A stretch of DNA of 34,815 bases from a virus: positions 1 through 34,815 of IMG/VR virus record IMGVR_UViG_3300027741_003327, one strand, 5' to 3'. Numbering within the stretch: the stretch's first letter is position 1; each line of letters begins with the position of its first letter. Below are positions 1 through 34,815 of the stretch, one piece after another. Under the pieces are notes generated by a model that was given only the letters and a program-made list of their open reading frames with translations, was not told the origin of the DNA and did no database searches. The translations under genes and the position numbers were made by a program.

Positions 1-1572
1 GAAGAAATATTCAAGAGTATTCTGAAAGAACGTACTGATACTGGTCGTATCTATTTGGTTTACATTGATAATTCAATTAATCAGGGGCCATTTGATGCTG
101 AATTAGATCCAATTTATCAGTCAAATTTATGTTGTGTAACTGGCGACACTGAAATTGAAATTCAGTATTATGGATATGAAACTAAAATTTTGATTGCTGA
201 ATTGACAGAAAGATGGATCTCTGGCCTAAATGATGACGCTGTTTTAGTTAAATCATGGGATGGTGAGAAAATTGTATGGCGTAAGATTTCAAATGCCATG
301 CTTACCAAACATGTTAAAGAGTTAGTAAAGGTTGAAACCTCATTTGGTACTGTGAAATGCACACCAGATCACAGGGTATTCACTTCAACTCGGGGTTGGG
401 TAGAGGCTCAGCAATTAGTAGTTACTGACCAGTTGTTATGTCATAACTCTGGAAAATCTGAAAACACTGTGGCGACTGTTAGCAGTTTAGAATTATTATC
501 TGAAGAACCGGTATATGATATCACGGTGGAAGATACGCACTCATTTTTTGCGAACGGGGTATTAGTACATAACTGTGAAATTTTACTTCCAACTAGACCA
601 TTCCAGCGCATCGAAGACGAAAGGGGTTCCATTGCGTTATGCACTTTGGGCAGTGCCAACTGGGGTGCATTCCGTGATCCACAGCAGATGCGTAAAGCAT
701 GTCGCGTGTTGGTGAGAAGTCTTAGCAACCTATTAGGTTACCAAGATTTCCTCAGTATCCAAAGTAAACTAGCCAATGAAGACTTTGAACCACTTGGCGT
801 GGGCATTACCAACCTAGCTTATTGGCATGCCAAGCGTAATTTGAAATATGGCGAACCTGAAGCATTGGCAGAAGTCAAGCGTTGGATGGAAGCACAGGCA
901 TATTATCTTACTGAAGCCAGTGTGGAATTGGCGCAAGAGCGTGGCGCATGTAAGCGAAGTCAATATACCTATTATGGGAAAGGCGTATTTCCATGGGAGC
1001 GTAGAGCCAAAGGGGTTAATGAACTCACCGACTTTACGCCATCATTGGATTGGGAACCATTGCGTGAGAAAATGAAAAAGTATGGTGTCCGTAATGGAAC
1101 ACTGATGGCAATTGCGCCAGTGGAAAGCTCATCTGTAGTATTAAACTCGACCAATGGCATTGAAATGCCCATGGACTTGATCTCGGTCAAGGAGAGCAAA
1201 GCTGGAAGTTTTGTTCAAGTGGTGCCAGAGTATAAACGTCTCAAGAATCGTTACCAGTTGATGTGGGATCAGACCGATTGTATTGGATACCTAAAAACTG
1301 CTGCGGTATTGGCCGCTTATGTTGACCAGAGTATCAGCACAAATACATTTTATAATCCAAAACATTTTAAAGATGGCAAGGTTCCTGGCACATTGGTTGC
1401 TAAAAATTTGATGTTGGCTCACAAATATGGTCTAAAGAGCCTATATTATAGCCTTATATCAAAGCAAGGCGTTAAAAATGATGATGACCCCAAGAAGGAT
1501 TTACCAGCATTGGCTGCGCCCAGTCAGGATAGTGAAGGTGATGACAGCGATTGCGAAAGTTGTAAATTATGA
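1..1572 (+). CDS. nrdA: Ribonucleotide reductase class Ia, large subunit (5' partial, intein-containing)
   Basis: Catalytic alpha subunit that reduces ribonucleoside diphosphates to deoxyribonucleotides for phage DNA synthesis. The frame is open from base 1, so the N-terminus lies upstream of the window. The catalytic N-x-C-x-E motif (E. coli N437, C439, E441) reads SNLC followed by CEILLPT once the 147-residue intein is removed. The second redox cysteine is in ALCTLGSANWG, the radical-transfer tyrosine pair is in GLKSLYYS, and the C-terminal redox tail is DCESCKL. All key residues visible here are kept, so the enzyme should be active after protein splicing. nrdB and a glutaredoxin follow within 3.1 kb and would complete the system. 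The radical-site and C-terminal motifs leave little doubt. Confidence 0.96.
   Translation, partial: EEIFKSILKERTDTGRIYLVYIDNSINQGPFDAELDPIYQSNLCCVTGDTEIEIQYYGYETKILIAELTERWISGLNDDAVLVKSWDGEKIVWRKISNAMLTKHVKELVKVETSFGTVKCTPDHRVFTSTRGWVEAQQLVVTDQLLCHNSGKSENTVATVSSLELLSEEPVYDITVEDTHSFFANGVLVHNCEILLPTRPFQRIEDERGSIALCTLGSANWGAFRDPQQMRKACRVLVRSLSNLLGYQDFLSIQSKLANEDFEPLGVGITNLAYWHAKRNLKYGEPEALAEVKRWMEAQAYYLTEASVELAQERGACKRSQYTYYGKGVFPWERRAKGVNELTDFTPSLDWEPLREKMKKYGVRNGTLMAIAPVESSSVVLNSTNGIEMPMDLISVKESKAGSFVQVVPEYKRLKNRYQLMWDQTDCIGYLKTAAVLAAYVDQSISTNTFYNPKHFKDGKVPGTLVAKNLMLAHKYGLKSLYYSLISKQGVKNDDDPKKDLPALAAPSQDSEGDDSDCESCKL
133..573 (+). mobile_element. Mini-intein inserted in NrdA at the catalytic radical cysteine
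   Basis: In-frame insertion of 147 residues between NLC and CEILLPT of NrdA. Block A begins CVTGDTEIEI, with Cys1 as nucleophile. Block B holds the T-x-x-H motif (TPDH, intein residues 77-80). Blocks F and G read DITVEDTHSFFANG and then VLVHN, ending in the His-Asn pair needed for Asn cyclisation. The +1 extein residue is Cys. The length leaves no room for a homing endonuclease, so this is a splicing-only mini-intein. Its position directly after the thiyl-radical cysteine (E. coli C439) splits the catalytic motif, a known hot spot for RNR inteins. All splice-junction residues are intact. Confidence 0.95.
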
Positions 1573-1732
1573 CCACATCGGACAAGAGCATATGGATCAG
1601 TATTTTTCACATGGTGATCCTTCATTCAAGCGATATCAATATGTTATATCAGAATCCGGAATAGTGATTTCTGAGACAAAGAGTTTGTTTAATACCAGAC
1701 GCTATAGAGAATTGATTTCTGGACTTCTATGA
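1541..1732 (+). CDS. Short ORF resembling the C-terminus of the neighbouring 210-215 aa family (probable remnant)
   Basis: A 63-codon ORF starting inside the 3' end of nrdA in another frame and ending just before the next gene. Its segment DQYFSHGDPSFKRYQYVISES lines up with SYFGDIDKQKYVYVLSEN in the 1729-2376 product and with YLGSEENYKKYRYVLSEN in the 2873-3505 product. It then adds a tail, RRYRELISGLL. Only the C-terminal third of the family is present. It is either a truncated duplicate left against nrdA or a small gene in its own right. No function is recognised and the true start is uncertain. Confidence 0.5.
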   Translation: MTAIAKVVNYDHIGQEHMDQYFSHGDPSFKRYQYVISESGIVISETKSLFNTRRYRELISGLL

Positions 1733-2376
1733 ACTATCAGACATTCTTCAATGTTTTCTTGGCAGAGATGCCATGGCGCATTGCCGGCGGTAATGCATTT
1801 GACGCACAATTGAAGATGTTGAAGGAAAATCAGAGTAATTATCCTGAGAATCAAAAAAGTATAGGAAACAATGTATACAAAATAACGGTGGGTGATCAAT
1901 CAACTTATTGGACGGGATCTGGTGATCTTTCTGATGTGGCCGTTATTGTAGATACTGAAAATGATGGAAAATTCTGTAAAGTGGTTTTGACTAGTAAGAA
2001 TCCCAGCATGCCCCATGGTGCGGCACCATACACCAGCGATCTTTATCTGGCTATCAAAAAAGATATTGGCACGTTGAATATGGTTTTCACCAGCGATAAC
2101 ATGCTGTCTGATGATGCTATGAAGTTATGGGATAGACTATTATCCCAAGGTTATGCGTTATCAGTCTATGATACATCGACCCATCAATATGCGCTGGACC
2201 ACGTTAAGTCTACAGATGAGCTGGGATCATACTTTGGTGATATTGACAAACAAAAATATGTTTATGTTTTGTCAGAAAATGTAGAAATTACAGATGGATT
2301 AAAACATTCTATAGCTATCATGGAAATTAAAAGAAATGCATTATATCCATTATTTGAAGAGTTTCGCAAAAAATGA
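1729..2376 (+). CDS. Conserved phage protein of unknown function, 215 aa (paralogue of 2873-3505)
   Basis: Soluble protein with no signal peptide or membrane segment. Its C-terminal half is shared with the 210-aa product at 2873-3505: both carry LSD, D or E, xxKxWxRLL, then VYD, then a KYxYVLSENV block near the end. The start overlaps the upstream ORF by 4 bases and the stop overlaps the next start (ATGA type), so it is likely co-translated with its neighbours. It lies between the two RNR subunit genes. No function is assigned. Confidence 0.85.
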   Translation: MNYQTFFNVFLAEMPWRIAGGNAFDAQLKMLKENQSNYPENQKSIGNNVYKITVGDQSTYWTGSGDLSDVAVIVDTENDGKFCKVVLTSKNPSMPHGAAPYTSDLYLAIKKDIGTLNMVFTSDNMLSDDAMKLWDRLLSQGYALSVYDTSTHQYALDHVKSTDELGSYFGDIDKQKYVYVLSENVEITDGLKHSIAIMEIKRNALYPLFEEFRKK

Positions 2377-2876
2377 AACTTGACGAAATATTTGATACCG
2401 AATATACATTAGAATTTGCTGACCCAGCGATTTCTTCTCTAATCAAATCGGCATTGAAGCAAACGGGTGTTAATTCTTCCATGATTTATCAGGCGTTAGA
2501 AGATCCCAAGCAAATATTTATATTGGCATATATTGATAGTGCATGGGAGGTTCATCATGCCTTTGCAGAGCCCGGAAAAAATATGGTAAGTGGTGAAATT
2601 TTAAAAGAACCCAAAGCAGCTAATCCAAAGTTCTTTAGTACCATTGCTAAATTGTACAAGAGTAGATTAGATAAAAGTCATCCAATCAGGGTCACTGGCA
2701 CGCCGGAAATGTGGCCAACCTATAAGAAAGTCATTGATAGAATGGTGTCCGGTAAACAATATAGAATGGGCGAAGTTACAGATATTACTAGATATGGAAG
2801 AGCATTAAAATCACAAGAAATCCATCATATGGGAACATTTCCAAGCTTGAACGAAATTATGGTACCAATCAAATGA
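2373..2876 (+). CDS. Hypothetical protein, 167 aa
   Basis: Starts with MKLDEIFDTEYTLEF and overlaps the preceding stop codon by 4 bases. A 4-base overlap with the next gene follows, so it belongs to a translationally coupled run between nrdA and nrdB. The central part (FILAYIDSAWEVHHAF) looks like beta strands. The C-terminal half contains PEMWPTYKKVIDRMV, a helix-rich segment loosely reminiscent of GNAT-like folds, but no acetyl-CoA motif is clear. No function is assigned. Confidence 0.82.
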   Translation: MKLDEIFDTEYTLEFADPAISSLIKSALKQTGVNSSMIYQALEDPKQIFILAYIDSAWEVHHAFAEPGKNMVSGEILKEPKAANPKFFSTIAKLYKSRLDKSHPIRVTGTPEMWPTYKKVIDRMVSGKQYRMGEVTDITRYGRALKSQEIHHMGTFPSLNEIMVPIK

Positions 2877-3505
2877 AACATCATGAAGATATGTCATATG
2901 TGGAGAGATTTAATGAGAATTGGGTTTTTGAAATTCCACAATATACTGGCAAATCCGGAAATAACCCTTATGATACATTAGTTTATGCGTTAAGGGTAAA
3001 TATTGATTCTGGCAGTAAACCAGAAAATCTTGGAAACGGGTTACATCGTTTAATTGTAGATAATCAGGATATATACTATTGGATGGAAATCAATGATAAT
3101 GTTGATATCATTGTTGCCATGAAAGTATTTAGAAGGGGATTAGCGGTTAATTTGATTGGAAAACGTAATGGTGCAACTACTTATGCCAGTGATTTTTATC
3201 AAAATATTTTAAATTCAATTACAGGATCTTTGTTGTTTAGTGGAGATCAATTAAGCGATGAAGGATTTAAAGTTTGGGAAAGATTACTGAATTATGGAAG
3301 AACTATTATGGTATATGATCCGTCAAACACTGATCATTATAAAAAATTAAACACTGTACAAGAATTAAAAGATTACCTAGGATCAGAAGAGAATTACAAA
3401 AAATATAGGTATGTTTTGTCAGAAAATGTAAGGAAACAAGCTCCCCCACATTCTGATTTTGAATTACTGCGTGCCTATAAACTAACTTTTAATATACCAC
3501 TTTAA
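2873..3505 (+). CDS. Conserved phage protein of unknown function, 210 aa (paralogue of 1729-2376)
   Basis: Related to the 215-aa product at 1729-2376. The shared blocks include LSDEGFKVWERLLNYG, MVYDPSNTDH and KKYRYVLSENV. The N-terminal halves differ more, with NGLHRLIVDNQDIYYW here against NNVYKITVGDQSTYWT there, yet keep the same pattern. The pair therefore arose by duplication with an unrelated 167-aa gene between the copies. No catalytic motif, membrane segment or export signal is seen. Function unknown. Confidence 0.85.
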   Translation: MKHHEDMSYVERFNENWVFEIPQYTGKSGNNPYDTLVYALRVNIDSGSKPENLGNGLHRLIVDNQDIYYWMEINDNVDIIVAMKVFRRGLAVNLIGKRNGATTYASDFYQNILNSITGSLLFSGDQLSDEGFKVWERLLNYGRTIMVYDPSNTDHYKKLNTVQELKDYLGSEENYKKYRYVLSENVRKQAPPHSDFELLRAYKLTFNIPL

Positions 3506-3529
3506 TGAATAATCTATAAGGAAAAATAA

Positions 3530-4630
3530 ATGTCAAAATATCAATACGATTTATCGAAACAGGTGAATTATCTAAAGCGTAATATGTTTTTGGATCCAGC
3601 AGGACCAGTGACTGTTCAACGTTTTGAAGAATATCGCTATAATAAGATTGCCAAGTTTGAAACGATTCAACGTGGCTATTTTTGGGTACCAGAAGAAATC
3701 ACATTGACCAAAGATGCCATGGATTTTAAAACTGCTAGTGATGCTGTCAAGCATATCTTTACTAGTAATTTGTTACGTCAAACTGCATTGGACAGCATTC
3801 AAGGTCGTGCACCTGTTCAAATTTTTAGTCCAGTGATTAGTATCCCAGAATTGGAAGCACTGGTGAGTAATTGGAGCTTTTTTGAGACGAATATTCATAG
3901 TAAATCATATAGTCATATTATTCGCAACATTTATAATGTGCCCAAAGAAGAATTCAACAAGATTCATGATACCCAAGAAATTATCGACATGGCTGCTAGT
4001 GTGGGCAAATATTATGAGCAATTGCATCAGATCAATTGCCGTAAAGAAACGGGTGAAGAAATTGATATTATCACGCATAAACGTGCCATTTGGATGGCGT
4101 TACATGCCAGTTATGCATTAGAGGCATTCCGTTTTATGGTGTCATTTGCCACTAGTTTGGCCATGGTAGAAAATCGCATTTTTATTGGCAATGGTAATAT
4201 TATCTCATTGATTTTACAGGATGAATTATTACATGCTGAATGGACTGCGTGGATTATCAATCAGGTGGTAAAAGATGACCCAGATTTTGCCAATTTGGTT
4301 GACGGTTGCCGTGAAGAAGTATATAATATGTATATGGAAGTGATACAAGAAGAAAAGAATTGGGCAGATTATTTGTTTAAGCATGGTGTGGTCATTGGAT
4401 TGAATCCAGAGATTCTCAAGAAGTTTGTAGATTACACTGCTGCATATAGACTAAAGGATATTGGTATCAAGTATTTGGGTGAACATCCTAAATCATCGCC
4501 GATTCCTTGGTTTAGTAAACATACTAATATTTCTCGCAAGCAAGTGAGTTTGCAGGAAACTGAAAGTACCAATTATATTATTGGTGCTATGTCCAACACA
4601 GTCGAGTATCAAGAACTTCCAGACTTATAA
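3530..4630 (+). CDS. nrdB: Ribonucleotide reductase class Ia, small subunit
   Basis: Beta subunit with a ferritin-like fold that generates the tyrosyl radical for NrdA. The 366-residue length fits the family. RQTALDSIQGR carries the Asp metal ligand, LEAFRFMVSF carries the third-helix Glu, and LQDELLHAEW carries the E-x-x-H pair. The radical tyrosine (E. coli Y122) is in HSKSYSHIIRN. The first Glu-His pair reads ETNIH, which is E-x-x-x-H, one residue longer than the E-x-x-H of E. coli. A clear ribosome site (AAGGAAAAATAA before ATG) supports the start. Function is certain, metal-site details are not. Confidence 0.96.
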   Translation: MSKYQYDLSKQVNYLKRNMFLDPAGPVTVQRFEEYRYNKIAKFETIQRGYFWVPEEITLTKDAMDFKTASDAVKHIFTSNLLRQTALDSIQGRAPVQIFSPVISIPELEALVSNWSFFETNIHSKSYSHIIRNIYNVPKEEFNKIHDTQEIIDMAASVGKYYEQLHQINCRKETGEEIDIITHKRAIWMALHASYALEAFRFMVSFATSLAMVENRIFIGNGNIISLILQDELLHAEWTAWIINQVVKDDPDFANLVDGCREEVYNMYMEVIQEEKNWADYLFKHGVVIGLNPEILKKFVDYTAAYRLKDIGIKYLGEHPKSSPIPWFSKHTNISRKQVSLQETESTNYIIGAMSNTVEYQELPDL

Positions 4631-4649
4631 TATAGGGGATTAATAAAAA

Positions 4650-4880
4650 ATGAAAGCCATCGTCTGGAGTAAGACAAACTGCCCACAGTGTGACTCTGCC
4701 AAAAAGCTACTAGAGTCTCGTGACATTGAAATTGAAGAGCGTCAAATTGGTCTGGGTTATACCAAAGAAGATTTATTGGATTTGGTTCCTGACGCACGCT
4801 CAGTTCCACAAATTTTCATCGATGATGAACTAGTGGGTGGGTTTTCTGAATTGCAAAAATTTCTACACGGAAACGATTGA
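4650..4880 (+). CDS. Glutaredoxin
   Basis: A 76-residue thioredoxin-fold protein with the active site CPQC at residues 11-14 and the cis-proline/GSH-binding segment SVPQIFIDDELVGG. It probably re-reduces the C-terminal cysteine pair of NrdA, as NrdC does in T4 and Grx or NrdH in bacteria. It lies 19 bases after nrdB, completing an RNR cassette. The active-site sequence differs from the CPYC of classical Grx1, which may tune redox potential (inference). Confidence 0.93.
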   Translation: MKAIVWSKTNCPQCDSAKKLLESRDIEIEERQIGLGYTKEDLLDLVPDARSVPQIFIDDELVGGFSELQKFLHGND

Positions 4881-4881
4881 C

Positions 4882-5313
4882 ATGGAAGATGATGATTTTT
4901 TTGGTGCGATACCCAGCTTGACTACTGTGGATATGTCTATGTTAAGTTCGACATATCCATATACCAGTGGTATATCCCCACTGACCACTGCTCAAATTTC
5001 GGCACTTTCTACATCAAGCTGGTTCAGCGCTGGTTCAGCGCTGGGCAGTAGTGGCCCATATAATTTTTCCAATAGTTCATCTTTGCATGGATTCAATGCC
5101 ACCAGCATCAAGTCCAATTTAGTGGTGGATGGTGATATCACTTGGAATGGACACAGTCTTGGTAAGTTATTGGAAACCATTGAAAGTAGATTGGCTATCT
5201 TGGACCCCAAGCCAGAAAAAGTGGAAAAATTTGCCGCGCTTAAAAAAGCCTACGACCACTACAAATTACTAGAAACATTAATCAACGACGATGACAACGA
5301 GGAACAACAATAA
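4882..5313 (+). CDS. Conserved phage protein, 143 aa, Ser/Thr-rich N-terminus and helical C-terminus
   Basis: The start is taken at the ATG two bases after the glutaredoxin stop. An upstream in-frame start would overlap glutaredoxin by 40 bases. Residues 1-75 are low-complexity, rich in Ser, Thr, Gly and Ala. Residues 78-135 form a compact unit, DGDITWNGHSLGKLLETIE followed by RLAILDPKPEKVEKFAALKK and AYDHYKLLETL, of a type recurrent in small proteins of T4-like aquatic phages. A possible virion-associated role is only a guess. An 11-bp tandem repeat lies at 5019-5040. The stop overlaps the next gene by one base. Confidence 0.85.
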   Translation: MEDDDFFGAIPSLTTVDMSMLSSTYPYTSGISPLTTAQISALSTSSWFSAGSALGSSGPYNFSNSSSLHGFNATSIKSNLVVDGDITWNGHSLGKLLETIESRLAILDPKPEKVEKFAALKKAYDHYKLLETLINDDDNEEQQ

Positions 5314-5600
5314 TGCTAATTAACCGAGGATTCTCCAGTGGAGATGTATTGAGTTTAAAATTAATCAGTGGAGAAGAGATCATCGCTCGGTATGAGGAAG
5401 ATGATGCTGATACCGTTTCAATTAGCCGACCATTGGCCATTACCATGGCAGGACAGGGATTGGGCATGATTCCTTGGATTTTTCTGGGTGGCAAAGAACA
5501 AGTTACTCTGCAAAAATCACATGTATTGGCCATGATGACTGCTAAAAAAGATGCAGCAGATCAATACATGCAGGGCACCACTGGCATTGCGTTGAGGTAA
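5313..5600 (+). CDS. Small beta-rich protein with Sm/Hfq-like character, 95 aa
   Basis: The N-terminal 50 residues read GDVLSLKLISGEEIIARYEE and then DDADTVSISRPLAIT, the alternating strand-turn pattern of Sm-like barrels. The middle (GQGLGMIPWIFLG) is hydrophobic and the C-terminus (DAADQYMQGTTGIAL) probably helical. Many T4-like phages of aquatic bacteria encode a protein of this size and pattern. RNA binding is possible by fold analogy but not shown. The ATG overlaps the previous stop by one base, indicating coupled translation. Confidence 0.82.
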   Translation: MLINRGFSSGDVLSLKLISGEEIIARYEEDDADTVSISRPLAITMAGQGLGMIPWIFLGGKEQVTLQKSHVLAMMTAKKDAADQYMQGTTGIALR

Positions 5601-5606
5601 TATTAT

Positions 5607-6443
5607 ATGCCATATATCGGTGGAACTGGTGGAATTGATGATGTTTATCATAGCGGCAACGTCTATGCCAACTTTGTCAACTTAGCACTATGGAATGATC
5701 CAGGTAGTCCCGCGGCTGCAATTTTGAGTCAGATCATGGCTCCAACATTTCAGGCTGATGCAGGGACTATTTCGGTGGATGGCGATGAAGATCCTGCTGT
5801 GGTGACCAAGCAGCAAGATGCATTGGTTGCTGCTGGCATTATCAAACGCAGTGATCTTGAAAAAGGCAATAACCCAGTAGTAGGCGCAGTGGATACCAGC
5901 GCAGGTATAGCTACTACTGCAACGTTTACCGCTACCACCGTGGATCCAACTCAAACAGTATTTCCTGATAGCTACCAGCTTAGTCCAAATTTCACATTAG
6001 GTGGAGTTACCAAAGCTCCGGGTGTGGTGTTTACGCATCCAGTAGAACCATCTGCTGGTTTGACTGTGGCACAATTAGTAGCCAACCTACAATTGTTAGC
6101 ACAGAATTGTATGGAACCAATCAAGGCACATCGCCCAGATATGTATCTGACCAATAGTTTTAGGCCAGCGGGCATTGGTAGTCCAACCAGTCAACATCCC
6201 AAGGGTCAAGCTTGTGATATGCAATTTAGCAAGGCTAGTAAAGCTGATTATTTTACCATTGCGCAGTGGATTCGTGACAATGTCAGCTATGACCAATTAT
6301 TGCTAGAGTATAAAACCACTGGAACTGGATTGCCTTGGATTCATATTAGTTTTAATGGTGCCGGCAATCGTAATCAAGTACTGACTATGATGAATGATCG
6401 CAAATATGCCACTGGATTAACTGATCTTAGTGCAACAGCTTAG
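5607..6443 (+). CDS. M15-type zinc peptidase domain protein (probable peptidoglycan peptidase)
   Basis: A 278-residue protein whose last 110 residues match the D-Ala-D-Ala carboxypeptidase/M15A fold. SFRP (substrate-binding Arg) is followed by SQHPKGQACDM with zinc ligands His197 and Asp204, then WIHISF with the third ligand His246. The N-terminal 150 residues are Ala/Thr-rich without a recognised fold and may be a targeting or virion-anchoring part. The likely role is cutting peptide stems of host cell wall, either in lysis or as a tail-associated enzyme during entry. No signal peptide is present, so export would need a holin or virion delivery. Confidence 0.85.
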   Translation: MPYIGGTGGIDDVYHSGNVYANFVNLALWNDPGSPAAAILSQIMAPTFQADAGTISVDGDEDPAVVTKQQDALVAAGIIKRSDLEKGNNPVVGAVDTSAGIATTATFTATTVDPTQTVFPDSYQLSPNFTLGGVTKAPGVVFTHPVEPSAGLTVAQLVANLQLLAQNCMEPIKAHRPDMYLTNSFRPAGIGSPTSQHPKGQACDMQFSKASKADYFTIAQWIRDNVSYDQLLLEYKTTGTGLPWIHISFNGAGNRNQVLTMMNDRKYATGLTDLSATA

Positions 6444-7251
6444 AGAAAATATGGTATCTATACAACAATCTGTACAAGATTTAATCAACAGTTATAATAA
6501 TTCTCCACAACCTTCATTCAAGGTTTCTAATTATTTTCACATATATGCTGATTTGTTTTCCCATCTCAGAGGCACCGATTGTACCTTTGTAGAAACCGGT
6601 ATTCTCAATGGTGGAAGTTTGTTTATGTGGAGAGATTGGTTGGGTCCTCAGGCACGGATTATTGGACTTGATTTAAATCCCAACGCAGCCAAGTGGCGAG
6701 ATCATGGGTTTGAAATTTATATCGGTGATCAGGGTGATCCTAATTTCTGGCAAGAAACATTTAAAACCATTGGACAATTTGATGCGTTACTTGACGACGG
6801 TGGACATCAATCATTCCAGCAAATTGTCACTTTGACCGAAAGTTTAAAAGCAGTTAAACCATCTGGACTAATCGTGGTGGAAGACACCATCACCAGTTAC
6901 ATGAGAGAATTTGCCAATCACGGTGACCACTGCTTTTTGAATTATGCCAAATCCGCAACCGATGTGTTGGTGGCCAAATCAGCTGGTTTATGGGATGGTG
7001 AATTTAATCCAGTTAATAATCAACAAGTTATGCAGCAATTTAGTAAAATTCATAGTATTGAATTTTTCTCTGGTATTGTGGCATTCAAAGTTGCACCCTA
7101 TGCGGACGAGAATCCAGAACTTATCTGGAATGCTGTTGGTCGCCCAGCAAATACAGAGTTTGATTATAGATCGGCTGGGACAACCAAATCAGTATCAGTT
7201 AACTGGCCAAATCCTTTTGTTCAAGAAAATATTGTTGTTCGGGGTTACTAA
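6430..7251 (+). CDS. Class I SAM-dependent methyltransferase, sugar O-methyltransferase/CmcI-like
   Basis: The Rossmann core is clear: FVETGILNGGSLFMW is motif I, IIGLDLNPNAAKW the acidic strand-2 end, DALLDDGGHQSF motif IV and GLIVVEDTITSYM the following strand. The DDGxH and VEDT pattern is typical of metal-dependent O-methyltransferases acting on sugars and of the CmcI-type family. The substrate is unknown. With many glycosyltransferases in the window, a glycan substrate is plausible (inference). The start is uncertain: ATG 6430 overlaps the previous gene by 14 bases, and ATG 6451 is the alternative. Confidence 0.87.
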   Translation: MQQLRENMVSIQQSVQDLINSYNNSPQPSFKVSNYFHIYADLFSHLRGTDCTFVETGILNGGSLFMWRDWLGPQARIIGLDLNPNAAKWRDHGFEIYIGDQGDPNFWQETFKTIGQFDALLDDGGHQSFQQIVTLTESLKAVKPSGLIVVEDTITSYMREFANHGDHCFLNYAKSATDVLVAKSAGLWDGEFNPVNNQQVMQQFSKIHSIEFFSGIVAFKVAPYADENPELIWNAVGRPANTEFDYRSAGTTKSVSVNWPNPFVQENIVVRGY

Positions 7252-7253
7252 AA

Positions 7254-7505
7254 TTGGTTAATCTAACATTGGAATTATTGATAGAACTAGCACAAGAAGT
7301 TGAAATGCATGATCCTATTATTTGGGATGGCGTCAATCTTAACAGGGCAGGAACATACCGAATGATTGCTGCCAGTATATTAGAACAGTTTGATACTGAC
7401 AGCTATACCCAAGACAATAAGATTTCAATATTAGCGGCCATGACCAGATTGGTTGTTGAAAATTTTGTGTTGAATGCACGCATATTAGCATTAGAATCAA
7501 AATAA
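7254..7505 (+). CDS. Small conserved phage protein, 83 aa
   Basis: Helix-rich acidic protein read from a TTG start two bases after the previous stop. No in-frame ATG would keep the N-terminal helix. LELLIELAQEVEMHDPIIWD, then RMIAASILEQF and ISILAAMTRLVVENFVLNA give three amphipathic helices. Small proteins with this pattern are widespread in T4-like phages of aquatic bacteria. No function is known to me. Confidence 0.78.
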   Translation: MVNLTLELLIELAQEVEMHDPIIWDGVNLNRAGTYRMIAASILEQFDTDSYTQDNKISILAAMTRLVVENFVLNARILALESK

Positions 7506-7522
7506 TAACAAGGAAAATAACA

Positions 7523-8392
7523 ATGTCTGCAGTGGATATATTTGTAGAAACAAATTCTGTATTGAGAACGGGCTCAAAAAAGTCATTTCAGTATGGAAGG
7601 TCATGGCAATATCATCCCCGTAGTGATCGGCATTCCCAGACAGCATGCTGGGCTATTATGTTTGATCTACTGCAACATTGTAGTCTTTTACAAACTCATG
7701 TAGCAGCGGACAAGGTTGGGTTTGGTATCAATCATGCCGTATTGAATATTGCCACTGGCAAGAGTAAAAACTTGGATCTGGTAATCCAAAGAATCAATAC
7801 TTCAGATCCACCGCAGGCAAACCTAGATGGTCCCAATAATTTTGCTGAATTGGGTGATTTTCTTGGTATGGAACTAACACGTCAAGAACTATCTATTTTA
7901 TACTCATTGCCCAAAGTTAAATTATTGAAATTGCCTGATGCTCCTGTGTTATTGGCACTGGAAACCAAAGCAACAATGACCGAACACGGCAAAGCCAGAC
8001 CTAGATTGTTTGATGAATTTAATTCTAGTCATTCTCTGGTACATAGCTCATCGGCAAATGCCATTTCTGCGGGATGGTCTATTATCAATACATCACCAAA
8101 CTTTGTTTCTCCACTGAGAAATCCGTTTCCAGTTGGGGCCATGAATGATACCATCACGGTGCATAAGCCTAAAGCGGCCGAAAATTTGGCCAGAGCATTG
8201 ACTAGGCTGCCTATTGCTACCAGCACCAATCCAATCGGATTCGACGCGCTGGGGTTCTCTATGGTTTCGTGTGCAAATGACGGCACTCCCATGACCAAAG
8301 ATACCACATCTTATGTTCCACGTGGCATGGGGTATTCACATTTTCTTTCAAATCTAGAACAATTGTATAGTACACGGTTTTCACATATTTGA
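7523..8392 (+). CDS. Probable PD-(D/E)XK-fold protein (putative nuclease), 289 aa
   Basis: The core segment LLALETKATMTEHGKARPRL contains a hydrophobic strand leading into E-x-K, and an Asp sits in an earlier strand (SKNLDLVIQRI). This is the D...E-x-K layout of PD-(D/E)XK nucleases. The following RLFDEFNSSHSLVHSSS segment is His- and Ser-rich and resembles a family of bacterial restriction-like proteins. It could be a DNA-cutting enzyme or an inactive relative. A GGAAAATAAC ribosome site precedes the ATG. The nuclease call is moderately supported by motif order only. Confidence 0.6.
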   Translation: MSAVDIFVETNSVLRTGSKKSFQYGRSWQYHPRSDRHSQTACWAIMFDLLQHCSLLQTHVAADKVGFGINHAVLNIATGKSKNLDLVIQRINTSDPPQANLDGPNNFAELGDFLGMELTRQELSILYSLPKVKLLKLPDAPVLLALETKATMTEHGKARPRLFDEFNSSHSLVHSSSANAISAGWSIINTSPNFVSPLRNPFPVGAMNDTITVHKPKAAENLARALTRLPIATSTNPIGFDALGFSMVSCANDGTPMTKDTTSYVPRGMGYSHFLSNLEQLYSTRFSHI

Positions 8393-8417
8393 CAAAGTTC
8401 TGAAATAACTGTATAAT
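8389..8417 (+). promoter_or_regulatory. Sigma70-type promoter for the outer-membrane protein gene
   Basis: Perfect -35 TTGACA at 8389-8394 and perfect -10 TATAAT at 8412-8417, separated by 17 bases. It overlaps the end of the previous gene and lies 54 bases before the next start codon. Transcription would begin near 8424, giving a leader of about 48 bases that is AT-rich and ends in AAAAAGGAAATAAA. Confidence 0.88.
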
Positions 8418-8471
8418 AACCGATTAGACGTATCATAGCGTTTAATTTTAAATTTAAAAAGGAAATAAAAT

Positions 8472-9029
8472 ATGAAAAAGCAATTAATCTTGGCCACTCT
8501 TTTGGCAACCGCTTCAGTAGCAACATTGGCAGCAGAACCATTTGCTAGCCTGCAATACAAATATGACCGTTTGAATTCTGACACCAGTAATTCAGGTTAT
8601 GTTTTTGACATTGGTTCCCATCTCACCAACAACCTCACGGTTGATGTTTCTGGTGAAACAGTCAATGCCAACAAGACAAATTCTTTGACTAACCGTCTGG
8701 AAGGTGGCTTGGCTTTGAGCGAAAAGTTTGGAGCATTTGGCGTATACGCGCGTGGTGCATTGGGTAATAAAATGACCCAAGGTGCTGACTCAATGTATTA
8801 CAGTGTTGAGCCAAGCTTGTTTGCTAACTTGACTAAATCTGATTTGGTTTCAGTTGGTTATCGCTATCGTGCAGCAACCCAAGATAATAAATTGGATCAA
8901 ACCCGCACAATTCGTGTTGGTTACACCCATTCTCTGACTCGTGACATCGATCTTACTGCCACGGTAGAGCGTTATCAGGGTGATGTAGCACAAACCAGTA
9001 TTCTAGCTGGCGCAGCAATCAAGTTCTAA
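8472..9029 (+). CDS. Outer-membrane beta-barrel protein, 185 aa
   Basis: A cleavable signal peptide (MKKQLILATLLATASVATLAA, cut near AEP) precedes a mature chain of about 165 residues. This chain has alternating amphipathic strands and many aromatic residues at strand ends, and finishes ...GAAIKF with the C-terminal Phe recognised by the BAM complex. Length and strand density suggest an eight-stranded barrel of the OmpX/Lom type. Phage-encoded barrels can change receptor exposure, exclude other phages or alter permeability; which applies here is unknown. It is driven by a consensus host promoter and followed by a terminator, so it is an independent unit that probably came from a bacterium (inference). 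Confidence 0.88.
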   Translation: MKKQLILATLLATASVATLAAEPFASLQYKYDRLNSDTSNSGYVFDIGSHLTNNLTVDVSGETVNANKTNSLTNRLEGGLALSEKFGAFGVYARGALGNKMTQGADSMYYSVEPSLFANLTKSDLVSVGYRYRAATQDNKLDQTRTIRVGYTHSLTRDIDLTATVERYQGDVAQTSILAGAAIKF

Positions 9030-9040
9030 TTGTGGAACAC

Positions 9041-9069
9041 AGGGTCGCCAAATATGGTGACCCTTTTTT
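9041..9069 (+). terminator. Rho-independent terminator after the outer-membrane protein gene
   Basis: Ten-base stem AGGGTCGCCA / TGGTGACCCT (one G-T wobble) with loop AATA, followed by six T. It lies 12 bases after the stop codon. The ribosome site of the next small gene begins right at the end of the T-run, so that gene depends on read-through or on a transcript entering from here. Confidence 0.88.
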
Positions 9070-9079
9070 GGAGAACATT

Positions 9080-9235
9080 ATGAAATATCTAGTCACAGCT
9101 TTGGCTCTATTGTTTACTGTGTCCACCGCATACGCTGGACCCCATATTAATTCTAAGAATAATAAACCAGCCACCAAGCACAGCACTGTAAAAAAACACA
9201 AAAAGTTAGATGCGATTCACGGAAAGGTCAATTGA
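9080..9235 (+). CDS. Small exported cationic protein, 51 aa
   Basis: The start at 9080 follows a GGAGAACATT ribosome site. Residues 1-20 (MKYLVTALALLFTVSTAYAG) form a classic Sec signal peptide with an AYA-G cleavage site. This leaves a mature peptide of about 31 residues that is very rich in Lys and His (KHSTVKKHKKLDAIH). No cysteine or membrane segment follows. It should end up in the periplasm. Possible roles are envelope binding, metal binding or lysis support, but none can be read from sequence. It sits directly behind the outer-membrane barrel gene and its terminator. Confidence 0.75.
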   Translation: MKYLVTALALLFTVSTAYAGPHINSKNNKPATKHSTVKKHKKLDAIHGKVN

Positions 9236-9260
9236 CCAAGTGTGAAAACTTGTCTATAAT
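9232..9260 (+). promoter_or_regulatory. Sigma70-type promoter before the membrane/coiled-coil gene
   Basis: -35 TTGACC at 9232-9237 and -10 TATAAT at 9255-9260 with a 17-base spacer. The -35 overlaps the stop codon of the small exported protein. Transcription would start near 9267, ahead of both candidate starts (9299 TTG, 9320 ATG) of the next gene. Confidence 0.82.
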
Positions 9261-9319
9261 AGATCAAATACTACTTTGGTTTTTACACTCATCGATTTTT
9301 GGCCAATAAATACTTAATT

Positions 9320-10786
9320 ATGAAAGCTACGTTAAACGAATACGTCATTGCCTATCTAACCATGCTAAGTGGGTTAGCGGTATCTTCCGTTGCTGTATAC
9401 TATTCAGTCAGCGGGTTGGCCACTATTTTCTCTGCTGCAGTAATCCCTATTATCGTCATGGGTGTGGCATTGGAAATCAGTAAAATCATAGCCACATTAT
9501 GGCTTAAGCAACACTGGAACACTGCACCTTGGTCGATTAAGGCTTATCTCAGTGCTGCAGTGACCATATTGATGCTGATCACTGCCATGGGTGAATTTGG
9601 TTTCTTGTCAAAGAGCCATGCTGATCAAGCAATTCCCAATGCAGATATTGCTGCCAAAGTGCAGGACATTGATCAAAAAATTCAAGTAGAGCAGGATGTT
9701 ATTGCAGCTGATCGTAAATCACTGGCACAATTGGATAGTACAGTTGATCAGGTTATGTCACGCACCAACGATGAGCATGGTGCTGAACGAGCCAACAATA
9801 TTAGAAAATCTCAACAACGTGAACGCGCCCATCTCACTGATGAAATTAGTAATTCTCAGCATAAAATCGCTGAACTAAACAAACAGCGTGCGCCAATTGC
9901 CAGTGAATTGCGCAAAGTAGAATCTGAAGTTGGCCCAATTCGTTATATTGCTGCATTCTTTTATGGTCAAACAGATCAGGCTGTATTAGAAAAAGCAGTA
10001 ACTTGGGTGATCATTTTAATCATCTCAGTATTTGACCCACTGGCATTGATCTTGTTGATTGCCAGTCAAGTGAGTTTTATCGAGATTCGTGAAAAGAATC
10101 TACGTTATAAGCAAAATCAAATCGATGCACCCAGCCCAAAATCAGCTGATCGTGCTGCGCATAGTTATGATGATGACCTTACTGACGAACAGCTTGCCAA
10201 TATTCGTGCCAGTGTAGTATCTCCTGTGGGCACAACCGTTGTTGTAGATAGTATCATTGAGCAAGATGGTCAAGAAGACGGAATTTCTAACGACGAACGC
10301 GCATTCTTCAAACGTGCACGTACCGTGGCACGCCAGTTAGACCAAGATGCACTCGATACCAGCACTCAACCAGTGGATCAACCTGTAGTCGAACAGCCAG
10401 TAGGAACAGATTCGACAGATTCTATAGCGCCCCCAGTGCCATCAAGTGTCAGAGATGAGCCTCGTTTAGTCAGGTATAAAGTTTTTCCAAGAAAGACTCC
10501 AGTTCAGCCAGTTGAGGAAGTTCAGCAAGAACCTGAGCAACCAGAAGAAACCCCAGTGGTCATTGCTGAAACATCAAGTTCATATATTCAAAATGAAGAA
10601 CAGCAAGAAAGTAACTTGTGGAGTAGTACTGTAACCAATACCATTTCACCAGAAGAATACTTGCAAGCCAGTAATGAAAAACTGGAAGAGCACATGTCTA
10701 ATATCGTCAGTGGTGTCAAGGACGGAAGTATTCAAATGTCAGACATTCCTCAAATCTTAGTTTCAGAAGTCAAAGCCAGGGTTTAA
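9320..10786 (+). CDS. Membrane protein with coiled coil and acidic tail, 488 aa
   Basis: Hydrophobic stretches at about residues 8-60 (two segments, including SGLATIFSAAVIPIIVMG) and 70-95 are followed by a helical, heptad-like region at about 105-195 (AKVQDIDQKIQVEQDV onward). Another hydrophobic stretch lies near 222-248 (WVIILIISVFDPLALILLIA). The last 230 residues are acidic, rich in Gln, Pro and Glu, and look disordered. The layout suggests an inner-membrane protein with the coiled coil on one side. Large T4-like phages often carry such a protein; its role is unknown. ATG 9320 is chosen; an upstream TTG at 9299 adds 7 residues. Neither has a strong ribosome site. Confidence 0.85.
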   Translation: MKATLNEYVIAYLTMLSGLAVSSVAVYYSVSGLATIFSAAVIPIIVMGVALEISKIIATLWLKQHWNTAPWSIKAYLSAAVTILMLITAMGEFGFLSKSHADQAIPNADIAAKVQDIDQKIQVEQDVIAADRKSLAQLDSTVDQVMSRTNDEHGAERANNIRKSQQRERAHLTDEISNSQHKIAELNKQRAPIASELRKVESEVGPIRYIAAFFYGQTDQAVLEKAVTWVIILIISVFDPLALILLIASQVSFIEIREKNLRYKQNQIDAPSPKSADRAAHSYDDDLTDEQLANIRASVVSPVGTTVVVDSIIEQDGQEDGISNDERAFFKRARTVARQLDQDALDTSTQPVDQPVVEQPVGTDSTDSIAPPVPSSVRDEPRLVRYKVFPRKTPVQPVEEVQQEPEQPEETPVVIAETSSSYIQNEEQQESNLWSSTVTNTISPEEYLQASNEKLEEHMSNIVSGVKDGSIQMSDIPQILVSEVKARV

Positions 10787-10790
10787 TCTT

Positions 10791-11192
10791 ATGGAAGGTA
10801 AAATCACACTGGTTACTCCACCAGATGTTTTTGAAAACAACAATTTGGGCGTGTTGTTTGTAAACATCAGTGAACTAGACCAAGATCTGACCAGTGAATG
10901 GTTAGAAAAAACAGAAATTCAACAAGACATCAATATCTATGTTTATGATAGTCAACACCATCATGATACAAAATGGCTATTATATGCCATGAATTGCTGC
11001 AACTATGCTTTTATTGACTTGGATCGAGCTGATAATTTGGTAATTGCGCTAAGTAGTTATATGTTAAGCATTTCCAATTCAAGCATATATTATAAAGTCA
11101 GCGATTCAGATTTGGCCGAAACCTATAAATTGGTCAATTTAAATCGTGTTCAGCGCATAGAAGATTTCTTGGAGAATTTAGTCAGTGAGTAA
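10791..11192 (+). CDS. Conserved phage protein of unknown function, 133 aa
   Basis: Begins MEGKITLVTPPDVFENNN, has alternating strands and helices (INIYVYDSQ, YAFIDLDRADNLVIALSSYM), and ends in an acidic helix. The fold may be a small alpha/beta domain. It starts 4 bases after the upstream stop and overlaps clpX by 8 bases, so the three genes from 9320 to clpX are likely one operon. No function is assigned. Confidence 0.82.
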   Translation: MEGKITLVTPPDVFENNNLGVLFVNISELDQDLTSEWLEKTEIQQDINIYVYDSQHHHDTKWLLYAMNCCNYAFIDLDRADNLVIALSSYMLSISNSSIYYKVSDSDLAETYKLVNLNRVQRIEDFLENLVSE

Positions 11193-12429
11193 TGTCAAGA
11201 ATATTCATGAATCATGCAATTTCTGCGGCAAAGGCAAAGAATCAGTTGAAAAGCTAATTCAAGGCGGCGACGTATATATCTGCAATGGGTGTGTAGAAGT
11301 ATGTTCTGACATATTAAAAGATGAAAAAAATAAAAAACAGGGCAAAGAGCCTACTGTATTAAATCCAGCAAAGATCAAAGATTATCTAGACGAATATATT
11401 ATTGGCCAAGATGATGCTAAAATGGCTTTGTGTGTGGCGGTTAGTCAGCATTTCAAACGTATCAAGAATCCCAGCAAGGAAATTCAATTAGAAAAAACTA
11501 ATTGTATTTTACTAGGGCCAACTGGTGTTGGAAAAACCATGATGGCTCGTAAGATTGCAGAGTACATGGATATTCCATTTGCAATCTGTGATGCCACTAG
11601 TATTACTGAAGCGGGATACGTGGGCGATGACGTTGAAAGTATTCTAACTAGATTAATTAATGCAGCCGATGGAGATATTGATAAAGCCAGTCGCGGTATT
11701 GTCTACATTGATGAAATAGATAAATTAGCCAGAAAATCTGAAAACTCTTCCACGACACGAGATGTGGGCGGAGAAGGTGTGCAACAAGCTCTATTGAAAA
11801 TGGTAGAGGGTAGTATCATGCGTGTACCCACTTCTGGCAAGCGTAAACATCCCGGTGGGGATATGCAGGAAATTGACACCAGAGAAATATTGTTTATATG
11901 CGGTGGAGCATTTGTTGGATTAGATAAAATCGTGGGTCAGCGCATTGACGGTAGAAGCATTGGATTTCATTCCAGTAACAAGGTTGTGGAAAAAGCACAG
12001 GAAAATGTTGGAGAATTATACCAGCGTGTCATGCCCAAGGATTTGGTTCAATTTGGATTTATACCAGAGTTTATTGGAAGATTTGGTATCATTACTCATG
12101 TCAACGAACTTACCACTGAAGAATTAGTGCGGGTCCTCAAAGAACCCAAAAATAGTATTATCAAACAATATCAATACTTGTTTGAATTAGATGGAATTAA
12201 ATTAACATTTGAAGATAAATGTTTGGAAGACGTGGCAGAAAAAGTCAAAGAACTCAAAACCAATGCACGTGGTCTTAAATCTGTACTAGAAAAGATACTG
12301 ATTCCCTATGAATTTGATGCTGTTAACCTTGTAGAACGCGGTTTAACTGAGATTGTGATAAATAGTTCATCAGTTAATGGCGACCCTGCTATTCTGATAT
12401 TTGACAAAAAAGCCAAGAATGAACAATAA
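11185..12429 (+). CDS. clpX: ATP-dependent unfoldase ClpX
   Basis: Full-length 414-residue AAA+ protein read from a GTG start. The N-terminal zinc domain has C11-x2-C14 and C33-x2-C36. Walker A GPTGVGKT is at 111-118, pore loop GYVG at 144-147, Walker B VYIDEID at 173-179, the RKH-like loop GKRKH at 218-222, and arginine-finger box EFIGRF at 295-300. The loop that docks ClpP keeps IGF at 259-261, so it should be able to pair with a ClpP; none is encoded in this window. It probably redirects the host ClpP to phage-chosen substrates or acts alone as an unfoldase (inference). Its stop overlaps the bS21 start by 11 bases. Confidence 0.96.
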   Translation: MSNVKNIHESCNFCGKGKESVEKLIQGGDVYICNGCVEVCSDILKDEKNKKQGKEPTVLNPAKIKDYLDEYIIGQDDAKMALCVAVSQHFKRIKNPSKEIQLEKTNCILLGPTGVGKTMMARKIAEYMDIPFAICDATSITEAGYVGDDVESILTRLINAADGDIDKASRGIVYIDEIDKLARKSENSSTTRDVGGEGVQQALLKMVEGSIMRVPTSGKRKHPGGDMQEIDTREILFICGGAFVGLDKIVGQRIDGRSIGFHSSNKVVEKAQENVGELYQRVMPKDLVQFGFIPEFIGRFGIITHVNELTTEELVRVLKEPKNSIIKQYQYLFELDGIKLTFEDKCLEDVAEKVKELKTNARGLKSVLEKILIPYEFDAVNLVERGLTEIVINSSSVNGDPAILIFDKKAKNEQ

Positions 12430-12667
12430 TAACAATCATAGAAGACATTTAAAAGGTACCACCGTTATCGTTACCGACAACATGCCATTTAATGTGGCCA
12501 TGCGTAAATTCAAACAAAAAGTCAATGATTCTGGCATTCTAGAAGAAGTCAAAAGCCGTGGCTTTTATGAAAAACCCACCACCGTAAGAAAGCGTAAAAA
12601 AGGCGCAGCACGTGCCAGACATCTCAAAAAACTACGCGACAGTTCAATGCCAAAAAAAATGTATTGA
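12419..12667 (+). CDS. rpsU: Ribosomal protein bS21
   Basis: An 82-residue very basic protein matching bS21. VTDNMPFNVAMRKFKQKV is followed by SGILEEVKSRGFYEKPTTVR and KRKKGAARARHLKKL, which parallel the bacterial family (for example the FYEKPTTERKRAKA segment of E. coli). bS21 sits near the anti-Shine-Dalgarno end of 16S rRNA in the 30S subunit and affects initiation. A phage copy may replace the host protein and favour phage messages. The N-terminus has an extra Asn-rich stretch. Its start lies inside the end of clpX, so translation is coupled. Phage-encoded bS21 is known in aquatic phages. Confidence 0.95.
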   Translation: MNNNNNHRRHLKGTTVIVTDNMPFNVAMRKFKQKVNDSGILEEVKSRGFYEKPTTVRKRKKGAARARHLKKLRDSSMPKKMY

Positions 12668-12692
12668 TTGTTTTATAATTTCATAGTATAAT
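12664..12692 (+). promoter_or_regulatory. Sigma70-type promoter before the metallophosphoesterase gene
   Basis: -35 TTGATT at 12664-12669 overlaps the rpsU stop codon. -10 TATAAT at 12687-12692 follows after a 17-base spacer. The start codon at 12721 is 28 bases downstream, leaving a leader of roughly 20 bases. Confidence 0.78.
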
Positions 12693-12720
12693 AGTCTCTC
12701 TGGTTAATCGAGACAACACT

Positions 12721-13581
12721 ATGAAAATTTCCCTATGCAGTGACCTTCATGTAGAACACAGACACGAAACTCCGCCATTATTTGATAATGCGGATAATGC
12801 TGATGTGTTGGTCATGGCCGGCGATATCATGGTTGCCAATGTGTACGTTACCAGATCATATCATTTAGAACACAAAAAAACGTTTAATGATTTCTTGGAT
12901 CATGTATCCGATAAATTCGATAATGTTTTATGGGTATTGGGAAACCATGAGCATTATTATGGTGATTTTACAACTACCTATGGTATTCTCAAAGAAGTTT
13001 GCGCAGGATACGATAATATTCATCTATTAGAAAAAGAAACGTTGGTGTTAGATGATGTAACTTTTATTGGCGGGACTTGCTGGACGGATTTTCTTAAAAA
13101 TAATCCACTGTGTCACAAAGAAGTTGGGTTGTCGTTGAATGATTATAGATGTATTACTAATGCTAACCGTCAAGTTAAATCTTACTGGAATGAAACTAAG
13201 CAAGATTGGAACCGTCCTGCTGGGTTATTAATCACTGATGATATCTATGATGATCATTTGAAATTCATGGAATATGTTGGATCTGAGTTAAGCAAATTAA
13301 AGCCAGATGACCAGTGCGTTATGATCACTCATCATGCACCTAGCTTTCTTTCGGTTCACGAAAATTACAAAAATGATACACTGATGAATGGTGGATTTGT
13401 TTCTGACCTATCCGAATTCATCTTGGATCATCCACAGATCAAGTTCTGGACTCATGGACACGTCCATAACTCCATGGATTATATGATTGGTGATACTAGG
13501 GTATTAGCTAATCCATTAGGGTATCCAGGTGAGACTTATCATCATGTGGATGAATATAAATTAATAACTTTTGAGTTGTAA
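12721..13581 (+). CDS. Calcineurin-like metallophosphoesterase
   Basis: A 286-residue protein with all signature blocks of the family: D8-x-H10 (SDLHVEH), AGDIM with D35, GNHEHYYGD with N75 and H76, ITHHAPS, and HGHVHNSMDY near the C-terminus. These residues bind two metal ions and hydrolyse phosphoesters. The substrate cannot be told; relatives act on cyclic nucleotides, nucleotides, nucleic acids or phosphoproteins. The gene begins its own transcription unit and is followed by three very small ORFs. Confidence 0.92.
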   Translation: MKISLCSDLHVEHRHETPPLFDNADNADVLVMAGDIMVANVYVTRSYHLEHKKTFNDFLDHVSDKFDNVLWVLGNHEHYYGDFTTTYGILKEVCAGYDNIHLLEKETLVLDDVTFIGGTCWTDFLKNNPLCHKEVGLSLNDYRCITNANRQVKSYWNETKQDWNRPAGLLITDDIYDDHLKFMEYVGSELSKLKPDDQCVMITHHAPSFLSVHENYKNDTLMNGGFVSDLSEFILDHPQIKFWTHGHVHNSMDYMIGDTRVLANPLGYPGETYHHVDEYKLITFEL

Positions 13582-13582
13582 T

Positions 13583-13822
13583 ATGAAGACTACAGTTAGA
13601 TTGCAAAAAATGAAAGATTGGGAACAGTTCAGCGATTGGCTTTTTGCAAATTACGGAAAGCCATCAGAAAATAGTTCGGGTAAATATCAGCCAGTTGGAT
13701 TTACTTCTCCAATAATTTCTTCGCCCATCAGCTCAGATTACATGGAACTTACTTTTGATAATTCAAAAGACGCCATGTTGACTGTCTTGCGTTGGGGTGG
13801 CCAAGTGGTAGATCATGCGTAA
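13583..13822 (+). CDS. Hypothetical protein, 79 aa
   Basis: Starts one base after the metallophosphoesterase stop (ATGAAGACTACAG). The product has an N-terminal helix (KDWEQFSDWLFANYG), a Ser/Pro-rich middle and a strand-like end (AMLTVLRWGGQVVD). Overlaps the next ORF by 8 bases. Not recognised; its position in a tight run supports that it is coding. Confidence 0.68.
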   Translation: MKTTVRLQKMKDWEQFSDWLFANYGKPSENSSGKYQPVGFTSPIISSPISSDYMELTFDNSKDAMLTVLRWGGQVVDHA

Positions 13823-14009
13823 ATTTGAATGCTGTGATCACCTTGGCAAACCATTATTCTGTATTATCAGCGATCATTGGTGGTGGCTGGAAAATTACGA
13901 AAAACTTAAAACATGGTGCCACGGCCATAGTTGTACAATATACCATGAAGGTATTGTTATCTTTCCTGATGATAATGTCAAAGATCTGTTTATTCTGACT
14001 TGGGGTTGA
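13815..14009 (+). CDS. Hypothetical protein, 64 aa, Trp/Cys/His-rich
   Basis: Reads MRKFECCDHLGKPLFC and onward, with WWWLENYEKLKTWCHGHSC. Four Cys and several His residues could bind a metal, but no standard zinc-finger spacing is seen. A competing frame starting at 13792 is also open; this frame is preferred because its start overlaps the previous stop in the style of the neighbours. Confidence is limited. Confidence 0.55.
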   Translation: MRKFECCDHLGKPLFCIISDHWWWLENYEKLKTWCHGHSCTIYHEGIVIFPDDNVKDLFILTWG

Positions 14010-14010
14010 T

Positions 14011-14226
14011 TTGAATCTGTTATCTAAATTGCTGCCAGCCATTATCGGGGGCATCATCAGCATGGCATTTGGTAACAACCTAAGAAACAGGATGTATCAA
14101 GTAAAAAACGAACACGAGATTATGTGGGTGGCGTTGGATGATTTGGCACGTATGTACCCAGACCATCCAGCCGGAATGTATGCTAAAAAGGTTTTGTCAA
14201 GAATACCCGAAAATTATAGAAAATAA
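14011..14226 (+). CDS. Hypothetical protein, 71 aa, with a short N-terminal hydrophobic segment
   Basis: Read from TTG one base after the preceding stop. Residues 3-20 (LLSKLLPAIIGGIISMAF) could be a membrane anchor. The rest is polar and ends MYPDHPAGMYAKKVLSRIPE. An internal ATG at 14062 would remove the hydrophobic part. Not recognised. Confidence 0.58.
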   Translation: MNLLSKLLPAIIGGIISMAFGNNLRNRMYQVKNEHEIMWVALDDLARMYPDHPAGMYAKKVLSRIPENYRK

Positions 14227-14252
14227 TCATTTATTTTCAATATTTTTTCTGA

Positions 14253-14336
14253 TATAATAAATAAATGTGTAGATGACCTAGGTTGGCTTCTACACCACGG
14301 GCAAAATGCCCAAAATTATCTTACTTTTAAAGGAGA
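14253..14336 (+). promoter_or_regulatory. -10 element and structured leader of the hsp20 gene
   Basis: TATAAT at 14253-14258 lacks a good -35. The presumed RNA start near 14266 is followed by a stem GTGTAGA (14267-14273) / TCTACAC (14289-14295) whose loop holds ACCTAGGT. A second stem GGGC (14299-14302) / GCCC (14308-14311) follows. The ribosome site AAAGGAG at 14330-14336 is outside both stems. The leader is about 77 bases, unusually long here. Confidence 0.6.
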
Positions 14337-14342
14337 AAAAAG

Positions 14343-14786
14343 ATGACTAATCAACATCAAGTAATGCGTTTTGACACTTCAGCACTAAACCGAGCCCTAG
14401 TTGGATTTGACAGTATGTTCAATGACTTGGAAGATAGGTTTGCCAATCAAATCAACCAAAACTACCCACCTTATAATATCGTTAAACGGTCTGAAGACTC
14501 GTATGAGATTCAACTTGCCGTTACCGGTTTTGACAAGGATGAGATCACGGTTGAAATTGATCAAAACCAATTGATTGTTCGTGGTCAGCATTCTGATCAA
14601 ACCAATCAAACTGGGGAATATTTACACCATGGATTGGCTAATCGTGATTTTATGAGAAATTTCACGTTGGCTGAACACATGGAAGTGGGTCAGGGCAAAA
14701 TCAAAAACGGTGTACTCACCATTGAGATTAACCGTGTTGTTCCTGATGCACTTAAACCCAGAGTGTTAAAACTCAAGGCAGAATAA
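14343..14786 (+). CDS. Small heat-shock protein (Hsp20/alpha-crystallin)
   Basis: A 147-residue chaperone. Residues 40-140 form the alpha-crystallin domain: YEIQLAVTGFDKDEITVEID, then QLIVRGQH, then GKIKNGVLTIEINR. It ends with an I/V-x-I/V-like tail (PRVLKLKAE) used in oligomer assembly. It prevents aggregation of unfolding proteins. Hsp20 genes are common in T4-like phages of aquatic bacteria. Here it has a long structured leader with a strong ribosome site (AAAGGAGAAAAAAG) and is followed by a stable hairpin, so it is expressed as its own unit or at higher level. Confidence 0.94.
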   Translation: MTNQHQVMRFDTSALNRALVGFDSMFNDLEDRFANQINQNYPPYNIVKRSEDSYEIQLAVTGFDKDEITVEIDQNQLIVRGQHSDQTNQTGEYLHHGLANRDFMRNFTLAEHMEVGQGKIKNGVLTIEINRVVPDALKPRVLKLKAE

Positions 14787-14799
14787 CGCCAAGAATGCA

Positions 14800-14819
14800 T
14801 GGGGGCGCATGCCCCCATA
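14800..14819 (+). terminator. Strong GC-rich hairpin after hsp20 (terminator-like, no T-run)
   Basis: Perfect 8-base stem ATGGGGGC / GCCCCCAT around a GCAT loop, 13 bases after the hsp20 stop. No run of T follows (ACTAAATATC), so it may serve as an RNA 3' stabiliser or partial terminator rather than a full intrinsic terminator. The clpS start is 32 bases further on. Confidence 0.55.
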
Positions 14820-14851
14820 CTAAATATCAATGTTAATCAAGAGGACTTATT

Positions 14852-15163
14852 GTGCCTAAGACAGACGACCTAGTGATTGAAAAAAAGAAAACTACATCTA
14901 AGAAACTAAAGCCGCCCAGTAAATTCAAAGTCGTTGTTTGCAATGACAATGTAACCACAGTGGATTTTGTTGTGCATATGTTAATGACTGTATTCAATCA
15001 TTCGCTAGAACAAGCAATTCAAATTACTCAAGCGGTTCATGAAAATGGATCTGGTATTGCAGGAATTTACCCACATGAAATCGCTGAACAAAAAGTATAT
15101 GAGGGTGTTGAGTTAGCCAGAACCAACAAATTTCCGCTGGTATTAAAACTAACAGAAGCATAA
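14852..15163 (+). CDS. clpS: ClpS, N-end-rule adaptor for ClpAP
   Basis: A 103-residue protein from a GTG start with an AAGAGGAC ribosome site. PPSKFKVVVCNDNVTTVDFV, then VHMLMTVFNHSLEQA and then VHENGSGIAGIYPHEIAEQK match the ClpS core. ClpS binds proteins with N-terminal Phe, Leu, Trp or Tyr and hands them to ClpA; it also blocks other ClpA substrates. Binding-pocket residues Asn31, Asp32 and His63 (E. coli N34, D35, H66) are kept. The gatekeeper Met40 of E. coli is Val37 here, which may alter residue choice (inference). It partners ClpA, not ClpX, so the phage touches two Clp systems. Confidence 0.94.
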   Translation: MPKTDDLVIEKKKTTSKKLKPPSKFKVVVCNDNVTTVDFVVHMLMTVFNHSLEQAIQITQAVHENGSGIAGIYPHEIAEQKVYEGVELARTNKFPLVLKLTEA

Positions 15164-15165
15164 TT

Positions 15166-15690
15166 ATGAGCTTAAAAGAGAAAACCGCAGCCAAACATAA
15201 ATTAGCAGAATCCACTGCTTTTATGCGGCAGGTTTTTGACGGAACATTGCCCAGAGAGCAGTGGATTGATTTTACATATCAAAAATACTGCTGGTATTCT
15301 GCTATTGAACTCAAAGCGGCAGAAGTGGGAATACTAAAATTATTACCTGGAATAGCCAGATCTTACTTGATCTATCAAGATTATGTTGCCATGACTGATG
15401 GCAAGCTGGCGCACGATTTCAACACAGTATCGTTGGGGTATGCTCATTATATTCAGTCGTTGAAATTTCCCAGCGATATTATAGCGCATTTATATACATG
15501 GCATATGGGCGACATGTACGGCGGTCAAATGATTGCCAAGCTTATTCAAGAACCTCATAGTCATTTAATTTTTGAAAATCGTGATCAATTAATTGCTACG
15601 ATTCGAAGCCTAATCAATGATGACATAGCTGGTGAAGCCAATATAGCCTTTGATTGGGCTATCAGAATCCTACAAACTTATGACAATTGA
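15166..15690 (+). CDS. Heme oxygenase
   Basis: A 174-residue all-helical protein. The proximal heme ligand is in KHKLAESTAFM (His11), with the family pattern H-x2-AE-x4-FM. The distal helix motif GDMYGGQ at 115-121 corresponds to GDLSGGQ of known heme oxygenases. It opens heme to biliverdin IXalpha, Fe2+ and CO, using reduced ferredoxin or another reductant. It is shorter than typical bacterial and cyanobacterial enzymes (about 200-240 aa). It overlaps the next gene, a bilin reductase, by 11 bases, so the two steps are translationally coupled. Starts 2 bases after clpS. Confidence 0.92.
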   Translation: MSLKEKTAAKHKLAESTAFMRQVFDGTLPREQWIDFTYQKYCWYSAIELKAAEVGILKLLPGIARSYLIYQDYVAMTDGKLAHDFNTVSLGYAHYIQSLKFPSDIIAHLYTWHMGDMYGGQMIAKLIQEPHSHLIFENRDQLIATIRSLINDDIAGEANIAFDWAIRILQTYDN

Positions 15691-16339
15691 AGTTTGGCCA
15701 CAGATAATAGCACTGGCCGAACATTTTAATTCTAGATTCAATCAAACTGGGGTATTGCAACCTGTACAAGACTACGGGTGGCCCAACTACGTTTATACCA
15801 GCGATCAATATCGCCGTGCACATGTGGAAATCGTAGATCATCGCGATTCTCACAAGATGTATATTCTACATTGCACTATATTTCCGCACATCAATGATCC
15901 TAGTCCCATATTTGGATTTGATGTAGTATGCGGGCAACATAAAATAACTGGTGCATTTCATGACTACAGCTCTACTGGAAACACAGTCAATTCTATGTAC
16001 AAATGGTTTGAATCTCTGAGTAATAGTTACCAATGGAAAAAGCCCAGACAGTTACCTGAATGGGCTCAATCTATTTTTAGTGATAGTATAATTGCTGCCG
16101 GTAACGTTAATACTCAAGATGAATTAGACGCACTATGTGCTTTGGCCAGCAAAAGCTTAGACTATTATTTAGCCAATGTAGGCTATAATGTTGGACACAA
16201 GGATTATACGGCTGGGCAGAATAGATATTGTTATTATCAACGTCAGAATCCACACGTTGTGCGCAGCATGGTCAGCATGGGAATTGATCAAAATTTGATG
16301 CTGGATTTTGTCGACAATATGCTATTCCCTTTTGCGTAG
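15680..16339 (+). CDS. Ferredoxin-dependent bilin reductase (PcyA/PcyX-like)
   Basis: A 219-residue protein of the FDBR family, which reduces biliverdin to phycobilins. RRAHVEIVDHRDSHKMYILH followed by CTIFPHINDPSPIFGFDVV aligns with the PcyA core. Glu50, His64 and Asp81 fall at PcyA Glu76, His88 and Asp105, the proton-transfer residues. The C-terminal NRYCYYQRQNPHV and FVDNMLFP segments match the family end. It starts at ATG 15680 inside the heme oxygenase gene. The pair forms a two-step heme-to-bilin pathway. Sequence alone cannot tell phycocyanobilin from phycoerythrobilin as product. Such genes are known in cyanophages, and a divergent form (PcyX) has been reported in viruses thought not to infect cyanobacteria. 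Confidence 0.88.
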   Translation: MTIEVWPQIIALAEHFNSRFNQTGVLQPVQDYGWPNYVYTSDQYRRAHVEIVDHRDSHKMYILHCTIFPHINDPSPIFGFDVVCGQHKITGAFHDYSSTGNTVNSMYKWFESLSNSYQWKKPRQLPEWAQSIFSDSIIAAGNVNTQDELDALCALASKSLDYYLANVGYNVGHKDYTAGQNRYCYYQRQNPHVVRSMVSMGIDQNLMLDFVDNMLFPFA

Positions 16340-16341
16340 GG

Positions 16342-16454
16342 TATAATCATGATTATCTCTATGGTTTTTGATGGTTAATGCGTGTAATATAATGATATAT
16401 ACATGTATATGTATTCACATATATGTATAAATTTAATTTAAAAGGAAAATCAAA
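16342..16454 (+). promoter_or_regulatory. AT-rich leader of pqqA with -10 elements and a palindrome
   Basis: Contains TATAAT at 16342-16347 and at 16388-16393, neither with a good -35. TATACATGTATA, a 12-base palindrome, is followed by a related CACATATATGTAT. TATAAATT at 16426-16433 is one base off the T4 late promoter TATAAATA. The ribosome site AAAAGGAAAATC precedes the ATG at 16455. It likely drives pqqA separately from the bilin genes, but which element is used is unclear. Confidence 0.5.
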
Positions 16455-16761
16455 ATGACTTGGACTACACCTTCAGCAACAGATCTACGTTTTGGCTTGA
16501 CTTGAGGCCAATTAAAATTGGGTGAATTGCGGGAAACTCTAGAACAGACAATCCGCAGCCAAGCTAATCAGGGATGATTAGAAGGTTCAGAGACTAGTAG
16601 CATACCACTAGAACAGTGATGAAGCTACCACGAGCGCCCAACACCATAGAATTACGGTGATGAGATAGTCCGAACTGTATGGGAACATACAGAAATGTGG
16701 GATAAAGAGCCCACATGATAACAAAACAGTTGAAGTCACGATGTACATTGCAAATCGTTAA
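16455..16761 (+). CDS. pqqA: PQQ precursor peptide PqqA, split by a group I intron (exons 16455-16497 and 16730-16761)
   Basis: Joining 16455-16497 to 16730-16761 gives a 24-residue peptide: MTWTTPSATDLRFGF, then EVTMYIANR and a TAA stop. This closely follows bacterial PqqA, such as the Klebsiella peptide with DLRLGLEVTLYISNR. Glu16 and Tyr20 sit in the invariant E-V-T-x-Y motif; PqqE, with chaperone PqqD, links these two side chains to build pyrroloquinoline quinone. No other pqq gene is in the window, so host PqqBCDE would be needed. Unspliced RNA stops at TGA 16503-16505 after 16 residues and lacks both crosslinked residues. A ribosome site lies upstream and a terminator 15 bases after the stop. 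Too short for ordinary gene finders. Confidence 0.92.
16498..16729 (+). mobile_element. Group I intron (IA-like), 232 nt, no endonuclease ORF, inside pqqA
   Basis: All core helices can be drawn. P1: exon TTGGCT 16492-16497 with guide GGCCAA 16506-16511, giving the U-G pair at the 5' splice site. P3: TTGGGTG 16518-16524 / CGCCCAA 16635-16641. P4: TGCGG 16528-16532 / CCGCA 16553-16557. P6: CTAATCA 16564-16570 / TGATTAG 16575-16581. P7: GACTA 16592-16596 / TAGTC 16666-16670. P8: CACC 16642-16645 / GGTG 16656-16659. P9: CTGTATG 16675-16681 / CATACAG 16686-16692 with GGAA loop. P9.1: ATGTGGG 16695-16701 / CCCACAT 16710-16716. The last base is G. Extra stems between P7 and P3 (16597-16627) suggest subgroup IA, as in T4 introns. 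Confidence 0.95.
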
Positions 16762-16776
16762 TTTGATTCTGTAATG

Positions 16777-16811
16777 AAAAAAGGTCCTAGAAATAGGGCC
16801 TTTTTTGTTTT
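16777..16811 (+). terminator. Rho-independent terminator after pqqA
   Basis: Stem GGTCCTA / TAGGGCC (one G-T wobble) with a GAAA loop, extended by flanking A6 and T6 runs, then GTTTTTT. It lies 15 bases after the spliced pqqA stop, ending the pqqA transcript before the ligase gene. Confidence 0.9.
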
Positions 16812-16844
16812 TTAATAAATATGCTTATCCAACGAGCATATCAA

Positions 16845-17729
16845 ATGATATTAATTCTGACCAAGCAAGCTGAAACTGACTATGAAACTGCTAGGTTACT
16901 GGCGAGTTTCAAATCCAAAGACATTTCAGCCAGAGTGGCCCACCCCGACGACTTTGATATAGTGGTAGATCGTGATATCCGCAAGGGATTAAAATATCTG
17001 GGTAAATCATTTGAATTGCCACAACTGGTATTGGTCAGACTGGGTGCCGGCATATTACCATTCCAATTAGCTGTAATCAGACACTTTGAACAGGCTGGCA
17101 TACCCTGCATTAATTCTAGTGTCAGTGTAGAAACAGTCAAAGACAAGCTGCGCACCAGTCAAATATTAAGTAGAAGTGGCATTGCTATCCCCAACACCAT
17201 GATGGTGCGGTTCCCCATTGATGATAACCTAGTTGGTCACAACATCGGATTCCCATGTGTGATCAAGGTAGTCACCGGTAGTTACGGCGAAGGTGTACAC
17301 TTATGCGAAAATAAAAAAGACTTTAAAAAGCTCATGGAATTTGTTGAGAGTTTGGGCAACAGAAAGACCATGATTGTACAAGAATACTTGGGTGATCGTC
17401 CAGGAGAAGATCTCAGGGTGTTGGTGATTGGTGGAAAAGTCATGGGTGCGATGAAGCGCAGTGCCCCAGAAGGTGATTTTAGAGCTAATATTACCAATGG
17501 TGGTTCTGGTGAAGGATTTGAAGTCACTGAAGAAATTGATTTTATAGCACGTGAAACAGCCAAAACACTGGGGCTGGATATTGCAGGTATTGATTTATTA
17601 TTTGACCACCGCGGATTTAGGGTGTGTGAAGCCAATAGCAACCCAGGTTTTAGTGGATTTGAAAAGTTTTGTAACCGAGATGTAGCAGATTTAATCACCG
17701 AATATGTGAAATTTAAAATACACCAATGA
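16845..17729 (+). CDS. RimK-family ATP-grasp glutamate ligase
   Basis: A 294-residue ATP-grasp enzyme with strong likeness to RimK, which adds Glu residues to the C-terminus of ribosomal protein bS6. KDKLRTSQILSRSGIAIP marks the start of the ATP-grasp region; KVVTGSYGEGVHL (about 141-153) is the glycine-rich nucleotide loop; VQEYLG (178-183) is the hinge. RSAPEGDFRANITNGG (205-220), GIDLLF (248-253) and CEANSNPGFSGFEK (261-274) hold the acceptor and metal-binding residues. The start at 16845 is preferred over 16821 because MILILTKQ is a natural first strand. It follows the pqqA terminator and overlaps the next gene by 4 bases. The true acceptor is unknown. Confidence 0.88.
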   Translation: MILILTKQAETDYETARLLASFKSKDISARVAHPDDFDIVVDRDIRKGLKYLGKSFELPQLVLVRLGAGILPFQLAVIRHFEQAGIPCINSSVSVETVKDKLRTSQILSRSGIAIPNTMMVRFPIDDNLVGHNIGFPCVIKVVTGSYGEGVHLCENKKDFKKLMEFVESLGNRKTMIVQEYLGDRPGEDLRVLVIGGKVMGAMKRSAPEGDFRANITNGGSGEGFEVTEEIDFIARETAKTLGLDIAGIDLLFDHRGFRVCEANSNPGFSGFEKFCNRDVADLITEYVKFKIHQ

Positions 17730-18514
17730 CAAAAATTCTAATGTGTCCTCCAACACATTTTGATGTGGTCTATGACATCAATCCTTGGATGACCAACAAT
17801 CAACGATCTGTTAATTCAGTTTCTGCCAAGGCACAGTGGCAATCACTGGTCAACAAATTAGATCAAATTACAGATATTATAGAATTACCTGCCGAACCCA
17901 ATCTTCCAGACATGGTATTCACCGCCAATGCTGGATTTGTATACAAAAATACAGCAATATTATCCAAATTTTCAGTTTCCCCCAGACAACCAGAAGAAGA
18001 ATACTTTGCCAAATGGTTCAAAGATCAGGGCTATGATGTTATACAGCCAAAGAATTCTTATGAGGGGCAGGGGGATCATCTAGTAGACAGGGATGGTAGA
18101 CATTGGATTGGTACTGGATTCAGAACAACAGTTGAAGCCACAGTGGAAATCCAAGAAATTATAGGGCAACCAGTTAATGCTTTAACCTTGGTAGATCCTA
18201 GATGGTATCATTTGGATACATGTTTCTGCCCTCTGCCACGATATGGTCAAATTATGTGGTATCCAGCAGCATTTAGTAGAGAAAGTCAGGAATTAATTCG
18301 AAAATCCTTTGATATTTCTATAGAAATAACAGAAAAGCAGGCGTTATCATTTTGTTGTAATGCTGTGTGTATAGACTCAACCATTTTTATGCCAGTGGAT
18401 GTGGATTTGTATAATAAATTAAAGAAACTGGCCTATATCGTAGAGCAGTTTGATCTTAGGGAATTTTTGAAATCTGGTGGATCTGCCAAATGTTTGGTGT
18501 TACGGCTTGACTAG
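17726..18514 (+). CDS. Arginine dihydrolase/amidinotransferase-superfamily enzyme (ArgZ- or DDAH-like)
   Basis: A 262-residue guanidine-modifying enzyme. The N-terminal MCPPTHFDVVYDINPWM resembles the opening of cyanobacterial ArgZ/AgrE arginine dihydrolases. MVFTANAGFV, EGQGDHL (Glu113, Asp117, His118), WYHLDTCFCPL (His162) and SGGSAKCLVLRL (Cys256) give the acid-His-Cys catalytic set of the superfamily. ArgZ turns arginine into ornithine, ammonia and CO2; DDAH turns methylarginines into citrulline. The opening motif favours the former, but the substrate is not proven. The start overlaps the RimK-like gene (ATGA), so the two are translated together and may act in one process. Confidence 0.82.
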   Translation: MTKILMCPPTHFDVVYDINPWMTNNQRSVNSVSAKAQWQSLVNKLDQITDIIELPAEPNLPDMVFTANAGFVYKNTAILSKFSVSPRQPEEEYFAKWFKDQGYDVIQPKNSYEGQGDHLVDRDGRHWIGTGFRTTVEATVEIQEIIGQPVNALTLVDPRWYHLDTCFCPLPRYGQIMWYPAAFSRESQELIRKSFDISIEITEKQALSFCCNAVCIDSTIFMPVDVDLYNKLKKLAYIVEQFDLREFLKSGGSAKCLVLRLD

Positions 18515-18618
18515 ACATGTGCCCCAATTTGTGGCACCTAGGTAGCGAATCTAAGTGCCACGGGCTTGAGAGCGGCCCCTCTCCACGCAACGTATTGCGG
18601 TCCTAAGGAGAATTCTTT
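18515..18618. other. GC-rich structured intergenic element between convergent genes
   Basis: About 104 bases, richer in G and C than the surroundings, with three candidate stems: GTGGCAC 18531-18537 / GTGCCAC 18555-18561 (extended by TAG/CTA), GGGC 18562-18565 / GCCC 18575-18578, and CGCAA 18586-18590 / TTGCG 18595-18599 with a CGTA loop. A T-run sits at 18616-18620 on the plus strand. It may be a two-way terminator or a small RNA. No known RNA family was recognised. Confidence 0.45.
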
Positions 18619-18786
18619 TTAATCTTTGTGTGTTGTGTAGTGCTCTTTATTGTGGAAATCAAATAGAATCTTGGTTTTTTCTTCCAACATCGCTACACGT
18701 TGATCCATCTTTGCCAACACCACTACTAAGGTAATGCCAGCAAGAACGATTGGCCATAATTTTGAAACTATATCCATAATATCCAT
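18619..18786 (-). CDS. Small single-pass membrane protein, 55 aa
   Basis: Starts MDIMDIVSKLWPIVLAGITL. The hydrophobic segment (about residues 9-25, WPIVLAGITLVVVLAKM) is followed by a short heptad-like helix (QRVAMLEEKTKILFDF) and a polar tail. Small phage proteins of this layout are often placed near lysis genes as holin- or spanin-like proteins, but none is certain. The start at 18786 is chosen over 18831 because TTGGAGAAAAAA directly precedes it. A palindrome, CAAGTAAATTACTTG, touches this ribosome site. Confidence 0.68.
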   Translation of the reverse strand: MDIMDIVSKLWPIVLAGITLVVVLAKMDQRVAMLEEKTKILFDFHNKEHYTTHKD

Positions 18787-18989
18787 TTTTTTCTCCAAGT
18801 AATTTACTTGCAGAGGCAAATAGCCCTCCATTTTAATATTGAAATTGTTAGAATCAGCGTGTACTTCGGCTGATCTCTTATAAAGTTCTTGAGTACTAAT
18901 GCGTAAATGCCTCTAGTACCTATTATTTACAGGTACTAGAGGCATTGTAAAGTCAGTAGTTATTTCACACGTAAACTACTTACACAGCT
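18787..18989 (-). other. Intergenic region with a perfect 16-bp hairpin
   Basis: Contains AATGCCTCTAGTACCT (18906-18921) and its exact inverse AGGTACTAGAGGCATT (18931-18946), separated by nine bases. It lies after the minus-strand glycan operon and could end or stabilise that transcript, though no T-run follows. A shorter pair ATCAGC 18853-18858 / GCTGAT 18869-18874 and a GAGGGC/GCCTC stem lie nearer the small membrane protein gene. No other gene is seen here. Confidence 0.6.
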
Positions 18990-19841
18990 TTAACCCAAGT
19001 CATGCTCTGGAAAATGAGTGGCGGCATATTCTGCTGCTATTTTAATACCAATTTTTCCGTGTACGCCTAGTGCATTTTTGACAAATGTCACACTCATTGG
19101 TCCACACCGATCATACTGATGAACCACTGGTATAACTTTTCCATCATTGTTGAGCAAATAACCAGCACGATTAAAGTTTAGATTCTTTGAATGATGCATG
19201 GTAGAAATAGGGCCAACTCCATTATGATTAATAGCATAATTGCTAAATGCATTACTATATATCAGATGATTATGACATGCCTGATCTTCATAGGTAATCA
19301 TCCTGCCAGTATTACGTAGTCGGTCTACTTCATCAACCATGGCGTCGAGGTATTGCATCATGCCAGCTTTGGTGCCCATGGTAGTGCCAGAACAAATAAC
19401 ATATTCTGGTTCCATTTGAACCAATCGTTCCATGCCATAGAACGTATAAATCCATGGTCGGTTATGCTGACAATTCCTAAACAGTTCTGGTTCTGCAAAA
19501 AACTCCAAATCATGCCGGGGATATTCAGCAAACGGATCGGATTGAAAAACAACATCACGAGTATCGGATACCAGTATATTTTCAACATCATCAAAGTATT
19601 CATTTAAGCATTCACGATATACTCTAAACCGTTCTGTTTGACAGGTTTCACGAGCCAATGGTGCTTCGGGGATAAAAGTATAGATCCCGTAATCATCAAA
19701 GAATCGTTGCTGTTCTTCATTGACACTGGCAGTCATGAATACCACGTCATCCTGATAATGCTGCCTTAGAGATAATACAAATGGTTTAATTTTTTCAACA
19801 CTATAACCAAAAATCATGCCCATTACTAAATTTTTACTCAT
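18990..19841 (-). CDS. Probable GT-A glycosyltransferase, 283 aa
   Basis: The start at 19841 (MSKNLVMGMIFGYSVEKIKP) overlaps the upstream methyltransferase stop by one base. ILVSDTRDVVFQSDPF carries the D-x-D-like metal-binding motif of GT-A enzymes. EYVICSGTTMGTKAGM and TYEDQACHNHLIYS resemble acceptor-site regions of nucleotide-sugar transferases. It is the last gene of a four-gene minus-strand operon with another GT-A enzyme, a GT-B-like enzyme and a methyltransferase, so it probably helps build a modified glycan. The sugar and target are unknown. Confidence 0.75.
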   Translation of the reverse strand: MSKNLVMGMIFGYSVEKIKPFVLSLRQHYQDDVVFMTASVNEEQQRFFDDYGIYTFIPEAPLARETCQTERFRVYRECLNEYFDDVENILVSDTRDVVFQSDPFAEYPRHDLEFFAEPELFRNCQHNRPWIYTFYGMERLVQMEPEYVICSGTTMGTKAGMMQYLDAMVDEVDRLRNTGRMITYEDQACHNHLIYSNAFSNYAINHNGVGPISTMHHSKNLNFNRAGYLLNNDGKVIPVVHQYDRCGPMSVTFVKNALGVHGKIGIKIAAEYAATHFPEHDLG

Positions 19842-20569
19842 TATTTTTTCTCGCAATAAAAAACTATTTTACCCGGGATAGGTCTGGTAACTTTGAATAC
19901 TGCTAATCCATGAATTGAAAACAACTGTGTCATTTGTTCTTGATTCCAAAACCATAAATGTTGCACAATTCTCCAATGATGAAGTCCAGATTCTACAAAA
20001 TAATCGGGAATGTCCACTATTAATATTCCCTGAGGTTTGAGAAATTGCTGAACCTTTTTTAATGTTGAATTGACATCTACAATATGTTCTAGACTGTCAT
20101 GCATGGTGATGAAATCTTGGGAACATAGATCTAAGTCACAATCTTCAATGGTTGTTCTAATAGTCACTGAATCGTCACCAATAGATTCACCAGGCTCTAT
20201 GCCCCAGCAGTTAATACCACGCTCACGGCATGCATGAACAAAGGCACTGTTAGAACTGCCAATGTCCAATCCGGTCATATTTTCTTTGATTAGATCCTGA
20301 TAGGCATCCAATCTTATCATGGCCACCTTTTTATCATTTTCATATCTAGCATGATAAGCTTGGTGACCAATGGCTTCTTGCACATCACTGTGGTAATGTT
20401 TGCGATACCATTCATCTAATTTATCATGACTCCAGTCCGGCAAGTATTGATGAATTACGCCACAGTTACCGCAGACCAACACGGGAATATCATGCATGGT
20501 ATCATGAGAAAAGTCATGATCATTGCCACACGTACAAGTTTGTATGAGATTATTATTCAAATCAACCAT
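19841..20569 (-). CDS. SAM-dependent methyltransferase with N-terminal zinc ribbon, 242 aa
   Basis: Residues 12-37 hold a possible zinc-binding set, CTC near the start and CGNCG after it. A Rossmann methyltransferase core follows: GLDIGSSNSAFVHACRERG is motif I, CWGIEPGES the strand-2 acidic end, FITMHDSLEHI motif IV and LKPQGILIVDIPD the next block. The zinc ribbon plus methyltransferase layout is known among sugar C- or N-methyltransferases. It overlaps its neighbours by one base on each side, inside the minus-strand glycan operon. The target is probably a sugar. Confidence 0.85.
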   Translation of the reverse strand: MVDLNNNLIQTCTCGNDHDFSHDTMHDIPVLVCGNCGVIHQYLPDWSHDKLDEWYRKHYHSDVQEAIGHQAYHARYENDKKVAMIRLDAYQDLIKENMTGLDIGSSNSAFVHACRERGINCWGIEPGESIGDDSVTIRTTIEDCDLDLCSQDFITMHDSLEHIVDVNSTLKKVQQFLKPQGILIVDIPDYFVESGLHHWRIVQHLWFWNQEQMTQLFSIHGLAVFKVTRPIPGKIVFYCEKK

Positions 20570-21393
20570 TAGAAGTATCGTCCATTTAATCTAGGAAACC
20601 ATGCATCCCCAAAACCTTGGGGTGTTCGGGTTGCTTCATAGTCTAGTCTGATCTCACACCAGTATGATTTTCCCAGACCCAGTGCCAACGTCAATGCCAT
20701 ACTTTGATTACCAATAAATTGTTCAGCGCCTTGAATGATTCTGGCCAATTCCAACATATCAGAAACCGGGCGATATTCCACATTGCATTGATGTAATTCA
20801 CAGAAATCTTGGTGTTCTTTGGGTGTTCCCACAAAGACAGCCATTGTTTCTAAATTATAATTGTCGATCCAATCAGTCCACTGTGGATTGACCATGGAAA
20901 TATTATAATGCTCTCGTTTAATGTGTCTACCAGTGCGATTAATAACCACTGGTTTTCCGGGAATCACAATGGGATTATCCACGGTCAACCAAGGATCCAA
21001 TAATAGAGCTTGACGATGCTCATGAATATCCAAACCACACACCAAGGCATAGCATTCGGTGGCGTTGCCCGCCCAATCTTCTACCTTGCCGTTTCGTCTA
21101 GCCCAAAATTTATGGTGATTTCTGAGATCATATGAAACTGGTTGATTCTCCCATATTTGGAGATTGTTTATATATGGCTGTTTTTCTAACAGTGGCCATA
21201 TAAAATCCAAGTCTCGTTGGGTGTATCTACCAGCATGGCATCCTGCATCACCTCCGCCCCACATGGCTCTGGCAATATTGTCCATGCCATTGAGTTCCAC
21301 ATATAAGTCACCGCCTCCTAAAATTTTAATTACATTCAACGAGAGTACAGTATCCCCAAATGTACCTGCATGCAAAAAACTAAGATTAGACAT
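20569..21393 (-). CDS. GT-B-type glycosyltransferase (family 9/heptosyltransferase-like), 274 aa
   Basis: Begins MSNLSFLHAGTFGDTVLSLN, the glycine-containing first loop of GT-B heptosyltransferase-like folds. GAEQFIGNQSMALTLALGLGK near the C-terminus resembles the donor-binding site of that group. ATG 21393 is preferred over GTG 21402 because GGAGG lies 8-9 bases before it. Shorter than full heptosyltransferases (about 320-350 aa). It would transfer a sugar to an unknown acceptor, possibly host lipopolysaccharide or a virion protein. Confidence 0.75.
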   Translation of the reverse strand: MSNLSFLHAGTFGDTVLSLNVIKILGGGDLYVELNGMDNIARAMWGGGDAGCHAGRYTQRDLDFIWPLLEKQPYINNLQIWENQPVSYDLRNHHKFWARRNGKVEDWAGNATECYALVCGLDIHEHRQALLLDPWLTVDNPIVIPGKPVVINRTGRHIKREHYNISMVNPQWTDWIDNYNLETMAVFVGTPKEHQDFCELHQCNVEYRPVSDMLELARIIQGAEQFIGNQSMALTLALGLGKSYWCEIRLDYEATRTPQGFGDAWFPRLNGRYF

Positions 21394-21394
21394 A

Positions 21395-22201
21395 TTATGC
21401 ACCTCCCGTCAACCATAATTTGGGAGTATTATTCCATAATGCATCGATGTCCACAAATGGATCACGTCCATCTTCAACCATGATATGAAATGCCAGACCA
21501 GGAATGGGACTAAACATCATGACGTCTGGGCTATCCCAGACTTTGCACAATGTATGGGTTTCGTCTTTGATACATATCCACTGAGCTGCAGCTTGAAAAT
21601 GCTCTCGATACTTGTCATAGATGGCGCGACTGGCCAGACAAGTATAGGTACTATGACGTACAGTGCGGTAATGGCGATATGGACCCAGCAATAGAATGCT
21701 GTCATAAATTTGGCGAGTATATCGCCAGATGTCATCATGTGGGTTAATAGCAATCATGTGCCCAGTATTGCCTTCTAGCTTGTCTACAGTATCAATCATA
21801 TCCTGAATAGCTTCGGGCTGATGAAGATAATCATCTTCAATATGATACCATAGATCAGTGGCGTGCTTTTCCACTTGATCGTATACGCGGTAACAGGTGT
21901 GACTGGGCCCAGTGCCATCCTCTACCGGAATAAATTCATTGGGAAACTTGCAATTAGACAGAATTGTCTTGAAATCTTGAATGGCTTCTGGACTACTATG
22001 ATCATCCAAAACCACCAATTTGACTTGATGATTGGTCACTTGGTTGATACTGTTGACCAAACTGCTCATGCAGTGATTGACCAGTTCATGTTTAGGAACT
22101 TTAATATATCGACCGCCATCCTCTTCGCCGTGTAACATATTGATTCTGGTACAGGTTCTTAACACAATTAATAAATTTCTGGAGTTATTTGTTGAAGTCA
22201 T
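21395..22201 (-). CDS. GT-A (family 2-like) glycosyltransferase, 268 aa
   Basis: First gene of the minus-strand operon. LLIVLRTCTRIN, then VKLVVLDDHSSPEAI and then YHIEDDYLHQPEA give the nucleotide-binding strands and the metal-binding acidic motif (EDD) of a GT-A fold. It is related in layout to the plus-strand 27049-27840 product (YIWHQEDDVEI). A promoter with TTGACT and TTAAAT sits just upstream at 22224-22252. The stop is one base before the next start. Confidence 0.8.
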   Translation of the reverse strand: MTSTNNSRNLLIVLRTCTRINMLHGEEDGGRYIKVPKHELVNHCMSSLVNSINQVTNHQVKLVVLDDHSSPEAIQDFKTILSNCKFPNEFIPVEDGTGPSHTCYRVYDQVEKHATDLWYHIEDDYLHQPEAIQDMIDTVDKLEGNTGHMIAINPHDDIWRYTRQIYDSILLLGPYRHYRTVRHSTYTCLASRAIYDKYREHFQAAAQWICIKDETHTLCKVWDSPDVMMFSPIPGLAFHIMVEDGRDPFVDIDALWNNTPKLWLTGGA

Positions 22202-22223
22202 AATTTCCTCTAATTATATGTAT

Positions 22224-22252
22224 ATTTAATCATATTTTGACGGTAAAGTCAA
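22224..22252 (-). promoter_or_regulatory. Promoter of the minus-strand glycan operon, with an inverted repeat
   Basis: On the minus strand, -35 TTGACT (22252-22247) and -10 TTAAAT (22229-22224) are 17 bases apart. The inverted repeat TTGAC-N6-GTCAA at 22237-22252 covers the -35 and could be an operator. The divergent gene at 22303 has only weak elements (TTGTTG near 22262, GATAAT at 22286). Confidence 0.62.
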
Positions 22253-22302
22253 GTTATGTTTTTGTTGCGTTGCACATAAATAATAGATAATAAGGAGCAT
22301 AT

Positions 22303-22713
22303 ATGTTGGCCGATTTGGTGGCATCTCTTTTTAGCTATGCTGTGCTCCTGAGTGGGTTATCCGGGGACGTACCTCCTTTCCTAGAATTCCAACCCAAAGA
22401 ATTTTTCATAACCCATGCTTGTGGTGGATCTCCTAATTGTCATGCTGTGGGGTGGTATCCGGCCACCGGTGGTGATACTATATATCTGCTAAACACATTG
22501 GATTTGGAAAATCCAATTGTTGACAGTATCATTGTACACGAATCTGTGCATTATCTACAGTTCAAACACGGAAAATATGCCAATAAAAGCTGTGCTAACA
22601 GTTTGGAACTTGAATATCAAGCCTATGGCGTTCAAAAAGAATATCTACTCCGCGAAGGTAATGTGGCCAACGGCGTTGGGTTGACCGCGATCTCAATGCA
22701 CTGCGAAGAATAA
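22303..22713 (+). CDS. HExxH-motif protein, putative metallopeptidase, 136 aa
   Basis: An N-terminal hydrophobic segment (MLADLVASLFSYAVLLSGL) may be a signal peptide or anchor. VDSIIVHESVHYLQFKHG contains H79-E80-x-x-H83, and SLELEYQAYGVQKEYL about 20 residues later offers a third, acidic ligand as in gluzincins. Four Cys residues suggest disulphides outside the cytoplasm. It may be an exported protease or a catalytically silent relative. An AAGGAG ribosome site supports the start. Confidence 0.75.
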   Translation: MLADLVASLFSYAVLLSGLSGDVPPFLEFQPKEFFITHACGGSPNCHAVGWYPATGGDTIYLLNTLDLENPIVDSIIVHESVHYLQFKHGKYANKSCANSLELEYQAYGVQKEYLLREGNVANGVGLTAISMHCEE

Positions 22714-22753
22714 TTCCAGCCCCTCTACCAACATTAAATAACTCTATACATAA

Positions 22754-22782
22754 TTGACTACGCAAGCGTGATCGCGTATAAT
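22754..22782 (+). promoter_or_regulatory. Sigma70-type promoter for rpoZ
   Basis: -35 TTGACT at 22754-22759 and -10 TATAAT at 22777-22782 with a 17-base spacer, 24 bases before the rpoZ start. The short leader contains CAAGGAGATGTT as ribosome site. Confidence 0.84.
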
Positions 22783-22806
22783 TTTTGTTTACGTCAAGGA
22801 GATGTT

Positions 22807-23007
22807 ATGTTTAGGTTTCCCATAGAAGAAAAAGAAAAAATGTTTGAAAATCGATTTATGCAGGTAATCGTTGCCGCCATGCGGGCACGTGAACTACGTC
22901 GCGGTAATCCACCAAAAATAATTAGTCGAAACGGTGCAGCAGTGACAGCACTTAAAGAAATTGAATTGGGCCATATCGGCGTTGAATACTTAGATAAAGT
23001 TCGTTAA
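22807..23007 (+). CDS. rpoZ: RNA polymerase omega subunit
   Basis: A 66-residue protein that lines up with the bacterial omega core. ENRFMQVIVAAMRARELRRG parallels [20 protein letters not shown] of E. coli, and AAVTALKEIELGHIGVEYL parallels TTVIALREIEEGLINNQIL. Omega clamps the beta-prime C-terminus, aids assembly and is part of the ppGpp site 1. The phage protein is shorter than the E. coli one (91 aa), lacking its C-terminal tail. It may replace host omega and change ppGpp response or promoter choice (inference). The start at 22807 follows AAGGAG; its own strong promoter lies upstream. Confidence 0.88.
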   Translation: MFRFPIEEKEKMFENRFMQVIVAAMRARELRRGNPPKIISRNGAAVTALKEIELGHIGVEYLDKVR

Positions 23008-23023
23008 TAGAGAGGAATATACC

Positions 23024-23263
23024 ATGTCTGAAAATAAGAAAAATCGTAGAGTAGCAGATCCATTCAAAACCAAAACTGGCAAAACCAGAATGGGGCCATT
23101 GAATCGTGAACAACTGATGAAATTTATTGAATCAGCATCCAAGCCCAAACATCGTGCCATGGCACAACGGGTCTATGACCGGAAATATGGGCATCTAGTT
23201 GTAGAAACTCCGGTGGTAGAGTCAGTGGATACCCAAGAAGTAACTCCCGAAACATCTAATTAA
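23024..23263 (+). CDS. Small basic protein of unknown function, 79 aa
   Basis: Lys/Arg-rich N-terminal half (KKNRRVADPFKTKTGKTRMG) and a helix (REQLMKFIESASKPKHRAMA), then an acidic, Val/Thr-rich tail. An AGAGGAATATACC ribosome site precedes the ATG. Follows rpoZ by 16 bases and is probably in the same transcript. Charge suggests nucleic-acid or ribosome/polymerase contact, which is only a guess. Confidence 0.72.
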   Translation: MSENKKNRRVADPFKTKTGKTRMGPLNREQLMKFIESASKPKHRAMAQRVYDRKYGHLVVETPVVESVDTQEVTPETSN

Positions 23264-23281
23264 TATAATAAGGAAAACAAA

Positions 23282-23470
23282 ATGGCATACGATATCAGAG
23301 CAGTAAAAATTGGCAAAGACATCAAACGTGCAACGTGCATGATCAAAGATAAACATGTGCGTGGAGAATTCTTGCGTAGCTATGTAAAAATCGCCGAAGA
23401 TGAAGGCAGGATGCGCAGTAGTCGCAATCGTGGAGATCGTGACACCAAGAGCACCGATGATGGTAAATAA
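23282..23470 (+). CDS. Small basic protein of unknown function, 62 aa
   Basis: Reads MAYDIRAVKIGKDIKRATCM and continues with a helix (RGEFLRSYVKIAEDEG), ending in a polar Arg/Asp-rich tail. An AAGGAAAACAAA ribosome site is clear. Third gene of the rpoZ run. Not recognised. Confidence 0.7.
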   Translation: MAYDIRAVKIGKDIKRATCMIKDKHVRGEFLRSYVKIAEDEGRMRSSRNRGDRDTKSTDDGK

Positions 23471-23492
23471 TATAGAGGAGGACATACCTACT

Positions 23493-23681
23493 ATGACCAC
23501 ACCAGCACCAAAGAAAAGTAAAAATCCATTTATTAACTTGGTTAATGAAGCAAACGCAGCAAAACATGTCCCAGTCACCGATGAAACCAAATTGGAGTTG
23601 ACTGTGCCTAAAGCAGCAAAATTAAAGAATCAAGTACAAATTAACAAACCTACCAAACGCAGCGCAGGTCGGGGTCGTTAA
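23493..23681 (+). CDS. Small basic protein of unknown function, 62 aa
   Basis: The ATG at 23493 follows a strong GAGGAGGA site 12 bases upstream. MTTPAPKKSKNPFINLVNEA is followed by an Ala/Lys-rich segment and a basic end, KPTKRSAGRGR. Likely disordered apart from a short helix. Last gene of the rpoZ run. Not recognised. Confidence 0.7.
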   Translation: MTTPAPKKSKNPFINLVNEANAAKHVPVTDETKLELTVPKAAKLKNQVQINKPTKRSAGRGR

Positions 23682-23707
23682 TAGACTTAAGTACTAGGTC
23701 AATGGTG

Positions 23708-23740
23708 ATACACGTGGATATAAATAATATCCATGTGTAT
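23708..23740 (+). promoter_or_regulatory. Hairpin spanning the start codon of the Ntn-hydrolase gene, containing a T4-late-type element
   Basis: ATACAC-g-TGGATAT (23708-23721) pairs with ATATCCA-t-GTGTAT (23727-23740) around loop AAATA. The start codon ATG 23733-23735 is inside the 3' arm. TATAAATA at 23719-23726 is an exact match to the T4 late promoter and would place the RNA start at about the ATG. No Shine-Dalgarno sequence is visible. Confidence 0.65.
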
Positions 23741-24596
23741 TGTACTAGGAAAATATTTTGAAGGTATAGGATGGGTCGGGGTCAAGAACCGTGATCGAAA
23801 CTATGTACCTACCATTTCATTCAAAAACAAATCTCTCAAAGACGGGCTAGAGATTATGTATTACGAAGATCAAGACACCAAGTATTGTGAAGGTATTAAT
23901 TCGCAAGGTGTTGCTATTATCGGTGCCAGCCTCATGGTCAAAGACGATGAAATGGAAATAAAAAGTAGAAAAAAGATTGGCACTGAAAATTCTGGCACCA
24001 AAATCAAACATGGGTTGGAACAAAGTACTGCAAAAGATGCTGTCAAAGCGTTGATTGATAAGAAATTAACAGGCAACACCTTGGTATTTGATCAAGAAAA
24101 TATGTATATTTTGGAAGGAGCATGGCGTCCTAACGAATACAAAACCAAGGGATATTCATACAAAGTACAACACATTCCGCATGATCAGGTTATTGCACGA
24201 ACCAATCATGGTGTGATACTTAAATGGACCGGGTATCAGCACACAGGTGAAAAAAAGCAAGATTTAAAAAGAATCAGCAGTGAAGCGCGTTTACTTGTTG
24301 CCAATTTTGTTGGACAACAATCCCAAGAACCTAATGAAATGCTTGATGGACTGACCATGAAATTCAGTGATAACCCACAACTCAATGGGCTTCGTACATC
24401 GACACAAGCATCCAAAATGCGCACAACAGCCCAGATCATGTTGATTCCCAGCGAAAAAACCTTGTATTTCAGACCAGTTCAAAGTAACATTAAATTTGAT
24501 TTTTGGGAATTAAATCACCCAGAACAACAGACTTGGGTAGAAGTATTAAGCAATCGCCCAGCCTATCAACATTTGATTGACCATTCTGCCAAATAA
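23733..24596 (+). CDS. N-terminal-nucleophile hydrolase (penicillin acylase/C45-like)
   Basis: A 287-residue protein starting Met-Cys2 (MCIVLGKYFEGIGWVGVKNR), the arrangement in which Met removal leaves Cys as nucleophile. The following KNRDRNYVP segment fits the conserved Arg/Asn-Asp region of cholylglycine hydrolase and acyltransferase (peptidase C45) families. GINSQGVAIIGASL and HVIART-like HDQVIARTNHGVIL fit the strands that carry the Asn and Arg of the site. These enzymes cut amide bonds such as those of N-acyl amino acids, homoserine lactones or conjugated acids. The substrate is unknown. The N-terminal Cys fixes the start despite the missing ribosome site. Confidence 0.8.
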   Translation: MCIVLGKYFEGIGWVGVKNRDRNYVPTISFKNKSLKDGLEIMYYEDQDTKYCEGINSQGVAIIGASLMVKDDEMEIKSRKKIGTENSGTKIKHGLEQSTAKDAVKALIDKKLTGNTLVFDQENMYILEGAWRPNEYKTKGYSYKVQHIPHDQVIARTNHGVILKWTGYQHTGEKKQDLKRISSEARLLVANFVGQQSQEPNEMLDGLTMKFSDNPQLNGLRTSTQASKMRTTAQIMLIPSEKTLYFRPVQSNIKFDFWELNHPEQQTWVEVLSNRPAYQHLIDHSAK

Positions 24597-24700
24597 AAAT
24601 TATCAAAAACATTCAAAGACTTATCTCGTAACAACAAATAATCTGTAGTTCTTCCATTTCAAAAATTTTTAGACCATTATCTACAAGGATAATTAATGGT

Positions 24701-25726
24701 ATGAAACCCACATTACATATCTTATCTAGCCCATACAGTACCGTAAATTTAAACAATAGAATGGATCCATTCTCCATCAGCACATTGAAGTTCATCGATT
24801 GGATGACTGACTTTGGCTGGAACTGTATTCATTATAGTGTCGCTGGCAGTCAAGTTAATTGCCAGCAAATCCAATGTTTGGATGTTATCGGCCCAGACAA
24901 CAATGATAACATTATGAAATACAATACTCGCGCAGCTCACGCAATTGGATTAAACAAAAAGCCCGGTGATATTGCTCTATGTTTTTATGGCGTGGCCAAC
25001 AAGGGCGCGGTTGATCCCCATCCCGATATCAGGGTTGTCGAACCAGGAATTGGATATGCAACTAGTGCGGTTTTTGCTCCCTATAGGGTATTTGTCTCCT
25101 ATGCCCAACAACATATGTACTACGGTGAACAAAATAAATTAATGTCCCCAAGTTGGTTTGATGCCGTAATACCTAACGGGTTTACCCCCACTGAATTTGA
25201 TTATAACCCAAACAAAGGTGATTACTTCCTGTGTTTTGGGCGTGTTATGGAAACCAAAGGCATACACTTGGCTATTCAAGCCACAGCCGCCACTGGTAAA
25301 AAATTGGTCATAGCTGGACCCGGATCTTTGAGTGATATGGGATATCCCAGTATACCAAGCCATGTTACCATGGTGGGTTTATGCGATGCAGAACAGCGTA
25401 GAGTATTGATGCGGGATGCCAACGCTATTATCGGGGCCACCTATTATATTGAGCCGTTTGGCAACATGGTAGTAGAGGGATATATGAGTGGCACGCCCGC
25501 TATCACCACTGATTGGGGAGCATTTGCTGAAACGGTGGTTCATGGTGTAACTGGATTTAGATGTAGGGAATTCAGGGAATTTGTACAAGCAATAAACAAT
25601 ATTGATCAGATTAATCCGCAAATATGCCGTGATTGGGCCATGGCCAACTATAGTGATCAAGTTGTCCATGAAAAATTTAATCAATATCTTGAAAAGATTA
25701 GTCAGTTGGATTTTTATAGACCATGA
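24701..25726 (+). CDS. Glycosyltransferase family 4-like, 341 aa
   Basis: GT-B enzyme. YFLCFGRVMETKGIHLAIQA and then KKLVIAGPGS are the typical donor-domain start (FGR-x2-x-KG and the following strand). IIGATYYIEPFGNMVVEGYM holds the E-x7-E-type motif, here EPFGNMVVE, that binds the nucleotide sugar. GTPAITTDWGAFAETVVHG completes the signature. It probably extends a glycan. ATG 24701 follows AAGGATAATTAATGGT. Overlaps the next gene by 4 bases. Confidence 0.9.
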   Translation: MKPTLHILSSPYSTVNLNNRMDPFSISTLKFIDWMTDFGWNCIHYSVAGSQVNCQQIQCLDVIGPDNNDNIMKYNTRAAHAIGLNKKPGDIALCFYGVANKGAVDPHPDIRVVEPGIGYATSAVFAPYRVFVSYAQQHMYYGEQNKLMSPSWFDAVIPNGFTPTEFDYNPNKGDYFLCFGRVMETKGIHLAIQATAATGKKLVIAGPGSLSDMGYPSIPSHVTMVGLCDAEQRRVLMRDANAIIGATYYIEPFGNMVVEGYMSGTPAITTDWGAFAETVVHGVTGFRCREFREFVQAINNIDQINPQICRDWAMANYSDQVVHEKFNQYLEKISQLDFYRP

Positions 25727-26490
25727 AAACCGCATTTATAGTCACTAGTAGTATTGAAGTCAACAATCAATATCCACTGAGTTACATTGGCACCAGAACT
25801 GCATTTACTGCTGATGAGAGACTACGGCAAACTGTCATGACTATTAATAGTCTGAATTTTTTGAGTAATTCAGACACGGTAATCTATTTGATAGACACCA
25901 GTGAAAATTACCAAGAGTATCTGGAATTTTTCAGGTACCAAGGGAATTTAAGATTTATCAGTGTCAAAGAAGAAATGCCAGAAATACACAATGAGGTTAC
26001 CACACATCCCAATAAAAGTAGGTGTGAAACGTTAATTATTAGCAATTTTTTAAGGAAATATGCCAAAGAATTGGATCAATTTGACTATTTTGTTAAATTA
26101 ACTGGCAGATATTCACTAGACACCACATTTGATCAAACTGTATTCAATCAAGACAATTTAGATAAGATGTTCTTTAAGACGACATGGAGCTGGGAATGGG
26201 TCGATGGTTGGGGAGATTCTTATCAGATGGTGGATCAACGTGCATATCAGGGTGATAATCGATTAAATCAATATTGCACGGGTGTGTTTGCATGGGGACG
26301 AGAAAAAACAGCATATATGCTAGAAATCTTTACTGTGGTGGCATCAATTTTAAATGTGCCAAGATTTATTCATTATGATATAGAAACTCTAATATATTAC
26401 TTTACTGGATCAGCCAGACATGATATAATAGAAACAACATGGCTGGTATGTGGTTGGTACGGTGCCGACGGGAAATTTTTTAGGTATTGA
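25723..26490 (+). CDS. Probable glycosyltransferase-like protein, 255 aa
   Basis: MKTAFIVTSSIEVNN opens with a strand; DTVIYLIDTSENYQEYLEF and FDYFVKLTGRYSLD look like the second strand and the acidic site of GT-A folds (K-L-T-G-R-Y is common in sugar transferases). GVFAWGREKTAYMLEI follows. It starts inside the end of the GT4 gene, so it belongs to the same glycan operon. Assignment rests on layout and context, without a firm D-x-D. Confidence 0.6.
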   Translation: MKTAFIVTSSIEVNNQYPLSYIGTRTAFTADERLRQTVMTINSLNFLSNSDTVIYLIDTSENYQEYLEFFRYQGNLRFISVKEEMPEIHNEVTTHPNKSRCETLIISNFLRKYAKELDQFDYFVKLTGRYSLDTTFDQTVFNQDNLDKMFFKTTWSWEWVDGWGDSYQMVDQRAYQGDNRLNQYCTGVFAWGREKTAYMLEIFTVVASILNVPRFIHYDIETLIYYFTGSARHDIIETTWLVCGWYGADGKFFRY

Positions 26491-26497
26491 TAATATT

Positions 26498-27046
26498 ATG
26501 AGTGTGACATTAATTATAGTTGATGATTTTTATTCTAATCCAGATGCTGTGCGAAATTTTGCACTATCTCAGGAATTTGGAGTGCGTGGTAACTACCCCG
26601 GATCAAGGACTCTGCCATTTTTGACTGATGATGTCAAGGAAGCAATACAAGATAAACTACAGTTTGCTGGTCCAGTCACTGACTGGTTAGAGCATAGTGG
26701 TTACACTGGCTGTTTTCAAATGACCACGGCCATTGATAGAACATGGATCCACAGTGACAGCTATAATACATGGGCTGGTGTATGTTATCTCACTCCAGAT
26801 GCGCCCTATACTGGCGGCACTGGGTTGTTTCGCCACAAAGCCACCGGTGAACACCGACGTGTCACAGATGATCACGAAGGATATGATTATACCAAATGGG
26901 ATTTATTTGATCGCATTGGTAACAAATACAACCGATTAATCTTGTACCGTGGTGATTTATTTCACGCTAGCTTGGACTATTTTGGGGATAATCCACAAAA
27001 TGGTAGATTGTTCCAGACATTTTTCTTTAACACGGCCAGAATCTAG
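26498..27046 (+). CDS. 2-oxoglutarate/Fe(II) oxygenase-like protein, 182 aa
   Basis: A double-stranded beta-helix protein. WIHSDSYNTWAGVCYLTPD has H85-x-D87, RLILYRGDLFHASLDYF has the distal His156, and Arg146 may bind the 2-oxoglutarate carboxylate. FYSNPDAVRNFAL near the N-terminus is common in this phage/bacterial family. It would hydroxylate a sugar, protein or small molecule; context inside a glycan operon hints at a glycan or glycoprotein. The start at 26498 lies 7 bases after the previous stop. Confidence 0.82.
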   Translation: MSVTLIIVDDFYSNPDAVRNFALSQEFGVRGNYPGSRTLPFLTDDVKEAIQDKLQFAGPVTDWLEHSGYTGCFQMTTAIDRTWIHSDSYNTWAGVCYLTPDAPYTGGTGLFRHKATGEHRRVTDDHEGYDYTKWDLFDRIGNKYNRLILYRGDLFHASLDYFGDNPQNGRLFQTFFFNTARI

Positions 27047-27048
27047 CG

Positions 27049-27840
27049 ATGACGTACAAGGTTTGTCAAGTCATATTTTCTGCAAATAGAGTAGAATATT
27101 TGACCAGAACATTAGAATCCCAAAAGTTTTTGGATTTCTCTGGATGTTCTGTTGATAAAATCTTTATTGATGATTTGCCTCTTAACCGCAATGATCGGTT
27201 GATCACTGATTTGGTACGCGCCTATGATTACCAAGAACTGTATTTGCATCCTGTAAACCTTGGACTTAGTGTAACTTGGACTGAATTCTGGAATTTGATC
27301 AGGGGTCGTGATTATGATTATATCTGGCACCAAGAAGACGATGTGGAGATATTGGAGCCTGTAAAAATTGTTGATCTGATCGATCTACTGAAATCTAACC
27401 CATCTCTTGCGCAGATAGTACTCAAACGCCAAGCTTGGTATAGTAATGAGTTGCCAACACAGGCATTGGCCGATGATATCATTGTTGACATCGGTAGAAT
27501 TGAAATTATGAATCAGCTGGTTTTTTCTCCCATGGCCAGTCTATATAGTATAGACCGAGTGCGGTTTGATTATAGTTCTTGGTATCGTGAGAATTATCCA
27601 GATACCAATTTACATTCTATTAATTTTAACGAAGGTATGATTGGTGTAGCACTTCATGGTGCTCAACAATTGATTCCAGCTCGTTTAAAAAATCCGGCTG
27701 GTCATAATCTTATAAATCACATTGGTGAATATTTTTCTGGTCGCCGTGTGCTGCCAGATGAACCGGGCTATCAGGCATTTGCTGGATATGATCCAGATAA
27801 AAAATATAATAGCCGTGATGGCAGCGAGTATCAATCATGA
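27049..27840 (+). CDS. GT-A (family 2-like) glycosyltransferase, 263 aa
   Basis: CQVIFSANRVEYLTRTLESQ is the first GT-A strand and loop, VDKIFIDDLPLNRND the second, and YDYIWHQEDDVEILEP the metal-binding acidic motif. The later LHSINFNEGMIGVALH segment resembles the base region. It starts 2 bases after the oxygenase stop and overlaps the next gene by 4. Donor and acceptor unknown. Confidence 0.8.
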   Translation: MTYKVCQVIFSANRVEYLTRTLESQKFLDFSGCSVDKIFIDDLPLNRNDRLITDLVRAYDYQELYLHPVNLGLSVTWTEFWNLIRGRDYDYIWHQEDDVEILEPVKIVDLIDLLKSNPSLAQIVLKRQAWYSNELPTQALADDIIVDIGRIEIMNQLVFSPMASLYSIDRVRFDYSSWYRENYPDTNLHSINFNEGMIGVALHGAQQLIPARLKNPAGHNLINHIGEYFSGRRVLPDEPGYQAFAGYDPDKKYNSRDGSEYQS

Positions 27841-28553
27841 TTGAATTTGATTGGTCTAAATTGACCCATGCAGAATTATATTCAATTATGTATGCCATTA
27901 CGCCAAAAGTAGAAAATAGGCAGTTGCTTCCTGAACAATTCCACCGCATCGCCGCCGCCAATCTGAGAAAATACTTGCCCATAAAGGTGGTAATGCAATA
28001 TAACAAAATAGTTCGACCAAGGCTGGTCTACATGGGCGGAGCATACTATCCCTCGTCTGATCAAGATGGTAAGAAATGTATAGAAATAAATTTCAATTAC
28101 GATCTATCAAGGGCTCCGCTGAATCTTACTCGATTGAGAATGCACAGAATTTCTGTGTTATTTGCCGATACCATGTTACATGAAATCATACACATGAAGC
28201 AATATCGCTCAAGAGATCACGAAGCAAACTCAAGTTACCCCAGCCAAGTTCCCAATCAGAAAAAACGAAATGAACAATCTTATTTGGGAAATCCAGATGA
28301 AATTGAAGCATACTCATTTAACATTGCATGTGAATTGCTTAGAAAATATAAATTAGATCAGCAAAAAGCATTGGAACATCTTGACTTGGAATATCGTCCA
28401 GCCAAAGATAACTTTAGCAAATATTTGAGAATTTTTGATAAAGATTACTCCCATCCTGTGATAATCAAATTAAAAAAATTAGTAAGATATTATATACCTC
28501 GTGCTGCATCAGTTGGCAAGCCATATACCAGATCAAAATGGCTGAATAATTAA
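27837..28553 (+). CDS. Zinc-metallopeptidase-like protein (HEIIH), 238 aa
   Basis: FADTMLHEIIHMKQYRSRDHE holds H115-E116-x-x-H119, with Glu in NPDEIEAYSFNIACELL as probable third ligand, the E-x2-x-A-Y pattern of gluzincin/SprT-like folds. The protein is basic at its C-terminus. Similar proteins occur in many T4-like phages; the target is unknown. It could be a prohead- or host-directed protease, but this is only an idea. ATGA overlap with the preceding transferase. Confidence 0.8.
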   Translation: MIEFDWSKLTHAELYSIMYAITPKVENRQLLPEQFHRIAAANLRKYLPIKVVMQYNKIVRPRLVYMGGAYYPSSDQDGKKCIEINFNYDLSRAPLNLTRLRMHRISVLFADTMLHEIIHMKQYRSRDHEANSSYPSQVPNQKKRNEQSYLGNPDEIEAYSFNIACELLRKYKLDQQKALEHLDLEYRPAKDNFSKYLRIFDKDYSHPVIIKLKKLVRYYIPRAASVGKPYTRSKWLNN

Positions 28554-28560
28554 AAAATAG

Positions 28561-28589
28561 TTGCAATTTTTTAACAAATGCTGTAAAAT
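28561..28589 (+). promoter_or_regulatory. Sigma70-type promoter before the 28613 gene
   Basis: -35 TTGCAA at 28561-28566 and -10 TAAAAT at 28584-28589 with a 17-base spacer, 23 bases before the start codon. Weaker match than the others, same geometry. Confidence 0.62.
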
Positions 28590-28612
28590 ATATCCATTCA
28601 TCAAGGAAAATT

Positions 28613-29380
28613 ATGAAAAACAACAAACTTAATATCCCAACCAAAAAACCATTGGCAGCTCAGGTAGAAGTAGCTACTGGATCTCCATTATCCCCACGGT
28701 TAAACGTTAACAAACCTGCCAGTTCACCACCTCCCACTGTAAATACTACTGGCAAACGTCCCAGTGTTATGATTGCTGTGCCTGCTATGGAAATGGTCAA
28801 CGCTGAGTTTGCTCAACATTTGACCATGGCCGCTGCCAACATGGTAGCCAATGGCATCCGAATCAACTGTGCATTTAATATTGGCTCTGTGGTTACCATC
28901 GCCCGACGCAATCTAGTTGATATTTTCTTAAAAAGCGATTTTGATTATATCTGGTGGGTTGATTCGGATATGAAATTCCCAATTGATGCCCCCATGCGAT
29001 TGTTGGCACGCAATAAAGATGTGGTAGGCGCAAACTATCGTCGTCGTCGGTTTCCTAATCCCAACTTTACTGGAATGATGGGCACTAGTGGATCATTTAG
29101 TGAGTTTCAAACCACTGACAATAGTCCAGACATGGAATTGATTGATGTCCTTCCCCATGGCATGGTATTAGTCAAACGTGAAGTTTATCTAAAAGTACCT
29201 CAGCCACATTATCTACAAGAATATATTCCAGAATATAATCTTGAGATTGGAGAAGATATTTACTTTTGCCAGCAAGCACAAAAAGCCGGATATCAACTCT
29301 GGGTTGATCAACAGCTTAGTCGTGAAGTAGCACATATTGGTATCTTCCATTTCACGTATAACTTATCAGTACCACAGTAA
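28613..29380 (+). CDS. GT-A glycosyltransferase-like protein with basic Pro-rich N-terminus, 255 aa
   Basis: Residues 1-48 are a Pro/Lys-rich, probably disordered extension. The body has RPSVMIAVPAMEMVNAEF (first strand), TIARRNLVDIFLKSDFDYIW followed by WVDSDMKFP (D-x-D metal site), and EIGEDIYFCQQAQKAGYQLW, the E-D catalytic-base region typical of family 2-like enzymes. It has its own promoter and ends the glycan-related block. Such proteins recur in T4-like phages and may modify virion or host glycans. Confidence 0.8.
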   Translation: MKNNKLNIPTKKPLAAQVEVATGSPLSPRLNVNKPASSPPPTVNTTGKRPSVMIAVPAMEMVNAEFAQHLTMAAANMVANGIRINCAFNIGSVVTIARRNLVDIFLKSDFDYIWWVDSDMKFPIDAPMRLLARNKDVVGANYRRRRFPNPNFTGMMGTSGSFSEFQTTDNSPDMELIDVLPHGMVLVKREVYLKVPQPHYLQEYIPEYNLEIGEDIYFCQQAQKAGYQLWVDQQLSREVAHIGIFHFTYNLSVPQ

Positions 29381-29397
29381 TAATCAAGGATATAATA

Positions 29398-29577
29398 ATG
29401 ATTCCTACAAAAATTGATTTTGAATCCATTGAATTACGCCAAGTAAAAAATGGCGTAATTGTGGTATTACGTTCTGAAACTGATGAAGATTTAGAATACG
29501 TTTTTGACAATGCCCGTAAAGCCATGAAATTCATTCGTGAATTATTGGAAGGCAAACCACCGACTATTAAATCTTGA
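29398..29577 (+). CDS. Small conserved-type protein, 59 aa
   Basis: ATG 29398 after TCAAGGATATAATA. The product runs MIPTKIDFESIELRQVKNGV, then IVVLRSETDEDLEYVFD and a helix NARKAMKFIRELLEG. Two strands plus a helix suggest a compact fold. Acidic. The stop overlaps the next gene by 4 bases. No function known. Confidence 0.74.
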   Translation: MIPTKIDFESIELRQVKNGVIVVLRSETDEDLEYVFDNARKAMKFIRELLEGKPPTIKS

Positions 29578-29957
29578 TTAAACGAAAATATACAACTGGA
29601 GAAAATGCTTGGATCCACGGTATTTCCACGAACAACAATAAGTTGTACAAGGGAACCGTGGTAAAAGTACTGGACCTCAGTGATTGTGGATACACACATC
29701 CACATTATATCATTTCAATACCCAACCAAGTAGAAGCATTGCTTGAGATCCGCACTTGGGAAACCATGAGTCAGGATGAGCGTGGTCCCGTGGGCGGTCT
29801 ACGTGAAGTATTGAACTCAGAAAACACTTGGCCAACCCATAAAAAAATGTGTCAGACGGGATACGCTTATGATCCAGAATACACCGAAGTTGCGCCTGTC
29901 GAAACTCCCAAACGCAAACCACGTGCCAAAAAGAAAAGAAACACACAGCCAACATAA
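29574..29957 (+). CDS. Hypothetical protein with basic tail, 127 aa
   Basis: Read from TTG 29574 overlapping the previous TGA; no earlier ATG exists in frame. Residues 5-60 (YTTGENAWIHGISTNNNKLY then KGTVVKVLDL) look like a small beta barrel of the SH3/KOW kind. The C-terminus (KRKPRAKKKRNTQPT) is strongly basic and may bind nucleic acid. Function unknown. Confidence 0.68.
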   Translation: MIKRKYTTGENAWIHGISTNNNKLYKGTVVKVLDLSDCGYTHPHYIISIPNQVEALLEIRTWETMSQDERGPVGGLREVLNSENTWPTHKKMCQTGYAYDPEYTEVAPVETPKRKPRAKKKRNTQPT

Positions 29958-29973
29958 TTATGGTGTATTGAAG

Positions 29974-30261
29974 ATGTTGGGGTTATATCCAAAAATTGTC
30001 CCAATTATTACCAGCACTGAATTAGGCGCTTTTCAACTTCATTTGTCTGAAGAATGGCCAGACATTGACAAGACTTGGGATGACGTTCGAGATGATGGAT
30101 ATGGTTCCGAAGATACTCTGTGGATCAAAGCAGATTGGTGCAATGAGAAATTAAAAAATTGTCCAGGTTGCACCAAAGTGGCATTTGATCGGTGGGATTT
30201 CCAAGATTTGTACCAATTAGAAAAATTCATAACCCTATACCAACTAACATGGCAGACCTAA
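29974..30261 (+). CDS. Hypothetical protein, 95 aa
   Basis: Starts MLGLYPKIVPIITSTELGAF. Acidic, Trp- and Asp-rich, with a possible metal-binding pair in KLKNCPGCTKV. A longer reading from 29869 would overlap the previous gene by 89 bases and is not favoured. Overlaps the next start by 13 bases. Not recognised. Confidence 0.66.
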   Translation: MLGLYPKIVPIITSTELGAFQLHLSEEWPDIDKTWDDVRDDGYGSEDTLWIKADWCNEKLKNCPGCTKVAFDRWDFQDLYQLEKFITLYQLTWQT

Positions 30262-30530
30262 AAAAAGTAATTGTACATACATTTACCATGGGGGATGTGG
30301 ATGACCCCGATATCCATGCTGCTGAACCAATTTGGAAATGGCAGCAAACCGAAGTAGGAAAATTCGTGATGAAGCGTGCTGCAGAGACTCCGATTTGGCA
30401 TCGTGACCTGGATAGATATAGTATGGGGTGGAGGTTTTCTATCGTGGCAAAATTTGACGAAAGAGCATTAGTGGAGTATTATTTGAGGGGAGGGGAAGAT
30501 TATTCCTCAAAATATGACATAGGAGAATAG
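30249..30530 (+). CDS. Conserved-type phage protein, 93 aa
   Basis: MADLKKVIVHTFTMGDVDDP opens a strand and acidic loop; IWKWQQTEVGKFVMKRAAET and then WRFSIVAKFDERALVEYYL follow. The pattern suggests a small alpha/beta fold. Many aquatic T4-like phages carry such a gene beside MazG-like genes. No function known. Confidence 0.72.
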   Translation: MADLKKVIVHTFTMGDVDDPDIHAAEPIWKWQQTEVGKFVMKRAAETPIWHRDLDRYSMGWRFSIVAKFDERALVEYYLRGGEDYSSKYDIGE

Positions 30531-30531
30531 C

Positions 30532-30972
30532 ATGATTACAGCACAAGAACCAGCAGAAGGAATAATGAAAACAGATGACTGGGGTGATTCAAAAGTTTAC
30601 CGAGTTGCCTGTAATTGTGGCAGTGCAGAGCACATTCATGAGGTATGGGTAGAAGCTGATGATTGTGGCGTTAATGTGAAAATATATACCAAAGTTACAA
30701 CAAAATTATGGAATACTTTTATCAAACCACGGTATAATATTGATAACCAATGGTTACAAGAATTAGACTGGTTTTGGAAAGGACTGGTCAATGGGCTTGT
30801 AAACAAAATGAAATTGACGTGGTCACTGTGGATCAAAGGGCATATCGAAGAAGAATCCGTTATTTGGTTGACTGAGCAGCAAGCATATAACTATTCTAAT
30901 GTATTGATATGCGCTGTGGGCGATGTTCAAGAATTCAAAAAATCTTACAATCTAGAAAAAACCAAGGAGTAA
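30532..30972 (+). CDS. Hypothetical protein, 146 aa
   Basis: Starts MITAQEPAEGIMKTDDWGDS. Contains a CNCGSAEHIHEVWVE segment that could hold a metal, then strands with many aromatic residues (WFWKGLVNGLVN, WSLWIKGHIEEES). An alternative start is ATG 30565. It begins one base after the previous stop. Function unknown. Confidence 0.74.
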   Translation: MITAQEPAEGIMKTDDWGDSKVYRVACNCGSAEHIHEVWVEADDCGVNVKIYTKVTTKLWNTFIKPRYNIDNQWLQELDWFWKGLVNGLVNKMKLTWSLWIKGHIEEESVIWLTEQQAYNYSNVLICAVGDVQEFKKSYNLEKTKE

Positions 30973-30975
30973 ATT

Positions 30976-31353
30976 ATGTGCAATATTTTTAATGATCAGA
31001 AAAAGTTTATGCGTGCCTGTGACCAAACTGTGGGTGAAAATAACCCAGATCAGTTTAAGTTACATTTGAAATTAATCGAAGAAGAGTATAATGAGTTGCT
31101 GCTGGCAGTCAACCAACAAGATCATGTTGAGATCTTGGATGCTCTTGTGGATATCTTGGCAGTAACCGTGGGTGCGATTAATAGCATGGGCGCCGATGGT
31201 GAAGGTGCTTGGAAAGAAGTAGTACGTAGTAATTTCAGTAAAATTGACCATGAAACTGGAAAAGTACGCAAACGTGAAGATGGTAAAATTATGAAAACTA
31301 TTTCTTATAGCCCACCTGAATTACAGCCATTTTTACATGGGAGTATGAAATGA
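30976..31353 (+). CDS. MazG-like nucleotide pyrophosphohydrolase, 125 aa
   Basis: All-alpha NTP-PPase of the MazG/PRA-PH type. HLKLIEEEYNELLLAV gives the E-E-x-x-E metal site (Glu36, Glu37, Glu40) and VEILDALVDILAVTVGAI the E-x-x-D partner (Glu52, Asp55). RSNFSKIDHETGKVRKREDG resembles the C-terminal segment of phage and HisE-like relatives. It would cut NTPs or dNTPs to monophosphates and PPi, cleaning nucleotide pools or lowering ppGpp-linked signals. The start follows AAGGAGTAAATT. Confidence 0.88.
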   Translation: MCNIFNDQKKFMRACDQTVGENNPDQFKLHLKLIEEEYNELLLAVNQQDHVEILDALVDILAVTVGAINSMGADGEGAWKEVVRSNFSKIDHETGKVRKREDGKIMKTISYSPPELQPFLHGSMK

Positions 31354-31724
31354 GTGATGATTTGGAAAAAATAGCAGATCTGGTGTTCAAATCGTCTATT
31401 TGGAAACCTGCCGATGTTAGCCAAGAGCCAGAGACCAAACTGATTCAATGGCAAGTATATAAAGTTATGCTACCGGGTTTAGATGAGTTTACACTGCATT
31501 TCAATGGATACACTGCTGGTTATTATGGGGAAGGTCGTGTGTGTTCTCCAGTGATGGAATTTGATAAGAATACCATGCGTGGCGTCACTAGATCTGGTAG
31601 AGTATACGAATTAGTAGGTAGTCCGGGGCACAATAGTGATGCAGCATATGTTTGGAATAAATGGCTATCATTGAATGATGTTGAAAAGTATGAATGCGTT
31701 ACTGATCAATTTTGGAGTGAGTAA
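31350..31724 (+). CDS. Hypothetical protein, 124 aa
   Basis: MSDDLEKIADLVFKSSIWKP then strands YKVMLPGLDEFTLHF and GYYGEGRVCSPVMEF, then NTMRGVTRSGRVYELVG and a helix SDAAYVWNKWLSL. Looks like a single small alpha/beta domain. ATGA overlap with the MazG-like gene. Not recognised. Confidence 0.74.
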   Translation: MSDDLEKIADLVFKSSIWKPADVSQEPETKLIQWQVYKVMLPGLDEFTLHFNGYTAGYYGEGRVCSPVMEFDKNTMRGVTRSGRVYELVGSPGHNSDAAYVWNKWLSLNDVEKYECVTDQFWSE

Positions 31725-31726
31725 AG

Positions 31727-32059
31727 ATGGGTATGTTTGACGAGCTAACATATAAAGGTCATCAATACCAAACTAAAGATACGCCAGCTCAATTATTGGA
31801 TCAATATGAGATTCGTGATGATGGCACTCTTTGGCACCAAGAATATGATGCTAGATGGGAAGAAAATTCTGAATCTCTATTCGGTGGATATATTAGGCAC
31901 GATAATGAAAGATGGGTATTTTGTTATGACTTTGATGGTTTGATTGTGTTCTATCGAGAAGATAAAGAGAATGGTGGATACAAAGAAGATAACTGGATAG
32001 AACATAAAGCATTATTTAATAGTGGTAAAATGATCAAATTAGATGGGGAAAATCTGTGA
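31727..32059 (+). CDS. Conserved-type phage protein, 110 aa (MGMFDEL family)
   Basis: MGMFDELTYKGHQYQTKDTP, followed by LLDQYEIRDDGTLWHQEYD, is a pattern found widely in phages and some bacteria, with an F-Q-T-K-D-like block and an I-R-D-D-G-x-L-W block. Acidic and beta-rich. No function known. Ribosome site GGAGTGAGTAAAG; overlaps the exonuclease start by 4 bases. Confidence 0.78.
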   Translation: MGMFDELTYKGHQYQTKDTPAQLLDQYEIRDDGTLWHQEYDARWEENSESLFGGYIRHDNERWVFCYDFDGLIVFYREDKENGGYKEDNWIEHKALFNSGKMIKLDGENL

Positions 32060-32658
32060 ATGCAGTACAAAGCTATATTGCATTAGATTTAGAATTAAAT
32101 AATGCGCCCGATGGCAGCACTCCCAATCCTAAAATTATTCAGGTGGGGGTGGCTATTGGGTCATGGGATCATTTTGCTGATAATGCTATTATTACTAAAA
32201 AGTGGTACTTGAATCCAGAAGAACCTATCTATCCGTTTATCACACAGCTAACAGGAATTACTGATCAAGATGTACAAATTAAATCAGTCAGTCATGCTCA
32301 ATTAGCGGAAGAATTGTATGCTTTGTGTCAAGAACATCGTGTTTATAAAAACTTTATAACGTGGGGACAAGGTGATTACGCTGAATTAAAGGCTGAATTT
32401 GATGCGAGAAATATTCCATTTAAATTTGGTGGGCATCGAATTATTGATGTTAAAACATTTTACACTTTGCACATGTTAGCCAAAAGTAAAATGCCAAATG
32501 GCGGATTATCATCTGGACTTGCCGAATTTAAAATGAAGTTTCAAGGTACGCCACATCGCGCAGATGATGATGCATTGAATACATTAAGATTATTCTTTAC
32601 AATTGTAGATAAACAGACTAAACTATATTACTTGATTAACACTGCCAAGGAAATCTAA
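32056..32658 (+). CDS. DEDDh 3'-5' exonuclease (DnaQ-like), 200 aa
   Basis: SYIALDLELNN carries the D11-x-E13 ExoI motif; ITWGQGDYAELKAEF carries Asp107 (ExoII); TPHRADDDALNTLRLF carries His167 and Asp172 (ExoIII, H-x-A-x2-D). Together these make the DEDDh site for two-metal hydrolysis of DNA or RNA ends. No polymerase domain is attached. It may act in DNA repair, degradation of host nucleic acid or RNA turnover. GTG start overlapping the previous stop. Confidence 0.92.
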   Translation: MNAVQSYIALDLELNNAPDGSTPNPKIIQVGVAIGSWDHFADNAIITKKWYLNPEEPIYPFITQLTGITDQDVQIKSVSHAQLAEELYALCQEHRVYKNFITWGQGDYAELKAEFDARNIPFKFGGHRIIDVKTFYTLHMLAKSKMPNGGLSSGLAEFKMKFQGTPHRADDDALNTLRLFFTIVDKQTKLYYLINTAKEI

Positions 32659-32898
32659 GTGAATCACTTAATTCAAGAACTTGTAGATCAATCAACAAAT
32701 AATGTTAGATTGACCTTGCCGCAAAAAAATCAAGTGTTTCGACCAGGGATTTACGCTAATCATAAATTTGATCTAGAAAAATATACCGGGTTGGTGGTCA
32801 AAGAATGTTTCCAGATTATGCAAGCACTGGACATTGACCCAGAATTTAAGTTGCAAATGGGTAGAGCACTAATAGAACATTTTGGAATCAAGGAATAA
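32659..32898 (+). CDS. Small hypothetical protein, 79 aa
   Basis: GTG start directly after the exonuclease stop. NHLIQELVDQSTNNVRLTLP then FDLEKYTGLVVKECFQIMQA and FKLQMGRALIEHFGIKE. The last part resembles a helix pair seen in short phage proteins. No function known. Confidence 0.7.
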   Translation: MNHLIQELVDQSTNNVRLTLPQKNQVFRPGIYANHKFDLEKYTGLVVKECFQIMQALDIDPEFKLQMGRALIEHFGIKE

Positions 32899-32905
32899 GA
32901 GAATT

Positions 32906-33745
32906 ATGCCATCTAGAGTACATTACTGGAGCTGCTCCACATTAGCAGATTGGATTCGTGGTAAACCCAAATTAGTTGTTGGAACAAGTGATGAATGGAA
33001 TGACTGGAAAAATGCTGCACGAAAAGAACGTCCTATTCGATTTTGGATTGCAGAAGAAATGTTGGACAAAATTCAGAATTTTGTTTATTGGCCCATGGAT
33101 CGATTAAATGATATCAGATACTATATTAACAATCGTTGGGTATCCCGTAGCCATGCTTGTACTGCCCATGCTAGGGATATTAAGCCTGGAACTTGGTGTG
33201 ACGTGGGAAATCGCTTTCTTCCCTGTCTTTTTAACGAACTTGTGGATTTTGTCGAAGTAGAAACTGCTTGGCATCATGTTTGGTGTGACGATGAAGCACG
33301 TAAAAAATATCAGACCCCTTGGTGGCGGTCAGGCTGGTTGCGCTGGAGAACTTGGCGTTGCGCAGAGGCTGGATTGGCACACCTTGATTGGGCGTCTACG
33401 CTGACCAACGAAGAATGGTTAGATGACGATCAAAAGCATTTGGCAGAGCCAACCAGACAAGCATTGGCTGCTATTGAAATAAAAGAATTATATTTTTGGT
33501 GGACTAATGTTTATCGCAACCGCACAGATCCACATGAAGCAAGTGGCTGGAGTGAGTATTGTGAAGCTATGCGTGTAAAATATAACGTTAACTTCTTTGG
33601 TAGTCTTAATAGCAAAGACGAAGATGATCGTGCTTGGAGTGATCGTACTCATAAAAAGTTAAGAGAAATTGAAGAGGCATATGCGGCAGAAGAAGAAGCC
33701 ATGATGATACGTTTGATTAAGATCAGAGATTCACTTTGGACCTAA
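32906..33745 (+). CDS. Trp-rich conserved-type phage protein, 279 aa
   Basis: ATG 32906 follows AAGGAATAAGAGAATT. Contains about 20 Trp residues, for example HVWCDDEARKKYQTPWWRSG and then WLRWRTWRC, and an acidic, helical C-terminus (REIEEAYAAEEEAMMIRLIK). Proteins of this kind occur in large phages; none I know has a tested role. No membrane or nuclease motif is clear. Confidence 0.78.
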   Translation: MPSRVHYWSCSTLADWIRGKPKLVVGTSDEWNDWKNAARKERPIRFWIAEEMLDKIQNFVYWPMDRLNDIRYYINNRWVSRSHACTAHARDIKPGTWCDVGNRFLPCLFNELVDFVEVETAWHHVWCDDEARKKYQTPWWRSGWLRWRTWRCAEAGLAHLDWASTLTNEEWLDDDQKHLAEPTRQALAAIEIKELYFWWTNVYRNRTDPHEASGWSEYCEAMRVKYNVNFFGSLNSKDEDDRAWSDRTHKKLREIEEAYAAEEEAMMIRLIKIRDSLWT

Positions 33746-33747
33746 GC

Positions 33748-34206
33748 ATGGCTGATCTTTCCTCTAGCACAGCAAGTAATAGATTTGTTAATCCATTTGA
33801 TGAAGAAAAGGAACCTGTTGAAAAAGTATGGTCCGATTATGACTTGGAGTATGATCTAAGAACCACTGATTGGATTTTAGAAAAGGTACGTGGGTCTGAA
33901 AGTTATGCACAAAATTTATATGCGGCAATGTGTAATAATCAATTTCAAAAGATTGAGGTTTTACCTATACTAAAAAATCAAGTCTGGCATTGCAGTTGGC
34001 GGCGTTCTGGTGGAATTATTGCTGACATGCGGCAACAGGGTGACTATCTTGATTGGTATTGCAGTGGAATGGGCGGACTGATCGAAGAACATGAAGAAAT
34101 GCAGCACGATGGATTTGTACCTGAAGGAAAAATCACTCAAGAAGTTCTTGACGATTTAAAACAATTAAAATGGGCCGTAGTTACAAAAGAAAACGATGAT
34201 GACTAA
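33748..34206 (+). CDS. Conserved-type phage protein, 152 aa
   Basis: Starts MADLSSSTASNRFVNPFDEE two bases after the previous stop. NQVWHCSWRRSGGIIADMRQ followed by GDYLDWYCSGMGG is a distinctive block (W-S-W-R-x-x-G-G-I-I-A-D) seen in T4-like phages. C-terminus acidic. No function known. Confidence 0.76.
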   Translation: MADLSSSTASNRFVNPFDEEKEPVEKVWSDYDLEYDLRTTDWILEKVRGSESYAQNLYAAMCNNQFQKIEVLPILKNQVWHCSWRRSGGIIADMRQQGDYLDWYCSGMGGLIEEHEEMQHDGFVPEGKITQEVLDDLKQLKWAVVTKENDDD

Positions 34207-34815
34207 AACTCTTACCAGCTCTCAACAAATTCGTGAAAACGCCAAACGTGATCATAGCCCAAAATGGGACAATGCCACAACTTGGTCTGCAGATAAATTT
34301 ACTGAGCATTTTCATAATGCCATGAATTATTACAATGTAGAGTCTAATCCACGTGATCTAAAAGTCAAAGTCATGGAATGGATGAAGCTTAATGGATTTG
34401 GCGACAATCAAATCTTAGATTTCAAAAATTCAAAAGATTGGCGCTGTAATGTAACTATGGGCGCTATGGCGTGCTGTATGTTAAAGGGCATGCCAGCAGT
34501 ACACCCTGGATTTAACAATGGCAGAGATTCTGCAGAATGGTTGACTCTAAAAATTAATCAGGTAATATCACAGAGTAAACAGGATCTGCCAATCAAACCG
34601 ACAAAAAAAGCGCAGCCAATTGAGATCACCGTACAGGATCGTATTCTTGAGCAGGCTGTGGATATGAGTCAAGAACTAGATTATGCTATTGATAAATTCA
34701 TCGCTAATCCGGATAACTTTAATTCAAAATCATTTAAGCCACAAGATATGTTACGTGCTGCCAGTGTCAAAGCCGCGCAAGCCAGATATATTAAAACATT
34801 TTTTGAATCAGATCA
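34196..34815 (+). CDS. Hypothetical protein, 3' partial (at least 206 codons)
   Basis: Opens at ATG 34196 (or 34199), overlapping the previous stop, and stays open to the window edge. The visible part begins MMTKTLTSSQQIRENAKRDH and continues with NYYNVESNPRDLKVKVMEWM, NVTMGAMACCMLKGMPAVH and PQDMLRAASVKAAQARYIK. Mostly helical and mixed-charge. Function unknown; the C-terminus lies outside. Confidence 0.76.
   Translation, partial: MMTKTLTSSQQIRENAKRDHSPKWDNATTWSADKFTEHFHNAMNYYNVESNPRDLKVKVMEWMKLNGFGDNQILDFKNSKDWRCNVTMGAMACCMLKGMPAVHPGFNNGRDSAEWLTLKINQVISQSKQDLPIKPTKKAQPIEITVQDRILEQAVDMSQELDYAIDKFIANPDNFNSKSFKPQDMLRAASVKAAQARYIKTFFESD

Follow-up and report, generated by a model that had tools for sequence, protein, structure and literature searches.

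A phage heme oxygenase and bilin reductase pair at the end of a conserved hsp20-clpS operon, with phycocyanobilin as its most likely product

We analyzed a DNA stretch of 34,815 nucleotides from a virus (IMG/VR record IMGVR_UViG_3300027741_003327, positions 1 to 34,815), hereafter called the window. It contains a heme oxygenase (HO) gene followed by a ferredoxin-dependent bilin reductase (FDBR) gene, the last two genes of a four-gene unit. The features discussed here are:

11185..12429, + strand: ClpX-like AAA+ unfoldase, an upstream proteostasis gene (AAA_2, E 7.7e-30; zf-C4_ClpX, E 6.7e-14)
14343..14786, + strand: small heat-shock protein Hsp20, first gene of the four-gene unit (PF00011, E 5.3e-19; phrog_432)
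14852..15163, + strand: ClpS, N-degron adaptor of the ClpAP protease, with a GTG start (PF02617, E 2.5e-25)
15166..15690, + strand: heme oxygenase (vHemO), 174 aa (PF01126, E 1.2e-14)
15680..16339, + strand: FDBR of the PcyA/PcyX (AX) lineage, Glu50 type, 219 aa (PF05996, E 2.8e-16)
16455..16497, + strand: pqqA exon 1 (MTWTTPSATDLRFG plus the first base of a Phe codon)
16498..16729, + strand: group I intron in pqqA, 232 nt, ORF-less (Rfam RF00028, 93.9 bits, E 3.8e-23)
16730..16761, + strand: pqqA exon 2 (..FEVTMYIANR, stop)

Both enzymes score well above the cut-offs of their families, the HO with 55.1 bits against PF01126 (cut-off 23) and the FDBR with 60.3 bits against PF05996 (cut-off 31). 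Aligned to solved heme oxygenases, the HO retains the proximal His and the GDxxGGQ distal helix. The best solved structure for the FDBR is PcyX (5OWG, E 4.8e-44). The FDBR reading frame extends upstream of the ATG at 15680 and the mechanical ORF call starts at an upstream TTG, yet the ATG is most likely the true start. Both genes are intact, and they overlap by 11 bases (15680-15690), an overlap that an earlier note on this DNA had described. Counted from this ATG, His48, Glu50, His64 and Asp81 align with His74, Glu76, His88 and Asp105 of PcyA, in agreement with that note, which had listed Glu50, His64 and Asp81 as retained. His48, His64 and Asp81 are invariant across all 159 aligned FDBRs. 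These features support a complete heme-to-bilin route, with enzyme activity predicted from sequence. The phage HO would draw on host reductant to open host heme, yielding biliverdin IXalpha, Fe2+ and CO; for a phage HO of this kind, conversion to biliverdin is shown only in the relative CB_2 (PMC11480375). The overlapping FDBR would then reduce biliverdin by four electrons to give a phycobilin.

The nature of this phycobilin can be predicted from the column of residue 50, which among the 159 FDBRs holds Asp in 92, Glu in 53 (that of the window among them), Ser or Asn in 12, Gln in 1 and His in 1. A direct count places Asp55 of the PcyX of Pelagibacter phage Mosig in this column, and the Asp set includes both 5OWG and Mosig PcyX. 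The Asp55 of phycoerythrobilin (PEB)-forming PcyX is replaced by Glu in the window FDBR, which we therefore did not file as a PcyX. The FDBR of phage CB_2, whose HO yields biliverdin, also lacks Asp55 and yields phycocyanobilin (PCB) (PMC11480375). Because the window enzyme has Glu50 (PcyA Glu76) instead of Asp55, and the CB_2 enzyme without Asp55 makes PCB, its product is most likely PCB and not PEB. This Glu-to-PCB rule draws on a single characterized freshwater phage enzyme and PcyA, and the window FDBR shares a low identity of 33.8% with the nearest isolate enzyme, Mosig FDBR. Ser or Asn at the PcyA Glu76/PcyX Asp55 position was seen in the phage FDBRs of loci L006, L026, L032, L034, L051-L054, L061, L065, L068 and L077; the products of these enzymes are unpredictable and may include new bilins.

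In a phylogenetic tree, the window FDBR falls within a 33-row clade of Glu-type phage enzymes (support 99/96), with that of locus L007 as its sister (99/94). This clade stands apart from the PcyX clade and from cyanobacterial and cyanophage PcyA and PebS, and the window enzyme is placed in the AX lineage with phage PcyX/PcyA rather than with cyanobacterial PcyA or PebS. PebS and some other rows form long branches, and only this coarse split was used. FDBR relatives were found in 20 of 50,697 annotated phage records, 19 from cyanophages and one from Mosig. Searching IMG/VR with HO patterns yielded 80 loci, of which 74 carry an FDBR and two of these carry two, while FDBR peptide patterns gave no match there; a scan with the Mosig FDBR added 80 more loci. 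A genome scan with the FDBR alignment returned only two contigs of metagenome-assembled genomes (MAGs), one with phage-like tail proteins. The MAG contig of locus L166 (PBPT01000016.1, 335 kb, binned as Neomarinimicrobiota) carries a phage-type FDBR and the tail repeats described below, and is probably a misbinned large phage.

The gene order hsp20-clpS-hemO-fdbr, with the HO-FDBR pair at the operon end, recurs in 60 of the 75 related loci that have enough upstream flank. In these 60 loci the spacing is mostly 0-13 bases from clpS to hemO and 28-78 bases from hsp20 to clpS. Among 56 non-redundant loci (90% HO identity), Hsp20 stands at position -2 in 40, ClpS at -1 in 37 and FDBR at +1 in 50 of 55, and beyond the four genes the best neighbor family reaches only 17/56 upstream and 10/53 downstream. 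The loci were chosen by similarity to the window HO and share ancestry, which favors shared context, and the counts thus measure conservation rather than independent occurrences. The window ClpS aligns with Escherichia coli ClpS across the ND..T and AVH regions. A ClpX-like gene was found in 15 related loci, and many have ClpX and a metallophosphatase at a greater distance upstream of the operon. The clpS-hemO-fdbr segment also recurs on a 357-kb contig retrieved through pqqA (G079). No T4-late-like TATAAATA boxes adjoin the operon. The literature searched, covered in part, makes no mention of ClpS with HO-FDBR cassettes, and the main text of PMC11480375 is silent on a coupling to hsp20-clpS.

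The pair itself, which the earlier note had described in a phage suggestive of a non-cyanobacterial host, belongs to a published type: vHemO-vPcyA/PcyX cassettes have been reported from pelagiphages and from a freshwater phage of predicted Methylocystis, with PCB synthesis by the freshwater member shown biochemically (PMC11480375). It is a sound new member of this type in a variant context, and the operon, tandem PcyX- and PcyA-type reductases, tail repeats and pqqA intron go beyond the literature searched. CB_2, a pmoC-phage (PMC11480375) with a predicted Methylocystis host (PMC7674155), is, like the window, a large freshwater phage with an HO and an AX-lineage FDBR without Asp55. It carries alaS and pmoC, whereas only 8 of 50 related records here have alaS; pmoC gave no match in the records searched, with an uninformative control. 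The marine HemO-PcyX systems (PcyX_EBK42635, PDB 5OWG; pelagiphage Mosig EXVC030M) resemble the window in their adjacent, overlapping phage genes and AX-lineage FDBR but have Asp at the Glu50 position, make PEB and form a separate clade, and the marine loci retrieved through the Mosig enzyme gave no ClpS or Hsp20 matches. Cyanophage PcyA and PebS (P-SSM4, P-RSM4, P-SSM7 and P-SSM2) belong to the same enzyme superfamily and likewise to T4-like phages, but occupy separate branches at a long distance in the tree, and the hsp20-clpS-HO operon is absent from the regions of these cyanophages that were read.

Could the window nonetheless come from a phage of a cyanobacterium, its genes maintaining phycobilisomes as proposed for cyanophage PebS and PcyA? 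T4-like cyanophages do carry HO and FDBR genes. However, the window FDBR does not belong to the cyanophage PcyA/PebS lineages, psbA was found in 0 of 50 related records, pqqA adjoins the pair and the window NrdB is nearest to those of Xanthomonas and Stenotrophomonas phages, and we regard a cyanobacterial host as extremely unlikely. The earlier note's argument from missing photosystem and lyase markers holds for the part of the window that was scanned, where no such gene was found, but carries little weight in a virus fragment of 34.8 kb; genes for photosynthesis, lyases or phycobiliproteins could be present in the remainder of the phage genome. The note's non-cyanobacterial host is backed by the position of the FDBR outside cyanobacterial and cyanophage clades, by the psbA result and by published HO-FDBR kin, which infect Pelagibacter or, by prediction, Methylocystis (PMC11480375). 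The nesting within cyanophage PebS/PcyA that the note had named as a refutation was not seen in the tree. Phages of methylotrophs that bear pqqA have also been described (PMC7678222). The host is probably a non-photosynthetic aquatic bacterium, and pqqA, the affinity of NrdB and the pelagiphage and methanotroph phage kin suggest a proteobacterium.

The purpose of such cassettes in non-photosynthetic hosts was termed "still enigmatic" by the authors who characterized them (PMC11480375), and the operon, the tandem reductases and the tail repeats allow specific tests of why these phages make bilins. We think it fairly likely that HO and FDBR form a working auxiliary metabolic pathway, most likely to PCB, encoded by the distal half of the hsp20-clpS-hemO-fdbr unit of large T4-like phages whose aquatic hosts are not cyanobacteria, and that this pathway serves to supply a specific bilin, the release of iron being incidental.

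The composition of the operon also suits a different purpose, the salvage of iron from heme. Hsp20, ClpS and ClpX would aid the host Clp machinery in unfolding and degrading host hemoproteins, HO would free iron for iron-dependent phage enzymes, among them the class I ribonucleotide reductase of the window, and FDBR would merely clear inhibitory biliverdin. In line with this, HO-FDBR shows a conserved link to ClpS and Hsp20 and has ClpX close by, the window holds NrdA and NrdB, and the literature has raised an iron-supply role (PMC11480375). Hsp20 by itself carries little weight, since T4-like cyanophages and their relatives generally have it among their core genes (PMC7674155). Nearly all loci retain FDBR, and in two (L045:9971-11853 and L066:10001-11863) it is doubled, HO being followed by an Asp-type (PcyX-like) and then a Glu-type (PcyA-like) enzyme. 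Removal of biliverdin should not require a doubled FDBR, and tandem reductases with different catalytic residues are hard to explain by iron release alone. Iron salvage as the purpose is possible but doubtful. The retention of FDBR and the tandem Asp- and Glu-type enzymes instead argue that the bilin counts, and not only the iron.

During infection, a wanted bilin could supply the chromophore of bacteriophytochromes or other photoreceptors of the host. Bacteriophytochromes use biliverdin itself, which would make the FDBR superfluous. PHY domains were found in 0 of 50 related phage records, so that the phytochrome-type signaling considered in the earlier note finds no support in phage gene content. 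The HO and PcyA of CB_2 can build a functional phytochrome on co-expression with Cph1 in E. coli (PMC11480375), but overall we judge this use of the bilin very unlikely.

Another potential destination for the bilin emerged from a search of the relatives for phycobilisome proteins, which gave matches inside giant proteins. These are built with tandem repeats of ~140 aa, up to 18 in one protein of 3849 aa, and one repeat-bearing giant protein has an Mtd_N domain, typical of tail fibers. PF00502 exceeds its cut-off in three giant proteins (29.3, 41 and 23.7 bits). Against all PDB sequences, the top matches of a 10-repeat profile were phycobiliproteins (best E 4.8e-5), with a more diverse repeat profile giving weaker matches (best E 0.0039). 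An AlphaFold model of the repeat, of moderate confidence (pLDDT 71.8), matched phycobiliprotein structures in all 50 PDB matches listed, with TM values of about 0.4-0.6 and modest Foldseek E-values (from 7e-3). In phycobiliproteins the Cys of the C-x-R-D motif carries the bilin (PMC10151467), and 59/60 and 26/28 repeats retain this motif. It served to select the seed repeats but not the later profile matches, though the profile favors it. The PF00502 scores, PDB profile, structure model and motif conservation led us to reject helical noise as the source of the PF00502 matches. Tandem phycobiliprotein-like domains were observed in giant tail fiber or baseplate proteins of loci L168-L170, L187-L216 and L285-L289, and repeat-bearing virion proteins occur both in cyanophages and in HO-FDBR phages.

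The bilin may thus be attached to the virion, through these globin-like domains, in pigmented particles with roles in photoprotection, light or redox response, or fiber folding. The virion itself would then be a biliprotein in phages of non-photosynthetic bacteria, whereas cyanophages with the same domains would take host bilin. Besides the phycobiliprotein-like matches and the near-invariant motif, both the tail domain and an FDBR were found in 9/9 tested contigs >200 kb, namely five found through HO (G006, G021, G030, G037, G045), two through the tail domain (G064, G068), one through pqqA (G079) and the 335-kb Neomarinimicrobiota MAG contig. Among isolates (50,697 records), the repeat queries matched one marine single-cell virus and otherwise only cyanophages; S-PM2 and P-HM2 are cyanophages with the repeat. 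The contig of L007, the locus with the closest FDBR relative of the window, is 322 kb long and bears seven repeats. Against this, the complete 141-kb Mosig genome has HO-FDBR and no tail domain, ruling out a strict rule that the pair always comes with the domain, and of 12 HO-FDBR contigs of 100-200 kb only 3 have it, the other 9 being mostly fragments. The repeat is also absent from the 34.8-kb window fragment and from the P-SSM2 fibers adjoining its HO. An exact-motif scan of the HO loci found none, as these loci end 10 kb from HO. Common descent of one large-phage group may be a sufficient alternative for the co-occurrence of tail domain and FDBR. Bilin lyases were not found in the related records (CpeT 0/49, CpeS 0/49), while bilin-binding globins that accompany pre-PcyA load bilins without lyases (PMC10151467). 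These pre-PcyA/BBAG clusters of heterotrophic bacteria resemble the phages in combining a non-photosynthetic FDBR with phycobiliprotein-related globins; the globin is a separate protein within the cluster (PMC10151467), whereas in the phages globin-like repeats lie within giant tail proteins elsewhere. On this evidence we consider a virion-bound bilin unlikely. If the virion domains do bind bilin, they would represent a new use of the phycobiliprotein fold, and we know of no pigmented phage particle described earlier.

The alaS gene is present in both tandem-FDBR records, L045 and L066, and two alaS genes carry one in-frame stop each (G018 37892-39079 and G032 23070-24239), which may reflect sequencing error, readthrough or decay. 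In the window, the pqqA that the earlier note had reported is present, but a group I intron interrupts it. The intron has a P1 with a U-G pair at the 5' splice site, a terminal G and a fold z of -3.3, and its splicing is predicted to restore MTWTTPSATDLRFGFEVTMYIANR, a 24-aa PQQ precursor. Intact viral pqqA genes terminate in RFGFEVTMYIANR or RYGFEVTMYIANR, and the gene is unsplit in all 53 IMG/VR contigs that share the pqqA end of the window. Further downstream (16821-18514), a RimK-like ATP-grasp ligase gene is directly followed by one for a DDAH-like amidino hydrolase, which possibly form a modification pair.
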